A stretch of 64,000 nucleotides of DNA, taken from assembly GCA_013141065.1 (NCBI GenBank), contig JABFRR010000018.1:1-64000 (forward strand), given 5' to 3'. Every line of letters starts with the position of its first letter. Positions within the stretch are counted from its first letter, which is position 1. Below the pieces are notes generated by a model. It was not told where the DNA came from. It saw nothing but the letters and a program-made list of their open reading frames with translations, and did not search any database. Positions 1-64,000 of the stretch are shown here, in pieces. Made by a program: the position numbers and the translations under genes. Source of the DNA: Bacteriovoracaceae bacterium. GTDB taxonomy: Bacteria > Bdellovibrionota > Bacteriovoracia > Bacteriovoracales > Bacteriovoracaceae.

Positions 1-43
1 ATTAATTGTTTGTACTCGGCATATTGAGTCCCCTCGGTAATAA

Positions 44-277
44 TCTTGCAAGAAGAGTTCTTCACCAGTTGTCGGAAGAAAAACGTGGATTGGAAGCCAC
101 TCCAAAGAGGTGCAGAAACAATGGCGTAATTTTAGTATGGTGAAGTTGCATGATGGAATAAAATTTAATCCAAGAAATTATTTTCCTTGGATCGTTAACC
201 AAAGACATACAAAGACGAAGTACTCACCCCTATCAGTATTCAAAATTCATTGGGGTGACTCAATAAATCTTTATTGA
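44..277 (+). pseudogene. IS66 TnpC C-terminal remnant
   Basis: A reading frame open from just after a stop at 41-43 to the TGA at 275-277 encodes GRKTWIGSHSKE followed by NPRNYFPWIV. This resembles the end of IS66-family TnpC transposases, where a GRKN-(Y/W)-GS-x-SKRG motif is followed by a final helix starting NP-x-x-YL. The DDE core is missing, so this is a non-functional tail or the segment continues outside the window. It faces the tnpB/tnpA remnants on the other strand, so the copies belong to different or rearranged insertions. The family call rests on motif recognition only. Confidence 0.5.
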
Positions 278-595
278 TACTTGCCCTCGAAAAAGTGCGA
301 ATTCAGCTTGAGTAAAAATAATATGCTTTTCTATAAAAAATGGATTAAATTGGCAAAAACGCCCTCAGTCCCCAATCTTTTTAGCAATGACAACAAAGCC
401 AGTGCCATCATAAAGCAAAACTTCATTTCTATCCCGATGTTTATTCATAAATAAAAACATGTGTCAGATTTTTGGATCTACTCCTATATAATCTTTGGCG
501 CGTTTATAGAGGAGTCAAAGGACCCCACCATATCAGTAGGTTGTTTACAAACAAAAACTCTCGTCTTGCGAGATGGCAACATCTATGCGACCTTT
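245..595 (-). pseudogene. IS66 TnpB remnant
   Basis: Read on the minus strand with frameshifts and stops, this stretch gives, in order, a DVAISQDES-like start, a segment matching the TnpB 'PTDM(R)xSFD-L' region, MNKHRDRNEVLLYDGTGFV, and FNPFFIEKH followed by FTQAEFALF. That order matches IS66 accessory protein TnpB (R-N-R-x-D-x-x-K-V-L-Y-W-D-G-x-G, then a final S/T-Q-x-F-x-L-L motif). At least three in-frame stops or shifts make it a pseudogene. TnpB's exact role in IS66 transposition is not well established. Confidence 0.6.
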
Positions 596-599
596 TTAA

Positions 600-942
600 A
601 TATTCTATAAGTAAATCAACCTTTCTGAAGCGAAATAACTTTATTATTATCGGTGACTTCAATGTCACACAGTACAGAGTTAGAATCGACGATGTTGGAA
701 ATACCATCAATTTTAACTTCACTAAATGGCATAGTTGCACCTTCACGTTTTAATCTTTTCGCTTTGCCGAGCATAGATGAAATTCCTTTCTGACTAACAC
801 CAAGTGCTTTGCAAAAGTCTCGCGCAGGGCCGTAAGTGTTCCATGCTGAAAGTATCTCCAGTAAAGTTCATCACTAACATTTCTAGTTCTACCTCCGTCT
901 CCTTGAAAGCACTCAATTTCTTTTTAAAACTTCAAGATCCAT
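600..942 (-). pseudogene. IS66 TnpA (Orf1, HTH) remnant
   Basis: The ATG at 942 is preceded by a GGAGGAG ribosome-binding site. The frame reads MDLEVLKRN and then shifts. The best compensated reading continues NVSDELYWRYFQ and then ARDFCKALGVSQKGISSMLG, a helix-turn-helix as in the small Orf1/TnpA protein of IS66 elements. It lies directly upstream of the TnpB remnant on the same strand, which is the normal IS66 tnpA-tnpB order. Frameshifts make it inactive. Confidence 0.5.
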
Positions 943-1526
943 AATACTCCTCCAATGATTAAATAAACCACATCATGTGATTATAAATTTATTATCGATA
1001 GATTAAAAATAATTAAAAGACGTAGAGTTGTGATGATTTACGTTAGGCTCATCATGGGAATCTATTCATCCCGCTGGGGTAATTTTTTAAATGTAAGGCC
1101 ATGTTAGTTGGCCTTATGTCTTCCATATGAAAGTATTGGTGAATGCCATTCGCCGATATCAAAAACTTTACCATCGAACTATTTTCCAAGCTTCCGGTCA
1201 AAATGCTAGTTGGTGCAATTAAAACTCTTCTCAATAAAGTTGATGCTCAAGAAAATAAAATAACTGAACTGTCTTCAGAAAATCAAAAGCTCAAGGATGA
1301 AATCAATCGCCTCAAAGGCGAAAAGGCAAAACCAGATATTGCTAAAAACAAAGATGACAAGAAAGATAGTGATGATAAAAGAAAGGCGGCAAGAACGGCA
1401 GGCGTGGAAAAATAAAAATGCTAAAAATAGAAATCCACAATACGGAAAAAAAAGATGTCGAAAAAAAGATCTTCCAAAAGATGCACAATACAAGGTACTA
1501 GAATGTCGTAATTCAAGACCGGAAAA

Positions 1527-3178
1527 TTTCAGGATAGTTGTCGCCTAACTTTTTAACTTACTTTTAATTTCGACATCATCTTTTCTTTTAGGATGATTCA
1601 AAAATACTTCATCAATCAATCCCAGTTTCTTGTGTTTTTTGACCAACGACTAGGATTTAATAATTTTGCCTTAATATAAACTTCTTTTCTTAATTGTAAA
1701 ACTTTTTTTTTATCTAATCCTTCATGTCTTGAAGTGGGTGTTACAAATTTTATTCCACTATGAAGGTGTTTATTATTGTACCAATCTACAAAACTTTACA
1801 CCAGTCCCTGGCTTCGTCTAACGAGTTAAATCCATTAGCTGGATATTCTGGACAGTATTTTGTTGTTTTAAATAATGCCTCTGAAAAGGGATTATCATCA
1901 CTAACTGACGGCTACTAAATGAAGGCATTACACCAAGTTCTTGTAACGTTGCAAGCATTGTTGCACCCTTCATTGGTCCACCATTATCAGAGTGAAGTAT
2001 AATTTGTCCTTTTTATCTTCTCCATTTTACAAATTTTATCTACTATTTCTGCTGACAATTCCATTGATTCTAATTCAAAGACTTCATGGCGACTATTTTT
2101 CTACTAAAAATATCCATAAATAAATATAAATAATAAAACTGACCTCGTATCGGACCTTTCATATAGGTAATATCCCATGACCAAAATTTCATTAGGGCCT
2201 TTGCAATTAAAGGTGCTGGCGATCCATTGTTCTCCCTTTACTTTTTTCCTCTGTGGGCGAGTAACTTTTCTTTTTTAAAACTCTATAAAAACTTGATTCA
2301 CTTCCAATAAATATTCCCTCGCTGTCGGCAAGCATTGGTACTATTTCCCACGGAGATTTATCTCTATATTTTTCTGAAGTAGCTATCTTTATAATTTTTG
2401 CCTCTCAAACTCTGAAAGCTTATTGGCAGGAATGGTCTTCGGCCCATTCCTTAAATCAATAAGATTTTTCCCAACGTTCTATTGTTTTGATACATAATCC
2501 ACAATCTTTGCTGGCTATTTCTTTTCTGCAGCCATTTAAGTTTGCTTCTTTAATTAATTCAATACAAATTGCTCTTAAGTCAGAGCACACTAATTGTCCT
2601 CGTCCACTCCAAACAAAAAGATGGCTTTTTTTTAGAAGTACAACTCTCGCTGCAAATTCTGCAAGTGCCTTATCTTTTCTTTTTAATTCTCTTATAAGTT
2701 CTTCTTCTTTTTCGTAGCTCAAGAGTTCAGGATCCTTTCTAGGCGCTTCCAGCAGCAGACTTGAGCCCATTGGTTAAATCTGTTTTCCACTGCTCTAGAT
2801 TGGCAATAAAAGCCCTTCTCTACGAAGAAACTCACCAAGAGTAAGCTCATCCATTGTTGCAGTCTTAATAACAGCATCTAGTTTTCTTCAGGTGTCCACT
2901 TGTCTACTGATTTTTTTTTTTTGTTTTCATGGAACTAGACATACCATACATTTTACTCCAACCAAATATTGTTGATACTGGAGTCCTAATTCTTTGGCTG
3001 CCTTACTAGGTCCTAATTTAATCACTTTTTTAACTGCGGCATCTTTAAATTCTTTGCTGTAAACCTCTGAACGCATAATTTTCTCACTTCGCCCCCCTCA
3101 TGGACTCCACCCTCCTTACGTCGGGTGCTTCCATTTCGGGTTAATTATTTAGAATTTGAAGCGACAACTTTCCTGAAA
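1527..3178 (-). mobile_element. Decayed IS3-family element with 18-bp inverted ends
   Basis: The ends are inverted copies: TTTCAGGATAGTTGTCGC at 1527-1544 and its complement with one mismatch at 3161-3178. Inside, the minus strand carries IS3-type orfA and orfB remnants. The element sits inside the IS66-like pseudogene, whose coding resumes on both sides. No clean 3-bp target duplication could be recognised. It is inactive. Confidence 0.7.
1600..3078 (-). pseudogene. IS3-family transposase (orfA plus orfB), degenerate
   Basis: The minus-strand reading starts with MRSEVYSKEFKDAAVKKV, an HTH of the IS3 OrfA type. It passes through KDPELLSYEKEEELIRELKR (2456-2770, the leucine-zipper part) and IASKDCGLCIKTIERWEKSY, the start of OrfB. 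It then gives, in broken frames, an integrase core including PNEIWSWDITYMKGPIRG, LYLFMDIFSRKIV and a final WYNNKHLHSGIKFVTP. Those blocks contain the DDE-type rve signature of IS3 OrfB. Multiple stops and frameshifts make it non-coding today. Confidence 0.65.
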
Positions 3179-4527
3179 TAGGGGGAGACATAAATTTTAA
3201 TCTAAATAATACCAAATTTATTATCCATAAATACTATTCACCATTTTTAGGAAAAGTTTTTGAAGGACAACTGCCTCCCGAATATAAAGGTAGTATCTTC
3301 GGACCTGGTATTTGGTCATTTGTCATCCAGTTTCACTACGAGGCAAGAATGACACAAAATCTTCTTTTAAAATTTTAACCGGACTTAAAGTCAAAATATC
3401 TGTCAGCGAAATTTCAAATATGATTCTTTGTCATGAGAGATTTGAAGAAGAACGACAAAATGTAAAGGGAAGCTGGAATCAGTCGAAGCGATTTTTCTCA
3501 AATTGATGATACCGGTGCAAGACTTAATGGAAAGAATGGTTACAGCATTGCAGTTTGTAATCAATTTTTACTGATTATTATACAAGTCTTTCAAAAAATA
3601 GAGAGGCTGTATTGAGAGCACTTGCCGGAACAGAATTAAAATTTGCAATTAATGAAATTGCACTCAAATATGTTGATGATAAAGTTAACAATAAGGCAAT
3701 CGTTGGCGAACTTAGAAAATTACAATCAAATAGATTGTATGGGCGGATGAGTTTACCAATGAAATCCTAAATGCTCCCTGGGCGAGAGGAAAGATTACTT
3801 CGTGGATAAAACACATAAAAGAAGGTTGTGCCATTGGTGCATTTAGGGATAATTTTCTTGGAGTGAGGTCAAAAATTTTGATTTGTGATGATGCTCCCCA
3901 GTTTAAAGGCATCCTGGAATTCTTAGGTCTTTGTTTGATTCATGAAGAACGCCATTATAAAAAGTTAACTCCAAGTCATCCCGATTTTATAAAAGCTGTT
4001 GCCGATTTTAGAGAAACATTTTGGAAATATTACGAAAAGCTAAAGCTTTATAAAATTAATCCCAATGACAAGAAAAGAAAAGAATTGAGTGATGAATTTG
4101 ATTTAATTTTTAGGTAAGACTTGTTACTTCGCTTTAAATCAATTGATGGAAAAAACTAGAGCAAAAAAAAAAGATGAGCTGCTTTTGGTTTGGAATTTCC
4201 AACTATTCCTTTGCATAATAATACTTCTGAATTGGCAATGAGAGAAAAAGTTATTCAAAGAAAAATCAGAGGATATTTTAGAAGCTTAGAAGGGGCCATG
4301 GCATCAGATATTTTCTTAGGTCTGATGAGTACTTGCCGAAAAATAGGAATTAGCTTTGGTGAATATTTAAAAGACCGATTTTACAATCGCCACGAACTAC
4401 CGCCGCTCGGTGATCTCATTTGGATGGCTTAGCACTATTAAACCTGACCGATTTTCCCCATTAAAATGAATAGATTCTTGACTTAAGTCTTTCAAAAAAG
4501 TTCTAACTTATTAATTAACCTGAAATA

Positions 4528-4632
4528 TTTTTTCTCTCCCCCGCAACTCCCCGGCGGCATTTTTGCTGACCACTCCCCCACTACGTATGGAAGTGGTCAG
4601 CAAGCTTGGGGAATTGCGGGGGAGAGAAAAAA
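4528..4632. repeat. Two-tier 105-nt inverted repeat (cruciform/hairpin)
   Basis: The outer arms 4528-4552 and 4608-4632 are complementary at 24 of 25 positions (poly-T, CTCT, CCCCC, GCAA, CCCC on the left). Inside, 4564-4574 (TGCTGACCACT) pairs perfectly with 4592-4602, leaving a 17-nt loop. The internal offsets are unequal, 11 nt on the left and 5 nt on the right. It ends in A6 rather than U, so on the plus strand it is not a usual terminator. TTCTAAC (4501-4507) and GTTAGGA (4643-4649) flank it almost symmetrically. It lies upstream of the excisionase-like gene and could be a recombination or replication site. Confidence 0.75.
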
Positions 4633-4725
4633 TAAAAAAGGAGTTAGGAGAGAGAGAGGGAAGGAGAGAGAAGGAGAAGAGAGATAAGGTAAGAGAGTAG
4701 GGCGGAAGAAATTGTGCGGAGAGAG
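4618..4725 (+). other. Polypurine (GA-rich) tract
   Basis: From the right arm of the hairpin to about 4725 the plus strand is almost only A and G, interrupted by a handful of T and C bases, in GGAGAGA-type units. It lies in the 316-bp gap between the IS66-like pseudogene and the excisionase-like ORF and gives no coding frame. Such tracts can form triplex or unusual single-stranded structures, but no function is shown here. Confidence 0.6.
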
Positions 4726-4751
4726 AATTATAAAATCAACAACGGAGAACC

Positions 4752-5009
4752 ATGGCAGAAAATTCTTTAGGATTTAGTTACAAAGAAATGAAGAAAGAGT
4801 ATAATAGTGAGGAGCAGTTAAGTGCTCAAGAGTTCTTTAACAAAAAAATATGGCGAGTGGGAGATGTCGCAAAGTTCTTAGGATGCACTATTGGGCATGT
4901 CTATAATTTGGCATCAGATGAGAAAATACCGAAGAGAAAAAAGAATGGCTTCTTGTTTTTTGTTCCTGAAGAAATCCTTAATTGGATTCTAGAAGGAGAT
5001 GGAAAATGA
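4752..5009 (+). CDS. Excisionase-like / MerR-type HTH protein
   Basis: This 85-aa protein has a winged-helix core, IWRVGDVAKFLGCTIGHVYN followed by a short wing with PKRKKNGFLFF and VPEEILNWI. The arrangement is that of excisionase/HTH_17 proteins that bind DNA next to an attachment site and set recombination direction. The start is preceded by CAACGGAGAACC, a good ribosome-binding site. The stop overlaps the start of the next ORF (ATGA at 5006-5009), so the two are translationally coupled. Its position beside an integrase-like fragment, on an island next to a tRNA gene, supports a role in element mobility. Confidence 0.6.
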   Translation: MAENSLGFSYKEMKKEYNSEEQLSAQEFFNKKIWRVGDVAKFLGCTIGHVYNLASDEKIPKRKKNGFLFFVPEEILNWILEGDGK

Positions 5010-5251
5010 GTAAGTATCAAAAGATTACAGGTTATCAAGGAATCAAAAAAGACCTGAGTAATGGGCGCTATCTTGCAATTAAATATATCAACGGAAAAGA
5101 ATTTTCCAAAAAGTTTTCGAACCTTAAAGATGCCGTTAACTGGCGTGCAATTTTTCATCCTTCAATTCCAGAAAGAGTGATTGATAATAAATTGCAAGAG
5201 TCTCTTGTTAATTTTGTGCAAACAAAGACAGGAGCAAAACTTAACAGTTAA
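5006..5251 (+). CDS. Short integrase N-terminal-like protein (probably truncated)
   Basis: The ATG at 5006 overlaps the preceding stop and has AAGGAG at 4993-4998. The 81-aa product starts KITGYQGIKKDLSNGRYLA and IKYINGKEFSKKFSNLKDAV, which resembles the arm-type DNA-binding domain at the N-terminus of tyrosine recombinases. No SAM-like or catalytic R-H-R-Y domain follows; the frame stops at 5251 just before the IS1380-type element. The simplest reading is an integrase cut off by the neighbouring insertion. A stand-alone small DNA-binding protein is possible. Confidence 0.45.
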   Translation: MSKYQKITGYQGIKKDLSNGRYLAIKYINGKEFSKKFSNLKDAVNWRAIFHPSIPERVIDNKLQESLVNFVQTKTGAKLNS

Positions 5252-5428
5252 TCCGTCAGTAGCAGGAGCTAATATATAAAATTTCATAGGAGAATTATCC
5301 TATTTCCATCTTCACCAAATATCACGATTATCCGGCCCTGAGTCTACGGCCATGCGAAATGAAAAAAGGTTTTGAATCTGCTTTAATTTTTTCAACCACG
5401 AAAATATTAACCAAAAACAAAACCTTTT

Positions 5429-6759
5429 ATGAACAAATTATCTATCAATTATTCTCCCTTCGCCAAGTCCCTTTCTTCATTTTCAGGATTAAATTTATTT
5501 GACGACCTGATTCACAAATTCGAAATCAGGAATTTATTCGGCGGAGAACTCCCGAAGAAGCAACGTCAACGTGGTTTCACCTCCTGGAATAAATTTTATA
5601 GTGGCATCCTAGGATTTGTTGCAGGAATAGATTGTCTCGATGACTTCGATTGGTATGGGAATGACCCGCTATTTTTGAAACTTACGAATTCACCATCGTC
5701 TATCACGATGGGAAAGTTTCTGAGAAGTTTTCATTCTAGAAAAGTTGAGGAAATTAGAAACCTTCTCCCTATATTAGCATTTAAAATTCGCCGTAGCCTG
5801 GAACCAAAAGTTCACAAAATTGTGTTCAAAATGGATTCAAGTGATCATCAACAGTATGGATTAAAATCGGAAGGAGTAGCCTTCGGATATAAAAAGTTTT
5901 TGTGCTTGAATTCGCAAAATTTATTTGATGACAAAGGTCTCTTGTATGGATTTAAACTTCGAAGTGGCAATACTCACTCTTGCGTGGATGCCACCGAACT
6001 AATTCATGAAACTTTTTCTAAAATTCCAAAAGATATTAAAAAATATTTTGTCGCTGATTCCGCTTATTCCACAATGGAAATCTACAATTCTCTTATAAAT
6101 CACAATTGCAATTTTGTAATTAACTTGAAGTCTACTTCTTGGAAACCACTTCTGACTAAGAATAGAAAACGCATGAAATGGACGCCAACTAGATTGAAAT
6201 TTTTCGAGTCAAATAATTGCCAAATTTCATCGACATTGTACCCATTAAAAGGTCTTCCTGGCAGAGAGTTTTTGCGAGTAGTTTTCATTCGCACCACTAA
6301 CATCAATCCAACGAAAGAAGATAATTATCCGTATCGCTACTATGCAGTTGTCGCGGACATGAGTGAATCAGAAATTAGTGATGAAAGTTATAAAATTTTA
6401 TCGAAGACGATCACAAGTCGAAAAACAATATTAAAGATATAAAAAATGGAATGGATTTTCATCACTTTCCTTGCATGAATTTAAAAGTAAATAATGTTTG
6501 GGGATTGATTGGTGTGATCGCGTACAACCTGATGAGGTATGCTTCATTTGCAGTTGTGCCCGAAAAAGGATGTTTTTTAGAGACGACTAGAAAAAGAATT
6601 GTAGCGATTGCTGGCGAGGTGATCACTCATGCTCGCTCAATCGAAATACGAATGATGAACTACATTTACAAGGAGGTGTGCAGAGTAAAAGCAATCATGA
6701 ATTCCGTGTTTACGGTAGATGCAAATCGCTTGAGGCCGCATGACGACTTCAAGACATAG
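5429..6759 (+). pseudogene. IS1380-family transposase, frameshifted
   Basis: The first segment (5429-6442) has an N-terminal arm, FKMDSSDHQQYG around the first catalytic Asp and YFVADSAYSTMEIYN around the second. The catalytic Glu region is split: FYRRRSQVEK in one frame near 6400 is followed by KDIKNGMDFHHFPC in another, continuing to IGVIAYNLMRYASF in 6451-6759. Together these match the Y-(2)-R-(3)-E-(6)-K block of IS4/IS1380-type enzymes. At least one shift lies at 6390-6440. The last codons, from VKAIMNSVF, fall inside the tandem array that follows, so the array contains copies of the 3' end of this gene. Confidence 0.75.
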
Positions 6760-8254
6760 TTCTTTAACATTTTTATAGTGTGTAAAACGACTAGAAACAG
6801 CACTACCCGGCGGAGCTATAGGGTGCCACAATTTTGAGGAATGGAGAGCTTTGTGCCCACGAGGCACTCCACTCTAAAGAATGATCTGTTAGAGAGAAAT
6901 TTTGGTGATCAAAAGCGAGGATAAAAAATATTACGACCCAATATAGGCCGATGCAAAGAACATTGGTTTGGAATTTTGTGACAGAAATGACACGGAAATG
7001 ATTTTTATGAGCTTACGGAAGGATTTCCGTTTAACATTTTTATAGTGTGTAAAACGACTAGAAACAGCACTACCCGGCGGAGCTATAGGGTGCCACAATT
7101 TTGAGGAATGGAGAGCTTTGTGCCCACGAGGCACTCCACTCTAAAGAATGATCTGTTAGAGAGAAATTTTGGTGATCAAAAGCGAGGATAAAAATATTAC
7201 GACCCAATATAGGCCGATGCAAAGAACATTGGTTTGGAATTTTGTGACAGAAATGACACGGAAATGATTTTTTTATGAGCTTACGGAAGGATTTCCGGTA
7301 AAAGCAATCATGAATTCCGTGTTTACGGTAGATGCAAATCGCTTGAGGCCGCATGACGACTTCAAGACATAGTTCTTTAACATTTTTATAGTGTGTAAAA
7401 CGACTAGAAACAGCACTACCCGGCGGAGCTATAGGGTGCCACAATTTTGAGGAATGGAGAGCTTTGTGCCCACGAGGCACTCCACTCTAAAGAATGATCT
7501 GTTAGAGAGAAATTTTGGTGATCAAAAGCGAGGATAAAAAATATTACGACCCAATATAGGCCGATGCAAAGAACATTGGTTTGGAATTTTGTGACAGAAA
7601 TGACACGGAAATGATTTTTATGAGCTTACGGAAGGATTTCCGTTTAACATTTTTATAGTGTGTAAAACGACTAGAAACAGCACTACCCGGCGGAGCTATA
7701 GGGTGCCACAATTTTGAGGAATGGAGAGCTTTGTGCCCACGAGGCACTCCACTCTAAAGAATGATCTGTTAGAGAGAAATTTTGGTGATCAAAAGCGAGG
7801 ATAAAAAATATTACGACCCAATATAGGCCGATGCAAAGAACATTGGTTTGGAATTTTGTGACAGAAATGACACGGAAATGATTTTTATGAGCTTACGGAA
7901 GGATTTCCGGTAAAAGCAATCATGAATTCCGTGTTTACGGTAGATGCAAATCGCTTGAGGCCGCATGACGACTTCAAGACATAGTTCTTTAACATTTTTA
8001 TAGTGTGTAAAACGACTAGAAACAGCACTACCCGGCGGAGCTATAGGGTGCCACAATTTTGAGGAATGGAGAGCTTTGTGCCCACGAGGCACTCCACTCT
8101 AAAGAATGATCTGTTAGAGAGAAATTTTGGTGATCAAAAGCGAGGATAAAAAATATTACGACCCAATATAGGCCGATGCAAAGAACATTGGTTTGGAATT
8201 TTGTGACAGAAATGACACGGAAATGATTTTTATGAGCTTACGGAAGGATTTCCG
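6685..8254. repeat. L-S-L-S-L tandem array, units of 345 and about 268 bp
   Basis: There are five near-identical direct copies: 6685-7029 (345 bp), 7030-7297 (268), 7298-7642 (345), 7643-7909 (267) and 7910-8254 (345). The short units lack the first 78 bp of the long unit, which is the 3' end of the IS1380-type transposase (codons VKAIMNSVF through the TAG). Every unit ends GGAAGGATTTCCG. Copies differ only by one-base changes in A or T runs (for example near 7190 and 7270). Each unit contains a small GTGCC-CACGA-GGCAC hairpin and a CGGAAAT/ATTTCCG pair. The minus-strand frames starting MPRGHKALHSS are repeats of the same non-genic sequence. It ends 61 bp from the tRNA-Arg. Confidence 0.9.
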
Positions 8255-8314
8255 TTTTATATCAGGCAAAAATGAAAAATTTGTTATGGTCGATGGTTCG
8301 CAAAGCTTGAAAAA

Positions 8315-8391
8315 TGGCGCACTCGTCAGGATTCGAACCTGAGACCTACCGATTAGAAATCGGTTGCTCTATCCAGCTGAGCTACGAGTGC
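8315..8391 (-). tRNA. tRNA-Arg (anticodon TCT)
   Basis: On the minus strand the 77-nt sequence folds as a full cloverleaf. The acceptor stem is GCACTCG/CGAGTGC with G discriminator and an encoded CCA. The D arm is GCTC..GAGC, the anticodon stem ACCGA/TCGGT with loop TTTCTAA, and the T arm TCAGG-TTCGAAT-CCTGA. The anticodon TCT reads AGA/AGG. tRNA genes are common integration targets, and the mobile island ends right beside its 3' end. Confidence 0.97.
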
Positions 8392-8414
8392 ATTGATCTA
8401 ATGAAGTGAGAAGA

Positions 8415-8443
8415 AAATTAATAGTTTAAAGCCTTTATGTCAA
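8415..8443 (-). promoter_or_regulatory. Sigma-70-type promoter of tRNA-Arg
   Basis: On the minus strand TTGACA (8438-8443) is separated by 17 bp from TAATTT (8415-8420), placing a start site a few bases before the tRNA 5' end at 8391. The remainder of 8392-8529 shows no gene. Confidence 0.65.
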
Positions 8444-8529
8444 GCGAAAGATGAGGTTTATAGTCTTCTAAGTGCTTAGAATTTTAAATAAATCTTTCCC
8501 TATTGGCCAATTTTTCCTAAACTCTTAGT

Positions 8530-9837
8530 ATGATTCAAAAAAGCTTTTATTCCCAAGAAGATCTCGTCGCCCATATAAAAACTGGTACTCCCACACTCTA
8601 TCATTCTTCACAAACATCCACTGTTATTCCCTACGAAAAGATGAATGGGGTCTTGGGAGATAAGACTGTGTTGGGGAACCTTTCGACGATTCAAGGATCG
8701 ATGGAAATTCTCCCAAGTGGGGATCTGAGGGTTAATCATTTTGTGACTTGGAAGGAAGCAAAGGAATTTTGTCTTTCGCACAATCGAGAAATTATGACTT
8801 CCCCAACTGAAGAGTTGGCCGGAGTTTTAGCAGGTGTGGCCACCAGTTGCACTGGAGAGCGCTCTTTTGGATTTAAAAATCTTCGCTCACAAATTCTCGA
8901 ACTCACTTACCTAGATTATTCAGGAGTTGAAAAAAAGCTTCATTCAGATAAGAAATTAGAGTTTATTTTTGACTTAAAAAAATATCAAAAAGATTTCTTT
9001 CATTACAAAGATTTTAAAAATGCACCTTTTCCTCGAATGGAATTTGAAACAGATTTGATGACCGGAACTGAAGGGCAATTGGGAATAATTACCAGTTGTG
9101 TTTTAAAGACCATACCACATCAAGCTGAGACCTATATTTTTATGCTGCTTCCGAAGTGGGAGGAAAATATGCTTCCTCACTTAGAGTTATTTAAAGCAGT
9201 ACAAAGTTTCAGGACTCGTGTGTTTGCCTGTGAGTTTATTGATTCAAATTCTTTATCTTATTTGCCATTAGAAAAAAATCCAGGAAAAAACCAAGATGTT
9301 CTTTTTTTAGAAATTAGAAAGAATGATTTTGAAAGTATTTATGAAGATTTACTGAGTCAACTGACACTTGTGTCCGAAGATCAAATTTTTGAAATGGATG
9401 CAACAAAATGTCGTGATCTAAGAGTCAGTGTTCCACGGGCAATTTTTGAAGTGAATAGCCGTATGGGAGTGACAAAAAAAGGGACTGATGTTCAGGTGAG
9501 TCCTGCTTATTTTGAAAGTCTTTTACTTTTTTATAGAGAGCTAGGTTTAAGTGGAGTTCCTTATAATCTTTTCGGTCATTTTGGAGATGCGCATTTGCAT
9601 TTTAATTTCATGCCAGATCCCACTAAAAATGATTTTTGTAATGAGAAATTGGAAGAATTGTATAAAAAAGTTTTGGAGTGGAATGGGTCTCCGTTTGCAG
9701 AACATGGTATTGGGTTTTTAAAGAAAAAATTTATCACTTCTTTTTATGGGCCTAATCAATTGAGTCTCTTTACTCATTTGAAAAAAGAATTTGATCCTAA
9801 AAAGCAATTTTTTCCTGAGGGATTCATGTCATGTTAA
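8530..9837 (+). CDS. FAD-binding oxidase/dehydrogenase (GlcD/D-lactate dehydrogenase-like)
   Basis: This 435-aa protein has the layout of the FAD_binding_4 (PCMH) plus FAD-oxidase_C family, which oxidises 2-hydroxy acids. SPTEELAGVLAGVATSCTGE (about 91-110) corresponds to the FAD pyrophosphate-binding loops, TGTEGQLGIIT to the conserved segment closing the FAD domain, and FGHFGDAHLHFNFMP to the His-rich substrate domain ending in an HGIGFLKK-like stretch. The protein is near family size with no FeS cluster domain. The substrate cannot be read from sequence. Its stop lies within the rsgA start (7-bp overlap), so the two are co-transcribed. Confidence 0.8.
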   Translation: MIQKSFYSQEDLVAHIKTGTPTLYHSSQTSTVIPYEKMNGVLGDKTVLGNLSTIQGSMEILPSGDLRVNHFVTWKEAKEFCLSHNREIMTSPTEELAGVLAGVATSCTGERSFGFKNLRSQILELTYLDYSGVEKKLHSDKKLEFIFDLKKYQKDFFHYKDFKNAPFPRMEFETDLMTGTEGQLGIITSCVLKTIPHQAETYIFMLLPKWEENMLPHLELFKAVQSFRTRVFACEFIDSNSLSYLPLEKNPGKNQDVLFLEIRKNDFESIYEDLLSQLTLVSEDQIFEMDATKCRDLRVSVPRAIFEVNSRMGVTKKGTDVQVSPAYFESLLLFYRELGLSGVPYNLFGHFGDAHLHFNFMPDPTKNDFCNEKLEELYKKVLEWNGSPFAEHGIGFLKKKFITSFYGPNQLSLFTHLKKEFDPKKQFFPEGFMSC

Positions 9838-10781
9838 GAAAAGCACGAGTTTTTAAATCGGCTAAGCGAGAGTTTGATTGTAAGTTTCTTGAGACTAATA
9901 GCATGGTTGTGGCAACGGCTTTAGGAAATCTTCTGAAGGGAGATGATAATACCATTGTAGTTGGTGATTATGTAATGATTGACCCCAACAACACTATCGT
10001 AGAAGTGCTTCCGCGTACGAATGAGATGTATCGTTTGATTATCCGTGAACAAAAGAAAAAAGTGACTGCTTCAAATTGTGACCTGATGGTTATCGTGAGC
10101 TCAGTTTCTCGTCCTGAATATAAACGTGGAATTGTCGATCGCTTTTTAGTTCGCGCTCACCAGTGGGGAATAAGGCCCTTAATGGTTTTTAATAAAATGG
10201 ATCAGTATGATCCAGACATACTTGATATAAAGTTTGAATGTGACCGCATGGGAAATTTAGGAATTGAATGTTTTGAAGTTTCAGCTGAGGATTTAAGTTA
10301 CAAACCTCAGTTTATGAGTCTTGGATTAGCGGAATTAAAAGATCGACTTCATGGCAAGACCTCAATATTTTTAGGTCAGTCTGGAGTGGGAAAGAGTAAG
10401 CTTATTAGTGCAAGTTCTGATGGAAAAATTGAACTTTTATCTCGGGTTGTTGGCAAGCTAGGAAAAGGGACACATACTACCACTTGGAGTGAGATAGTTG
10501 ACTGCGACAGTATGTCTTTAATAGATTCGCCAGGAATTCGCTCTTTTGGAGTTGAAGACCTCATGGAGGAAAATCTCATAACTTACTTTCCAGATTTAGA
10601 AGAAGGCTCTGTGCTTTGTAAATTCTCGAATTGTAGTCATGAAGAGGGAACCAATGGCTGTTTTTTCCGAAACAAACTTGACCAAAATGATTATAAAACT
10701 CAACTAATACTTTCACGACTAGAGTCCTATTTGAGAATTAAAGAAGAAATTTCCCAGACACCAAGTTATTTAAAAAAGTAA
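9831..10781 (+). CDS. rsgA: Ribosome small-subunit-dependent GTPase RsgA
   Basis: A 316-aa circularly permuted GTPase that helps late 30S maturation. G4 NKMD is at 121-124 and comes before the P-loop GQSGVGKS (182-189), GTHTTT (switch I) and DSPG (232-235), the permuted order that defines the family. An N-terminal OB-fold precedes them and a zinc-binding C-terminus uses Cys263, Cys268, His270 and Cys277. The switch I histidine needed for catalysis is present. The start overlaps the upstream oxidase stop. Confidence 0.95.
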   Translation: MLRKARVFKSAKREFDCKFLETNSMVVATALGNLLKGDDNTIVVGDYVMIDPNNTIVEVLPRTNEMYRLIIREQKKKVTASNCDLMVIVSSVSRPEYKRGIVDRFLVRAHQWGIRPLMVFNKMDQYDPDILDIKFECDRMGNLGIECFEVSAEDLSYKPQFMSLGLAELKDRLHGKTSIFLGQSGVGKSKLISASSDGKIELLSRVVGKLGKGTHTTTWSEIVDCDSMSLIDSPGIRSFGVEDLMEENLITYFPDLEEGSVLCKFSNCSHEEGTNGCFFRNKLDQNDYKTQLILSRLESYLRIKEEISQTPSYLKK

Positions 10782-10837
10782 TTAAATTTTTTAACAATCC
10801 TCCGATAGGCTATATAAGTTTAACTCGGAGAAAGCCC

Positions 10838-11302
10838 ATGTCTGATTTTAAAATCCTCGATTTCAATAAAAAGAAAGCTGATACTATCGAGCAAAAGCGC
10901 AGAGCTTTTAATCGAATTGTATTTCAAAACTTCTTAGGTGCTTATTCTGTTATCGATGATAATAACGGTTCAATTTTTCCAGTGACAATGGTTGATATTG
11001 CTGGAGACGGATGTTCTTTTCAAGTGCCGTGGAACCCTTCTCGAGATAAAAAATTAGCACAGGGATTTGAAATCACCATGCGTATGTATTTTACTAATCA
11101 ATCTTATATACCAGTCATAATGAATGTTCGCCATGGTAAGGAAGTTCTCGGTAAAGACGGAATTACTTACATGCAATATGGTTGTGAATTTGACAAAACC
11201 GTCGCAAGTTTTGAAGCTATGCAAAGCTTCATTGACTTTATTTATCGATTCGCTGAGCACTCGGCTATAGATAAAGGTGACACGAAGGTTTATTTTAAGT
11301 AA
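10838..11302 (+). CDS. PilZ-domain protein
   Basis: A 154-aa single-domain protein. KRRAFNR near residue 20-26 and DIAGDGCSFQVP after a beta strand resemble the RxxxR and (D/N)xSxxG motifs with which PilZ domains bind cyclic di-GMP. The second motif has Ala and Asp in place of the usual Ser and Gly, so binding may be altered. No other domain is attached, so it would act as an adaptor for motility or surface behaviour. AACTCGGAGAAAGCCC before the ATG gives a ribosome-binding site. The gene stands alone between rsgA and the next operon. Confidence 0.7.
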   Translation: MSDFKILDFNKKKADTIEQKRRAFNRIVFQNFLGAYSVIDDNNGSIFPVTMVDIAGDGCSFQVPWNPSRDKKLAQGFEITMRMYFTNQSYIPVIMNVRHGKEVLGKDGITYMQYGCEFDKTVASFEAMQSFIDFIYRFAEHSAIDKGDTKVYFK

Positions 11303-11356
11303 CACATCGCAATTTTAATGTTCATAAAAAGCTACTCATGCTAAATTTGCTCACCT

Positions 11357-12550
11357 ATGAAAATGGCGATAATTGGCTCAGGGCCACAAGCAATTTTAGC
11401 AGCCCAATACTTCGATCAAATCGGAGCAGAAGTCGTATTGTTTCAAAGAAGCCCGCTTGGTGGCAGTGTTCGTTTTTTAATGGAACATTTTTCAGAGTCA
11501 CAAATGACTTATCAAGGCCGATTGATTTCTACTTCAGAATTTTTTGAAACGATTTTGGTTCCAGCCGTTTTAGAAATTGAAAAATTAGAAATCACAAAAC
11601 AGGGTGACGTTTTAAGGGTTCATAAGCGTTTTTTACATGCTGATGAGGAAATAGAAAATCACACTCGTATGCATGACTTATTTCGAGTTGTCTATTCCAT
11701 GAATCCACAAGAAAGTATTCTCAAGCAACTAGAAGAAAATCCAGAATTATTTAATCAGTTAGGTGAAGAGGTCATAGCCTCCCTTCATAAACCCGTCGAA
11801 AGCTTTTTAGATTTTGATATCGTTGTAGAAGCAAGAGGTTTCGGTACTCTTCCGAGCCTAATGGGCGCGGGTGGGAGTTATGCACTTAATGAATATAATC
11901 TTAAAGATGGCTCACTCCTATTTTATCAAAAAGAAATATTTGAAAAATTAGATTTAACAAATAAGAAAATGATTGTTTTGGTAGGAGAGGGTGAGACTGC
12001 GAAGTGGAGTCTCTTGAAGTTAAGGCCTTGGCTTTTATCGGCCAATGATCACGAAATCCATTGGGTGACCTATAAAACAACAATTGAATCAACGAAAAAT
12101 ACTTGGTTAGACAGTGAAGTTCAAAATTTTATTCATGAGTTGGATTTAGAATTTGAAGAAAAGAAAATTGCTTTTGAAAATGCCCTAAGAAAATGGCGAG
12201 ACTTAGAAGATTACGTAAAAGTTAAAGTCCCTATGCCAACAGAACCAAGTTCGAGGCTACATTTTCATTTTGGTTACGATGTTACATCAGTTGATAGACT
12301 TCTTGACCGCCCAGGGGTTTTTGCTACTCTAGAAAAACCAGACTTTCGTCTAGGCCAAACTTCAGAAATGTTAACTCTAGCAGCAGATGTACTTTGCGTA
12401 GCTCGTGGTAACTCAAGAGCACCTGATAATTTTTATGCTTTGAAATCGGAGCCAGGTTATTATGTGTTAGAAAGCAATTCTCTTGATAATTTCAATACCT
12501 CACTGCAATTAATTGAAACGGATTTATTTAAATATTTTCAAAAAGCCTAA
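11357..12550 (+). CDS. FAD/NAD(P)-fold oxidoreductase-like protein, function unknown
   Basis: The 397-aa protein starts MKMAIIGSGPQAILAAQYF, a GxGxxA-type dinucleotide-binding motif at the very N-terminus. A second motif, VLVGEGETAKWSLLKL, lies near residue 205, as in pyridine-nucleotide-disulfide oxidoreductases that hold FAD and NAD(P). It has no CxxxxC redox pair and no other signature that points to a substrate. The start has no strong Shine-Dalgarno. Only 3 bp separate it from the lipoprotein gene that follows. Confidence 0.6.
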   Translation: MKMAIIGSGPQAILAAQYFDQIGAEVVLFQRSPLGGSVRFLMEHFSESQMTYQGRLISTSEFFETILVPAVLEIEKLEITKQGDVLRVHKRFLHADEEIENHTRMHDLFRVVYSMNPQESILKQLEENPELFNQLGEEVIASLHKPVESFLDFDIVVEARGFGTLPSLMGAGGSYALNEYNLKDGSLLFYQKEIFEKLDLTNKKMIVLVGEGETAKWSLLKLRPWLLSANDHEIHWVTYKTTIESTKNTWLDSEVQNFIHELDLEFEEKKIAFENALRKWRDLEDYVKVKVPMPTEPSSRLHFHFGYDVTSVDRLLDRPGVFATLEKPDFRLGQTSEMLTLAADVLCVARGNSRAPDNFYALKSEPGYYVLESNSLDNFNTSLQLIETDLFKYFQKA

Positions 12551-12553
12551 TAT

Positions 12554-13300
12554 ATGAAAACAAAGTTTATTTTATCGCATTTGTTCGTTTTAAGTTTAAT
12601 CACTTCTTGCTCAACTCAATTAAAGAATCGTGATGTTACACAGTATTATTCTGGTATGGGGCTCGAGAAATACTTCCTTTCAGAAATACCGACCTGGGCG
12701 AATTTTAGTTCAGTGGGAAATTGTTTTAGAAGTAAAAGTATACAGTACCTTGATATTGGTGCATTGATGAAAAGTTTCAATCTATCTTTTATCGATGCAC
12801 TTCAAATTCAAGCGACATTTAATGAAGATTACTTAGGTGTTAAAAAAGATCCTAATGCGAAAATGACTTTTAAGGATTTAGAAATAATATATTTTAAAGC
12901 TAGTCAAAAAGTGACTGGGAAAATCAATTTTTTTGATGCCCCTGATTTTAAAACAATTCATTTAATATGGATCGATGAGATATTGGCAGATAAAACTCTT
13001 GAAAAAGAAAAAAAACTAAAAAGTTTTTTACAGTCAGATGTTCACAATAATGGCTTTCCTATACTTGTTTCAGCTTGTTTAACAAAATCAGAAATAGCTG
13101 AAAAATTTCCAGGGCAATCTTTCAAAATATTAAGTGCAGAGTTATTTTCTAGCTATGATAATACGGGTTCAGCCATCCCCGGGCTTAAGTTAGATTTGGG
13201 CACTTTATTTAAAGCAAATCAAAATATTATTTTCTATACTCAAAAATCACCTCGTTTCAATGATGATATTCGTGGAAATTATAAACCATTAGCCTATTAA
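12554..13300 (+). CDS. Lipoprotein, function unknown
   Basis: A 248-aa protein with a type II signal peptide: KTK, hydrophobic [12 protein letters not shown], and lipobox TSC at about residues 18-20. The Cys is followed by STQ, which suggests outer-membrane sorting by the general +2 rule. The mature part has no recognisable domain. It is translationally linked to the upstream FAD-fold gene (3-bp gap) and lies 20 bp before the cyclophilin gene, so it belongs to the same operon. Confidence 0.65.
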
Positions 13301-13320
13301 TAATAATAAAGGAGAACTGC

Positions 13321-13860
13321 ATGTTTGGACTAGGAAATGTGAAAAAAAGTGAACACAAAGAAGAATTAGAAAAATTGACAGCTCATTTTCAAACAACGAT
13401 GGGTGAATTTGAAATTGAACTTTTTGTGAAAGAGTGTCCTGAAACTGTTTGGAATTTTGTAAACTTAGCTGAAGGAAGACAAGAAACACCTGCTAAAACT
13501 GGCCCTTATTACGACGGCCTGGTTTTTCATAGAGTCATTGATAATTTTATGATCCAAGGCGGATGTCCTGAAGGCTCAGGTCGTGGAGGACCAGGATATA
13601 AATTTAAAGATGAATTTATACCTTCTCTTAAACATACTGGACCAGGTGTTCTTTCTATGGCCAATGCTGGCCCAGGAACAAATGGTTCACAATTTTTTGT
13701 TACCCTAGCACCTACTCCTCATCTTGATGGAAGACACACTGTCTTTGGTAAAGTAATTAGTGGAATGGATGTAGTTACTAAAATTGGAAAAACACCTGTT
13801 GGTGCAGGTGATAGACCGATTAAAGAGGTCAAGATTGAAAAGGTGACAATAAAAAGATAA
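13321..13860 (+). CDS. Cyclophilin-type peptidyl-prolyl cis-trans isomerase
   Basis: A 179-aa cyclophilin that isomerises Xaa-Pro bonds. It contains the catalytic block [20 protein letters not shown] with the active-site Arg. [20 protein letters not shown] and [18 protein letters not shown] follow, all in family order. There is no signal peptide, so it is cytoplasmic. AAAGGAGAACTGC gives a strong ribosome-binding site. It is the last gene of the 11357 operon. Confidence 0.92.
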
Positions 13861-13936
13861 TTTTCGTTGACGAAATTTTTATTGGCAATGATCATTAATT
13901 GTTATTATTTTTAATTTGTTATCTCAAGGAGAGAAA

Positions 13937-14998
13937 ATGAAAAGGATCGCTACTGGTCTCGCTATTATGTCTATGACTACACTGGCTCAAGGAGCTGTGT
14001 CTGTGCAAGGTAGATTTGATTACAAAAGACTTGAAACTAAAACAACCACTGCAGCAACGGCCACTACAACATCAACTTTGAAAGATTCATCAGGTGAATA
14101 CGAAGTTAATCTTGCCAGAATTTTAACAAGTGGGAAAATTAACGATTCACTAACTTTTGATATGGAACTTGATTTAAAACAAGTCTCTGGAGCAACTGGT
14201 GGAGCTGTTACTGACTTTGTTGATTCAATGGTTTTAACGAAAAAAGTCGGTGAAAATTTTTCTGTGAAATTAGGAAAACAAGACCCTCTTATTGGTGGAT
14301 TTGAGTGGGCGCAAGCTGATTCAGACGTTTATGCTGTATCAACTTTTTATACAGATGGAGCTCCAAATTCAGTAGGATTAAGTGCACATTATACTATGTT
14401 AGGTCATACACTTTCATTAGCTCACTTGGAAACAGCCACAAATTCTGGAACATCTAATTCGACTACTGATAAAAAAGTAACAGGTGCATTACTGGCCGGA
14501 AGTTATATGGACGGGATGATCAGCACACGTTTTAGTCATCACCAAGTTGGTGCAGCTGCTGGCCGAACTGACCTAACAGGTCTTGGTCTTCAATTTGTTA
14601 AAGACATGTTTGTTGTTCAACTTGATTATTCTATGGCGACAAAAAAGAACCAAGGAACAAATGACGCTGCAGCGACTGTTGATGCGAAATTAAATACTAT
14701 GGTTGCTCATGTTCGTTATAATCATGAAAACTATAAGCCATTTGTTAAATACATTATGGATAAGTCTGAAGGATCTTATGCATTAACAAATGATGTTGCA
14801 GGAGCAGAGTCTGAAAGAACAGTTATTGAAGCTGGACTTGAGTACTCACCAAACAAAGATGAAGACATGAGATATCATTTAGTTTATTCAATGGCCGAAA
14901 CGAAACAAAAAACAGGCACTACTGGAACAACTGCCCGTGGTAAAATTGAAAACGATACTATTGTTGCTGGTGTGAAGTTTGGATTTAATCTGCTTTAA
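13937..14998 (+). CDS. Outer-membrane porin-like beta-barrel
   Basis: I take the ATG at 13937, which has CAAGGAGAGAAA in front, rather than the upstream in-frame ATG at 13916. The product (353 aa) has a signal peptide (MKRIATGLAIMSMTTLAQGA) and then alternating polar/aromatic strands such as AVSVQGRFDY and FSVKLGKQDPLIGG. It ends VAGVKFGFNLL, close to the C-terminal strand signal of barrels although it ends in Leu rather than Phe. This matches trimeric porin/OprP-like barrels that pass small solutes. TTGACG/TTGGCA-like boxes at 13867-13890 may be its promoter. A hairpin terminator follows. Confidence 0.75.
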   Translation: MKRIATGLAIMSMTTLAQGAVSVQGRFDYKRLETKTTTAATATTTSTLKDSSGEYEVNLARILTSGKINDSLTFDMELDLKQVSGATGGAVTDFVDSMVLTKKVGENFSVKLGKQDPLIGGFEWAQADSDVYAVSTFYTDGAPNSVGLSAHYTMLGHTLSLAHLETATNSGTSNSTTDKKVTGALLAGSYMDGMISTRFSHHQVGAAAGRTDLTGLGLQFVKDMFVVQLDYSMATKKNQGTNDAAATVDAKLNTMVAHVRYNHENYKPFVKYIMDKSEGSYALTNDVAGAESERTVIEAGLEYSPNKDEDMRYHLVYSMAETKQKTGTTGTTARGKIENDTIVAGVKFGFNLL

Positions 14999-15030
14999 AT
15001 AAATCAATAATTAATTTTAATGAAATTTAA

Positions 15031-15058
15031 AAAGGGAGCATTAGCTCCCTTTTTTTTT
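15031..15058. terminator. Intrinsic terminator between porin and recJ
   Basis: AAAGGGAGC (15031-15039) pairs with GCTCCCTTT (15044-15052) around ATTA, followed by T8 on the plus strand. It ends the porin transcript; the A-rich left side may also serve recJ from the other strand. Confidence 0.9.
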
Positions 15059-16757
15059 AGTCAAATTCTAATTTATCTACCATGAGCTGAATAGATTCAT
15101 TGCCATTAAAACGATTTAAGCCCAGAGTAAAATAGACTGATAGGTCTTCTTTTTTGAGATTTTGAGTTGTGTATATTTCATTAGGCAAAGGAGTTTCGTG
15201 TTTACCAACATAATTAAAACTTATCCCTTTAAGCTTTGTTTTTTCCTTAGATAGGCTCCATCTCACATGAACATCTTTCATTAGGTCAAACGAATCTAGC
15301 TTAACACCTTTAATTCTAAACTTTGGTTTTTCATTACCCATACCAAATGGCTCTAATAAATCTAGGTCACGCATTAATTGTGGAGTTATTTCAGTTGCAT
15401 CAATATCAAGATCATAGAACTCTAAGCGTGTGCGTATTATGGCCGGAACATCTTTGAGTGTTTTATTAATATTGATAATAAATTCTTGTAAATTTTCTTT
15501 TGGCATAGAAAGTCCAGCAGCTGCCTTATGACCACCAAACTTTAGAAATAAATGCTCTTCTTTCTTGAGCAAATTAAAAATGTCTAAATCACCCGCACTT
15601 CGACAAGAAGCTTTGATGACTCCCTCTTTTTCTGCATCCGTGAAAACAATTGCCGGGACCTTGAAAGCATCAACTAACTTTGAAGCCACAATACCGATAA
15701 CTCCTTCGTGCCAATGTGGTTGATACGCAACCGTGATAAGATGCTCTTGATTGTTATTGTATTTTATTTCTCTTTGTACATGTTCACGAGCTTCAGTGAA
15801 AACTTCACTTTGAATAAATTTTCTTTCTTGGTTGCAACTGACTAAGAGGTCGTAATAATTCTTAGCTTTTTCATGGTCATCAGCAATGAGTAATTGCAAA
15901 GAAGCTTCTGGATGTTCTAAGCGCCCCTTAGAGTTAATCAAAGGACCGACGTGAAAAGCTAACTTCTCTGAAGCTATAGTTTTAGCTTTTAATTCTTCAC
16001 TGGTAAAAAAAGCACGTAGTCCTGGATAATTGGTCTCTTTGATTTGCTTGAGTCCATGTCTGACCAGTTTTAAATTTAATGCACTTAAATGGGCCAGGTC
16101 ACAAATAGTTCCAATCGCAACAAACTGTAAGAGAGAGTAAAGCGAAGGAATATTATCACCTCGCTTTATAAGGTCATTTCGAATTTGTACACAAACAGCA
16201 AATGCCACCGTCACCCCAGCTAGGGTTTTAAGTTCTTCATAGTCAGGATTATCAATTTCATCACGTCGATTGGGATTAACAACAGCATAGGCCTTTGGCA
16301 TAGTTTCACGTGCATCTTTGTGGTGATCAGTGATAATAAGGTCAATTCCAAGTTCCTTAGCATAGTCGGCTGCTTCGTTATTACTAATTCCACAATCGAC
16401 AGTAATGAGAACTTTTATTTCATTTTTAAGTGCATCATCTATGGAGCTCAGATGAAGGCCGTAACCTTCTATAAAACGTGAAGGCTGAACTAGACTGACT
16501 TCAACTCCTAACATTTTAAAAAAGTGATAAAAAAGAGCGCATGAGGTAGTCCCATCGACATCATAATCACCATAGATACCGATTTTTTCTTTATTATCGA
16601 TTGCAGAAATTATTCGATGGGATGATTTTTCTAAATCTATAAGTGAACCTAGATCGGGAATTGTTTTAAGGTCCCAGGATAGAAAGTTTTCTATCATTTT
16701 AGGTGTGAAGCCTTTTTTACTAAAAAGCCTTTGAATAACTGGATGAAGTTGTTGCAT
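15057..16757 (-). CDS. recJ: Single-stranded-DNA-specific exonuclease RecJ
   Basis: A 566-aa member of the DHH phosphoesterase family that degrades single-stranded DNA 5' to 3' in recombination and mismatch repair. GDYDVDGTTS at 63-72 and TVDCGISN at 119-126 bind metal. TDHH at 143-146 is the signature, and the DHHA1 domain has FGGHKAAAGLSM. A C-terminal OB-like domain follows. The length is normal for RecJ. The gene is convergent with the porin and co-directional with the zinc-ribbon protein behind it. Confidence 0.95.
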   Translation of the reverse strand: MQQLHPVIQRLFSKKGFTPKMIENFLSWDLKTIPDLGSLIDLEKSSHRIISAIDNKEKIGIYGDYDVDGTTSCALFYHFFKMLGVEVSLVQPSRFIEGYGLHLSSIDDALKNEIKVLITVDCGISNNEAADYAKELGIDLIITDHHKDARETMPKAYAVVNPNRRDEIDNPDYEELKTLAGVTVAFAVCVQIRNDLIKRGDNIPSLYSLLQFVAIGTICDLAHLSALNLKLVRHGLKQIKETNYPGLRAFFTSEELKAKTIASEKLAFHVGPLINSKGRLEHPEASLQLLIADDHEKAKNYYDLLVSCNQERKFIQSEVFTEAREHVQREIKYNNNQEHLITVAYQPHWHEGVIGIVASKLVDAFKVPAIVFTDAEKEGVIKASCRSAGDLDIFNLLKKEEHLFLKFGGHKAAAGLSMPKENLQEFIININKTLKDVPAIIRTRLEFYDLDIDATEITPQLMRDLDLLEPFGMGNEKPKFRIKGVKLDSFDLMKDVHVRWSLSKEKTKLKGISFNYVGKHETPLPNEIYTTQNLKKEDLSVYFTLGLNRFNGNESIQLMVDKLEFD

Positions 16758-16794
16758 ACCTATTCATAACACTATCGTTATAAAAAGGGTTCAA

Positions 16795-17043
16795 TTACCA
16801 GAGTACTGTAAGACCTTTTATGATATCTTCATCATGAAGTTCATGACCAGAAGCAAAAAGTTTAGAGTATTCAGCTTGAGACTTGGAGTGTACTTTGGCG
16901 AAATAATTGGTTGGGAGAAATGATTTCTTGCAGTTCGTACATTTTTCAGGTTCTTGATGCGATTCACCTATATGGCCACACATATGGCACTTTTTAATAA
17001 TAAGTTTATCGTTTCTTACTTGACCTTTTAGTTCTACTTTCAT
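16795..17043 (-). CDS. Small zinc-ribbon protein
   Basis: An 82-aa protein with two knuckles, CHMCG and CTNCKK, separated by 14 residues. This is a rubredoxin-like or rubrerythrin-type zinc ribbon that binds one metal ion. The rest (PTNYFAKVHSKSQAEYSKLF) has no known motif. It lies 37 bp upstream of recJ on the same strand and may be co-transcribed. Its role is unknown. Confidence 0.65.
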   Translation of the reverse strand: MKVELKGQVRNDKLIIKKCHMCGHIGESHQEPEKCTNCKKSFLPTNYFAKVHSKSQAEYSKLFASGHELHDEDIIKGLTVLW

Positions 17044-17212
17044 GATTAAATCCTATTTCACGAAGGTGGGCTTCCATTCAAATTATTCTTGAACATTCCT
17101 TAGCTCAAGACAGCTTTGAAGGTCTTATCGTAAAAAATATAAAAATGTTTATAGAAAAGGGGAAATATTTTCCATATTTGAATTTGACTAATATGGTCTG
17201 GTAAGAAAAGTT

Positions 17213-17248
17213 AAGCCGAAAGACTTCTTAATGTTTGTCTTTCGGCTT
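17213..17248. terminator. Hairpin, likely terminator of the 17266-18072 gene
   Basis: AAGCCGAAAGAC (17213-17224) pairs perfectly with 17237-17248 around a 12-nt loop. On the minus strand the stem is followed by AACTTTTCTTACC, only moderately U-rich, so termination may be partial. Confidence 0.6.
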
Positions 17249-17265
17249 ATTTATGTAATTGAAAT

Positions 17266-18072
17266 TTAGAATTGACCGCGAGTAAAACTTCCCATTGAAT
17301 TGCTTCCGAAATTAAAGCCATCATGAACTATTGGATACTGAGATTTTTCTCTAGGTTCAAAATAGTTTCTTTGTAACGAATTATTCTCTTCGTAAACCTG
17401 TGAAGGAGCTCTGAGGCCTGGGCCACGAATATCAGATTCATTTTCATATCTTAAGCCTAAACCAACTTTATGAGCATTTCTTCCAATTAATGAATAATCA
17501 GTACTGAAGTGATCAGTATCGTAAGCTCGTTCACTAGCAAAAGCATAAGGTGAAAAGTATTTTGATATCGGTTCTTGAGCTTGTGGTTTTTGGAGAAGTG
17601 ACTTCATTGAAAACATGTTATTCATCATCACCATTTGTTGCTCTTGTTGAGACATCATAAGAGAAGTTATTTGCATTATAAAGCTCATCATGTCTGGAGC
17701 AGTTTGTGCTTTAACTGTTTTTTCAATTGGTTTAACTTCTTCAACCACTTCGGAAACTTTTGGCTCTTCTTTTTTCGTTTTCAAAGCTTCAATTTCTTTA
17801 AGTAATTTTTGATTATCTGCTAAAAGTTTTTTCATTTGGTCTTCTAGTGATTCTGTTTGTTCTTTTTTACATTGATTGGCCAATTCTTCTGCCTTAGCAG
17901 TTTTCGCAGCCAATTCTTTTTCTTTTATGGCAAGTTCTTCAAGACGATCTTCTTCGAGACTAGAAGGAGATCTCGAAATAACGTGGTTATTGGCCCAAAA
18001 TATTTGAGGAGCAAATGCATTTAAAGATAAGAGTGCAGTAAACGAAAGTAACATCATAGAGTGCTTTTTCAT
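17266..18072 (-). CDS. Secreted coiled-coil protein, unknown
   Basis: A 268-aa protein with a Sec signal peptide (MKKHSMMLLSFTALLSLNAFA). Long charged helices follow (LEELAIKEKELAAKTAKAEE and MKKLLADNQKLLKEIEALK), a clear coiled coil over roughly residues 40-105. A Met/Gln-rich stretch (MMSQQEQQMVMMNNMF) comes next, then a low-complexity C-terminus with many Tyr and Ser. No family is recognised. It is exported to the periplasm or beyond. The upstream region holds palindromic sites (see 18204-18220). Confidence 0.6.
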   Translation of the reverse strand: MKKHSMMLLSFTALLSLNAFAPQIFWANNHVISRSPSSLEEDRLEELAIKEKELAAKTAKAEELANQCKKEQTESLEDQMKKLLADNQKLLKEIEALKTKKEEPKVSEVVEEVKPIEKTVKAQTAPDMMSFIMQITSLMMSQQEQQMVMMNNMFSMKSLLQKPQAQEPISKYFSPYAFASERAYDTDHFSTDYSLIGRNAHKVGLGLRYENESDIRGPGLRAPSQVYEENNSLQRNYFEPREKSQYPIVHDGFNFGSNSMGSFTRGQF

Positions 18073-18203
18073 AAAATCCCCTTTGTGGAATGGAAGCTAT
18101 TATATGAATAAGTATCTACAACTAACATGCCAAGACTAAGCCCTAGTATTTAGAGAAAACCAAAGAGAATTACTGTCTAAGATTTTTACAGATATTAAAT
18201 TCA

Positions 18204-18220
18204 TGTCTAAGAATTAGACA
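18204..18220. promoter_or_regulatory. Palindrome TGTCTA-N5-TAGACA, candidate operator
   Basis: TGTCTA (18204-18209) and TAGACA (18215-18220) form a perfect inverted repeat with a 5-bp spacer, extendable by one A/T pair. It lies 132 bp upstream of the secreted coiled-coil gene (minus) in a 291-bp gap. A second palindrome, GAGAC-N6-GTCTC, is at 18242-18257. An identical architecture is found at 32249-32265. Confidence 0.5.
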
Positions 18221-18363
18221 TATCCCTGTCTTTTTTTCACTGAGACCAAATAGTCTCTAACAATTACCCACAAGTTTTCTTTAACTCGTTGACATTTTCA
18301 AATGTAAGGCCCTGTTAGATTTTTTTGCTTGGCCATCCACATCGTTGCAATTATTTTTATTAA

Positions 18364-19703
18364 ATGAGTGAAAGCGATTGGCTAGAAAAAGAATTTAAGA
18401 ATATTGAATTTGGAGATAAAAGACTTCGCGATCGCTTTTTCTCTATGGCGAATATTTTTTCACGACGTCCTGACGAAACTATTAATAAAGCGGTAGTTAA
18501 CTTTGCAGATAAAAAAGCAACTTATCGTCTCTTCAGTCACAAGAATTTCTCGTCAGATAAAATATTATTTGAGCATCGTGAGTCTACTTCTTCGAGACTT
18601 CAAAATGAATCTGTAGCTTTGATGATTCATGATTCTAGCTTTTTTAGCTTCAATTCAAAAAGATCTATAAAAGGCTTAGGTAATATTGGTGGAAAAGCTG
18701 GAGATCAAGAGACTCATGGTTTTATTGGACATTATAGTTTAGCTGTAAATATCAATGATGTACCTCTAGGAGTTATGGCCTTATCAACATGGAGTCGTGC
18801 ATACGATGATATGTGGGAGAAAGAAAGTGATCGTTGGGCAGAGGCAATTTTAGAAACAGAAAAGCATTGTCCTAAAGGCACAAAACTCATTCACGTCGCT
18901 GACAGGGAGGCAGATCAGTTTGAAGTTCTATTTACTTTAATAAAAATAATAAAGATTTTATAATTAGATCCAAGCACGATCGAATAATCGAAAATGGAGA
19001 TCATTATCTTCGCTGGCATTTGAACAAAAAAGAAAACTGATCATGAATTCAAAATATTTCATACGAAGTTAAAAAAAGATGTGGATGCAATTGTAAAGTA
19101 CGGTGAGATAGAATTTTTGATCCTAGCTTCAAACTTAATGGACTTACTTCTGTAAAAAGAAAAGTGGTGTTAAATATATTAGAAATAAGTACGACTGGGG
19201 AAGTTGCAGAGAAAGATCGATTGCACTGGATCTTGCTGACAAGTTTGCCATTGAAAAATTTTGGAGATGCTTCTAGAGTCATTGATTATTATAAGAAACG
19301 CTGGCACATTGAAAATTATTTTAAAATTTTAAAAGATGGCGGATGCAAAGTTGAGAGAGCATCATTAAGAACATTTGAGCGACTAGAAAAATATATCACA
19401 TTATTTTCAGTTATTGCGTGGAGAATTTATTACGTTAAACATTTAGCAGAAGCAGCTCCAGATGAAGATTCAAGTCTTTCTTTTTCAGAAGAAGAATCAC
19501 TCGTTTTGAAAATAGAAAATAAGATATCTGATGATCAAAGAATAACGATTAGAGAGGCCCTACGATTTGTCGCTAAGATGGGGGGCTTTAATGGCCGTAA
19601 AAGCGACGGAGAGCCCGGGACGGTTAGTATTTGGCGAGGATTAATAAAGCTTGAAGCAAAAGTAGAAATGTTCAGATACCTCAAAGAAAAATATCAATTT
19701 TAA
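18364..19703 (+). pseudogene. IS4/IS50-type (Tn5-like) transposase, broken
   Basis: Segment 18364-18963 begins WLEKEFKNIEFGDKRLRDRF and continues DKKATYRLFSHKNFSSDKIL, the Tn5-transposase DNA-binding domain. MIHDSSFFSF and VADREADQFE carry the first two catalytic Asp. The frame is lost at 18940-19160 and resumes at 19164. There YYKKRWHIENYFKILKDGG provides the Y-(2)-R-(3)-E block, followed by a C-terminal domain. The break removes part of the core, so the copy is dead. A 19-bp sequence at 18300-18318 is also found before the IS66-like pseudogene. Confidence 0.75.
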
Positions 19704-19972
19704 TTCTAATAAATCTTCCCGATACAACACCAATCAATAAGTAATTTACAAACCGAGTAGCACCCTTTAAGAAGCGAATCAGTTAGTTTTATGATTTTTT
19801 AGCCAGTTATCCTCGCTGAGGCCGACCAATCTTTTTACACTTTATTTTCGACCATGTAATTATGGGGAAAAGTCAGAAATAGTCTTAATGAGATTCCAGT
19901 CTTTGGTTATCCTTATTAAAGTTTAAAGAGGGGATATTTATTAAATAATTCTTTATATTCACATTACTAATC

Positions 19973-20467
19973 ATGCTTTCTTTTTCTGTTGCAGCTACAG
20001 AAATCCAAAATAACTTGGAGAAACTGGATCAAGAGCTTAGTCATTTAGAAAAAGATAACGATTCAATGACTTCAGAACTTATTAAATCTAAATTTGAACT
20101 GGCCAGGTCAATTGCCTTGGATACTAATCAAAGCGCTGAATTGCGTATATATGCCAATCTCCTATATTCTGGTTACGTGGGAATTTATGCCCAAAAGAAC
20201 TTGTCGCGAAAGCATGGCCAAAAGGCATTTGAAGCATTGAAAGAAAATTTTAGCTTTAGTGCTAATAACAAAATGGCAGCCATTGCCTACGCCAACGCTG
20301 TGATTTTTATTTCTAATAAAGGATGGGCTACAAGATTTCTTATTACGAAAGGTCTCGGTGTAGATTTAAAGCATGAACTAGGAAATGCTAAATCTTATCT
20401 GGTCAAATTAGAACAAGACAACCAAGTAAGTAATACACTTGATCGTCTCGCTAAAATTTTTCTCTAA
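19973..20467 (+). CDS. Secreted helical protein of unknown function, start uncertain
   Basis: A 164-residue frame starts near a hydrophobic stretch: FFIFTLLIMLSFSVAATE runs from a stop at 19946-19948 without an ATG until 19973. This looks like a signal peptide whose true start codon is missing or non-canonical. The ribosome-binding-site-like GAGGGG at 19928 lies too far from the ATG. The body (LEKLDQELSHLEKDNDSMTS onward) is helical with an Ala/Asn-rich core. It may be a gene damaged at its 5' end by the adjacent transposon, or the frame may be slightly wrong. No family is recognised. The preceding 269 bp hold no gene. Confidence 0.4.
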   Translation: MLSFSVAATEIQNNLEKLDQELSHLEKDNDSMTSELIKSKFELARSIALDTNQSAELRIYANLLYSGYVGIYAQKNLSRKHGQKAFEALKENFSFSANNKMAAIAYANAVIFISNKGWATRFLITKGLGVDLKHELGNAKSYLVKLEQDNQVSNTLDRLAKIFL

Positions 20468-20476
20468 AAAACTAAA

Positions 20477-20848
20477 TTATTTAACACCATCAATTGCACG
20501 TATAGTTTGATTCATTGACTGCTCAAGTTGTCTAGCTAGTGCCAATTCTTGTTGAAAACGAATCTGTTCCATTTTCTTTTCAACCATTATACGATTTCTT
20601 TCTTCAAGTCTTTGTCTTAATAATTTTAATCTATCCGAAGAAGAAAGCTTTGGAGCCACTTTTTTTACTTCAACTCTTTTAACTGGAGCTGGAGGGGTAG
20701 GAGCTTCAATTTTATACTGACCTTCAATATTCATTGTAGGGGATTGGATAGCTTCATCGGCTAATGTTAGGTCATCACTAATACTTAATTCAGTTTCAGC
20801 ATGACCATTAAAAGCGACGACTAAGCTCAAAAGCAATAAGTACTTCAT
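20477..20848 (-). CDS. Secreted basic coiled-coil protein, unknown
   Basis: A 123-aa protein with a signal peptide (MKYLLLLSLVVAFNGHA). A Pro-rich linker (KIEAPTPPAPVKRVEVKK) is followed by a charged helix (LKLLRQRLEERNRIMVEKK through ELALARQLEQSMNQ). It has the look of a small periplasmic structural protein. AAGGGAATCTAT gives a ribosome-binding site. No domain is recognised. Confidence 0.55.
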   Translation of the reverse strand: MKYLLLLSLVVAFNGHAETELSISDDLTLADEAIQSPTMNIEGQYKIEAPTPPAPVKRVEVKKVAPKLSSSDRLKLLRQRLEERNRIMVEKKMEQIRFQQELALARQLEQSMNQTIRAIDGVK

Positions 20849-21067
20849 ATAGATTCCCTTGTTGATATCCTGACTATTTCACCAGTTTCTATCCTCGGTG
20901 CATTTGGGTGTAAAGGAGTAGTGTAAAAATGATAACGATATTTATTAAATAGAATCATTTTGGCCCCACAAGATTTGTAAGCATTGAATATGTTGTAATT
21001 AAAAATTGGCATCAGTGTTGCTCCTAAGCCCACATGCCAGGTCGGCATAAATTCTGAGGGGGATTTA

Positions 21068-21700
21068 ATGAAAAAAATGATGACGTTGTTGGGACTCTTA
21101 TTGCTTAGTACTTCTTGTTTGACTCTCGATGGTCATCTCAGGGTAACAGAATCGTTTAGCGTAAAAAAGAAAGGTGGATTTCTAAATCTAAAATTAAAAG
21201 ATGTGACAGTAGCTCCTGCAGTTTATAGTGCGAGTTTGAAAGTTAAGAGTGATAAGAATTATACACTCGAGCTCTCTGGTGGTTCACTTGGAAAAATTCT
21301 TGTGCCGATTAAAGCTGATAGTGATTTAGATATTCCAACTGATGGGGCATTTCACATTTCACATGAAAAAATCAATCAGCCTTTTGATCTCTCTGGTGTG
21401 ATCAATACAGATGTTAACCACTATGGATATACTGATGCAATCGAAAATTGCTCTAGAAATGTCACTGAAAATAAATGTGAAAAAGTGTGTGCAAAAGACA
21501 CCGGCAAGTGTGACATTGTTTGTAAAGATGTCGTAACGGCAATAGAAGGAAGAAAAGAAGTAAGTTACCATTACCGATCAATTCACCGTGATCTAAGTTT
21601 AGAATTTATGAAAGCGGGATCGACTGGGATAATAGCTACATTTTCTGGACGTGATTTACAAACAGATAAAATCATCGACCGCGAGAGTGCTTGTCGCTAA
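21068..21700 (+). CDS. Lipoprotein, unknown
   Basis: A 210-aa protein with a type II signal peptide ending in the lipobox STSC at about residues 14-17. The mature part is predicted to be beta-rich. It contains five cysteines in a cluster (NCSRNVTENKCEKVCAKD, then GKCDIVC), which suggests disulfides or a metal site. It is followed by a strong palindromic terminator. The divergent minus-strand gene at 20477-20848 shares its upstream region. Confidence 0.6.
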   Translation: MKKMMTLLGLLLLSTSCLTLDGHLRVTESFSVKKKGGFLNLKLKDVTVAPAVYSASLKVKSDKNYTLELSGGSLGKILVPIKADSDLDIPTDGAFHISHEKINQPFDLSGVINTDVNHYGYTDAIENCSRNVTENKCEKVCAKDTGKCDIVCKDVVTAIEGRKEVSYHYRSIHRDLSLEFMKAGSTGIIATFSGRDLQTDKIIDRESACR

Positions 21701-21711
21701 TAAAAGAAATA

Positions 21712-21737
21712 AAAAAAGGGCCCTAGGGCCCTTTTTT
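21712..21737. terminator. Bidirectional terminator (perfect palindrome)
   Basis: A6 - GGGCCCTAGGGCCC - T6 is a perfect 26-bp palindrome between the convergent lipoprotein and icd genes. The A/T runs make it work on both strands. Confidence 0.85.
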
Positions 21738-21744
21738 ATGCAAG

Positions 21745-22971
21745 TTACATTTTTAAAGATTTTTTAAGATTTTCATCAATAGCATCTAAAAACTTTTCAG
21801 TTGTTAAATAGTTTTCACTGCTGACTTTGTCTCCATAAATACAAACAGCTAAGTCTTTAGTCATTTTTCCAGATTCAACTGTCTCGACACAAACTCTTTC
21901 AAGTGTTTCACTGAAATGAATGAGTTCTTGATTGCTATCGAGTTTTCCACGGTGACCTAAGCCTCTTGTCCATGCAAAAATAGAAGCAATCGGATTAGTT
22001 GATGTCGGCTTTCCTTGCTGGTGCATTCTGTAGTGACGTGTAACTGTCCCATGAGCCGCTTCGGCTTCCATCGTTTTTCCATCTGGAGTAATTAATACAG
22101 AAGTCATTAATCCAAGTGAACCAAAACCTTGAGCTACAGTGTCTGATTGAACATCACCATCGTAGTTTTTACAGGCCCAAATAAAATCTCCATTCCACTT
22201 AAGGGCCGAAGCTACCATGTCGTCAATGAGTCTATGTTCGTAAGTAATCCCAAGAGACTCGAATTTCTTTTTATAATCATTTTCGTAAATATCTTGGAAG
22301 ATATCTTTAAAGCGACCGTCGTATTTTTTTAAGATAGTATTTTTTGAAGAAAAATAAAGTGGCCATTTTTTAGAGAGGGCCATGTTAAAACAAGAATGAG
22401 CAAACCCTTTTATTGATTCATCAGTGTTATACATTGCAAGGGCAACACCATCGCCTTTAAAGTTATAGACTTCTTTTTGGATCGTTTCTCCGTTAGCTCC
22501 TTCGAAAGTCAAAGTGAGCTTTCCAGGACCTTTAGTGACAAAATCAGTAGCGCGGTATTGATCACCAAAAGCATGACGTCCAATCATAATTGGTTTGGTC
22601 CAATTAGGAACTAAACGTGGAACATTTTTACAGATAATTGGTTCTCTGAAAACCGTTCCATCTAAAATATTACGAATTGTACCGTTTGGTGACTTCCACA
22701 TTTCTTTGAGATTAAATTCTTTTACGCGTGCTTCATCTGGAGTGATCGTCGCACATTTAATACCAACATTATATTTTTTGATAGCCTCTGCTGCATCAAT
22801 TGTTACTTGATCATTTGTTTTATCTCGATACTCCATTCCTAGATCGTAGTATTTAATATCAATATCTAAGTAGGGAAGAATGAGTTTATCTTTAATAAAT
22901 TTCCAGATAATTCTCGTCATCTCATCGCCATCGAGTTCGACAACAGGATTGGCCACTTTAATTTTACTCAT
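21745..22971 (-). CDS. icd: NADP-dependent isocitrate dehydrogenase, eukaryote-like type
   Basis: A 408-aa enzyme that oxidises isocitrate to 2-oxoglutarate in the TCA cycle. It has [15 protein letters not shown] at the N-terminus, [19 protein letters not shown] for substrate binding, and [31 protein letters not shown] near the C-terminus carries the NADP-binding segment. These motifs and the length are those of the homodimeric eukaryotic/mitochondrial-like IDH clade found in some bacteria, not of the E. coli type. It is monocistronic, with the palindromic terminator behind it. Confidence 0.93.
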
Positions 22972-23059
22972 ACGTATATTCCTCGTGCTGGTAAGGTTGA
23001 TTTTTTCAGATACTAATCTATGTGAATTGTTAGAGTTCGTCGATATGCAGTGCTATGGG

Positions 23060-23467
23060 TTAGGCAGCTATTGAAGTGATTAACTTATAATATTTTTTAG
23101 CCCGCTCAATTATAGGAGTATAATTTGTCGAGTGGACAATATATTCATTTGCACCCATAAAAACTAATTCACACACTTCATCCTCATTGTCATTTTTTGA
23201 AACATAGAGAATAGGTAGTTCTTTTTTTGTTTTAGTGATTCTAATCAAGGAAATAGCTTCAAAACCCGGCATGTCTTTCATATTTTCATTTATAATAATG
23301 AGACTATAATTATTATTAGTTTCGAGAAGATGAAGCAAATGAAAACCACCAATAGCAAGTTCAACTTCAAATTTATCCATTCTTAATTTGGCAGCAAGGT
23401 TATTTCTAAAATTTAAATCTTCGCTTGCCACAAGAATTTTAAAACTAGGCTCTGTAATCACACTCAT
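23060..23467 (-). CDS. Pseudo-receiver (REC-fold) protein without phosphoacceptor Asp
   Basis: A 135-aa stand-alone protein with the CheY-like pattern: ILVASEDLNFRNNL, SLIIINENMKDMPGFE, then PILYVSKND and MGANEYIVHSTNY. The position of the phospho-accepting Asp is Asn60, and the conserved Lys of the 'VxKP' loop is His112. The acidic pair (Glu16, Asp17) and a Ser at the switch position remain. It therefore keeps the fold but probably is not phosphorylated in the usual way. Its ATG overlaps the stop of the large upstream gene (ATGA), indicating coupling. Confidence 0.7.
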   Translation of the reverse strand: MSVITEPSFKILVASEDLNFRNNLAAKLRMDKFEVELAIGGFHLLHLLETNNNYSLIIINENMKDMPGFEAISLIRITKTKKELPILYVSKNDNEDEVCELVFMGANEYIVHSTNYTPIIERAKKYYKLITSIAA

Positions 23468-26400
23468 GATTTTTTCCTAAAGCTTTTTACAGCATTGGTG
23501 ACTAGGTTTTCTGCTTCAGTGTAAATGCGTTGCTGTTCAATTTCATCGATAGTAGTTCCTTTGAATTTTGGTATTAAGACTTTTTCTTTTAAATACATCT
23601 CAGCTTTTTTGCCGTCTGCTGATGTTCTTACTTTTTCCCAGTCAAGTGCATTTTCACCATAGAGTGCTTTTGCAAAAAACTTTTTAACTCCGCTCATTTC
23701 ACTAATTTGTTTTTGTATACCGAGTATGATGACTTTTTCACCAAAACTTGGAGCATCGACGAGCACTTGGATTACACTATCCTTGATTGCCTTCAAGCTT
23801 GCTCTATAGGCTACATTTTTAGTGTCAACATTATCGATTAAAATAGGTTTTAAAACTTTACTCATAACTAGGTCCTTAATCTTACTTCCTTCTTTTGAAT
23901 TAAAAATTTCTTCAAAATTCTCCCTCTTTAAAAGTGCCGCTCTAATGTCCATTGGGACATCTTTTTCAGAAATCGTTGCAAAAGAATCTTTTACCGTCCC
24001 TCTGACGATGGCCTTTAAGAGTTGATCCAAGCCACCACTTTGATAAAGAAAATCGAGTAAATCTTTTTTTGCCTGTGTTGTTTTTGCAACGTCATTAAAA
24101 TCAGTGGCCAAGGTTTCAATTACACCTGCAAGTGTCTGTTTTGCGTTGTCTGGATTATATTCAATATATTGAGAGAGTAATTTTGCCAAAACTTTAACGG
24201 ACGAATCGATATTGGCAGCCAGTTGAGGAGTATAAGGAGAAGAAGGAAATAGGACACTGACGCAAGGTAAGAGATTCGAAAAATCTTGCTTTAAAAGTGT
24301 CGTCGCCGCATCTTTTTGATCTGTGGTCATCCAGCCAGCAATGCTTGATCTTACAATACTCATACCTCGAGAGGTTAGATTATCCGTGCATACCGTTAGC
24401 TTAGTGGTAAGACCATCATTCATATTCACATCTTCTAGGTTTTTCAGACAGGTCTTATAAAGAGCAATCGCATTATCTATGTTTTTCTTTTGTTGATTAT
24501 ATTCTTCGGTGCCTAGTGTTTGTAACATCAAATAATTCATTTTTAATTCGCCTAAGTTATTGGCGAAGCTAAGAGCATATTTTTTTAGGCAATTATCAAG
24601 GTGAGCGCTAAGTTGGTCACCAGCGAGTTTAGCCTCTGTACATTTAGTGAAAGTGTCTTCAACTGTTTTAAGCGTTGGTGGGTATTCGTCTGTGGAAAGT
24701 TGAATTTTGGCTTTAGCACGGCCGTAATTATGCACAATGTTTTTTGTAGCACTTCTTAATAACTCGTCTATACATTCATTAGTGACTAACGATTTACTCA
24801 TACAAGCTTGGAAATTTCCAACAAGTAAACCTCCCAATTCCACGCGCTTTTTCGAGAGATCAAGACCTGGCCGGTCTTTAAGGTATTTTGCCAGTGCGGT
24901 GTTAACTTGGTCAGTACCAACTTCAATCGTCGTTGAATTGGCTATTTTGTCGGAACAAACATAGAGATTTTTTGTGAAATCACTAATCGAAAACTCTGCT
25001 GAATCTTTTGAAGCAAGACATTCCCCAAGAGATTTCTTAAATCGATTTTCAATTAAGGCTTTTTCAGCAAGTCGCTCTGAATACATGGTCCCTAAACTAT
25101 TATTTAATTGAGTTTCACCGAAAAAGAAGGCAATGCTTTTTATAGATTTTTTTATACAAGAATTAACCTGATTCATAACTGGTGCAGAAAGAGGGGCTTC
25201 GATACAAGCTTTATTCGATTTGTTTAAAGAAGTTAAAAAATTATCAACATCAGATTTACTTAATTTGAGTTTATTTAAGCCACCGGCTTTTTCAAGATAG
25301 GCCATAACTTCTTTTGAAAAACTTATTTCTGTGATTTCGAGTGCTGCTTCAATTGATAAAATATTTGAGCATTTTTCCAGAGATGAATCTGTAGGCATTT
25401 CGCCTATGCAGTTGGCAAATTTTTCATTAACCATTTTTTTAATTAAGACACTTGTCTGAGCTTCGCTTAAATTTCCTTTGGCAGTGCTTCGAATTTGATA
25501 ATCAGCAACTTGAAGTGCTACTGCACGTGTTAATTTCCCCGTACACGAATCAATTCTTTGTGTTAAGTCAGTGGACTCTGAAATGTTGCTCGGCAAAGAT
25601 TTTTCTACACACTTTGAGAAACTGGCCACGGATACAACGCTCAGTTCATTTTTTTTCGGCATCGAATCAGGAATGGCTTCAGCGAGCTTTATAGTGGCTA
25701 TTTTTTGTGAAAACGAAATAATGGTTTTTTTCAGGCAAGACTCTCGAGCAAGATTACTTTGTTGGTTGCTCCAGCAGCTATTAAGAAGTTGTAATCCCTC
25801 GTTAGAAGTTTTATTTGATAATGCCTTATCAGACTTAATCGACTTTTGGGCAGTTTCAGTAAGTATTTGGCCGACAACTTTTAAAGTGACTTCATTAGTT
25901 ATAATACGTTTACAGCTTTCAATGTTTAAAAGACCATTAAGTCGTTCACCTTTGGCTTTTTGTCCATCAGCACATATTTTAAACTGTTTTCCTTTTTCAC
26001 TAGCTAATTTTTTAACTTCTTGAGGTGAGAGTTTTTCATTTATTGCTGGAGTGTTTTCAATTTTATCTTGAACTAAAAATGTTCCAGTTGAACCAATGAG
26101 ATTATCGATACAATTCGTAAATTGATCAGTGTAAGAGATTTTTGAATTAACATCCGAACCTACTTTTTTATTACATTCTTCAAATGTCGGCCACACGGCA
26201 ATTTTTATATTTTTACCTTGTTGTGAACTACTGGCTTTAGAGTTAATTATTTTTGTTAATGAGTCTTCTGTAACTTTTAATACACCCGATTTCATACTGG
26301 AAAGTGCACAGGACTTAACATCTGCCCCAGTCGATTCTTTATTCTTTGGTAGACATGTCTTATAAAGATCGGTTTGAGCTTTATTAAAAGGAGATCTCTC

Positions 26401-26994
26401 CATTTCTGGAAGTGCAGGGGTTAGGTTGGCCTTAGAAAGTTCATAAACTATACCAATACCAGTGCTTGGAACTAAACTGGAAATCAATGCATCTAAACAG
26501 TGGTTTGCATCAAATTGAAAATTCATCGCTCCAGTCATACATCCATTAAATGGCTGAACTAATTTATTGACCCAAAGCCTTCTTCTTGCTGGATCAGCTA
26601 CACCTTCTTTTTCTAAAATACGATCTGCAAATTTAGCAATAAGGTTATTTCCTAAAAATTTATAAAAGCTTGTTAAGTTTTCATCTGTTACATCAGTGAG
26701 ATGAGCACGGATACCTTCTTTGACGATTGTTGAAACAAATGAATCGAGCTCACCTTTTAAGGGAAAGTAAGAAGCTAGGTCTTTTTTTCTAGGTTCTACT
26801 CGTGCGTAAACTTTCTTTTCTATATCAACTCGAAAAACACTTGCCGCTTTTGCCGTTAATTTAGAAGTTAAGTAATGACCAAAAGTTGATTCTTGCTTGT
26901 AGTTGATGGGCATTATTAATGAAATACCATCTAACTCACTAGAATTGGCATTATTAAGAAATCCCGTGAGCATTAATATTAGTAATTTTTTCAT
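23464..26994 (-). CDS. Large exported protein with about 12 cysteine-pair helical repeats
   Basis: A 1176-aa protein with a signal peptide (MKKLLILMLTGFLNNANSS). From about residue 150 to 870 it is built of roughly 60-75-residue units. Each has a Cys shortly before a helix and a second Cys 10-25 residues later, for example TCLPKNKESTGADVKSC, ACMSKSLVTNEC and KCTEAKLAGDQLSAHLDNC. I count 12 such pairs plus one single Cys. The remaining C-terminal third is helical without cysteines. Disulfide-pinned helical hairpins in the periplasm are the likely structure. No family is recognised. It is co-translated with the pseudo-receiver gene downstream. Confidence 0.7.
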   Translation of the reverse strand: MKKLLILMLTGFLNNANSSELDGISLIMPINYKQESTFGHYLTSKLTAKAASVFRVDIEKKVYARVEPRKKDLASYFPLKGELDSFVSTIVKEGIRAHLTDVTDENLTSFYKFLGNNLIAKFADRILEKEGVADPARRRLWVNKLVQPFNGCMTGAMNFQFDANHCLDALISSLVPSTGIGIVYELSKANLTPALPEMERSPFNKAQTDLYKTCLPKNKESTGADVKSCALSSMKSGVLKVTEDSLTKIINSKASSSQQGKNIKIAVWPTFEECNKKVGSDVNSKISYTDQFTNCIDNLIGSTGTFLVQDKIENTPAINEKLSPQEVKKLASEKGKQFKICADGQKAKGERLNGLLNIESCKRIITNEVTLKVVGQILTETAQKSIKSDKALSNKTSNEGLQLLNSCWSNQQSNLARESCLKKTIISFSQKIATIKLAEAIPDSMPKKNELSVVSVASFSKCVEKSLPSNISESTDLTQRIDSCTGKLTRAVALQVADYQIRSTAKGNLSEAQTSVLIKKMVNEKFANCIGEMPTDSSLEKCSNILSIEAALEITEISFSKEVMAYLEKAGGLNKLKLSKSDVDNFLTSLNKSNKACIEAPLSAPVMNQVNSCIKKSIKSIAFFFGETQLNNSLGTMYSERLAEKALIENRFKKSLGECLASKDSAEFSISDFTKNLYVCSDKIANSTTIEVGTDQVNTALAKYLKDRPGLDLSKKRVELGGLLVGNFQACMSKSLVTNECIDELLRSATKNIVHNYGRAKAKIQLSTDEYPPTLKTVEDTFTKCTEAKLAGDQLSAHLDNCLKKYALSFANNLGELKMNYLMLQTLGTEEYNQQKKNIDNAIALYKTCLKNLEDVNMNDGLTTKLTVCTDNLTSRGMSIVRSSIAGWMTTDQKDAATTLLKQDFSNLLPCVSVLFPSSPYTPQLAANIDSSVKVLAKLLSQYIEYNPDNAKQTLAGVIETLATDFNDVAKTTQAKKDLLDFLYQSGGLDQLLKAIVRGTVKDSFATISEKDVPMDIRAALLKRENFEEIFNSKEGSKIKDLVMSKVLKPILIDNVDTKNVAYRASLKAIKDSVIQVLVDAPSFGEKVIILGIQKQISEMSGVKKFFAKALYGENALDWEKVRTSADGKKAEMYLKEKVLIPKFKGTTIDEIEQQRIYTEAENLVTNAVKSFRKKS

Positions 26995-27119
26995 AGGTCA
27001 TTCCTAAAAATTTATCTATATGGTTTAACGGCTCATGGAAGCAGATTCTTTAAGGATTGGTGCCATAAAGTAACTCTTTTTCTTACGGTGATATAAAAAT
27101 ACTAACACCTGAGTAAAAA

Positions 27120-27169
27120 GATCGACTTCAGAACTAATAGAATGCTAATAAACAACAATACCGTCGATC
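27120..27169. promoter_or_regulatory. Shared upstream motif GATCGAC...GTCGATC (copy 1)
   Basis: GATCGAC (27120-27126) and its inverse GTCGATC (27163-27169) lie 31 bp before the start of the first lipoprotein gene. The second paralogue has the same pair at 28205-28211 and 28245-28251, with 43-bp and 40-bp offsets between half sites. An AAAAAG/AAAAGG run precedes the left half in both. It could be an operator or a promoter element. Confidence 0.45.
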
Positions 27170-27199
27170 AAGTCGACAAACTTTTCAATGAGGTGTTTC

Positions 27200-28042
27200 A
27201 TGAAAAAATCGTTCTTAAAATTATCTATGCTTGCTGTTCTTGCTAGTTGCGGTGGTGGTGGTGGTGGAAGTGCTCCGGCTCCAGTTCTAAGTGCGTACCA
27301 GAATCCCTCAATCTTAGCTTCTGAATTTGTTTCTTCACTTAACTCTGTTGATTCGACTTATTCGTCTAGAGTTGAACTCTACACTAATGAGACTTTAAGA
27401 TCAGGAGTAGTTGGTCAAGATGATTGGTTCGTTATCTACGACGCAAAATTTAGCGAATACAAAGCAGTAAGTCTTCAGTACGTTCGTTCAATTGTTTACT
27501 ACGATTACTATGCTAATAACTCTGCAGTAGCTTCTGAATTTAGAAAAATTGAAAGAGATGATGTTTTAGCTGGAAGTGTAAACGGGGATTTCTACGGAAA
27601 TGACTACGAAGTTGTAGATAGATTATCTTCTGGTTACTACGAAGGTCGTCAATCAGGTTACCTATATGAAGACGAAGCAGGTTCAACAGATGTTTCTCTA
27701 CTTGCAAAAGAACAAGAACAAAAGAAATTTTTCGAAAAAGCAGCTAAGGTATCTTTCGTTTATAACGTAAGCTTAGAAACTTCTATGTCAATGATCACTC
27801 TTGGATCAAAAATGGAAAAAATGCTTTCACGTGCTAATGGTGAATTAACACAAGAAGATCAAGCAGCACTTTTAGGAGATCTTAAGACTCTTACAGGTGT
27901 TAGTTTAGAAGAACTTCAAGCAGCTTCAGAAAGCAATACTGCTAAAGATGAAGTTCTAGCTAAAGTTGCAGCTAAAATTGGTACTTCTGCTCAAAATTTA
28001 GAGCAAAAATTCTTACCAGAAGTTTTTGGATTAACTCTCTAG
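27200..28042 (+). CDS. Lipoprotein paralogue 1, unknown function
   Basis: The ATG at 27200 has GAGGTG in front and gives 280 aa; the in-frame ATG at 27188 lacks a ribosome-binding site. The lipobox LASC is followed directly by GGGGGG and a short PAP spacer. The mature domain is acidic and Tyr-rich (SIVYYDYYANN, DRLSSGYYEGRQSGYLYEDE), with a helical C-terminal third. It is about 80% identical by eye to the product of 28287-29222, so the two arose by tandem duplication. The Gly linker and lipobox place it on the outer membrane or cell surface. Its function is unknown. Confidence 0.7.
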   Translation: MKKSFLKLSMLAVLASCGGGGGGSAPAPVLSAYQNPSILASEFVSSLNSVDSTYSSRVELYTNETLRSGVVGQDDWFVIYDAKFSEYKAVSLQYVRSIVYYDYYANNSAVASEFRKIERDDVLAGSVNGDFYGNDYEVVDRLSSGYYEGRQSGYLYEDEAGSTDVSLLAKEQEQKKFFEKAAKVSFVYNVSLETSMSMITLGSKMEKMLSRANGELTQEDQAALLGDLKTLTGVSLEELQAASESNTAKDEVLAKVAAKIGTSAQNLEQKFLPEVFGLTL

Positions 28043-28073
28043 TTTTTAGATACTAATACAATAATGATCAAAG

Positions 28074-28103
28074 AAGGCCTGCTGTATAGCGGGCCTTTTT
28101 TTT
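28074..28103 (+). terminator. Intrinsic terminator after lipoprotein 1
   Basis: AAGGCCTGC (28074-28082) pairs with GCGGGCCTT (28089-28097), with one G-U pair, around TGTATA. T8 follows. Confidence 0.85.
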
Positions 28104-28204
28104 GTCATTTTGGTGTCATAAGGAAACTTGATTGGCCTTATAGGTGTCAGTTTGCATCCGAAATTTCAGGAGAATATTTTAAAAACTTACAAGTTGACCA
28201 AAAG

Positions 28205-28251
28205 GATCGACTATTTATTTGATGCTTGTTACTTATTATTCATTGTCGATC
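28205..28251. promoter_or_regulatory. Shared upstream motif GATCGAC...GTCGATC (copy 2)
   Basis: This is the second copy of the inverted heptamer pair, 36 bp upstream of the second lipoprotein start. TTGACC at 28194-28199 could be a -35 box, though no good -10 at the right distance is evident. Confidence 0.45.
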
Positions 28252-28286
28252 TACACGACACTTAACTCTCGGGGGGGAATTATTAT

Positions 28287-29222
28287 ATGAAAGCACTTTT
28301 AAAATTATCATTACTCGCAATACTTACTACACTGGCAAGCTGTTCTGGCGGCGGCGGTGGTGGATCTACTGGCGGAGGTGTTTATTATCCACCTACAACA
28401 GGCGGAGGCTCAACTGGAGGCGGCTCAACTGGGGGCGGATCAACTGGTGGTGGAAGTACATCTACTTATGGTGCTTACCAATCAGCGAACGTATTAGCTT
28501 CAGAATTTGTTTCTTCACTCAACTCTGTTGACTCGACATATTCATCTCGAGTTGAACTCTACACTAATGAAACATTAAGATCACAAACAGCAGGCCAAGA
28601 CGATTGGTTTGTTATCTACGACGCTAAGTTTAGCGAATATAAAGCAGTAAGCCTTCAGTACGTTCGCTCAATTGTTTATTACGATTACTACTCTAACAAC
28701 ACAGCAGTTGCTAAAGAGTTTAGAGAAATTGAAAGAGACGATATCATCGGTGGAAGCCTAAATGGTGACTACTACGGAAATGACTATGAAGTTGTTGATA
28801 GATTATCTTCAGGATACTACGAAGGTCGTCAGTCAGGTTACTTATATGAAGACGAAGCAGGATCAACTGATGTTTCACTTCTTGCTAAAGAACAAGAACA
28901 AAAGAAATTTTTCGAAAAAGCAGCTAAGGTGTCTTTTGTTTACAACGTAAGCTTAGAGACTTCTATGTCAATGGTAACATTGGGAACAAAAATCGAAAAA
29001 ATGCTTTCACGTGCTAATGGAGAGTTAACTTCAGAAGACCAATTAGCATTAATGGGTGACATGAAAACTCTTACAGGAGTAACTTTAGAAGAAATTCAAA
29101 AAGCTACTCAAAGTGCTGATGCAAAAGAAGATGTTATTGCAAAAATTGCGAACAAGCTTGGTACAACAGCATCAAACCTTGAGCAACGTGTATTACCTGA
29201 AGTTTTCGGTATCACTCTTTAG
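28287..29222 (+). CDS. Lipoprotein paralogue 2 with GGGST-repeat linker
   Basis: A 311-aa paralogue of the preceding protein. Its lipobox LASC is followed by six Gly and then a longer linker with four STGGG-type repeats (about residues 27-58), after which the shared domain starts at ANVLASEFVSSL. GGGGGG at 28269-28275 serves as Shine-Dalgarno. The linker repeats are encoded by near-identical 15-bp units and could vary in number. The two proteins share almost all of the mature domain, differing mainly at the linker and near the C-terminus. Confidence 0.7.
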   Translation: MKALLKLSLLAILTTLASCSGGGGGGSTGGGVYYPPTTGGGSTGGGSTGGGSTGGGSTSTYGAYQSANVLASEFVSSLNSVDSTYSSRVELYTNETLRSQTAGQDDWFVIYDAKFSEYKAVSLQYVRSIVYYDYYSNNTAVAKEFREIERDDIIGGSLNGDYYGNDYEVVDRLSSGYYEGRQSGYLYEDEAGSTDVSLLAKEQEQKKFFEKAAKVSFVYNVSLETSMSMVTLGTKIEKMLSRANGELTSEDQLALMGDMKTLTGVTLEEIQKATQSADAKEDVIAKIANKLGTTASNLEQRVLPEVFGITL

Positions 29223-29252
29223 TTAATTAAAAATCTAATAGAGATAAATTTC

Positions 29253-29289
29253 AAAAAGCCCTGGACGTATGTTCCGGGGCTTTTTTTTT
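29253..29289 (+). terminator. Intrinsic terminator after lipoprotein 2
   Basis: AAAAGCCCTGGA pairs with TTCCGGGGCTTT around CGTATG, followed by T9. Confidence 0.85.
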
Positions 29290-29418
29290 GCAGGAATTCC
29301 CAGTGTAAATATCTTCCTCTCAAAATATGATAATAAATTTATTTTTTCGTAATGTTTTTGTGGTTTCTGGCCTTCACAATTCATCCTTGGCCATCTAAAA
29401 TACTTTCAGAGGTATTTT

Positions 29419-30785
29419 ATGGGGCGGCAAGCAAATAAATTAAAGGTAGAAGAATGTCATGAGATTATTTTGAAAGAATTTTCAAAATTTAGGGAAAAAA
29501 GACCAATTTTTGAAATTCCGCTCAATAATTTTTTAATGTCGAGTTTTGCAGTTTTTGCGCTGAAGTCACCATCCCTCTTGCAGTTTGAACAACACTTTAC
29601 AGAAGAAAAAACAAGAAGACATAATCTCAACTCACTTTTTAAAATTGATCGAGTTCCATCGGACACACATTTACGAGATGTTTTAGAAACGGTAGAATAC
29701 GCTCAATATCGCCCTGTTTTTCAACGATTATTTTCATACATTCAAAGATCAAAAACTCTTGAACAGTTTGAGTTTATGAAAATAAATGGTCAATCACATT
29801 ATTTATTAGCAACAGATGGCTCTGGCTATTATCGCTCAGAAAAAGTCGTTTGTGATTGTTGCATGATCGAAGAACATTTTGATGAAAATAATAAACTGAC
29901 ACTTAAGTTTGGCCACAACATCTTAGCAGGTTCAATTGTTCATCCAAATTTTAGACAAGTCATTCCAATGTGTCCTGAACCTATCATGAGGGTTGATGGC
30001 CGAAGTAAAAACGATTCGGAACAAACAGCATTTAGAAGATTTTTAGAGGATTTTAAAAGAGAGCATCCTAAGTTGAAAATTATTTTTTTACTTGATGCTC
30101 TGTATGCCAATGGGCCAATTATCAAATTGCTCCGAGAGTATAAATATGAATTTATAATTGCGGTAAAGGAAACGAAAAGTCTTCTATTTATGCTTGTCAA
30201 AGAAGGAGAAACCACTGGGGAAACTCAATTTTTGGAAACAAGTTTTGAATTTGGTGAAAAAGTTATCAAAACAACTAAAATGAATTATAGATTTGCAAAC
30301 AACGTAAGGCTTCATCAAGACAAAGACAGTCCATTTATAAATTTTGTTCAAGTTAAAGAAGTTACCGAATGGATTGGAAAAAAAGGCAGACCTGAAAGAA
30401 TCGAACGTAATTTTACATTTATTACCGACATACTAGTTACTAAAAATAACATTGCACAACTTGCAAAAGGAGGCCGTACTCGTTGGAAGATAGAAAATGA
30501 AACGTTTAATACTTTGAAGAATAGAGGTTATAATTTAGAACATAATTATGGGCACGGAGAAAAAACTTAACACATAATTTTATAATGAGTATGTTCCTGG
30601 CATTTTTAGTTGACCAGATTCAAGAAATTAGTTGTTACACATTTAAGAAATTAATTGAAAAATATGAACAAAAATCCCGCTTGTGGAAAAAGCTTGAAAG
30701 CGGTTTTGAGTTTCTAGAGTTTTCTAGTTGGGATCAATTTTATTATCGAATGTGCTATAATGAAATGCCACCGTCTTCTGGGTAG
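29419..30785 (+). pseudogene. DDE (IS4-like) transposase with a frameshift at an A6 run
   Basis: Segment 29419-30570 encodes LLATDGSGYYRSE (first Asp), KIIFLLDALYANGPII (second Asp) and WKIENETFNTLKNRGYNLEH, with the Glu followed by NYGHG. The frame then stops after GEKT. The -1 frame continues NLTHNFIMSMFLAFLVDQ to 30785. The shift sits at AAAAAAC (30560-30566). Either the gene is disrupted by one base, or the A-run lets ribosomes or polymerase slip. No clear terminal inverted repeats were found by eye. Confidence 0.7.
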
Positions 30786-30900
30786 GTTTTGCGCCCGTTC
30801 TGACTTATATTTTTAAACTCTTCAAAGACATTCAATATAAAACTAGTTTTCTTTAAGAAAAGTGTGAACTTTTTACCCTAAAATTACAGGAGACTGAAAT

Positions 30901-30948
30901 CGGGTTGACTGGTCGAGAGGCCGGGAACCGCTGTTTTTTTTGTAAAAA
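30901..30948 (+). terminator. GAGA-loop hairpin followed by U8 upstream of 31020
   Basis: GGTT..AACC (30902-30928) encloses GGTC-GAGA-GGCC, after which CTG and T8 follow, as in an intrinsic terminator. It lies in the 234-bp gap between the transposase and the exported protein gene. It may end the transposon transcript, or act as a leader attenuator or small-RNA end. The remainder of the gap has no gene. Confidence 0.5.
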
Positions 30949-31019
30949 ATACCCACTTCCTTTTCAGCCATCATCGCCGGGAGTATGAACTTAAATTAGA
31001 CATAATTAGGAGATTATCT

Positions 31020-32222
31020 ATGATTAAGGGTTTGCTCACGTTGTTTATTTTATTGGCCGTAACAATTTCATCAGCTCAGGCAGATTATCATGTCACCGCT
31101 TATAAGAATGAGACTATTGATGTGAATAAACCAACTCGATTACTTCTTGCAGGCAATGGTGATAATTTGGGATTGCTTTTTCAAGAAGTCGCAAAAGCAA
31201 AGGCCATGAAATATAAAGAGCTTAATTCTGAAGAACAAATTGTTTTCATTGCGATAAAAGAAAAAGAGTATGATAGTGAATCATCTCTTGTTCGTTATGG
31301 TTTTAAAGTCATTCGAAATGAGCGAGCTTCACTTGATGGAAAAGAGTTTATTTCCGTTGCACTCGCGTTTAAAAAAATTCTCTCTCTTGATATTTTTAGC
31401 CATAGTTCTGCTCAATTCGGCATTCACCTTGATGGGCGTGAAAATCGTTTAAATACTAAAACCCAAGGCCTAGAAAAATTAAAATCAAATTTCACTAAAG
31501 ATGCTTTTGTTTATTTGCATGGTTGTAACTCAGGATTTAACCTAGCTCCTTATTTGGCCAATATTTGGGGAGTACCTGTTGCAGGTTCGATGACTTCCAC
31601 AAATTTTCAAAAATTACACTCAGATGGAAATTTTTATTTAAGTGAAGAAGGTTTTGCACCCAATACCGATTGGGCATTAACTAACACATTATCTTATGAT
31701 TCAGAATCATCTTGTGCCAAAGGCGCCTGCCAGAGACTCAAACCCGACAACACACCTTATGTGGGATTTTGGGGTGCTTATAGACAAGGTGGCCTGCCTT
31801 TTTATAAATTCTTTTGCCCAAAAAATAATGCCGAGACTTGTCTTAAGGCCATGGCCAATTCTCTTGTATCACACACTCTTAAGGTGAATTTAAAACGCGA
31901 CAGCACTTTAGCCGATTATAAAAAAGCCGTGGTAGATTTTCTGTGTCCGGTTAGTTCAAAAAGTGACTTAAGAGGTGAATGTGCAGCAAAGTTAGAAGAA
32001 GCTTTAGTGACTCTTGATTACACTTATAATCCTTTTTCAAGACCTCAAGTCGAATGTGATTTTAATAGCTGTAAGGTTGAAATTTCTTGTGGAAAGGTAT
32101 TGTTCACTGGGCTTCCCAAACCCGGAACGTGTGAATTAAAAAACAATTACCAAGGTAAAGCCACGACTTTAGTTCGTGAATATAAGGCCTATCTTGATGC
32201 CTTTAACTATCTCAAGAACTAA
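31020..32222 (+). CDS. Exported protein with caspase-like His/Cys signature
   Basis: A 400-aa protein with a signal peptide (MIKGLLTLFILLAVTISSAQA). Around residues 120-170 it reads LSLDIFSHSSAQFGIHL and then DAFVYLHGCNSGFN. The beta-strand/His (His128) followed by strand/Cys in HGCNSG (Cys169) is the pattern of clan CD cysteine peptidases and related DUF4347/CHAT-like domains. The C-terminal part has six further cysteines (CAKGACQ, CPKNNAETC, CEFNSC-like), fitting an extracytoplasmic location. TAGGAG provides the ribosome-binding site. Peptidase activity is not established. It is followed by two more exported proteins in the same orientation. Confidence 0.55.
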   Translation: MIKGLLTLFILLAVTISSAQADYHVTAYKNETIDVNKPTRLLLAGNGDNLGLLFQEVAKAKAMKYKELNSEEQIVFIAIKEKEYDSESSLVRYGFKVIRNERASLDGKEFISVALAFKKILSLDIFSHSSAQFGIHLDGRENRLNTKTQGLEKLKSNFTKDAFVYLHGCNSGFNLAPYLANIWGVPVAGSMTSTNFQKLHSDGNFYLSEEGFAPNTDWALTNTLSYDSESSCAKGACQRLKPDNTPYVGFWGAYRQGGLPFYKFFCPKNNAETCLKAMANSLVSHTLKVNLKRDSTLADYKKAVVDFLCPVSSKSDLRGECAAKLEEALVTLDYTYNPFSRPQVECDFNSCKVEISCGKVLFTGLPKPGTCELKNNYQGKATTLVREYKAYLDAFNYLKN

Positions 32223-32248
32223 GGAATTCGTTAATAGTTTAATTAAAG

Positions 32249-32265
32249 TGTCTAAAAAATAGACA
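32249..32265. promoter_or_regulatory. Palindrome TGTCTA-N5-TAGACA, second copy
   Basis: The same inverted half-sites and 5-bp spacer as at 18204-18220. It lies 93 bp upstream of the 1031-aa exported protein gene. A further half site, TGTCTAACGG, is near 32321. Confidence 0.5.
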
Positions 32266-32357
32266 GAGAGTGTAAAAGCCTCACGCTTAATTGTATGAAA
32301 TTAGTGACCATGAGATGGTCTGTCTAACGGAATGAAATTTGCTATAGATAGGCTATT

Positions 32358-35300
32358 ATGAAAAAAATTAAATTAAATCTCTTGGCGATTAATCCTTTAT
32401 TGTTGGGTTTGCTTATTTCAATAAGTAGCTCACTGACTTTCGCAGGAGAGTCGTTTATTCCACTTCAAAAAGGGCTTAGAATAGCCAGTGATGACTTAGT
32501 CTACAATGACCAAGTTCTTTCTTCAAAAGAAGCAGACCGCCTCGCGAAGGATCAGCAAGTTAACCTCGCAAATCTTAATCCACTTGAAAATGATATTTGG
32601 TCAGATCAAGTGACAAATATTTTGGATCAAAAAAGTATTGCTATAAATGAATTGGATGTTCTTACTTATGAAGGAGCTTTAAGCTCAAATTCTGGGTTAT
32701 TTCGTTTTAATGCAATTCCGGTAGATGGAAATAAAATCTTTACCATTCACTTAGATAAATCACTGCACTCTATGCTTTTAAGAAAAAATCTCTTACGTGC
32801 TCTCGGATATAAAGTCCCTGCAATGAAATATCTCAAAAAAGTAACAATTCAATTTAATAATAAATTTGCACTGGAAAATTTCCTAAAAAAAGAAATTCCA
32901 GAAGCGACCCTTGGAGCTTCTGAACGCTGGGCCACTTCGAATTTAGTGACTCAAGACTTACTAAGTGTAACTTTACGTGATGTAGCCATTTCAGAACCAA
33001 ACGAATTTGATTTTTACAATGTTTCGATGGGACTTCCAACACAAGTAATTAATAGCCGTACATTAAGAGGGCTGGCCTTGCCATATGCTTTAGTTGATCT
33101 TTATGAAAGTATTAATAAATTTAGTTGGGTGAGCTGTAAAGTCGATAACAAGGCAGTTATAGTTCCTCATTTTACAAGCAATGACTTTGCGACAACGATT
33201 GATGATGCTGCGTGGATGTTAGGAAGAATGAATCGACTGACTCGAGCTGAGATTCAAAAAATTGTAGCAGAATCCTATATGCCAAAAGAAGTTGAATTAA
33301 TATTAGTAGAAAAGATTATTTCTAGAAGAAATGCACTCAATCGATGTTTTCAAGTCAAAACTCCAGAAATAGCTTTCAATGCAAAAATAAACGGTGAAAA
33401 TGTTAAAGAAGGAAAACTTTTAAAGAAAGAATATTCTGATTACGCATCACGCTTTGCCTATGGAGATGCAGAATCTCCATTAGAACAATTAAGATTTTTT
33501 CTTTATTCTAAACTCCAAAGCAATGTAATTGATAATTTAGTTAATCGATTAAATTCTGAGTTAGTAACTTTCGATCTAAGTAAAAAAAGAACTGAATATT
33601 TTCAAAACCAATTTAACGAAGGACTAGATCATTTTGTGAAAACAGGTGAATTACTTCCTATTAAAGTTGGATCATGGGTAGAGCCTATGTTTGGATTAAA
33701 TCTGATTCTTTCAAGAGATATCATCCTCGGAAATTATCTTGGCACAGATAACTTAGTTCAATTAGCAGATACTTTTGGTGCTGGTGTAGATGTGGGTGTT
33801 TTTGTCGGGATTGAAGGACTCGGATATGACATTGCCCCAAGTTTGAAGGTAAGTACCTCTTTAGTCAGAACTTATACTCACTTGAAACCAGTGAAAAGTT
33901 TGAAAGAAAGTTTGAAAGAAGATTATCGAAATATGTTTGTAGGCTTAATGAAAAAGTCCCTTAAAGAGACTTTCTTTTCTCTAAGTGAATTAAAACAAAT
34001 CGATGCAAAAGATGGAGAAGAGCAAACTGAAGCAAAAGAAACTCAGAGAAAAAAGATCGAAGAGCTTTTTAAAGAAATCGATAAAAACTTAAATGTAGGT
34101 GAGTCACTTATTATAACTGATAAATTGTTGCCTTCAGCAACACTTAAAATTAATTACAATCAAGGCTTGGTTGGTGCAGGTGTTGGTATTGCAGGGAGTG
34201 CCACTGTTTTAAAGCGAATACACCTTTATAAGAAAAGTCCAAAAATTCTACAAATTTATGATGATAGTGGATTTGTTAAAAATATAGACTTATCTTTTCA
34301 GGTGAGCAGCTATATCAATCTTATAAGACTAAATGGGGCCATTGATAAAGGTCATTACAACGTAAATTCTTATATGGTCAATCTCTCGACTGACCTAAGC
34401 GAGAATCCAAATTTATTTACCAATGCGCTTGGAGTTTTTAGTGTTCTTAAAAATAGAGATTTTGAACTTTTAAATAGCAATAATCCACCTGTTAAATTAG
34501 ATGTGCAATTTAAAGATAAATCAAAAGGTCTCTCGGTTTTATTCTGGAAAATGAAATCCCTAACTGGAATGACCTATTTTGACATCAAGGCTAAAGATGG
34601 TGTCCAGGGAACATATTTCAGTCTAGAAAAAGATTTTTTAACGGGACTAAATCCAGAAGCATTTTCAAAGCAACTACTAAATTATTATCTGGTGAAAAGT
34701 GATTTGGATAATGTTCAAATTACCGAAGAAGCAGACAAAAATCCAGGTGAAACATTTTTTGGAAAATCACAGACTCAAAAAATTAGATTTGAGGCAGTGG
34801 TTGGTAGTGATAAAAAATTTGGTCAGAAATTTCTCGCACTTTCAGATATAAAACAAGGTTGGGCAATAAGTGAAAAGAAATTAAGAAAATTTATGTTGGG
34901 TGTAAATACTAAGTTTCAAGAAAACCTTTTTGAACCAGACGCAATTGATTTTAAAAAGATGCGTCTTTTTAGAGTTGGTTACCATATGAATATCTATAAC
35001 CGTGGACTAGAAAGACTCCACAGCATCAAGGCAGAGGATATTAATCCCCTTGAAGTTAAGTATAAACAAGAACGTTTTTGCCAACACGATAATCCAAACA
35101 GTAGAAGTGCACAATGTGGAGATCTTAATTGGATAAAGTCTTTAATTAAAAAATGTCAAAAACCAATGAATGAAGAACTTAAAGCAAGTTGTAGCGTAAG
35201 TTTATTTCAAAAAATGATGGATGATTTAAATTTTAAAGATTTTCAGAAACTTATTGGTGAAGATAATCTTTATGTTTATGGATCAATAGATGGATTCAGA

Positions 35301-35453
35301 GAAAAGTCTGAAATCTTAAATGACACAGTTTTTTCAAATACTATTGGTAAAATTGGAAATAAGCAGTGGAATGGACCTTTAGAAGTTGTTAGAGATCTTC
35401 TTGGATTATCGGCCGGTGAAACCAGCGGAAGCTGGATTCGCCAAAGATTGTAG
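32358..35453 (+). CDS. Large exported protein, unknown
   Basis: A 1031-aa protein with a signal peptide (LLAINPLLLGLLISISSSLTFAG). The middle holds Gly-rich beta segments (VGAGVGIAGSATVLKR, VGVFVGIEGLGYDIA). The C-terminal third has a cysteine-containing stretch (FCQHDNPNSRSAQCGD, KKCQKPMNEELKASC). No family is recognised. The gap to the protease gene behind it is 12 bp (TAGGTAGGCATTAAAATG), so they form an operon. A periplasmic or outer-membrane role linked to the protease is plausible but not shown. Confidence 0.6.
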   Translation: MKKIKLNLLAINPLLLGLLISISSSLTFAGESFIPLQKGLRIASDDLVYNDQVLSSKEADRLAKDQQVNLANLNPLENDIWSDQVTNILDQKSIAINELDVLTYEGALSSNSGLFRFNAIPVDGNKIFTIHLDKSLHSMLLRKNLLRALGYKVPAMKYLKKVTIQFNNKFALENFLKKEIPEATLGASERWATSNLVTQDLLSVTLRDVAISEPNEFDFYNVSMGLPTQVINSRTLRGLALPYALVDLYESINKFSWVSCKVDNKAVIVPHFTSNDFATTIDDAAWMLGRMNRLTRAEIQKIVAESYMPKEVELILVEKIISRRNALNRCFQVKTPEIAFNAKINGENVKEGKLLKKEYSDYASRFAYGDAESPLEQLRFFLYSKLQSNVIDNLVNRLNSELVTFDLSKKRTEYFQNQFNEGLDHFVKTGELLPIKVGSWVEPMFGLNLILSRDIILGNYLGTDNLVQLADTFGAGVDVGVFVGIEGLGYDIAPSLKVSTSLVRTYTHLKPVKSLKESLKEDYRNMFVGLMKKSLKETFFSLSELKQIDAKDGEEQTEAKETQRKKIEELFKEIDKNLNVGESLIITDKLLPSATLKINYNQGLVGAGVGIAGSATVLKRIHLYKKSPKILQIYDDSGFVKNIDLSFQVSSYINLIRLNGAIDKGHYNVNSYMVNLSTDLSENPNLFTNALGVFSVLKNRDFELLNSNNPPVKLDVQFKDKSKGLSVLFWKMKSLTGMTYFDIKAKDGVQGTYFSLEKDFLTGLNPEAFSKQLLNYYLVKSDLDNVQITEEADKNPGETFFGKSQTQKIRFEAVVGSDKKFGQKFLALSDIKQGWAISEKKLRKFMLGVNTKFQENLFEPDAIDFKKMRLFRVGYHMNIYNRGLERLHSIKAEDINPLEVKYKQERFCQHDNPNSRSAQCGDLNWIKSLIKKCQKPMNEELKASCSVSLFQKMMDDLNFKDFQKLIGEDNLYVYGSIDGFREKSEILNDTVFSNTIGKIGNKQWNGPLEVVRDLLGLSAGETSGSWIRQRL

Positions 35454-35465
35454 GTAGGCATTAAA

Positions 35466-38369
35466 ATGAAAAATAATAAAATTGCATTGATCTTACTACA
35501 AACCTTAATTGCTTTTAGCTCACAAGCTGAAGTATCAATTTCAGATCCATTTTACTCTAAGCAATGGCCAATGAAAAATTCAGGTCAAGTTATTTTAAAA
35601 AATATTTCTGATCTCGAACGAGTTCAGGTCAAAGGTGTTCCTGGAGTTGACATTAATTGGGTTGATACTGAAAAAGTAACGACTTCCAAAAAAGAATTAG
35701 TTGTCGCAGTCATTGATAGCGGCGTGGATGTTGATCATCCAGACCTTAAAGGACGTATTTGGTTTAATGATAAAATTTGTTCTCCGGAAGTAAGTACTCC
35801 AAATAGGGCCTGTAATGGTTTTAATTTTATCGATAACAACACAATTTTAACAGATGACATCGGTCACGGCACTCATGTCGCCGGACTCATTGCTGCCAAC
35901 AGAAATTCAATTGGTATTGCAGGTGCTGCTGACTCTCGAATTAAAATCATGCCATTAAAATTTGTTAATAGCCAAGTGACTTCTTTTACCTATAACGGCA
36001 AAGTGATCACAGACATGATTGCAGACGCTATGATTTTTGCGGTTAAAAATGGAGCTGAGGTCATTAACTTAAGCCTTGGTTGGCCTAAATTAATTGATTT
36101 GCCGAAAGTGCGTAAAGCTTTTGAGTTGGCCGAAGAAAATAATGTAATTGTTATTGCTGCTTCAGGAAATAACAGTAAGGACCTTCCACTTTTTCCTTGC
36201 AGTTACGAAAACGTTATTTGTGTTGGAGCTATCGACAATAGGGGGGAGTTAACTGATTTTGCCAACTATGGTTCAAAAGTTGATATCGTCGCACCAGGGG
36301 ATTCAATCATCAGTACTTACCCAAGAATGCTGGAGTCACGCGTTCTGAGAATTAAAAACTATGAGTCTAAGAGAGGCTCGAGCCAAGCTTCTCCTTTTGT
36401 TGCTGCAGCAGTGGCAAATTTAAAATTGCTTCATCCCGGACTTACTAATGATCAAGTGAGAAGTTTACTTTTTAGAAGCTCTAGAAAACTACCTACTTCT
36501 AGTGGTTCTCGATTCACAAAGTTTGGATTACTCGACATGAAGGCCTTGTTGGATTTAGCGAATGAAGAATATACAGAAGAAGGCAATGTCGCGAAGCCAT
36601 TTATTAATCCTCAGTTAAAATCTCTTACTGAAATAAAATTTAAAGCTTTAGATCGCAAGTTTAATTTTGTTTTAGACTTAAAAAATCTTTCAAACAAAAA
36701 AACTTCAAGCAAAGTTTGTCTAAAAACTGAGAACACCGCTATTGTCATTGATCAAAAATGTTTTTCAGCTATTTTTGAAGAAAATCAAAAAATTGTAAGT
36801 CTACCTATATCTGGAAATATTGAAAATTTAAATTTGGATTCACATATTAATTTTGAAATCAGTATCGATAAAAATGTCTATCAAACCAGCTTGGTTTTTA
36901 GTCGTGACTTAACAAATGACAATCAATTAATTTCTCAATCTTTGGGGCGGGCCAGCTTTGAAGACATGGGAGTAATCGCCGGAGAGCGCAGACTTTCTCG
37001 CATGACCAGGGTCTTTGATAAACATAAGCGTATTAATTATCCAGAATATTTTTATCTAGAAAAATTAAAACAAACTGAAACTCAGACCTTAGTTTCCTTA
37101 CTTACAAAATCCGGAGATCAGTTTGCCGTAAAATCGATAAGCCTTCCTAAGGTCAATCGAGTTCTTTCTATTCATAGACAAGATATTAACCTCGATGGAA
37201 AAATCGATTATTTCCTCTATGCTTTATCAAATAAAAAAGATGAACTTCTCTTTTTTATTTTGGATGAAAAACTAAATCCATTATTTAAATCGCACCTCTT
37301 TTGGAGTTTTAAATTATCAACTTTTGAAGGTTTGCCAATTGAGGGTGGAGTTGAAAAGTTTGAATGGTTGAAAATTCAAAATTCTGCACTTGGAACAATA
37401 CTTGTGCCTTCCCTTTATCGTAGTTATACAATGCCAGAAATTGATAACTCTAAACTTATCAGTGAGCGAGTTATCGGTATAACACCTCATCAGTTCTATT
37501 TAAATCCAGTTGAAAACGCTGGTCGTATTGAAATTGAATTGAGAGTTATTGATTCAGTAAAAACTGTAAAAACTCTAGAGAAAAAATTAGGAATTTCAAA
37601 TTCATTTGATACAAAGACATTACTCGTACAAAAGCCATTTCCACAAACTGAAAACGAGAGTCGTCAGGGAGTTATTCGCTCTTTAGTTGTCGTCGATGAA
37701 GACGGCGTAGGAAAACTTAGTGAAGTGACATGGAATGCAACTGACTCTAACTCGATAAAAATCACGAGTCTAACGACTGAAAGTGAAATTAGTCAGTCTC
37801 TCCAGTATCCTATCGTTAACAGTCAGTCTGGAGAAATTATTGCTGACTCCATATTTACGACACTTCTGAATCGTTCACGTGCAGAGTTTTTGGTTAAAAA
37901 AGAAGCTGACATTGGTTCTATGTCTCAACTGAAAGATAATTGGGAAAATCCTATCATCTCACTTATGGCCACCTTTGAATCATTAACTGGTCTTACCTAT
38001 TTTGTAGAAAGCCGTGCGACGGTTACAATGCTTCGTGCCAATGGCGCCAAAGCTGTCTTGCCAGTTTATCGAGATTCTAGTTTTCCCGGACAAAGCTTTT
38101 CTGAAACGCTTACGCCAATAATTGCAGAGGGACGTCCTGGCATTTATATTAATTCAACTTTGATTTACGGCGAACGTCTTTACAGCATGATAGATACACA
38201 ATCGCAGGGATTTATTAGGCCCTTGAGTCTTTCCATTGCGATTCCAGCCGGGTGTATCCCTTTATTGCCGGAGACTTTAGGAGATAAAACCTTGGTGCAT
38301 TATACATTTTTGTGCATTGACTCCTCTAAGGAAGTCTCAATGAAATTTCTTCCTATGTCGCAGCTTTAG
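35466..38369 (+). CDS. Secreted S8 (subtilisin-like) serine protease
   Basis: A 967-aa protein with a signal peptide (KIALILLQTLIAFSSQA). Its catalytic domain spans about residues 75-355: VAVIDSGVDVDHPDL with Asp84, DIGHGTHVAGLIAANRN with His134, oxyanion ASGNNS with Asn234, and RGSSQASPFVAAAVANL with Ser305. There is no pro-region of usual length before the catalytic domain. The C-terminal 600 residues are an extension without a recognised domain. It shows beta-rich segments and DINLDGKIDYFLYAL, similar to FG-GAP/integrin-type repeats. It follows the 1031-aa gene by 12 bp. Confidence 0.9.
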   Translation: MKNNKIALILLQTLIAFSSQAEVSISDPFYSKQWPMKNSGQVILKNISDLERVQVKGVPGVDINWVDTEKVTTSKKELVVAVIDSGVDVDHPDLKGRIWFNDKICSPEVSTPNRACNGFNFIDNNTILTDDIGHGTHVAGLIAANRNSIGIAGAADSRIKIMPLKFVNSQVTSFTYNGKVITDMIADAMIFAVKNGAEVINLSLGWPKLIDLPKVRKAFELAEENNVIVIAASGNNSKDLPLFPCSYENVICVGAIDNRGELTDFANYGSKVDIVAPGDSIISTYPRMLESRVLRIKNYESKRGSSQASPFVAAAVANLKLLHPGLTNDQVRSLLFRSSRKLPTSSGSRFTKFGLLDMKALLDLANEEYTEEGNVAKPFINPQLKSLTEIKFKALDRKFNFVLDLKNLSNKKTSSKVCLKTENTAIVIDQKCFSAIFEENQKIVSLPISGNIENLNLDSHINFEISIDKNVYQTSLVFSRDLTNDNQLISQSLGRASFEDMGVIAGERRLSRMTRVFDKHKRINYPEYFYLEKLKQTETQTLVSLLTKSGDQFAVKSISLPKVNRVLSIHRQDINLDGKIDYFLYALSNKKDELLFFILDEKLNPLFKSHLFWSFKLSTFEGLPIEGGVEKFEWLKIQNSALGTILVPSLYRSYTMPEIDNSKLISERVIGITPHQFYLNPVENAGRIEIELRVIDSVKTVKTLEKKLGISNSFDTKTLLVQKPFPQTENESRQGVIRSLVVVDEDGVGKLSEVTWNATDSNSIKITSLTTESEISQSLQYPIVNSQSGEIIADSIFTTLLNRSRAEFLVKKEADIGSMSQLKDNWENPIISLMATFESLTGLTYFVESRATVTMLRANGAKAVLPVYRDSSFPGQSFSETLTPIIAEGRPGIYINSTLIYGERLYSMIDTQSQGFIRPLSLSIAIPAGCIPLLPETLGDKTLVHYTFLCIDSSKEVSMKFLPMSQL

Positions 38370-38378
38370 TGATAAATT

Positions 38379-38453
38379 TCCCCCTGTTTTAAAAAACATA
38401 CTCGTTCTATGGCAATGGTGCCATGGGACCTAATTTTTATTAGTCCAGGGGGA
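38379..38453 (+). promoter_or_regulatory. Structured leader that can sequester the rpsF-rpsR ribosome-binding site
   Basis: TCCCCCTG (38379-38386) can pair with CAGGGGGA (38446-38453), which contains the Shine-Dalgarno of the fused gene. Inside lie two further hairpins: ATGGCA-ATGG-TGCCAT (38409-38424) and GGAC-C-TAAT with ATTAGTCC, which has a single C bulge. This arrangement could allow autoregulation by the S6:S18 product, as is known for S6:S18 leaders in other bacteria. The conserved CCG element of that motif was not identified. Confidence 0.5.
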
Positions 38454-38456
38454 TTT

Positions 38457-39101
38457 ATGATTTATGAGTTGTCAGTAGTGACAAAGCCGGAGCTTGGCGC
38501 AGAAGCTCACGCACAGATCGCAGAGATCGTTAAAGACACACTTAAAGGTTTCGAAGGGGAACTTTTAATTGCTGATGATTGGGGAAGATTACTTCTTGCT
38601 CAACCATATGCAAATGGTTCAAAACACGGTCACTTCCATTACTTTATGTACAAGTCGAACACTCAAGCTAACACTGAGTTAACTAGACGATTTGGTATCA
38701 ATGAAGGTGTAATGCGTTCAGCAATGTTCAACATTGGTGTTGACGCTGCAAAAGACGAATTAGTAAAAAACTTCAAAACTCCACTTTCAAAAGCTCACCG
38801 TGGTTCAGTTCTTGATAACAAGACTGACGATGATGATGAAGCTGGATTTGAAGACATGGAAGATGACAGACGTAAATTTGCTAAGAGAAAATCTTGTTGG
38901 TTTACAGCTAAGAAAATTAAAGCAGATTGGAAAGATCCTCAAACTTGGAACTGGTTAGTTTCAGAGTTCGGAAAAATTTCTCCAGCTCGCGTTTCTGGTA
39001 TTTCTAAAAAACACCAGAGATTTGCCAACACAGCAATTAAGCAAGCAAGAAATCTTGGGATTTCAAGTTACCTATCTAACCACACGGCTGATAGAGCTTA
39101 A
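38457..39101 (+). CDS. Fused ribosomal proteins bS6-bS18
   Basis: A single 214-aa ORF. Residues 1-100 match bS6 (MIYELSVVTKPELGAEAH, LLIADDWGRLLLAQPY, TRRFGINEGVMRSAMF). Residues 138-214 match bS18 (RRKFAKRKSCWFTAKKIKA, FGKISPARVSGISKKHQR, then AIKQARNLGIS). An acidic linker (DNKTDDDDEAGFEDMEDD) joins them. bS6 and bS18 form a heterodimer on the 30S platform and are usually separate neighbouring genes, so a fusion is unusual. GGGGGATTT precedes the ATG at 38457; an in-frame ATG at 38409 lies in the leader. The following genes are DUF2232, rplI and dnaB. Confidence 0.9.
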   Translation: MIYELSVVTKPELGAEAHAQIAEIVKDTLKGFEGELLIADDWGRLLLAQPYANGSKHGHFHYFMYKSNTQANTELTRRFGINEGVMRSAMFNIGVDAAKDELVKNFKTPLSKAHRGSVLDNKTDDDDEAGFEDMEDDRRKFAKRKSCWFTAKKIKADWKDPQTWNWLVSEFGKISPARVSGISKKHQRFANTAIKQARNLGISSYLSNHTADRA

Positions 39102-39119
39102 TTTTTGAGTATAAAGTAA

Positions 39120-40127
39120 ATGACTAAGTTAGAACCAAGTTCACAATTATTTGATAGAGTCTCAACAGTTCCAAAACTGTTGTTTCTTGCCGTCATGACA
39201 ATTGCACTTTGTTCTTTCGCGCCAATGAGTGTGTTTGCTCCAGTTCCTCTCGCTATCGCTTTTTTACTGTATGGACGCTTAATCACGTTTGCAGTCGGCT
39301 TCTTTAGCGTAGGCTTACTCTGGGGAGCAGCTTTGATGGTGAAAGGTTTCCCTAGTCATGTGATACAGATGTATATTGTGGCCTTTCTTTTTGCGGTTCT
39401 TGTTGCTGAAATACTCTTTCGTAACATTAATCCAGTAAAAGGATTGATTAACACAGGATTAATTCTGGTGATTTTATTTGGTTCAATGTTGATTGCATTT
39501 GATCGATTAAGTCCAACTTCACTCAAGGGAGAAATAAGTCAGACGGTTTCAACTGTAATGATGCAGCTTAAAAAAAATAAGCAACAATCGACGGATATTT
39601 CCGCTGAGGATGAGAGAGCTTTTGATGATTTCGTAAATAAGCCTGAAGTGCTGACAAATGAGATTTATAGCTCACTGCCTTTGATTGTTTTTATCTTCTC
39701 ATACTTTGGATTGTGGATCAGTTTGTATGTCACTCTTCGCAATTCAGTCGTATGGAGATACAAGGTCTCTTATGCTTTTAATCTTAAAGATTTGACTTAT
39801 TTTAAAGTGCCTGATTTTTTCGTTTATCCATTAATCTTTTCAATGATTTTACTCGTTGGAGCTGATTATGGATTACCGCCGGGATCCGAAGTTATAGGTC
39901 GCAACCTTTTATATTGTCTTGGAGTTTTTTATTTATTCCAAGGTTTTGGAGTCTACAATGACTTCTTGAAATATTTAAAGATTGGCGGATTTGTAAAAAC
40001 TTTATTTATTGCTTTTACGCTAATTCTGGCATCAAAGTTCCTGGCACTTGTAGGAATTTTTGATTTATGGTTTGATTTTAGAAAATTTTTTATAAATAGA
40101 AAAAAAGATGAAGGAGATACTATATGA
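39120..40127 (+). CDS. DUF2232/YybS-like integral membrane protein
   Basis: A 335-aa protein with about eight hydrophobic segments, beginning KLLFLAVMTIALCSFAPM and ending FIAFTLILASKFLALVGIF. Its place between the bS6/bS18 gene and rplI parallels the Firmicute yybS (DUF2232) genes located near rplI and dnaB. Its stop overlaps the rplI start (ATGA), so it is translationally linked. Its role is not known; a transport or membrane-organising role has been suggested for the family. Confidence 0.65.
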   Translation: MTKLEPSSQLFDRVSTVPKLLFLAVMTIALCSFAPMSVFAPVPLAIAFLLYGRLITFAVGFFSVGLLWGAALMVKGFPSHVIQMYIVAFLFAVLVAEILFRNINPVKGLINTGLILVILFGSMLIAFDRLSPTSLKGEISQTVSTVMMQLKKNKQQSTDISAEDERAFDDFVNKPEVLTNEIYSSLPLIVFIFSYFGLWISLYVTLRNSVVWRYKVSYAFNLKDLTYFKVPDFFVYPLIFSMILLVGADYGLPPGSEVIGRNLLYCLGVFYLFQGFGVYNDFLKYLKIGGFVKTLFIAFTLILASKFLALVGIFDLWFDFRKFFINRKKDEGDTI

Positions 40128-40738
40128 AAGTTATTTTGACTGAAAAAGTTCCTGCTTTAGGGAACATCGGGGAAATCGTAAACGTTTCAGCAGGACACGC
40201 GAGAAACTATTTAGTTCCAAACGGATTGGCAATGGTTGCTGACGAAGGGAATAAAAAATTATTAGCAGCTCAACAAAAAAGCTTAGGTAAAAAAATCCAA
40301 GCACAAAAAGATGCAGCTAATGAAATTAAGAAAAAAGTAGAAGGATTAACTCTTGAACTTATTAAAAAAGTTGGAGCATCTGGAAAACTTTTTGGAACAG
40401 TTACAAACGCTGAACTTTCTAAAGAATTAGAAAACAAAGGTGTTCTTGTTGAAAGAAGACTTATCCACTTAGAGTCCCCAATTAAAGGTCTTGGAACATT
40501 TACTGCAAAAGCAAAAATTTTCCAAGATATTGAAGCGACTTTCAAAGTAAGAGTTTCAATTGATCCTAAGCAAGCAGAAGAGTTAAAAGTAGCTCAAGAA
40601 GAGGCATTAAAAGCAGCAGAAGCTCGTAAGAAAGCAGCAGCTGAATTGAAAGCTTCAGGTGAAACTGCAACTCCAGTCGCTGAAATGACTGAAGAGCAAA
40701 GATTGAAAATGGAAGTTGATAAACTTTTAAGATCTTAA
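40124..40738 (+). CDS. rplI: Ribosomal protein bL9 with long C-terminal tail
   Basis: A 204-aa protein. The first 148 residues are a normal bL9: MKVILTEKVPALGNIGEIVNV, GHARNYLVPNGLAMVA, a central connecting helix, and FGTVTNAELSKELENKGV in the C-terminal rRNA-binding domain. The last about 55 residues form a Lys/Ala/Glu-rich helix (EEALKAAEARKKAAAELKA) not present in E. coli bL9. AAGGAGATACT gives a good ribosome-binding site. It is followed by a terminator before dnaB. Confidence 0.92.
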   Translation: MKVILTEKVPALGNIGEIVNVSAGHARNYLVPNGLAMVADEGNKKLLAAQQKSLGKKIQAQKDAANEIKKKVEGLTLELIKKVGASGKLFGTVTNAELSKELENKGVLVERRLIHLESPIKGLGTFTAKAKIFQDIEATFKVRVSIDPKQAEELKVAQEEALKAAEARKKAAAELKASGETATPVAEMTEEQRLKMEVDKLLRS

Positions 40739-40764
40739 TTTTTTCGAACAGAAGTGATAGCATA

Positions 40765-40798
40765 AGAAGGACCTCGATTTAGAGGTCCTTCTTTTTTT
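40765..40798 (+). terminator. Intrinsic terminator after rplI
   Basis: AGAAGGACCTC (40765-40775) pairs with GAGGTCCTTCT (40782-40792) around GATTTA, followed by T7. It separates rplI from dnaB. Confidence 0.9.
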
Positions 40799-40809
40799 GA
40801 GGCGACTTT

Positions 40810-42156
40810 ATGGCAGCAAATCCTAACAATCATAACGAACTTCCCCATGACCTCTTGGCCGAAAAAGCCTTGGTTGGTTGTTTGATTATTGATGGGACAG
40901 CTTTTGATGAAATCTCAAATTTACAAATTGATGGTGATCAATTTTATGATCCAAGATACGGCCGCGTTTTTGATGTAATTAGAGATCTTTCACTCGCCAA
41001 CAGAGCGATCGATTTCATTACCGTTTGTAATAGGCTTAAAGATCAAGGAAAACTTGAAGAAGTTGGCGGAGAATCTTTTGTATCTTCCTTAACTGAAGAT
41101 CAAGCCTCATCGGCTAACGTCTACGAGTACGCTAAAATTGTTAAAGATAAATTTTCCATGCGAGAAATTATCAAAACGGCCATGAGAGTTGTTCAAATGG
41201 GAATGACTTTTACGGGTGATACCGAAGATTTTATTCAAGATGTAGAATCAAAATTTTTTAATCTAACTAATGATGCCAAAACTGGTGGAATGGTGAAATT
41301 AAATGCGACATTAAAACAAAATTTAAAAGAACTAGAAGATACGACTAGACTCATGGGTGAAATCTCTGGACTCTCAACTGGATATCCACGCCTAGATGAA
41401 TTACTTCTTGGAATGCAGCCAGGTCAGCTTATTGTCCTCGCAGCTCGTCCAGCTATGGGAAAAACTTCTCTTGCCTTAAATGTGGCGGTCAGTTCATGTA
41501 TTCAATCAGGCTTGCCAGTAGCTATTTTTTCTCTCGAGATGTTAGCGACCGAATTATCGATGAGACTTCTTACGGGGAGAGCTAAGGTTGATTCTAAAAG
41601 AGTTAGGAAAAAAGCTTTCTTAGATACTGACCTTCGAAGTATCGCGAAAGCGACTCAAGAGCTTTCCTCTTTGCCAATTTTCATTAACGATTCAGGTAAT
41701 ACGACCATTCTGGATATTCAAAGTCAGTGCAGAAAAATTAAAGCAGATCAAGGCCTAGGCCTCATTGTTATCGATTACCTTCAGCTCATGGGATCAACTA
41801 GTAAAAATATTCAACGAGAGCAGCAGATTGCGGAAATTTCTCGTGGTCTAAAGACGATGGCAAAAGAACTAGGTTGCCCTGTAATTGCGCTTTCGCAGCT
41901 TAATAGAGGTGTCGAGTCACGGCCTAACAAAAGACCAACCACGGCTGACTTACGTGAGTCTGGAGCTATTGAGCAGGATGCAGACATTGTCATGTTTGTT
42001 TATCGAGATGAAGTCTATTATCCAGATACAAAAGAGCCTGGTGTCGCCGAGATTATCATTGGTAAAAATCGGGCCGGTGAAATTGGAACAGCCAAATTGG
42101 CTTGGGTAGGAGCTTATACAAGCTTTGAAAACTTAGCTCATCACCGTGACGGATAA
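40810..42156 (+). CDS. dnaB: Replicative DNA helicase DnaB
   Basis: A 448-aa hexameric helicase that unwinds the fork. The N-terminal domain starts LPHDLLAEKALVGCLIIDG. RecA-like motifs follow: Walker A ARPAMGKTS at 212-220, Walker B LIVIDYLQLM, and a DnaB signature around VIALSQLNRGVESRPNKRP, then DLRESGAIEQDADIVMF. The C-terminus GTAKLAWVGAYTSFENL is typical. There is no intein. Its end overlaps the start of the next gene by 11 bp. Confidence 0.96.
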   Translation: MAANPNNHNELPHDLLAEKALVGCLIIDGTAFDEISNLQIDGDQFYDPRYGRVFDVIRDLSLANRAIDFITVCNRLKDQGKLEEVGGESFVSSLTEDQASSANVYEYAKIVKDKFSMREIIKTAMRVVQMGMTFTGDTEDFIQDVESKFFNLTNDAKTGGMVKLNATLKQNLKELEDTTRLMGEISGLSTGYPRLDELLLGMQPGQLIVLAARPAMGKTSLALNVAVSSCIQSGLPVAIFSLEMLATELSMRLLTGRAKVDSKRVRKKAFLDTDLRSIAKATQELSSLPIFINDSGNTTILDIQSQCRKIKADQGLGLIVIDYLQLMGSTSKNIQREQQIAEISRGLKTMAKELGCPVIALSQLNRGVESRPNKRPTTADLRESGAIEQDADIVMFVYRDEVYYPDTKEPGVAEIIIGKNRAGEIGTAKLAWVGAYTSFENLAHHRDG

Positions 42157-43321
42157 ATCTTTCTTCACAATTATTCCCTACAAAAATAAATTGCTTAAGT
42201 TTCAAAAGCCTACCAGGGCGATTGCTTATTATAAAAATTTTCAGCTGAATTTATTAACAGGTGAAAAATCCCAGACAAGTTTAGAAAGTTGGATGCAGAC
42301 TTTGCATTTTGAACTTTATAATCATTGTGAAAAAAATAGGTTTATTCACTTGTTTTATGAATGTGGGTATTTATTTGAAGAGCATAGCAACTTAATTAAT
42401 GAAGATGACTTGTTGGCCTTAGATTTAACTTATGGGCTTGTGACTGATTTCGAATTAAATCCATCATCAAAAGTCATTAAACTCAATTTAAAAGAAGGCC
42501 CTAATTTTAAAGATTATGAAAAGAAATTTAATCAAGGATATAGGGAACTTTTAGAGGGTAACTGTTATCAATTTAATTTAACTGAAAATTTTTGTTATCA
42601 ATTTAAAGACAATTATACTCCAATGGATTTTCTTTCAAAGTTATGGCGAGACCCCTCCAAAAGAGGAGCTTATGCATCAGCGACTTTTATCGGCAGCATG
42701 AATAAATTTTTTCTCAGCAATTCACCAGAATGCTTATTTCAGTATGAAAAAGGTGAATTAGTTACTCGTCCGATCAAAGGAACTTTTAAGCGGCAAACTC
42801 ATTCAATTAAAGAAACTAAGTATCTTTGGAAAAAACTTATCAATGATAAAAAATCTCAAGCAGAGCTTTACATGATTACTGATTTGATGAGAAACGATCT
42901 TGCCCGTATTGATCTGCCAAATGCAACTGTTACAAAAATGAAAGCCCCACTTATTGTTCCTGGTCTTATTCATCAGTATTCTGAAATAAAAATTCACCTA
43001 CGAAGACATGTCAGTCTAAAAGACATAGTCATTAAAATGTTTCCTGGCGGTAGTATCACCGGTGCGCCGAAAAAAAGAGTCATGGGGATTTTGCATACTT
43101 TGGAAAATCGCACGAGAGGTTTTTATTGTGGTTCAACAATTGTGCTTGCTCCAAAAATTGCCATGGCCTCAATTAATATTCGATCAAGTGTTATAGATTT
43201 TATAACTCACGAGCTTTCTTACCAGGCAGGGGGAGGAATTACTCTTTTAAGTACAGCGGAAAATGAATTTGAAGAGCTCTATCTTAAGCATGACAGTTAT
43301 CTAACACTTCTAACTCTATAA
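42146..43321 (+). CDS. pabB: PabB-type chorismate-binding enzyme (aminodeoxychorismate synthase component I)
   Basis: A 391-aa protein starting with GTG at 42146. The C-terminal chorismate domain has TRPIKGTFKRQ with Lys211, the lysine that forms a covalent intermediate in PabB (anthranilate synthases usually have PIAGT). It also has MFPGGSITGAPKKRVM, IRSSVIDF and GGGITLLSTAENEFEE. This fits the folate branch (4-amino-4-deoxychorismate). The N-terminal region is short and divergent. It overlaps dnaB by 11 bp. No pabA or pabC is in this window. Confidence 0.85.
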   Translation: MTDKSFFTIIPYKNKLLKFQKPTRAIAYYKNFQLNLLTGEKSQTSLESWMQTLHFELYNHCEKNRFIHLFYECGYLFEEHSNLINEDDLLALDLTYGLVTDFELNPSSKVIKLNLKEGPNFKDYEKKFNQGYRELLEGNCYQFNLTENFCYQFKDNYTPMDFLSKLWRDPSKRGAYASATFIGSMNKFFLSNSPECLFQYEKGELVTRPIKGTFKRQTHSIKETKYLWKKLINDKKSQAELYMITDLMRNDLARIDLPNATVTKMKAPLIVPGLIHQYSEIKIHLRRHVSLKDIVIKMFPGGSITGAPKKRVMGILHTLENRTRGFYCGSTIVLAPKIAMASINIRSSVIDFITHELSYQAGGGITLLSTAENEFEELYLKHDSYLTLLTL

Positions 43322-43458
43322 AATTACTCGATTCTAATAAAAACTTACATTCCGACCAATATACTTAAGAATGATTGACACTGTTTTCTTACAATCGATA
43401 TGATTTTTTTGCGTCATAGAAATTGACTTTTTAGTCCAAAAAAATCTTCTTAAAGGAT

Positions 43459-43474
43459 GTCGACGGATCGACAG
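43459..43474. repeat. Short hairpin TGTCGA-CGGA-TCGACA
   Basis: A perfect 6-bp inverted repeat with a 4-nt loop, 44 bp before the small gene at 43518. It might be an operator. It lies in the 196-bp gap after pabB, which otherwise shows nothing recognisable. Confidence 0.4.
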
Positions 43475-43517
43475 AGATTAAGCGGAAGGGCTAATAAAAT
43501 AGACAAAGGAGTGTTGA

Positions 43518-43712
43518 ATGGGAGCTTTAGGTTTAAAGGAAATAGGTAAACCAGACTCGTCAGAAGCTGAAGTCTCATTAGGTAGCCTGGCTGAATTAAC
43601 GGGATTTCCTATTGATTACATTAAGAGAGAGTTAATCTTAAAAGATGACCAGGATCTTAGTGTTGAAGAGTTGAGAGCGAAAGTTCTCGCTTACTTGAGC
43701 TCGAATTTTTAA
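43518..43712 (+). CDS. Small acidic protein, unknown
   Basis: A 64-aa protein preceded by AAAGGAGTGTTG. It contains LAELTGFPIDYIKRELILKD and SVEELRAKVLAYLSS, which look like two or three helices with an HTH-like flavour. No family is recognised. It is a monocistronic unit between pabB and a terminator. Confidence 0.6.
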   Translation: MGALGLKEIGKPDSSEAEVSLGSLAELTGFPIDYIKRELILKDDQDLSVEELRAKVLAYLSSNF

Positions 43713-43760
43713 ATTGTGTTATAGATAAACCTTTTGTCAGTAGGACTTTTGGTTTTATTT

Positions 43761-43793
43761 ACTAAAAAGCCTAGCTTATGCTAGGCTTTCTAG
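43761..43793 (+). terminator. Intrinsic terminator after the 64-aa gene
   Basis: AAAGCCTAGC pairs with GCTAGGCTTT around TTAT, with flanking ACTA/TAGT also paired. The T tract behind it is short, so it is a moderate terminator. Confidence 0.7.
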
Positions 43794-43797
43794 TTTT

Positions 43798-44658
43798 ATG
43801 GACACAAAAACTATCGATTACTGCCTTTTAGAATCTTGCGATTCAGTTGAGACTTTTCTTAAGTCTCAATTTCATTCGAGCGGCAATAAGCTCAAAAAGT
43901 ATTTTTCAAAATCATTTCTCAATCGCAGACTCAATGAAAAAAATACACTTGTTTTGCCACTTAACTTTGTTAACGATGGCCAAATCAATCCAAATTACAT
44001 TGGATTAGATTTAAAAATTCTTTATGAAGATGAAGAGTTTTTTGTTTTCGAAAAAAATCCCAACCAGCATATACACCCACTGACTTACGATGAAGCAGAC
44101 AATTGCCTTTCTTGGTTGAGACTTCATCGACCAGAGATATTGCAAGTTAATCTTGATAATTATGATCGTGGACTTTTGTATCGTCTTGATTACGAAACAT
44201 CTGGTGTCGTCGTTTATGCGAAAATGACTTCGACATATAAAATCCTCCGAGAAAGCTTTAATGAGCTTGTGAAGGAAAAAATTTATAAATGCTGGGTTGA
44301 AGGTGAATGTCTGCAAAGTTTAGATCTTAAACACTCATTTACCAGCTCTGAGACAAAGGGTAAAAAAATTCTTGTAGCTGCCTCTGGTGTTCATGAAAAA
44401 GTAGGTGAACTTCATGTAAAACCTATTAGGTATGATCAGTTGTTGAGACGGACCTTAATAGAGGTCACTCTCAAAACGGGACTTCGTCACCAAATTCGAG
44501 CTCAAATGGCCCATGTAGGCTTTCCTCTGGCCGGTGACCTTCTTTATGGAGGTAAAGCCGCTCGTAGGCTTTATTTACATGCTTGGAGATACAGACTTAG
44601 CTTTGAAAGTAAGGACTATGTTTTTGAATCTGAACCCAATGAATTTGAGGGTCTATAA
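43798..44658 (+). CDS. RluA-family pseudouridine synthase
   Basis: A 286-aa protein. It contains LLYRLDYETSGVVVYAK, with the catalytic Asp of the (H/Y)RLD signature. KIYKCWVEGE, then LRHQIRAQMAHVGFPLAGD and LLYGG are also in order for RluA-type RNA-pseudouridine synthases. The S4 domain is absent. The exact RNA target is not predictable from sequence. Confidence 0.9.
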   Translation: MDTKTIDYCLLESCDSVETFLKSQFHSSGNKLKKYFSKSFLNRRLNEKNTLVLPLNFVNDGQINPNYIGLDLKILYEDEEFFVFEKNPNQHIHPLTYDEADNCLSWLRLHRPEILQVNLDNYDRGLLYRLDYETSGVVVYAKMTSTYKILRESFNELVKEKIYKCWVEGECLQSLDLKHSFTSSETKGKKILVAASGVHEKVGELHVKPIRYDQLLRRTLIEVTLKTGLRHQIRAQMAHVGFPLAGDLLYGGKAARRLYLHAWRYRLSFESKDYVFESEPNEFEGL

Positions 44659-44753
44659 CTTATTTCGACATTTTTTATCAAGAAAAGTTAAGTCTTTTGA
44701 GTGAATAGCCGACAAGATTGGTAAGATTTAAAACCTTTCTCGTAGGAAGTTTG

Positions 44754-45725
44754 ATGTCAGACCAACAGATCCTTTTAGATGACAGTTTTTGGAAATTCTT
44801 AGTTTCAATAGAAGAACTCAAAGAGAGAAAAGAAATTGTCTTATTTTGTGCCTCACTTTCAATTGATGAAGAAACTCTTGAAAGCTATTTGTCCTTTTTA
44901 AACCGCTTCAAACTAAATTTACTCAAAGATGAACATTATCTTTATCCGCTGAGAGATCACTGCCAAATAAAAATGGAATTTTCTCTTTCAGAGTGGCTGG
45001 CATTGCAAATCGCTATACCTACCAATTCAACTCATCCTATGACCCAGTATTTTGAACAAATAATTCATAACAAAATTCGAATGGCCCAAAGTGCTCATCA
45101 ACAATTTTCACTCTATAAAAAGCCTGAAAAAAATTATGAAGAAATAGTGGATGAGAGTCAAAATCAAAAGCTCTCTAGTGAAAACTTAATGAGGCGAATT
45201 GACTGCGACATCGTTGCACGAAAGGCGATGAAAGTTCGATTTTTTAATAATAAAGAATGTGATATTTTTCCTCACCGCTTAGTCTACTTAGAAGGTGTTT
45301 TATGTGTTGTGGGAGAAAATTTAACTGATAAAACTCTTCTTTATTTTGGCATTGAAGATATTTCCGATGTCTCTGACCTGACCAATACTTATTTGCCAAA
45401 TTTAAGTCAGATTGAAGTGAATGATTTTATTGTCAATATTAGACTGATTAACGGTAAAGATGAGCGCTTAGTCCTCAAGATCTACAACCAAGAGGGAACA
45501 GACCTCTTGCCGATGCACCATTATTTAGGGAACCCTTTTGTTTCTTCGAGCACCGAAGGAGACATGATTTGGGCCGCGACAATTGAAATGTGTGATGATG
45601 TGTTTCATTGGCTTTATTGTATGCGCGATAGAGTTGAAATACTTGACCCTGGACATTTGAGAAAAGATTTTGCCCATTACTGTGAACTAAAAAAACAAAG
45701 TAGTTATTCTAAAAAAGCTTCATAA
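44754..45725 (+). CDS. WYL-domain protein, likely transcriptional regulator
   Basis: The ATG at 44754 has GTAGGAAG in front. The 323-aa product has a helical N-terminal part with a DNA-binding-like LSIDEETLESYLSFLN. A WYL-like core follows (IFPHRLVYLEGVLCVVGENL and LLYFGIEDISDVSDL), then a WCX-like C-terminus ending HWLYCMRDRVEILDP. WYL proteins sense nucleic acid or nucleotide signals. A terminal IS5-type element follows it. Confidence 0.65.
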   Translation: MSDQQILLDDSFWKFLVSIEELKERKEIVLFCASLSIDEETLESYLSFLNRFKLNLLKDEHYLYPLRDHCQIKMEFSLSEWLALQIAIPTNSTHPMTQYFEQIIHNKIRMAQSAHQQFSLYKKPEKNYEEIVDESQNQKLSSENLMRRIDCDIVARKAMKVRFFNNKECDIFPHRLVYLEGVLCVVGENLTDKTLLYFGIEDISDVSDLTNTYLPNLSQIEVNDFIVNIRLINGKDERLVLKIYNQEGTDLLPMHHYLGNPFVSSSTEGDMIWAATIEMCDDVFHWLYCMRDRVEILDPGHLRKDFAHYCELKKQSSYSKKAS

Positions 45726-45815
45726 TTCTTGCATGTCAAAAGTTTAGACACCTCTTGCAGAATTTTCATGATTTGGACTTTGTAGTAGGGGCTGTTGACG
45801 TTTGATGGCCCCGCT

Positions 45816-46295
45816 TCATAATTTCAACCAAATCATTGCACAGGCTAAACTCACCATTCCAACATAGTTCCTTTTTAACTTATCGTATCTAGTAGCAATG
45901 GCTCTATTGTGTTTAAGTCTAGCAAAATTATTTTCAACATGGTGTCGTTGTTTATAGATAAATTTATCAATGTCATCATTACCAACTTTTGAATTATTTT
46001 TCCTCGGAATCATTGGTATTGAATCACATTCTCGAATGAGCCATCTTAAATATTCTCCATCGTAACCCTTATCTGCAATTGTATAAGTGCTCTTAGGCGT
46101 TCTCTCGATGAGCTCACTGGCCGTCTGAATGTCGTGAACATTTCCTCCTGTGATTTCAAAGTCAACAGGGTTTCCATGGGAATCTGTCACCATGTGAATT
46201 TTTGAAGTATTGCCAGCGACAGATTTTCCGATAGAAGTATCGCTGCCTTTTAGCCCCACAACTATGCTGATGAGATTTAACAATACTTCCATCAA
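45816..46295 (-). CDS. IS5-family transposase, C-terminal ORF
   Basis: 159 aa containing DTSIGKSVAGNTSKIHMVTD and IADKGYDGEYLR, then YKQRHHVENNFARLKHNRAI. It carries the second catalytic Asp and the Glu region (VENNFARLKH) of the DDE core. It overlaps the upstream ORF in the -1 frame. A shift at 46246-46252 (TAAAAGG on the coding strand) would join them to a single transposase. Confidence 0.75.
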   Translation of the reverse strand: MMEVLLNLISIVVGLKGSDTSIGKSVAGNTSKIHMVTDSHGNPVDFEITGGNVHDIQTASELIERTPKSTYTIADKGYDGEYLRWLIRECDSIPMIPRKNNSKVGNDDIDKFIYKQRHHVENNFARLKHNRAIATRYDKLKRNYVGMVSLACAMIWLKL

Positions 46296-46563
46296 TCATT
46301 TTCCATTCGTAGTCGGGATCCTTAGCGAGTCGTTTAAAGATTGACATTAATTTTGATTTTTCTGACCAGTCGTTAAATCTTTTAAAGATTCGATTCCAGT
46401 CTCCAAAATCCTTAGGTAGATCACGCCAGGGGCAACCAGTCCTCATTCGAAACAGTATAGCTTCAACTGTTAATCTAAGACTTTTCTTGTCATATATTTT
46501 AAATTCTTGCATGATAATAAGTAACTTGAACCACTGCTCTTCATTGAGCATTTTTCGAGGCAT
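46162..46563 (-). CDS. IS5-family transposase, N-terminal ORF
   Basis: The start at 46563 (MPRKMLNEEQWFKLL) has AAGGATTTG in front. The protein has the IS5 N-terminal DNA-binding part (RMRTGCPWRDLPKDFGDWN) and KMIDGSIVKSHQHSCGAK with the first catalytic Asp. It then leaves the conserved frame, which continues in the overlapping ORF. This is the classic two-ORF arrangement with programmed -1 frameshifting in the IS427 group. Confidence 0.75.
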   Translation of the reverse strand: MPRKMLNEEQWFKLLIIMQEFKIYDKKSLRLTVEAILFRMRTGCPWRDLPKDFGDWNRIFKRFNDWSEKSKLMSIFKRLAKDPDYEWKMIDGSIVKSHQHSCGAKRQRYFYRKICRWQYFKNSHGDRFPWKPC

Positions 46564-46687
46564 AGGCAAATCCTTTTGTTGTAGTTTGGTCACCACAAGT
46601 TTAAGGATTTGCTTTTATTTTGGCATACGGCCCTGTATTAAAACTTCAACAGCCCCTACTATAAAGTCATAAATAAATTCATAATAA

Positions 46688-47187
46688 ATGAATAAATTAA
46701 AAGCTTCGATTATATTTTTTTCATTTTAAGTTTGCTCTTAAATAGTGTTTTTGCTTTTGAAAAAGTGAATTTACTTCTTGATGATGATAATTATATGGCC
46801 TTAGAGAAAATAAGAGAATCACGTATTCAAATCAATTCAAGCTTAAGTGACCTAAGGCGAATTGAAAAAAAGCTCGAAGAAAAAAATGCCGATAAAAAAA
46901 TATCAATTAAATATGAAAAAGTTGCAGGTGCTGTCGTTATTGTCGGGATACTATTTGCAAGTTATCAAGTTTATTGTCCACCGACCTTAAGAATTCTCTT
47001 GAGTTCTTTTCTTACTCTTAAACTAAAAAATTATGGATTGATTCAGTTAACTTCAAAAGAAGTCGAGCAGTTTAAGTTAAATTTAAAGAAATTAAAAAAT
47101 GCTTTAAACAGTGTTGAAATGAATCTCGAATATCAAAGAGTTTTCCATTGTCAGACTAACGTCCCTCATGTCCTTTGCCGCAAATAA
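46688..47187 (+). pseudogene. Exported protein with frameshift in signal peptide (T7 tract)
   Basis: The ATG at 46688 reads MNKLKASIIFFSF and then stops. After the T7 run at 46715-46721 a different frame gives ILSLLLNSVFAFEKVNLLLD, continuing to 47187. One extra T would restore a complete signal peptide (MNKLKASI + IFFFILSLLLNSVFA). The protein part is helical (EKIRESRIQINSSLSDLRRI) with a central hydrophobic segment (GAVVIVGILFASYQVY). It may be a pseudogene, a sequencing slip or a phase-variable gene. Function unknown. Confidence 0.55.
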
Positions 47188-47778
47188 TTAATAAATTTTT
47201 CTGAAAGTAAGATTAAGTCTTGGGCCAATCTTTTTTGTGGTTTTAGATATTTTATGCTGCCAAAAGTGCTGAAGCTCATCTTTCATTACAATAAGGCTAC
47301 CATGCTCAACAGGTAATTTAATGACTTCGAGATCTAATTTAAACTTGTGCTTTAAATGAAAAATGCGCGTCTCTCCAAAGCTAAGTGATGCAATAGTAGG
47401 ATTTATTCCAAGTTCTAATTCATCATCCGAGTGATAAGACATGTGATCGAGTCCATCACGATAAAAATTAATAAGCACAGAATTAAAAGTGGTATTGATT
47501 TCAGATTCAAGTTTGCTTTTTATTAAATAAAGTTCGGGAGTCCACTGGGAGGCTTTCATCTTAATTTTTGAGTACGAATATTCCACTCCTTCATCACCAT
47601 ACCAGGCAGTGAGACGAGGTTGAGGATAGGTTTTTCCGAACATCGTAATGGGGTCATTTCTCCAGATTATATGTTCAGTAATTGATTCAATACTTTTGTC
47701 AAGAAATTGAGATTGATAAGTAAGGCTTCCGTCAAAGTCAATAATCTCTCTAATTTCAGCAGGTAAAAATGATTTCAT
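47188..47778 (-). CDS. AlkB-like 2-oxoglutarate/Fe(II) dioxygenase
   Basis: A 196-aa protein with the AlkB fold. MSYHSDDELELG supplies His116 and Asp118, HFWQHKI supplies His175, and PRLNLTFR supplies the 2-oxoglutarate-binding arginines (187, 193). The closest pattern is the ALKBH2/3-like group, which repairs N-alkylated bases by oxidative demethylation. It is a stand-alone enzyme without the C-terminal Ada-type domain. It is transcribed divergently from the methyltransferase gene that starts at 47907. Confidence 0.85.
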   Translation of the reverse strand: MKSFLPAEIREIIDFDGSLTYQSQFLDKSIESITEHIIWRNDPITMFGKTYPQPRLTAWYGDEGVEYSYSKIKMKASQWTPELYLIKSKLESEINTTFNSVLINFYRDGLDHMSYHSDDELELGINPTIASLSFGETRIFHLKHKFKLDLEVIKLPVEHGSLIVMKDELQHFWQHKISKTTKKIGPRLNLTFRKIY

Positions 47779-47906
47779 ATTGCTTTGTGCATCTAGTCTC
47801 AGCTACCCGTGTTTTTCATTTCTCACAAGGTCCACAACACATTGACGGGGGTGGAATTCATGTTTATACCATACTTCAAAAGAGTAATTTTAGACTAGGA
47901 TTTTCT

Positions 47907-48572
47907 ATGCAAATTTGCGATAAAAATATCGAAAATTACTGTATTTCAAAAAGCAATTTACCGAGTGCTGATTGCCATGCCTTGGAAGAATTTACCAGAG
48001 CAAACATACATGCCTCTCAAATGCTTATTGGCAAAATGGAAGCTTCTTTTATTGGTTTTTTACTTCGCTCAATAAAAGCAAAAAATGTTTTAGAGTTGGG
48101 TACATATACAGGTTACTCTGCATTGGCCATGGCTGAAAACTTGCCAGAAGATGGGAGTGTTCTTACCGTAGATATCAATCCGGAAACTGTAAAAATAGCT
48201 CATGAGTTTTGGAGTAAATCAAAACATGGTTATAAAATAAAAAGTGTCATCGGACAGGCCTTGCAATTGATTCCTGAATTGAGTAGAGATACAAAATTTG
48301 ATTTCGTATTTATCGATGCAGACAAAAGAAATTATATCGATTATTTAAAACTCACCATTCCCCTTTTATCTGATAAAGGCATGATCGTTATTGATAATGT
48401 TCTATGGGGGGGAAAAGTTTTACCAGATTCAATATTGGATTTAAGTGAACACCGAGACCGCAATACTGAATTCATCAGAGCAGTGAATGATTATGTAGCT
48501 GCTTCTCCAGATCTCTATGGTACTTTGATGCCGATTCGGGATGGAATGTTTTTAGTTCAAAGGAAGCATTAA
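47907..48572 (+). CDS. O-methyltransferase (caffeoyl-CoA OMT type)
   Basis: The start at 47907 gives 221 aa; an upstream in-frame start at 47769 would overlap the divergent alkB-like gene. The product has NVLELGTYTGYSALAMA (SAM-binding), LTVDINPETVKIA, and FDFVFIDADKRNYIDYL with the metal-binding Asp cluster, as in class I caffeoyl-CoA-type O-methyltransferases. IVIDNVLWGGKV follows. The substrate is unknown. Its stop overlaps the next ATG. Confidence 0.85.
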   Translation: MQICDKNIENYCISKSNLPSADCHALEEFTRANIHASQMLIGKMEASFIGFLLRSIKAKNVLELGTYTGYSALAMAENLPEDGSVLTVDINPETVKIAHEFWSKSKHGYKIKSVIGQALQLIPELSRDTKFDFVFIDADKRNYIDYLKLTIPLLSDKGMIVIDNVLWGGKVLPDSILDLSEHRDRNTEFIRAVNDYVAASPDLYGTLMPIRDGMFLVQRKH

Positions 48573-49297
48573 TGAGTCATGATGTAAAAAAACCAATTTC
48601 ACTAGAAGCCTACGAAAAATTGGCCCTAGCTTTTTCAGAAAAAGCGCCAAGTAAGGCCGAGAATGCTTACATTGAACAGCCGGCTATGAGGCAAGCAGTC
48701 GGTAACGTTCGGGGCTTAAAAATTTTTGAAGCTGGTTGTGGCCCTGGAATTTTAGCAGAATACTTAGTTCACGAAGGGGCAAAGGTCGTTGGTTTTGATG
48801 TCAGCCCTAAAATGATTGAGCTTGCTAAAAAAAGAGTTCCTGAGAATGCAACTTTTTTTGTTGCCGATATGGCACTTCGCTTGCCAATTGATCAAGATGG
48901 GCAATTTGACATGGTCGTGGCGTCTCTTTCTATCGATTACATAGAAAATTGGTCAGTGCCTCTAAGTGAATTTTATCGAGTCTTGAAGCCTAAAGGTAAA
49001 TTTATTTTTACCATCCAGCACCCAATTGGATCTTGGAATTGGTATAAACCGGCATCAGCATTTGGAGTTCAGTATGTTGAAGCTTCTTGGAAGGGATTTA
49101 CGGAAGAGCCAGTAACAATGCCTGATTATTATCGCTCATTTTCCGAAGTGATAAATCCACTCATTACAGCAGGATTCAAGATTTTAAAAGTGGAAGATTT
49201 AAAACCAATAGATGCACTACGCACTCTAGACCCCTATAAATTTGGGAAGTATTCAAAACTGGCTACATTTATGTGTGTTATTGTTGAAAAGGAATAG
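48572..49297 (+). CDS. SAM-dependent methyltransferase (class I)
   Basis: A 241-aa protein with FEAGCGPGILAEYLVHEGA (motif I), VVGFDVSPKMIELAKKR, FDMVVASLSIDYIE and LKPKGKFIFTIQHP. These are the typical Methyltransf_11 motifs. It may modify a small molecule. The ATG overlaps the stop of the O-methyltransferase gene (TAATG), so both are co-translated. Confidence 0.85.
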   Translation: MSHDVKKPISLEAYEKLALAFSEKAPSKAENAYIEQPAMRQAVGNVRGLKIFEAGCGPGILAEYLVHEGAKVVGFDVSPKMIELAKKRVPENATFFVADMALRLPIDQDGQFDMVVASLSIDYIENWSVPLSEFYRVLKPKGKFIFTIQHPIGSWNWYKPASAFGVQYVEASWKGFTEEPVTMPDYYRSFSEVINPLITAGFKILKVEDLKPIDALRTLDPYKFGKYSKLATFMCVIVEKE

Positions 49298-49362
49298 CGA
49301 CTTTTTTTTAAAGTTATCCTAATATGGGGTTCTCAATTTAATTTTAGGTCTTGGAGTTTTAA

Positions 49363-51258
49363 ATGTCAGGCCATGCTGAAAATGAACAAAATCACAAGAA
49401 AATGTATAAATACATGTTGGCCCTATCTGCACTTGGTGTGGTTTACGGGGATATTGGTACAAGCCCACTTTATGCCCTTAAAGAATCTTTTCATCACGCT
49501 CACAATATTTCTCTCAGTCAGAATAATATATATGGAATTCTCTCCCTTATATTTTGGTCTTTAATTATTGTTATTTCTATTAAGTATCTTCGTTATGTAC
49601 TTCTTGCTGACAATAAAGGGGAGGGCGGAATATTAGCGCTCACTGCACTTGTCACTCCAAGAACAGATAAACATGCAAGCAAGCGAAAAAATCTTATTCG
49701 TTTAGGACTTTTTGGTACTGCTCTTTTATATGGTGATGGAATGATCACGCCAGCTATTTCTGTTTTGTCGGCAGTAGAGGGCTTGGAGCTGATTACACCC
49801 GTATTTTCACCCTACATACTCCCAATAACAATCGCCATTTTAATCGGTTTATTTTCAGTGCAAAAGTACGGAACTGAAACAGTAGGAAAAATCTTTGGGC
49901 CTTTAACTTTGTTTTGGTTTTTAGTTTTAGGTGGTCTTGGAATTTATAATATAATTCAGGTTCCTTCTGTACTCATGTCTATGAATCCCTATTATGCACT
50001 ACAGTTTTTTATTGAAAATTCATGGAATGGTTTTTTTGTTTTAGGTTCAGTTTTTCTCGTTGTCACTGGAGGAGAAGCACTCTATTCAGATCTCGGGCAT
50101 TTTGGTCGACATCCCATCCAAAGAGCTTGGTTTTTTGTAGTCTTGCCTTGTTTGGTTTTAAATTATTTTGGGCAAGGTGCTTTACTCACTCACAACCCAT
50201 TAGCTGCCAAAAATCCCTTTTTTCTCATGGCCCCACATTGGATGCTTACACCACTTGTAATTTTGGCAACTCTCTCAACTGTAATAGCTTCTCAGGCATT
50301 AATTACAGGTGTTTTTTCAATCACCATGCAAGCTGTACAGTTAGGCTATATTCCTCGTGTTTTAATTGAGCACACTTCTGAAAAAGAATTTGGTCAAATT
50401 TATGTGAAGAGTATGAATCAGATTCTTATGGTTGCTTGTATTCTTCTCGTTTTTTTCTTTAAGACCTCAAGTAATCTTGCAGCAGCATACGGTATTGCTG
50501 TCACTACAACCATGGGGATAACAACGATATTATTCTACCTCGTTGCTAGACAAAAATGGAGATGGAGTCGGGCCAAAGCAGGTTTTCTTTGCGGATTTTT
50601 CTTAATTATCGATTTGTCTTTCTGGGGTGCAAACCTAGTAAAAGTTTTAGATGGCGGTTGGGTTCCATTAGCTGTTGGTCTTTTTATTTTTATTATGATG
50701 ACTACTTGGAAAAAAGGTCGAAAACTTTTAGCAGAAAGAATCAGAGGAGACGTTATTCCTCTTTCAATTTTTCTAGAAAAATTAGACACGACCAAGCCTT
50801 ATCGAAATCCAGGTATCGCTATTTATATGGCCAGTGGACTCAAAGATACGCCCTATGCTTTAATCCAGAATTTTGAACACTATAAATCGGTCCATGAGCA
50901 TTTAGTTTTTCTCTCTGTGGTAACGGAAGAAATTCCAAGAGTGCCTCAAGCAAGAAGAATTGAAGTCAATAGTATCGGCCATGGTTGCTATACTGTCTTT
51001 GTTCATTATGGATATATGGAAAGACCAAATATTCCTAAAGAACTCGACCAGGTAAAAATTGGCAATATTCACCTCAATCCACTTGAAGCGACTTACTTTA
51101 TTGGAAAAGAACGTCTTTTTGCGACCGAGACTCCAGGAATGGCGATTTGGCGTGAGAAACTTTTTGCTTTTCAAACGACGAATGCTCAAGATGCCACAAC
51201 TTTTTTTCAGCTACCAAGAAAAAGAGTTATGGAAATTGGTGTGCATGTCGAACTATAA
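49363..51258 (+). CDS. kup: Potassium uptake transporter Kup
   Basis: A 631-aa KUP/HAK-family K+/H+ symporter. VVYGDIGTSPLYALKESF is the family signature, followed by GDGMITPAISVLSAVEGLE. VTGGEALYSDLGHFGRHPI and FGQGALLTH come next. About 12 membrane segments lie before a C-terminal cytoplasmic domain (from about residue 450). It probably brings K+ in under low-potassium conditions. Confidence 0.96.
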   Translation: MSGHAENEQNHKKMYKYMLALSALGVVYGDIGTSPLYALKESFHHAHNISLSQNNIYGILSLIFWSLIIVISIKYLRYVLLADNKGEGGILALTALVTPRTDKHASKRKNLIRLGLFGTALLYGDGMITPAISVLSAVEGLELITPVFSPYILPITIAILIGLFSVQKYGTETVGKIFGPLTLFWFLVLGGLGIYNIIQVPSVLMSMNPYYALQFFIENSWNGFFVLGSVFLVVTGGEALYSDLGHFGRHPIQRAWFFVVLPCLVLNYFGQGALLTHNPLAAKNPFFLMAPHWMLTPLVILATLSTVIASQALITGVFSITMQAVQLGYIPRVLIEHTSEKEFGQIYVKSMNQILMVACILLVFFFKTSSNLAAAYGIAVTTTMGITTILFYLVARQKWRWSRAKAGFLCGFFLIIDLSFWGANLVKVLDGGWVPLAVGLFIFIMMTTWKKGRKLLAERIRGDVIPLSIFLEKLDTTKPYRNPGIAIYMASGLKDTPYALIQNFEHYKSVHEHLVFLSVVTEEIPRVPQARRIEVNSIGHGCYTVFVHYGYMERPNIPKELDQVKIGNIHLNPLEATYFIGKERLFATETPGMAIWREKLFAFQTTNAQDATTFFQLPRKRVMEIGVHVEL

Positions 51259-51264
51259 AAATTT

Positions 51265-51618
51265 TTAAATTCCCTCTAATCCTAGCGCATTTCCTTCAGA
51301 ATCCCAAAAGGTGGCAAATCGCAAGCTTCCACCTTCAGAACGTGGCTCACCCGTTTTGACTCCAGAACTTGTTAAAAGAGCAAGGTCACGATCAAGATTG
51401 TTTGATTCGAAATAAATAATAGCGCCAAAACCTACATCCTTTGAGTCTGCTTCAGTTGGGTGAAGATCAATTCGACAATTCATTTCTTCGTTAAAAAGAG
51501 AGGCAAATGCACCCTCATGATAAAAACGGGTTTTGAAATTAAGTTTATCCGTATAAAACTTAACTGCTCTTTCGAGATCAATTACATAAATCATTGGATG
51601 CGAAAGTTTTTTGAACAT
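51265..51618 (-). CDS. VOC-superfamily protein (glyoxalase/bleomycin-resistance type)
   Basis: The start at 51618 has AAAGGATATTTTA in front. The 117-aa product has the beta-alpha-beta-beta-beta pattern MFKKLSHPMIYVIDLERAV, FYTDKLNF, CRIDLHPTEAD and FATFWDSEGNALGLEGI. The metal ligands and the reaction cannot be fixed from this. It follows the iminopeptidase gene by 13 bp, in an operon. Confidence 0.75.
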   Translation of the reverse strand: MFKKLSHPMIYVIDLERAVKFYTDKLNFKTRFYHEGAFASLFNEEMNCRIDLHPTEADSKDVGFGAIIYFESNNLDRDLALLTSSGVKTGEPRSEGGSLRFATFWDSEGNALGLEGI

Positions 51619-51631
51619 TAAAATATCCTTT

Positions 51632-52582
51632 TTAGAGTTCAGACCATTTATCAGTATACTCAATTAGCTTACTCGTAATTCCTTTTTCAGATAGTGAGTG
51701 ACCAGCATCTGCTACCAGATAGAGTTTTGAATCAGGTAGTGCCTTATGTAAATCCCATGCACTTTCAGCTGGGCAAACAACGTCATAGCGTCCTTGAACG
51801 ATTACAATTTTAAGATGCTTAATTTTGGATACATTGTTTAGTAAAAAATTATCTTCACTAAAAAACCCCTTATTCGTAAAGTAGTGACACTCAATACGAG
51901 CAAATGCATCAGCAAATTCATCTTCTCCAAAACGAGAAGCTACTTCGGAATCATAGATTAATTTTGAAGTAGAGCCTTCCCAGATCGACCAAGCACTTGC
52001 AGCCATTTTTCGAACTTTTGGATCAGGTGATGTTAACCTTTTATAATATGCACTTACAAAGTCATTTCGTTCTGACACTGGAATTGGTTTTACATAATCT
52101 TCCCATAAATCTGGAAAAATCTTAGAACATCCTTCTTGATAAAACCAATCGATCTCTTTTTTTCTTAGAAGAAATATTCCTCGCAGAAATAATTCGAGAC
52201 ATTTTTCAGGATGAGTAATGGCGTAGGCTAGGCCAATTGTTGAGCCCCAAGAGCCACCAAAGACTGCCCATTGTTTTATTTTTAAATGAGTGCGTATTTT
52301 TTCAATATCACTGACAATGTCCCAAGTCGTATTTTCATTTAATTCAGCAAAAGGTGTGCTTTGACCACAACCTCTTTGATCAAAGAGTATAATTCTCCAT
52401 TTTGTCGGATTGAAATACCGCCTATAATTAGGAATCAAGCCTCCACCTGGGCCACCGTGGAGAAAGACCACTGGTTTTCCATTTGGATTTCCGACTTCTT
52501 CAAAATAAAGTGAGTGAATTTCAGAGACTTTAATAAATCCTGTATTGTATGGGGAAATTTCTGGATACATTTCTTTCATCAT
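51632..52582 (-). CDS. pip: Proline iminopeptidase
   Basis: The start at 52582 (ATGATG pair) has AAAGGAATA in front. The roughly 316-aa alpha/beta hydrolase has the oxyanion HGGPGGGLIPNYRRYF, the ILFDQRGCGQSTP strand, and VFGGSWGSTIGLAYA carrying the nucleophile Ser. VVCPAESAWDLHKALPDS and DAGHSLSE (with the catalytic His) lie near the end. These match S33 proline iminopeptidases that release N-terminal proline from peptides. Confidence 0.92.
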   Translation of the reverse strand: MMKEMYPEISPYNTGFIKVSEIHSLYFEEVGNPNGKPVVFLHGGPGGGLIPNYRRYFNPTKWRIILFDQRGCGQSTPFAELNENTTWDIVSDIEKIRTHLKIKQWAVFGGSWGSTIGLAYAITHPEKCLELFLRGIFLLRKKEIDWFYQEGCSKIFPDLWEDYVKPIPVSERNDFVSAYYKRLTSPDPKVRKMAASAWSIWEGSTSKLIYDSEVASRFGEDEFADAFARIECHYFTNKGFFSEDNFLLNNVSKIKHLKIVIVQGRYDVVCPAESAWDLHKALPDSKLYLVADAGHSLSEKGITSKLIEYTDKWSEL

Positions 52583-52625
52583 TATTCCTTTCATTTTTAA
52601 AGTGGGCAGGAGTATTCTAGCTTAG

Positions 52626-54923
52626 ATGCAAACAAAAATTGAAGCATTTATTCTCACCGGAAGCAGTTTTGATTATAATAATTGTCAAATTCTGAAACTT
52701 TATGGTCAGTCTTCTCAGGGGTCCTTTCTTGTCGTTATCAACAATTTTCAAAACTATTTTTTCAAAGAAATTGCGAATGGTCAAAATCAATCCAATTTAC
52801 AGTCTTTAAATGGTGTATGGGTTGAAAAAGTTTTGGTTTCAAGTCAGGTAGATTTAAAAATTAAAAAATTAGAATGTGAACAAAATGGATTACGCACATT
52901 TGAATCAGATGTGCGTCCTTTAGACCGTTTTTTAATGGATCAAAGATTATTTGCACAAATCACAATAGAGGGTAAAGGCCAAGTTAAAAATGGATTATTC
53001 ACTTTTGAAAATCCAAAATTAACACCAGGACATTATTACCCAAATGTAAAGATTATGTCATTTGATATTGAAACTGGAAAAGATGGAACACTTTTATCTT
53101 TAGCTTACGCTTTTCGTTCAGAAAAATTAGTTGAAAATATGACATTTGTTTTAGGCAGGCCAACAGATGAAGATACAATAGATGTTCACTTTGTAAAATC
53201 AGAAAAAGAATTACTGAGTGTATTTGAAAAGGCCGTTAAACGTCTCGATCCGGATATTTTTACAGGCTGGAATGTCATAGGTTTTGATTTTCACTTTTTA
53301 GATAAAAAATCAAAAGAATTGAATTCACCACTTTATTTAGGCAGAGGTGCAAAGCCATTAAGTTTATTTCAAAGTTCTCGTGGAGAGTGGCTTTTAAATA
53401 TTGAAGGACGGGCAATCATTGATGGGCCATGGGCCTTAAAAATGAATTTCTTTTCATTTGAAAGTTATAAACTCAACAGTGTCGCTAAGGAATTATTAGG
53501 ATTTGGAAAGGATATTGACGATGATGATGATTATGATAAATGGGATGAAATTGAAAGGCGTTTTCGAGAAGATAAATTAGCTTTAGCTAGGTATAATGTA
53601 TTAGATGCCATTTTGGTTTTAGATATATTTGATAAAATTAAATTAATCGATTTGTTATTGAATCGATCTTTTATTTCTGGAATGCTATTAGAAAGAGTTG
53701 GTGGTTCAACCGCTTCTTTTGATCATTTCTATCTACCGGATCTTCATGATCAAAATATTGTTGCTCCCAATGTAGAGGATATCGCTTGGGCCAGACAGGC
53801 CAAAGGTGGATTTGTTTTAAATCCCATTGTTGGAATTCATTCCAATGTTTTAGTTATGGATTTTAAAAGTCTTTATCCCACTGTCATCCAAACTTTTTTA
53901 ATCGATCCTTTGTCACGGTTTAAAAGAGAATTAAATCCAAGAACGACTCCAGTTGGACTTAAATTTTCAAGTGAAGCCTACATACTACCTAATAAAATTA
54001 CAGAACTGTTAGAGCGAAGATCAAAAGCGAAAAAAGAAAAAAATGAGAATTTATCTCAGGCCATAAAGATTTTGATGAATAGTTTTTATGGTGTAATGGG
54101 TTCAAATGGATGTAGATTTTATCATGAAGATCTTCCTGATGGGATCACTGGAAGTGGTCAGTGGATTTTAAAAACAGTCATAGAATTTCTAGAGGCTAAA
54201 AAGTTTAAAGTTCTGTATGGAGACACAGATTCACTTTTCGTTCAATTGCCAAGAATTGAAGATTATCAATTTCAAGGTAAAAAATTAGTACAAGAAGTGA
54301 ACCAATTTTTAAAAGAGAAACTTAAAGATGACTTTAATGTTGAATCAAAATTAGAAATTCAATTTGATAAATTTTTTAAAACTCTAATCCTGACTTCAAT
54401 CCGTGGTTCAGATGAAGGGGCAAAGAAAAGATATGCGGGATTATCCCTCAAAGAAAATGATGGGGTAGTTAAAGAAGAGATGATTTTAACAGGCATGGAG
54501 TATGTACGATCAGATTGGTCTTTGCTCGCTAGGGATTTTCAATTTGAACTGATTAGAAAAGTTTTTTATCAAGAAGATATTATATCCTACATCGAAGAAA
54601 CGATTAAGAAGTTAGAATCTAAACAGTTAGATGATCAATTGGTTTTAAGCAAAAGGTTGAGTAAACCCCTTCGTGAATATGTAAAGAATGTCCCACCACA
54701 CGCCAGGGCAGCTAAAATTCTTTTTCTCGAAAAAGGCATTTTAAAAAAACGACCTCAATTTGTCATGACGACAAGAGGAGCAGTCCCCATTGAGCTAAGA
54801 CATGATGATATTGATTATGATTACTATATCGAGCGCCAACTGGCCCCTATTGCTGATAGCATCCTAAGTCTTTTTGGAAAAAGTTTTAGTCAATTGCGAG
54901 GCCCTCAGCTTTCACTTTTTTGA
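52626..54923 (+). CDS. polB: DNA polymerase II (family B)
   Basis: A 765-aa family B polymerase with proofreading domain. Exo I MSFDIETGKDG has Asp147 and Glu149, and Exo II is FTGWNVIGFDFHFLD. The polymerase motif A is DFKSLYPTVIQ (Asp412) and motif C GDTDSLF (Asp533, Asp535), with KILMNSFYGVMG in motif B. It matches E. coli PolB in length and order. It is the first gene of a set with the YihY and YggT genes downstream. Confidence 0.95.
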   Translation: MQTKIEAFILTGSSFDYNNCQILKLYGQSSQGSFLVVINNFQNYFFKEIANGQNQSNLQSLNGVWVEKVLVSSQVDLKIKKLECEQNGLRTFESDVRPLDRFLMDQRLFAQITIEGKGQVKNGLFTFENPKLTPGHYYPNVKIMSFDIETGKDGTLLSLAYAFRSEKLVENMTFVLGRPTDEDTIDVHFVKSEKELLSVFEKAVKRLDPDIFTGWNVIGFDFHFLDKKSKELNSPLYLGRGAKPLSLFQSSRGEWLLNIEGRAIIDGPWALKMNFFSFESYKLNSVAKELLGFGKDIDDDDDYDKWDEIERRFREDKLALARYNVLDAILVLDIFDKIKLIDLLLNRSFISGMLLERVGGSTASFDHFYLPDLHDQNIVAPNVEDIAWARQAKGGFVLNPIVGIHSNVLVMDFKSLYPTVIQTFLIDPLSRFKRELNPRTTPVGLKFSSEAYILPNKITELLERRSKAKKEKNENLSQAIKILMNSFYGVMGSNGCRFYHEDLPDGITGSGQWILKTVIEFLEAKKFKVLYGDTDSLFVQLPRIEDYQFQGKKLVQEVNQFLKEKLKDDFNVESKLEIQFDKFFKTLILTSIRGSDEGAKKRYAGLSLKENDGVVKEEMILTGMEYVRSDWSLLARDFQFELIRKVFYQEDIISYIEETIKKLESKQLDDQLVLSKRLSKPLREYVKNVPPHARAAKILFLEKGILKKRPQFVMTTRGAVPIELRHDDIDYDYYIERQLAPIADSILSLFGKSFSQLRGPQLSLF

Positions 54924-54945
54924 AATTCTCTGTTAACATAGATCT

Positions 54946-55881
54946 ATGAATTTCTTTCACCATTTATATCGCAATACTAAAGATGGCGCCCTCAATCTCT
55001 ATAAGGGTGCTTTGTTGTTTCATGACAAAAAAGGCACAACTTTAGCTTCTTCATCAACCTTTTATGCTTTGATCACCGCAGTCCCACTTTTACTTCTAAT
55101 CGTCAGGGGAATTGGTTATTTTTTAGGAAATATTAATCAAACTCAAAAGTATCTTTTTATTTTAGGTAGTCGATTTTTCCCCGAAGTCGCTCCACAATTA
55201 CTCTTGACCCTTCAAGGTGTAATCAAGGGGCCTTTGTTTGCAGGTAGACAATTTACAATTTTCAATTTTTTAATATTAGCAGTTTCAGCAATAACTTTCT
55301 TAAATTCGATCTGGATGGGAATTTACTTTATTACAGAAGACAAAGAGATTTTATCTCTATGGCGTATTTTAAGAGGTTTTGTCATTATTGGAATTACTCT
55401 TTTAATGGTCTTGGCAATTTTTTTACTTCCTCCTGCAATTATTTATGTGATTAAGTTCATTCAGACAAATATGCTTACTCAGTTTTTTTATGACAATCTT
55501 GATTTTCTGAGACCGGTTTTAACTTTTATTAAAAAAATTAATTTAAAAAAGTCTTATTGGCTTAATTCAAGTGCCCTTCATGTAACAGTTCTGATTGTTT
55601 ATTTCACAGTGCTCTATCGTTGGCTTTTTTCTTGGAGAATTACTCTTAAGGAAGCCTTTGTTGCTTCACTAACATTTTCAGTCTCGATATTTTTAGGCAA
55701 ATCGATTTTTTGGATCTATTTTTCATATTTACGTGGAAGCCTGATGCGAAACTATGGTGATCTTTATACTACAGTTGTCGGTGTAATTTGGCTTTTTTAC
55801 CTCATGTGCTTTTTCTTTTATGGGGCATGTATTTGCCATGTTTATCGTCAAAGACGTGAGCAAAAAGTGATAGTCACTTAA
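54946..55881 (+). CDS. YihY/BrkB-family membrane protein
   Basis: A 311-aa protein with about six membrane segments: KGTTLASSSTFYALITAVPL (the family signature), then ITFLNSIWMGIYFI, IIGITLLMVLAIFLLP, and a C-terminal block ending VIWLFYLMCFFFYGA. Proteins of this family are annotated as putative transporters or virulence factors; no activity is assigned. It ends 14 bp before the YggT gene. Confidence 0.85.
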   Translation: MNFFHHLYRNTKDGALNLYKGALLFHDKKGTTLASSSTFYALITAVPLLLLIVRGIGYFLGNINQTQKYLFILGSRFFPEVAPQLLLTLQGVIKGPLFAGRQFTIFNFLILAVSAITFLNSIWMGIYFITEDKEILSLWRILRGFVIIGITLLMVLAIFLLPPAIIYVIKFIQTNMLTQFFYDNLDFLRPVLTFIKKINLKKSYWLNSSALHVTVLIVYFTVLYRWLFSWRITLKEAFVASLTFSVSIFLGKSIFWIYFSYLRGSLMRNYGDLYTTVVGVIWLFYLMCFFFYGACICHVYRQRREQKVIVT

Positions 55882-55895
55882 TTTTTTGAGGATTT

Positions 55896-56129
55896 ATGAT
55901 CAGAGATTTAATTAAAATTTATTCTATTATTATTATGCTTGATGCAATTTTAAGTTTTTTTCCAGAAATGAATAAGTATTCCTGGAGAAAACACCTTAAG
56001 AAGTGGAGTGACTTCACCTGTGAGCCTGTAAGGAGAAGACTCCCACCAGGACTACCTTTTGATTTTTCTTCAATGATCATTATCTTTAGTCTCTATTTTT
56101 TCACAAAAATATTTAGTTATTTATGGTGA
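55896..56129 (+). CDS. YggT-family membrane protein
   Basis: A 77-aa protein with two hydrophobic segments, YSIIIMLDAILSFFPE and FDFSSMIIIFSLYFFTK. Between them KWSDFTCEPVRRRLPPGLPF follows the YggT pattern (P-x-x-R-R-x-(I/L)-P). The family is associated with osmotic shock and cell division, but its function is uncertain. Confidence 0.75.
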   Translation: MIRDLIKIYSIIIMLDAILSFFPEMNKYSWRKHLKKWSDFTCEPVRRRLPPGLPFDFSSMIIIFSLYFFTKIFSYLW

Positions 56130-56205
56130 GATAAGTTCTTGTCAACCGGCTCTTTTTAATTTTACAATGAAAAAAGAGATTTAGTTTTCCCTTCATAGGA
56201 TTTGA

Positions 56206-57117
56206 ATGGACCATAATGAAATAAGCCTTGATTTACTTCTGAAAGAAACTTTGGCCATGTCTGAGTTTCTTAGATCATCTAAAACCACTAGTTCAGATTT
56301 GCCGATTCAAACGACCTTTCTTTCGGACGATGATAATTTCGATGATGACTATGATGATGATTATCTTCTAGACCCAGAAGTAAATACCGAAGAATTTACT
56401 CAAGTTTTTACTGATGTGGTCAGTTACCCTAATGGCCCAGGAGTTATATACAAGATTGATAATAGTCACAGTACTTTTTGTGTTCGTGGCATTTCGGTAG
56501 CCAATATTAGCGAAGGCTTCTCTGAACTCTTAAATATTGACTCATCAAAGCGGCCAGTTTTAAAAATCGTTAACCAGGCGGACTTTGAAAGTATTAGTTT
56601 TTTTGAAACTAAGACTTTTGAATTAGCTGAAGTATTAAGAGAGCAAATAATCAATAGGCGATTTCCTCATCAAGAAGATGCAGTATGCAATATAAGTGAT
56701 CCTGGCTTTAGCTGGTGGATGAATGTCTCTGATTTTGAAAATAAAGAAGATCGATTAGGTCGTTTTGAAATTTTCTTCCGCTCTCATGGAATTAACCGTG
56801 CCGAAAAATATATTCAGCTGGGTCCCATTGGTGACGGAAGTGTCGCAGCCTTGAGATTGAATCAAGCACGAACACTTCTGAGAAGCTCATTTCCGATAGG
56901 TGAATTCTCATGTGATGATAAAAGTTTTTCAGTAGCTTCGTTAAAGCCTGATCATTTAGGTTTTATTTCATTTAAAAATATTTTTTTAGAAGGTGTAAAC
57001 AATACCAAGCTAGAAAATTTTCCAGACAATAGTCTCGGCAGAACTCTTTTTTATTATTTCCACGAACTTTCTATCGTTCGCAAATTTTGGATTGAAGTCA
57101 AAGCAAAGCTAAGTTAA
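56206..57117 (+). CDS. Protein of unknown function with acidic stretch
   Basis: A 303-aa cytoplasmic protein. Near residue 45 it has a strongly acidic run (DDDNFDDDYDDDY). The rest shows mixed alpha/beta content (PGVIYKIDNSHSTFCVRG, WWMNVSDFENKEDRLGRFE) without a recognised fold. It is separated from the next gene by 43 bp, so both may be co-transcribed. Confidence 0.6.
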   Translation: MDHNEISLDLLLKETLAMSEFLRSSKTTSSDLPIQTTFLSDDDNFDDDYDDDYLLDPEVNTEEFTQVFTDVVSYPNGPGVIYKIDNSHSTFCVRGISVANISEGFSELLNIDSSKRPVLKIVNQADFESISFFETKTFELAEVLREQIINRRFPHQEDAVCNISDPGFSWWMNVSDFENKEDRLGRFEIFFRSHGINRAEKYIQLGPIGDGSVAALRLNQARTLLRSSFPIGEFSCDDKSFSVASLKPDHLGFISFKNIFLEGVNNTKLENFPDNSLGRTLFYYFHELSIVRKFWIEVKAKLS

Positions 57118-57160
57118 AATAGTAAAAACAGGATGTTTTGTTCTTTTACACTACGACAGG

Positions 57161-57931
57161 ATGTTTGCCTTGGAATTTTCATTTGATCGCTCAAAAGATG
57201 CTCAACCGGCTAAAGCAGAACAAGAGGCGACGGGACCTCGTCCTGGGCCTGATTTAAATACAGTAGATCCATCAACTATTGCCAATGAAAGATTAAGAAA
57301 AGCGATTGAAAGAAATCGTGCAAAACAAGTTGAAAGAGAAGCTCAAGCACCTTCTTCTCCTCCACCACGTCCGACCCAAGTGAGAGCTTCAAGCGGAACA
57401 CCTCACGAACAAAATTCATTTTTTAATCATGCAGAAGCGGCGAAAGAAACGACTAGAGAAAATACTAGAGAAAATACTAGAGAAACTCCAAGCGAAGCAC
57501 CTCCCAGATCAACTTCAATGATACGAAGATCAGTCGCCAAACCAGAAGACACTGAGTTCGTTCCAGTTAAACGCTCTACTCGAAAAGTAGCTTCTCAAAT
57601 AAACTATACGACAACAACTTCAAGAAAAAAATCAAAGCCCATCGATCCCAAATATATAAGTTATTTAGTTAAGGGGAGTTGGATATTTTGTGGCATTTTG
57701 ATTCTAAGACTCATTTTTGCAGCTGGCGGAGTCACTGATTATTATGCACAAAAAGCATCTGTTAATGCACGAGTATCAGAGCTAGTGTCCATTAAAAAAG
57801 AGAATATGCAGCTTGTGCAAGAAATCGAACGTATGAGATCTGACATTGGATTTCAAAAGAAATTAGTCCGAGATAATTTAGGTTTTATTGCTTCTGATGA
57901 GTTTTTAGTTCTATTTCCGAAAGAGAATTAG
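57161..57931 (+). CDS. FtsB/DivIC-like septum protein with long disordered N-terminus
   Basis: A 256-aa protein. The first about 160 residues are Pro-, Ser- and Lys-rich and low-complexity, with an ENTRENTRENTRET repeat encoded by near-perfect 12-bp units around 57450. Then a membrane segment (GSWIFCGILILRLIFAAGG) is followed by a coiled coil (LVSIKKENMQLVQEIERMR). A C-terminal [20 protein letters not shown] matches the end of FtsB/DivIC-type septum initiators. The orientation would put the coiled coil in the periplasm. The 3' end overlaps the convergent DUF192 gene by about 47 bp. Confidence 0.75.
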   Translation: MFALEFSFDRSKDAQPAKAEQEATGPRPGPDLNTVDPSTIANERLRKAIERNRAKQVEREAQAPSSPPPRPTQVRASSGTPHEQNSFFNHAEAAKETTRENTRENTRETPSEAPPRSTSMIRRSVAKPEDTEFVPVKRSTRKVASQINYTTTTSRKKSKPIDPKYISYLVKGSWIFCGILILRLIFAAGGVTDYYAQKASVNARVSELVSIKKENMQLVQEIERMRSDIGFQKKLVRDNLGFIASDEFLVLFPKEN

Positions 57932-58400
57932 CACTTACCCAAGTTAACTTATCGCCATTTTTTAATTTTTTTGAAAATTTCACTCCAGCTTTAGTCTCTA
58001 GTATGTATTTGGCCTGGTACTCTTTAGTCCTGTAAATGGCCGGTGGCTCAGATAATCCAGGGTGCGCAGGAACATTTTTTTCAATACCAACAATTTTTAA
58101 TGAATCATCGAGAAAAATAATATCGAGATTGAAATAGGTGTCTGGCATCCAGAACTTACGGGTGCTAACACGGTCATTTATAAAAAGCATTCCTTCATTG
58201 CTACGGAATTCATTAGGTTTAAGTCCACTTAAGCCTTTTTGATGCTCTGAACTTGTGATGGCCAGGCGCAAAGTTATTTTTTCTTTAGCAGGATTTTCCA
58301 TCGCAAATTTTTCAACTGACCAAACAATCAGTGGAAAAATCAAAAAAATTATCAAACTATTTTTAATGAGCTTTGGGACCTTTTCTAGTATAGTGATCAT
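57885..58400 (-). CDS. DUF192 protein
   Basis: The start at 58400 has CAGGAATGCT in front. The 171-aa product has an N-terminal membrane anchor ([17 protein letters not shown]). The DUF192 motif follows: [33 protein letters not shown] and [14 protein letters not shown]192 proteins are found near the cell surface and their role is unknown. It is convergent with the FtsB-like gene and divergent from aspS. Confidence 0.75.
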
Positions 58401-58456
58401 TAGCATTCCTGGGAATAATTTCCAGTGAATTGTCTCTAAAACTAAGGGAGATTGCA

Positions 58457-60253
58457 ATGGCCGTTTCAAAAATTTCAGGACTTCTCAGAACACATCATTG
58501 TGGAGAACTTCGAGATAGTGATTGCGATCAAACTGTTGTGCTTTGTGGATGGGTTAACAAGTACAGAAATTTAGGAAGTTTACACTTTATTGACTTGAGA
58601 GATAAATATGGAATAACTCAACTCGGGTTCGTTGACTTTAAAGGCAATATAGACGAATTAAAAAAATGCTCACTTGAGTCAGTCATCATGGTCAAAGGGA
58701 AAGTTCAATTAAGACCCAAAGAAGCTCAAAATGCTCAAATGGAAACTGGTATGGTTGAAGTGCAAGTTCAAGAGCTCACACTTCTATCAAGATCTGACAT
58801 CGATTCAATTCCATTTTTACCATTCGGCTCAGTTGAAGCGACAGAGGATCTACGTTTAAAATATCGCTATCTTGATCTAAGGACTAAAAAGCTTCAAGAC
58901 ATCTTAAAGTTAAGATCTAAAACGATGAATACGATTCGCCAACTTTTATCGAGTGAAGATTTCATAGAAGTTGAAACTCCGATACTTTACAAATCTACAC
59001 CTGAAGGCGCACGGGACTATATTGTGCCTTCAAGAGTTCATCCGGGCCAAGTTTACGCTCTTCCACAATCTCCACAAACTTTAAAGCAGCTTTTGATGAT
59101 TGGTGGAACTGATAAATATTTTCAAATTTGTCGATGTTTTCGCGATGAAGACTTGCGATCTGACAGACAACCAGAATTTTCACAAGTAGACATTGAAGTG
59201 TCTTTTTCAACTCAAGAGTACATGAAAAATTTGGTAGAAAAGATTTTGAAAGCAGTCTTTAATAAATCAGACTCTTTTTCATTGCCAATGATGACTTATA
59301 AAGACGCCATGAACACTTATGGTTGTGATAAACCTGATCTTCGTTTTGGTCTTAAACAAATGATTGTGACAGATGTTTTTAAAGGATCAGAATTTGCCAC
59401 TTTTGCTTCTGTTGGTGATAACGGCGGTATTATTAAAGCGATGTTTGTTCCTGAAGCCTTAGGACAATTCACTCGTAAAGATACAGATGGATTTGTTGAG
59501 ATCGTAAAACCTTACGGTGGAAAAGGTGTGGCCTTCTATAAACTTTCAAAAGGGGAGAGAAGCACAGGTATATCAAAATTCATAACTCCTGAAATTGAAG
59601 CAAAACTTTTTTCTTGCTCTGAAGAAAAAGGCGATGGAACTTGGCTATTTTTTGCTGATAATAATCCTTCTGTGGCCCATGCTAGTGCAGATGCCCTAAG
59701 ACGTAATCTCGGACAAAAATTAAACATAATTGGAAAAGAAGACGCTTTTTTATGGCTCTATGATTTTCCTCTTTTAGAGTGGAGTGAAGAAGCGAATCGA
59801 TATACGGCCTGTCATCACCCTTTTACTATGCCGGCCCGTGATAAACTAGATGTTTTCATGTCTGCAGATTATCAAGATCCAAAAAGTGCACTCAGTACTT
59901 TAACGGCAGAAGCTTACGATGTGGTTTGTAATGGTTATGAAATTGGTGGTGGATCAATACGTATTTTTGATAATACAGTTCAAGATCGAATGTTTAAAGT
60001 TTTAGGTTTCACACCTGAAGAAACAAAAGCACAATTCGGATTTTTTATTGAAGCACTAAAGTATGGCGTGCCACCACATGGCGGACTAGCTTTTGGTTTA
60101 GATAGATTGATCATGATATTGACTGGAACAGATTCAATTAGAGACGTCATTGCATTTCCGAAGACAGCTTCTGCGAGTGATTTAATGTCACAAGCTCCTT
60201 CGAGACCAAGTGAAGCTCAGTTAAAAGAGCTTCACTTTAATTGGACAAAATAA
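58457..60253 (+). CDS. aspS: Aspartyl-tRNA synthetase
   Basis: The start at 58457 has AGGGAGATTGC in front; the product is 598 aa. It has the anticodon-binding OB-fold with [20 protein letters not shown]. Class II motif 2 is [19 protein letters not shown], and motif 3 [15 protein letters not shown] is followed by [12 protein letters not shown] bacterial GAD insertion lies in the middle, and [13 protein letters not shown] contacts the amino acid. It charges tRNA-Asp. The sequence alone does not show whether it also mischarges tRNA-Asn. Confidence 0.97.
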
Positions 60254-60292
60254 AAAAGATTAGTTCCAACGAAATTTTAAAAAATTAACGGC

Positions 60293-60928
60293 CTAATTTT
60301 TTTCTTTAAAAGTAATAAGGTCGTTTTTTACATCATCAATATCAATAATTATTTTTTCCGAGTATTTAAAAGAATCCTTCCATTCTAAAAATGTATTGTC
60401 GTAAGGACTTTTAAATTTTTGCCAAGGAAATCTTCTAAAATAAAAGGCTTTTCTGAAATGAATGTTATGAGGTTTAAACTGAAATGTGATCGAGTTCGGC
60501 CCTGTTTCTACTAACCAACGGTGGTGATAGTGTCCGCACCAATCTGGTCTTTCGACGCCTTTAGTTGATTCATAAAGACGTGAAGGCGTTTCTATATATC
60601 CAGCTTTTGCGACTCTAATCATTTCTTCACAGACTTTAAGAGGATTCATGATGTCTTCCAGTGTGTGTCGACAGATCACATAATCAAATTGTTTGTCTGC
60701 AAATGGCAATTTATCAAGACTTGAAATGTCCATTACATGATAGTTTTCTTTCTTGATTTTCATCTCTCCATAACCATAAGCACTTTTTGTGTTCATGGTT
60801 TCAAAGGGCATAATGTCGACCATGTGCTGGGCCTGCTTACAAGGGGCAAACCATCCGCCAATGTCTAAAATTTGAAAATCTTTCCCACTGTCGTGCATTT
60901 CTTTAAGGCGTTTGAGAACATGTTCCAT
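60293..60928 (-). CDS. Class I methyltransferase
   Basis: A 211-aa protein with FQILDIGGWFAPCKQAQHMV, YHVMDISSLDKLPFADKQFD, YVICRHTLEDIMNPLKV and MIRVAKAGYIETPSR. These fit motifs I-III of Methyltransf_11 enzymes. The first motif is DIGGW rather than the usual DxGxG. The C-terminus is polar and unassigned. Confidence 0.75.
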   Translation of the reverse strand: MEHVLKRLKEMHDSGKDFQILDIGGWFAPCKQAQHMVDIMPFETMNTKSAYGYGEMKIKKENYHVMDISSLDKLPFADKQFDYVICRHTLEDIMNPLKVCEEMIRVAKAGYIETPSRLYESTKGVERPDWCGHYHHRWLVETGPNSITFQFKPHNIHFRKAFYFRRFPWQKFKSPYDNTFLEWKDSFKYSEKIIIDIDDVKNDLITFKEKN

Positions 60929-61129
60929 CTTCGGTAATCCCTTGTAATTATTATGATTTTTTTATTGAGCGTGTTAATTTTTAACATAATCTCATAATTT
61001 TTTTTCTAGTCAAGCTGTACCGAGAAAGAAGTCATGTTAATAGATATTGTCTATTTGTTAATTAGTTCAATCGATTTTATAAATTAGAGCTTTCCTGCGA
61101 TACTAGTCAAGTGATACTAGGAGGTGACC

Positions 61130-61858
61130 ATGCTCAAATTTATAGAACTCTGGCCGGGCTTTGTCGGCGGTGGGATTTCAGGAATTGCAACATTAGTAGG
61201 AGCATTACCCATATTGGTCAATACCTCAAAGCTTAGAGCAATTTTAAGTAAAATCAATATGGATTTTCTCATTGGTTTTATGCTTTCTGCTGCAGCTTTT
61301 TCATTGATACTTCCTGCTTATAGCTCTGTTTTAAAAAATGAAACTGTAAGTATGGCAGTCAGTTTTGAGACTTTAAGCTTATCACTTGTTTTAGGTTTTT
61401 ATTTTATTAAGCTGACAGGTCAATTTTTAGAAAAGGCACTCATAGGAAAAGAAAAAAATCTAGAAAGTAAAAAAGCATTTTTATTTGTCATCGCTATGAT
61501 GGTTCACAATTTCCCCGAAGGTCTGGCAGCCGGTGCGACGATGCAACTTCCAGGTTCAAAAGGGTATTCATTATTAGGTGCTATTGCCCTTCAAAATATT
61601 CCGGAAGGTTTTACAACCGCTCTTAGTTTTTTAACATTGGGATTGTCACCATTCACTGCATTTTTGGGTGCGGCCATGACAGGAGTCGTTGAGCTTGCTG
61701 GTGGACTTGTTGGAGCATATCTAAGTTCAAGTATTGACGGTGTTCTGCCGCTTCTCATGTCGTTTGCGGGAGGTACTATGATGAGTGTCGTCGTAAGTGA
61801 AATTTTAGAAAAAATTAAATTAGAGAGTTACAGTTTTATTTATAGACCCAGTTTTTAA
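61130..61858 (+). CDS. ZIP-family metal transporter
   Basis: The start at 61130 has AGGAGGTGACC in front. The 242-aa product has about seven membrane segments, including MVHNFPEGLAAGAT and LQNIPEGFTTALSFL. These two HN-x-PEG and QN-x-PEG motifs carry the metal-binding residues of ZIP proteins. Zinc or another divalent cation is a likely substrate. Confidence 0.9.
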   Translation: MLKFIELWPGFVGGGISGIATLVGALPILVNTSKLRAILSKINMDFLIGFMLSAAAFSLILPAYSSVLKNETVSMAVSFETLSLSLVLGFYFIKLTGQFLEKALIGKEKNLESKKAFLFVIAMMVHNFPEGLAAGATMQLPGSKGYSLLGAIALQNIPEGFTTALSFLTLGLSPFTAFLGAAMTGVVELAGGLVGAYLSSSIDGVLPLLMSFAGGTMMSVVVSEILEKIKLESYSFIYRPSF

Positions 61859-61928
61859 GTGGAATTTCTTTAGTTCTTATTTTTAATAACTTATAATTAG
61901 CCTCGAAGGTTTTAACAAGGAGACAATC

Positions 61929-62405
61929 ATGAAAGCAAAAATCGACATTGGACTAGATGAAAAAAGTAGAGAAGAAATTGCTAAAGGACTCTCAAGACTT
62001 CTAGCAGACACTTATACACTTTATTTAAAGACCCACAATTTCCATTGGAATGTGACTGGGCCTATGTTTCAGACCTTGCATGTAATGTTTGAAGGACAAT
62101 ACAATGAACTTGCTCTCGCGGTAGATGCGATTGCTGAACGAATTCGTTCACTGGGTGTAAAAGCTCCTGGCTCATATGCTGAATTTACAAAACTAACAGT
62201 CATTAAAGAAAGTGTTGGAGACTTAAGTGCCACACAAATGATTGCTGACTTGGTTTTAGGGCAAGAAGCCGTAATTAGAACTGCTCGAGGGTTGTTTTCA
62301 ATTGTCGATGAAGCACATGATGAACCTACTGCTGACTTACTAACTCAAAGAATGCAGATTCATGAAAAAACAGCTTGGATGCTTAGAAGTATGCTTGAGT
62401 CTTAA
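61929..62405 (+). CDS. dps: Dps-like ferritin protein
   Basis: A 158-aa member of the Dps/ferritin-like family with AAGGAGACAATC in front. [20 protein letters not shown] and [20 protein letters not shown] carry the intersubunit ferroxidase His, Asp and Glu. [13 protein letters not shown] follows. Dps proteins bind iron with peroxide and protect DNA. A short N-terminal tail is present but not strongly basic. Confidence 0.9.
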
Positions 62406-62452
62406 GTTAAATAATTAATTTAAACTGGTTCAAAGTAGTGAAGAGTAAAATA

Positions 62453-63001
62453 TTAAGCAGCCTTATCTTCTGAATCAGTTTCAGTTTGGTTAAGACTCTT
62501 TTCTGCTTGGATCAGTTTAAGTTGAAATTCAGTTCCTCGAGCTTTTTGTGGAACATCTTCATGGTCGACAAAACTATCAGAAAAAATATCAGCTAAGCTT
62601 TTTTCATCTTTTCTAATAAAAGAAAGAGCAAATAAAAAAGAGCCAGTAATGGCACACACAAAATAAGAAGCAGCACGTGAGAGTGCTTGTTTAAGACTTA
62701 TTTCATTTCCATCGATGTTTTTTACTTGAAGGCCCATGAGGGATTTTCCCATTGTGCGTCCATTTGTTAAAAAATAAAATAATGAAAAATAAGCAAAAGT
62801 AAGAGACATCAAAGAGATAGAAGAGAGCATGGCCATTTTGTTAATTAAAAGAATTTGCACTCGAATGGGAAAATGAAAAAAAACTGTTTGAATAAAATTT
62901 GTAAAAGAGGCCATAAAAAAATAATTTGCAACCACGATAATTGATAAATCGATGGTGAAGGCGTAGACACGCTTTTTCAAAATTGAGTTTTCAGTTTTCA
63001 T
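62453..63001 (-). CDS. RDD-family membrane protein
   Basis: The start at 63001 has GGAGAGGCGCAAA in front. The 182-aa product has RVYAFTIDLSIIVVANYFF and a second hydrophobic pair (SSISLMSLTFAYFSLFYFL). NGRTMGKSLMGLQVKNIDG completes the RDD family pattern, although RDD itself is AFTID here. The role is unknown. It lies 60 bp downstream of mutS on the same strand. Confidence 0.75.
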   Translation of the reverse strand: MKTENSILKKRVYAFTIDLSIIVVANYFFMASFTNFIQTVFFHFPIRVQILLINKMAMLSSISLMSLTFAYFSLFYFLTNGRTMGKSLMGLQVKNIDGNEISLKQALSRAASYFVCAITGSFLFALSFIRKDEKSLADIFSDSFVDHEDVPQKARGTEFQLKLIQAEKSLNQTETDSEDKAA

Positions 63002-63060
63002 TTTGCGCCTCTCCAAATAAGATATCACTAGATACTTATCGAGCTATTAGAGGGAAAAGA

Positions 63061-64000
63061 TTAGTGAATCTCTAGATTTTTCTTCATTTCATTCAATTTT
63101 AAAAGAGCATCAATTGGAGTCATTTTCATCACATCTAGTTTAGAGAGCTCTAGTTCAAGCTGCTTGAGGTGTTCTGGAACTTCAATTTCAGTGATAATGT
63201 CGTCGAGGAAGCAAAGTTGACTAGTTTTATTTGTCTTTGATCCTAGAACAACAGGAGCCTGATCTGGAGATGAAATCGGTTTTTTTGAAGCATGACCTAA
63301 TTCAAGTTGACGAAGTATTTCCTCTGATCGATTTAGTATCGAGTTTGGAAGTCCGGCCAATTTTGCAACATATATCCCAAAGCTTTGCGAAGCGGGTTTT
63401 TCAATTAAACGGTACAGAAACTGAACATTTCCATTATGGTTAACGGTTTCAACAGTTAAGTTTTTAGCAGCATCGTATCCCTCTGCAACTTCTATGAGTT
63501 CATGGTAGTGAGTGGCAAATAAAGTAAGTGCTTTTGTTTTTTCAATAAAGTGTTCTACGAGTCCCCATGCAATAGAAAGTCCATCGTAAGTCGAAGTTCC
63601 ACGTCCAACTTCATCCAAGATGATCAGTGAACGATTAGTTGCGTGACGAAGGATTTCAGCAGTCTCGGCCATTTCTACCATAAATGTAGATTGACCCTTG
63701 AGAATATCATCGCTGGCACCAAGGCGACTAAAAAGAAAGTCACAAAGACCTAGTTCAGCCGACTTGGCTGGAACGTAAGAGCCAATTTGAGCAAGCAATT
63801 GAATAATTGCGATTTCTCTCATGACTGTCGTTTTACCGGCCATGTTCGGCCCTGTTATAAGACCAAAATAAGTCTTTTGATTCAATTCGAGATCATGACA
63901 AACGAATTGATTTTTAATCACTGATTTTATTAAAGGATGAAAAGATTGTTTTATTTTTAATTGCTGTTTATTGGAATCAAATTTTGGACGAGTGAGATTT
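63061..64000 (-). CDS. mutS: DNA mismatch repair protein MutS (partial)
   Basis: The C-terminal ATPase domain is in the window; the 5' part lies beyond position 64000, and the frame is open to the edge (NLTRPKFDSNKQQLKIKQ). Walker A GPNMAGKTT is followed by GASDDILKGQSTFMVEMAE and Walker B LIILDEVGRGTSTYDG. FATHYHELIE comes after. It recognises mismatches after replication. Confidence 0.95.
   Translation of the reverse strand, partial: NLTRPKFDSNKQQLKIKQSFHPLIKSVIKNQFVCHDLELNQKTYFGLITGPNMAGKTTVMREIAIIQLLAQIGSYVPAKSAELGLCDFLFSRLGASDDILKGQSTFMVEMAETAEILRHATNRSLIILDEVGRGTSTYDGLSIAWGLVEHFIEKTKALTLFATHYHELIEVAEGYDAAKNLTVETVNHNGNVQFLYRLIEKPASQSFGIYVAKLAGLPNSILNRSEEILRQLELGHASKKPISSPDQAPVVLGSKTNKTSQLCFLDDIITEIEVPEHLKQLELELSKLDVMKMTPIDALLKLNEMKKNLEIH

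Follow-up and report, generated by a model that had tools for sequence, protein, structure and literature searches.

What kind of molecule does this locus encode, and what might it do for the cell? The window, that is, the whole stretch of 64,000 nucleotides of Bacteriovoracaceae DNA that was analysed (contig JABFRR010000018.1), contains a gene for a 1176-aa protein with an unusually regular series of cysteines. An earlier note, made from the letters alone, had described an exported protein of about 12 cysteine-pair helical repeats that could not be placed in any family. Searches against Pfam, NCBIfam, PHROGs, PADLOC and PDB sequences led to the same point, with nothing above cut-off for the 1176-aa protein. 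The protein is apparently exported, as judged by eye from a signal-like stretch at the N terminus of the window protein and its relatives. The parts of the gene and its immediate neighbours are listed in Table 1.

Table 1 Features of the gene, its product and its neighbours, with positions in the window
Feature	Position	Strand	Basis
Whole gene: 1176-aa exported-type all-helical Cys-pair repeat protein	23464..26994	-	ORF list, Cys placement test, AlphaFold
Signal-peptide-like N terminus, residues 1 to ~19	26938..26994	-	by eye; low pLDDT at 1-17
Helical region N-terminal of the repeats, residues 20-128, without Cys	26611..26937	-	sequence and AlphaFold
Twelve Cys-pair helical hairpin units, residues 129-892	24319..26610	-	Cys spacing, unit profiles, AlphaFold
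C-terminal domain, residues 893-1176	23467..24318	-	profile searches
Codon of lone Cys 911	24262..24264	-	homologue alignment
135-aa receiver-domain protein, downstream gene, overlaps the stop of the 1176-aa gene by 4 bases	23060..23467	-	
Gly-rich lipoprotein-like protein, divergent neighbour	27188..28042	+	association only

Cysteine pairs and helical units

The protein contains 25 Cys, which fall into 12 pairs plus the lone C911. The pairs lie at 152/166, 214/229, 274/295, 341/361, 407/420 and 462/484 in units 1-6 and at 529/542, 597/613, 659/680, 731/741, 785/802 and 849/869 in units 7-12. Counted from residue 152, the successive gaps are 14, 48, 15, 45, 21, 46, 20, 46, 13, 42, 22 and 45 in the first half and continue with 13, 55, 16, 46, 21, 51, 10, 44, 17, 47, 20 and 42 in the second. 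Spacing is thus 10-22 residues within pairs, in agreement with the 10-25 given earlier for the two cysteines of each unit, and 42-55 residues between pairs. We scored the alternation of short gaps (9-24) with long gaps (25-90), ranges that were picked after the data had been seen; the statistic was satisfied at 24/24 gaps, a value that none of 200,000 random placements reached (best random value, 19). The count of about 12 cysteine-pair units made in the earlier note therefore holds, and so does the regularity of the units, with a period a little shorter than the 60-75 residues it proposed (54-72, mean 63). The loop between the first (C1) and second (C2) Cys of a pair varies in length (CV 0.23), whereas the distance between C2 and the following C1 hardly changes (CV 0.08), as expected of a staple at the loop end.

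Conservation follows the same ladder. Among 16 aligned homologues, 21 of the 22 Cys columns scored were invariant; the invariant share of other residues was 0-20%, except for Trp (3/5). The lone Cys 911 was retained in 15/16. Together with L088 and L089, which come from another family of the same phylum, these homologues make up the 18 members of subfamily 1 (see below). Across this set, every cell at the 24 paired-Cys positions is either Cys or a gap and never another residue, and a paired Cys is absent only where the surrounding segment is absent as well. Two members stand out as exceptions: L007, in which C1 of unit 4 is gone together with its segment and C2 is retained without its partner, and L089, from which most Cys of units 10-12 are absent.

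A full-length AlphaFold model, made from an alignment of 13 sequences, was all helical save for traces of strand (pLDDT 77.4, pTM 0.42), and a short helix A alternated with a long helix B. By region, pLDDT was mostly 80-93 at residues 20-540, about 60 at 550-740, about 52 at 890-960 and about 80 over the last 180 residues; residues 100-570 (units 1-7) modelled alone gave a pLDDT of 87.2 and a pTM of 0.70. In 11/12 units of the model, C1 lies 0-7 residues ahead of the end of helix A and C2 lies 2-10 residues inside helix B, and C2 of unit 9 sits in a low-confidence part. The structure prediction suggested by the earlier note thus returned a chain of alternating short and long helices rather than one free of repeats, and the agreement in position of C1 and C2 bears out its repeated helical hairpins with equivalent cysteines. 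The superhelical shape that it also raised is not established, given the full-length pTM and the low pLDDT of residues 550-740.

Profile comparison between units gave a probability of at least 50% for 8/66 pairs and of at least 90% for 3/66, and column-shuffled unit profiles reached 50% in 0/396 pairs. When Cys was masked, 2/66 pairs (units 6-7 and 1-10) were still at 50% or above, so the sequence evidence for repeats beyond Cys is thin. As far as these profiles go, the units have the Cys and helix pattern in common, and more than that is found in only a few of them.

Relatives, unit number and the C-terminal domain

The first homologue search covered 129 genomes of the window's family. Matches at E up to 1 were found in 40 of them, 17 strong (E 5e-11 or better, own genome counted) and the remainder weak; weak matches such as L027 and L028 were discarded as probable chance. 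When named genomes were scanned with the guidance of a profile, 12 loci (L031-L042) emerged, all from Bacteriovorax sp. or Bacteriovoracaceae bacterium. Most of the 12 loci are on the same contigs as loci from the family search and therefore are not independent evidence. Relatives were sought within the phylum and, beyond it, by two pattern-based scans of genome contigs, of which the profile-guided scan is one; no relative was found among the 8 pattern matches of a scan of viral contigs or among the 20 pattern matches of the single-protein scan of genome contigs.

The relatives come in 12-unit or 10-unit versions, the window type having 12 pairs. The 10-pair proteins (L008-L014) lack the region of units 8-9 and have two consecutive units of the 13-spacing type. 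Their presence in L006 and L088 suggests that twelve units may be the older state. A single origin of the ten-unit class is not claimed, as the tree is poorly resolved (2/15 inner branches starred) and the group requires two changes.

Through weak C-terminal matches, the family search led on to proteins from other genera, 1300-1435 aa long. A profile built on the final 192 residues, the portion common to all four subfamilies described below, matched in 52/368 genomes of the phylum (E up to 0.01), and a wider C-terminal profile built from 22 sequences matched in 55/368 (E up to 0.001), with 50/129 genomes in the window's family and 5/239 outside it. The window protein itself matched the C-terminal profile (about 190 residues) with E 1e-57. 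The separate C-terminal domain, which makes up about a quarter of the 1176-aa protein and links it to a larger superfamily, had no place in the earlier note.

We grouped 38 proteins into subfamilies 1 (n = 18; 1025-1225 aa), 2 (n = 9; 1147-1456 aa), 3 (n = 8; 1476-1962 aa) and 4 (n = 3; 1339-1519 aa), a set that leaves out the truncated or odd members L017/L048, L090, L096 and L097 as well as C-terminal-profile matches whose sequences were not retrieved. All six subfamily comparisons by hhalign gave E values of 1e-15 to 1e-47 over at least 870 columns, and several also gave secondary alignments in shifted register, as repeats produce. Consensus Cys coincided at 12/14 positions between subfamilies 1 and 2, at 17/17 between 1 and 3, and at 15/15 of those of subfamily 2 between 2 and 3 (expectation <0.4). 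Between subfamilies 1 and 4, 17/24 Cys of subfamily 1 meet a Cys with letter case ignored, the case-sensitive count being zero because the consensus letters of subfamily 4 are lower case. Kept or lost by unit, the Cys of subfamily 3 were retained as both in 8 units, one in 1 and none in 3 (exact chance 0.011), and pairing across neighbouring units was weaker (5/5/1). Subfamily 4 was in weak agreement (7/3/2, chance 0.19), and in subfamily 2 Cys were not kept by unit (4/4/4, versus 3/6/2 for neighbouring-unit pairing). On these alignments, the 1176-aa protein belongs to a superfamily with an alignable repeat region, equivalent Cys and a common C-terminal domain.

The gene order around the named loci is also conserved. 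In 11/12 of them a receiver-like gene comes next, followed by a gene that we take to be isocitrate-dehydrogenase-like, and a divergent Gly-rich lipoprotein-like gene lies upstream; L041 is without all three. At the position that is presumably the site of the usual phosphorylated Asp, the 12 aligned receivers have N or H. Farther along the window lie genes for a Cys-rich protein of 400 aa and a protein of 1031 aa, both of exported type, and for an S8 subtilase. A defence system was considered and rejected, as the neighbours matched no more than a subtilase model and, weakly, IetS.

Comparison with known repeat proteins

Foldseek gave nothing at E<=1e-3 for either the full-length model or the model of units 1-7, the best E for units 1-7 alone being 0.14. 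HEAT/ARM-type alpha-solenoids (nucleoporins, CAND1, importins and neurofibromin), which are cytoplasmic or nuclear proteins, were among the top full-length rows with E 5e-3 to 0.3. The best VIA Z scores of the two models were 7.1 and 7.2, the latter, for units 1-7, being within the stated noise for helical repeats. Hcp or SLR chains were absent among the fold-search rows listed for both models. With hmmscan against Pfam-A, neither Sel1 nor TPR was listed for the window protein at E<=10 or for the 16 homologues at E<=0.1. DUF445 (PF04286) appeared in 2/16 homologues at E up to 0.1, with the best match (4.5e-7) in L009, and was rejected: that match has 30.5 bits, below the curated 33.8, and the other 14 homologues, the window protein included, gave none.

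Disulfide-bonded helical repeats are already known as a kind, and what is unusual here is the scale. According to the excerpts available of two papers, disulfides fix the packing of the alpha/alpha repeats in HcpB/HcpC-type (Sel1-like) proteins (PMC3851747, PMC2581425), and by 2008 HcpB and HcpC were among just three repeat proteins for which intramolecular disulfides had been reported (PMC2581425). As described in the same excerpts, Helicobacter HcpB and HcpC resemble the window protein in being exported bacterial alpha/alpha repeats with one disulfide each, a feature that we infer for the window protein, and in having a variable loop on one side and a constant length on the other; they are thought to be interaction scaffolds, as we propose here (PMC3851747, PMC2581425). 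They differ in their repeat, which has 36-38 residues (PMC3851747) as against 54-72 (mean 63), and the window protein has no Sel1/TPR Pfam match, no PDB sequence match and a superfamily-wide C-terminal domain. Because period and profile differ, it is not a member of the Sel1-like/Hcp group. The Cys positions in its predicted helices would nevertheless be compatible with an Hcp-type helix-packing disulfide.

The repeat region of Helicobacter pylori CagY, as described in the excerpt of PMC2581425, is also a long array of helical modules with regular Cys and varying unit number. Its modules, however, have 38-39 aa with Cys in 4/6 submotifs, and CagY belongs to a type IV secretion system; the likeness of the CagY modules to the window protein is one of principle only. 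No paper describing this Cys-ladder family was found in the open-licence literature searched, including the excerpt of PMC5760749.

A candidate periplasmic scaffold and its alternatives

The reading that we prefer, with a probability of about 0.5, is that the window protein works in the periplasm as a scaffold: an alpha-solenoid stapled by disulfides, with a C-terminal domain that serves for docking or capping. The Cys ladder, the helical pattern, the differing unit number, the superfamily and its common C-terminal domain are well supported; export, bonds, compartment, solenoid shape, the task of the C-terminal domain and the function as a scaffold are inferences. A signal peptide would direct the protein out of the cytoplasm; there, most probably in the periplasm, it would stay soluble and fold into an elongated alpha-solenoid. 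Past residue 45, 36 of the 38 proteins have no hydrophobic segment (19-residue window >1.6 on the hydropathy scale) and the other two have one each, and DsbA-like and DsbB-like genes are present in the genome; therefore oxidation outside the cytoplasm is plausible. Each of the 12 units would be a hairpin of helix A (~18-25 residues), a variable loop and helix B (~27-34 residues), and one disulfide, formed by the cell's Dsb system, would staple the loop end by joining the end of helix A to a point about two turns into helix B. The Dsb-like genes and the by-unit retention and loss of Cys in subfamily 3 both point to such disulfides. The near-constant stretch from C2 to the next C1 would govern stacking, the variable loops would decorate one edge, and other envelope components may use the long surface as a scaffold or adaptor. 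Within the superfamily, docking or capping would fall to the conserved C-terminal domain, and length would evolve via gain or loss of whole units.

The same molecule could also act on prey: during predation the stapled solenoid would leave the cell or be passed into prey, where it would bind parts of the prey envelope or carry secreted enzymes such as the upstream-encoded subtilase. The named relatives come from Bacteriovorax and Bacteriovoracaceae MAGs, and this group is known for its predators; the window's upstream genes encode other exported-looking proteins, one of them the S8 subtilase. We consider this unlikely, however: the C-terminal domain is found in only 55/368 genomes of the phylum and is therefore not a general invasion part, and the subfamilies do not share the subtilase side. 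If delivered to prey, the protein would represent a new class of predation protein.

The long all-helical model, the retention of Cys 911 in 15/16 homologues, the 10- and 12-unit versions and the longer subfamilies would also suit a self-assembling envelope strut, in which units stack as a rod, molecules join end to end or via Cys 911, thereby spanning or bracing the envelope, and unit number sets length. Conservation of the C-terminal domain across subfamilies suggests a specific partner over a plain strut, and we rate this explanation lower still. Lowest of all, and in our view improbable, is a redox or metal-binding task of the paired Cys (a thiol buffer or metal store) with the helices as mere carrier. 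The 24 paired Cys without substitution in 18 members would agree with it, but the pairs are spaced by 10-22 residues with partners on two helices in the model, and we know of no CxxC-type metal or redox motif with such a layout; moreover, the surroundings of the pairs contain few other invariant residues, and the DsbA-like and DsbB-like genes make an oxidising compartment likely.

If the periplasmic scaffold reading is true, the HcpB/HcpC design would recur here on a much larger scale, with ten to twelve stapled hairpins in proteins of 1000-2000 residues; these would offer a natural template for redox-locked solenoids, and the proposed Bacteriovoracaceae envelope component would be one that is invisible to the family libraries searched. 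A broader form, which we hold tentatively and with less conviction than the reading for the single protein, is a giant periplasmic alpha-solenoid superfamily with an intra-hairpin disulfide ladder and a common docking domain, acting as a modular Bacteriovoracaceae envelope scaffold whose paralogues differ by whole units and adjoin different envelope enzymes (subtilase, rhomboid, amidase). In subfamily 3, a gene for 295-308 aa lies directly upstream in 7/8 cases, and the three checked were rhomboids; one subfamily-4 gene sits after an N-acetylmuramoyl-L-alanine amidase gene. BLASTP showed no homology between the divergent neighbours of subfamily 1 and those of subfamily 2, and no gene partner common to all four subfamilies was found; therefore the context offers weak leads only. 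Another subfamily-4 protein contains a bacterial SH3 domain.

Genes around the repeat-protein gene

Next to the gene for the 1176-aa Cys-pair repeat protein, and overlapping it, we found a gene for a receiver-domain protein. The position of the phosphorylated Asp in such domains was N or H in all 12 aligned receivers, and because of this replacement the protein is probably a pseudo-receiver. The two adjacent Gly-rich lipoprotein-like genes shared 84% identity across 249 residues, so that the pair, judged by its sequences, is the product of a recent duplication; no Pfam family reached the cut-off for it. A counterpart of the Cys-rich 400-aa protein was found in 10 of the 12 named loci, and the S8 subtilase gene directly followed that of the 1031-aa protein. 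Two of the transposase genes, Tn5-like (18364-19703) and IS4/5-like (45816-46596), were each broken across two reading frames.

Coordinates of the features and the matches behind them
Feature	Location	Strand	Basis
Receiver-domain protein	window 23060-23467	-	Pfam Response_reg, E 9.5e-12
Gly-rich lipoprotein-like pair	window 27188-28042, 28287-29222	+	pairwise identity
Cys-rich exported-type protein, 400 aa	window 31020-32222	+	DUF4347, sub-threshold, E 4.6e-4
Exported-type protein without family, 1031 aa, then S8 subtilase, 967 aa	window 32358-38369	+	subtilase, E 1.2e-47
Transposases	window 5429-6442, 18364-19703, 29419-30570, 45816-46596		
Inserted bacterial SH3 domain, residues 1113-1169 of subfamily-4 protein	L102 3248-7807	+	E 2.3e-9
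N-acetylmuramoyl-L-alanine amidase	L101 1977-2732	+	E 5.6e-42

Neighbours of the other subfamilies

Among the loci carrying other members of the Cys-ladder superfamily (L-numbers), the amidase gene directly preceded another subfamily-4 gene; together with the inserted SH3 domain, it offers leads that may point subfamily 4 towards peptidoglycan. Directly upstream of the subfamily-3 gene lay a 295-308-aa gene (L091, L092, L098, L099, L103, L104, L105), whose product was a rhomboid protease in 3/3 tested (L091, L103, L104), and the two proteins may be linked as substrate or adaptor. Opposite subfamily-2 genes, a divergent exported-type gene of ~320-350 aa was observed (L043-L046, L049-L051, L093, L095); it had no Pfam match in L043 and was cut off in L049.

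Follow-up and report, generated by a model that had tools for sequence, protein, structure and literature searches.

In the window, by which we mean the whole stretch of 64,000 nucleotides analysed here, ribosomal proteins bS6 and bS18 are encoded as one polypeptide. The fused gene is preceded by a candidate regulatory RNA leader and followed by further genes of its operon. The features, all on the forward strand, are as follows.

38400..38457, + strand: RNA leader of the fused gene, formed by CUC, a covarying hairpin (GCUC...GGGC type), a conserved CC at 38445-38446 and a Shine-Dalgarno (SD) box at 38447-38452
38457..39101, + strand: fused gene rpsF-rpsR, encoding one 214-aa protein that consists of bS6, a linker and bS18
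38457..38786, + strand: bS6 domain (residues 1-110 by the family HMM; Pfam PF01250 core at 38463-38729)
38787..38861, + strand: acidic linker (residues 111-135, net charge -6)
38862..39098, + strand: bS18 domain (Pfam core at 38910-39062; NCBIfam match at 38877-39074)
39120..40127, + strand: gene of a DUF2232 membrane protein, downstream in the operon (profile match)
40124..40738, + strand: rplI (bL9), downstream in the operon (profile match)
40810..42156, + strand: dnaB helicase gene, at the end of the conserved neighbourhood (open reading frame named from its sequence)

The original prediction of a continuous frame with both domains was confirmed. The frame 38457-39101 (+) is uninterrupted over 214 residues, and both domains pass the curated Pfam cut-offs: Ribosomal_S6 (PF01250) at residues 3-91 with 53.6 bits against 27 (E 2.6e-14), and Ribosomal_S18 (PF01084) at residues 152-202 with 52.7 bits against 21 (E 4.7e-14). 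The NCBIfam S18 model (TIGR00165) matches residues 141-206 and also passes (52.6 against 38.75 bits). The narrower NCBIfam S6 equivalog matches residues 1-90 with 32.3 bits, under its cut-off of 42.9. Therefore the protein may automatically be named "S18" only, and bS6 can be scored as absent in annotation or marker-gene pipelines. The linker, predicted as acidic and 18 residues long, is indeed acidic, and the length was approximately right: between the boundaries of the family HMM it has 25 residues.

A longer open reading frame in the same frame begins at ATG 38409. This start was rejected in favour of ATG 38457, since the latter is preceded by a strong SD box, AGGGGG, and by the conserved RNA leader, coincides with the start of the family HMM, and has an ATG at the same position in 78 of 79 fused relatives.

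A structure model of the fusion (pLDDT 87, pTM 0.83) consists of two well-predicted domains, with residues 123-132 of the linker at pLDDT under 50 and predicted to be disordered. The modelled bS6 part matches solved bS6 chains, e.g. 7k00_F and 1g1x_A (Foldseek, E about 1e-7, TM-score by target mostly 0.8-0.9). When a profile of the fusion was compared with PDB sequences, none of the 60 best matches had both domains in one chain.

The assembly has a size of 3.58 Mb and is 92% complete. A separate rpsR elsewhere in the genome, named beforehand as a result that would speak against the fusion, was looked for in this assembly and is absent. No other S18 or S6 was found in it either, the fused gene being the sole copy of both. 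The predicted absence of ssb and priB from the operon was also borne out: the three SSB-family genes of this genome are all situated on contigs other than that of the fused gene.

The Bacteriovoracaceae are mostly predatory bacteria. We searched 129 genomes of this family, and 119 of them had a match. The matching genomes are largely fragmented and probably metagenome-assembled; the close relatives carrying names are Bacteriovorax sp. and Bacteriovoracaceae MAGs. The fusion is intact in 112 of the 119 genomes, in two cases seen across contig breaks (G262, G315). The remaining seven genomes comprise five with two genes (G193, G250, G260, G296, G305), one with a TAA codon in the linker (G093), and one in which the gene is cut by the contig end (G295). 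The fusion is present in most of the genera and was seen in a two-contig assembly (G008), in a one-contig assembly (G240), and in assemblies from different projects. One assembly that also has the fusion contains a second, unfused S6-like open reading frame (G238:C102:472-744, 189-aa frame), possibly on a contaminating contig. A search for the domain pair across Bdellovibrionota was suggested in the original prediction. The fusion was found only in Bacteriovoracaceae and not in all Bdellovibrionota, and a few members of the family itself have two genes. Outside the family, all copies within Bdellovibrionota whose junction was read are separate genes.

The junctions were read in 79 fused loci. 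The linkers are 10-26 residues long (mean 18) and net acidic in all of them. Among 11 distinct sequences from the same genus, pN/pS of the linker is 0.19 for residues 106-137 and 0.11 for residues 116-137; the values for the bS6 and bS18 domains are 0.24 and 0.11, respectively. Such low linker values imply that the linker is translated and constrained. Thus a fusion that is real, single-copy, family-wide and under purifying selection through its linker is supported. It is hardly conceivable that the fusion is an artefact, a stop and a start having been lost from this one contig by a sequencing or assembly error: the same fusion recurs in 112 genomes from most genera and from different projects, and the selection extends through the linker, where the suspected error was not found.

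The linker might still allow two products to be made from one frame, the fusion itself and a free bS18 translated from an internal start. Indeed, the linker in the window contains an in-frame ATG at 38856, and a start-like codon is present in the linkers of 36 of the 79 fused genes, with an SD-like stretch in 11. However, the ATG in the window lacks a clear SD box, the other 43 linkers have no start codon at all, so that separate translation of bS18 cannot be a general rule, and free bS6 would not be supplied by such a route. We regard this arrangement as very improbable.

Another possibility is that the fusion is a precursor: a single chain would be synthesised, and cleavage within the acidic linker would then release ordinary, separate bS6 and bS18. 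A protease could reach the linker, which is predicted to be disordered and is acidic, and separate proteins suffice in the five two-gene relatives. On the other hand, linkers from different genera differ widely in length and sequence, and no obvious common cut-site motif was observed. Within a genus the linker is strongly conserved, which fits either reading. On balance, processing of this kind seems unlikely, and we favour a protein that is kept as one chain.

In E. coli, RimK modifies the C-terminus of bS6, and RimI modifies the N-terminus of bS18. In the fusion these free ends are not available as substrates unless the chain is cut. Loss of RimK and RimI as a consequence of the fusion was considered and is unsupported: RimK-family proteins scoring above the curated cut-off were found in 11 of the 14 fused genomes tested but in none of the three genomes with separate genes, a pattern opposite to that expected under loss. 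For RimI, the signal of the model was drowned by hits to other GNAT proteins. One of the RimK-family ligases is encoded at G000:C2:128708-129559. As bS6 has no free C-terminus in the fusion, RimK must act either on the C-terminus of the fused chain or on a different substrate.

In the five two-gene genomes, bS6 ends at its own TAA codon, bS18 begins at its own start, and the genes are adjacent. Here bS18 has a long N-terminal extension, which is clearly acidic in G250, G260 and G305. The extensions end, for example, in DKDRRMFS, and fused linkers end in EKDRKKFA and similar sequences. This resemblance suggests that the linker was built from the acidic tails of two ancestral proteins. Among relatives in Bdellovibrionota with adjacent genes, bS18 is likewise often extended at the N-terminus, and bS6 often has a charged tail. 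In G093 (locus L131) the fused frame has a single in-frame TAA in the linker, at position 1864 (reverse complement of the locus); the linkers of relatives have an acidic residue at this point. There is no start codon between this TAA and bS18, and it may be an error in the sequence, a stop that is read through or a sign of a broken gene. The opposite extreme to the fusion is observed in the same phylum. G005 and G048 are one-contig genomes of family f6 and are probably Bdellovibrio-like. In these, rpsF and rpsR are located at 30.5 and 768 kb and at 29 and 900 kb, respectively, i.e. about 738 kb and 870 kb apart (record coordinates).

The family tree was constructed from three neighbouring genes, those of the DUF2232 protein, bL9 and DnaB. 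In this tree G250, G260, G305 and G296 (with G093) group together and G193 is placed elsewhere, the deep nodes being weak. A tree constrained to hold all fusions in a single clade is worse by 33 log-likelihood units (AU p = 0.046). Because of the weak deep nodes and the p-value obtained, both scenarios of origin stand: it is possible that one fusion was followed by one or two splits, and it is possible that fusion occurred more than once.

The region upstream of the fused gene contains a candidate regulatory structure. The stretch holding 38400-38457 folds strongly (z -5.45), and the CUC-hairpin-...-CC-SD element can be aligned in 37 fused loci. An anchor pattern was used to trim this alignment, and the structure was drawn up from it by hand, so that it leans somewhat towards that structure. 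The covariation score of the hairpin is 0.401 against 0.152 in shuffled alignments, with none of 500 shuffles as high and slid versions far below; 67 cells have changes on both sides. A CYYG-anchored hairpin of at least six pairs is present in 62 of 77 fused loci, compared with a mean of 3.6 expected from dinucleotide shuffling. The re-pairing figure, 93.5% against 47%, is inflated, as the best hairpin was picked for each sequence. The SD box would take part in an outer CUC/GAG pairing, which hardly varies and is therefore unproven by covariation. Thus, directly upstream of rpsF there is a conserved, covarying structure that includes or abuts the SD box, as would be expected of a leader responding to S6:S18.

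A covariance model of the leader, constructed from these loci, has 38400-38457 as its only match in the genome of the window (E 2.4e-7). The model also matches held-out fused loci, the two-gene genome G193, and G093. No match was obtained in G250, G260, G305 or E. coli. In these three two-gene genomes (G250, G305 and G260; loci L138, L140 and L141) a different leader hairpin is located upstream of bS6, with CC directly after the stem and none before the SD box. The Rfam model RpsF_leader (RF02893) did not match the locus in any genome tested, and it scored 110 bits on the E. coli control. Hence the kinship with the rpsF leader rests on the layout and the CC-SD element. Rfam matches to the S15 leader and STnc490 were far below the cut-offs and were rejected.

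In E. coli, S6 and S18 heterodimerise before binding to the platform, and the S6:S18 complex, but neither protein alone, represses translation of rpsF via the leader (PMC4647458). S18 residues K60 and R63 contact two conserved cytosines of this leader, and changing either weakens or abolishes binding (PMC4647458). Both residues are also rRNA contacts of bS18. Their counterparts in the fusion, located by manual comparison with E. coli S18, are K195 and R198, and they are invariant in 69 fusions.

Judging from these sequences, the covalently linked bS6-bS18 very probably replaces the non-covalent heterodimer of the 30S platform and would serve as one 30S protein that represses its own translation. 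The protein would be made and remain a single polypeptide of about 24 kDa, in which the flexible acidic linker would permit the docking of the bS18 domain on bS6 that is known from other ribosomes. The chain would bind the platform of bS15 and 16S rRNA as a unit; the two proteins would therefore always be present at 1:1, with no free bS18 or bS6. Excess protein, being a ready-made S6:S18 complex, could then bind its own leader and cover the SD box. By analogy with the two-protein complex of E. coli, this occlusion would repress translation of the operon. If so, the whole family has probably swapped two ribosomal proteins for a single, permanently linked chain that is a ready-made autorepressor, which would make assembly and feedback independent of the partners meeting each other.

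To our knowledge, fusions of two ribosomal proteins are rare in bacteria. We found no published description of an S6-S18 fusion in the open-licence papers searched; domain databases may already list this architecture. In the present case the bS6:bS18 heterodimer, an assembly intermediate that many bacteria share, became a covalent unit, and this state has been maintained across one family. The fusion thus offers a natural experiment on two statements found in textbooks: binding of bS6 and bS18 to the platform as a dimer, and repression of rpsF by the dimer only.

The locus can be compared with two known systems. The first one is the rpsF-(priB/ssb)-rpsR-rplI operon, as in E. coli (NC_000913). 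The domain order is the same as the gene order there, rplI follows in both, and in both a leader RNA with an SD box lies directly upstream. However, in E. coli bS6 and bS18 are separate proteins with priB between their genes, whereas in the window they form one protein with nothing between the domains, and, unlike the E. coli operon, the DUF2232 gene precedes rplI. The second one is the rpsF leader itself (RF02893; PMC4647458). Both leaders have a hairpin, a conserved CC and an SD box just before the start of bS6. The hairpin and the spacing in the window are different, and a single chain, instead of two, would be expected to act as the effector.
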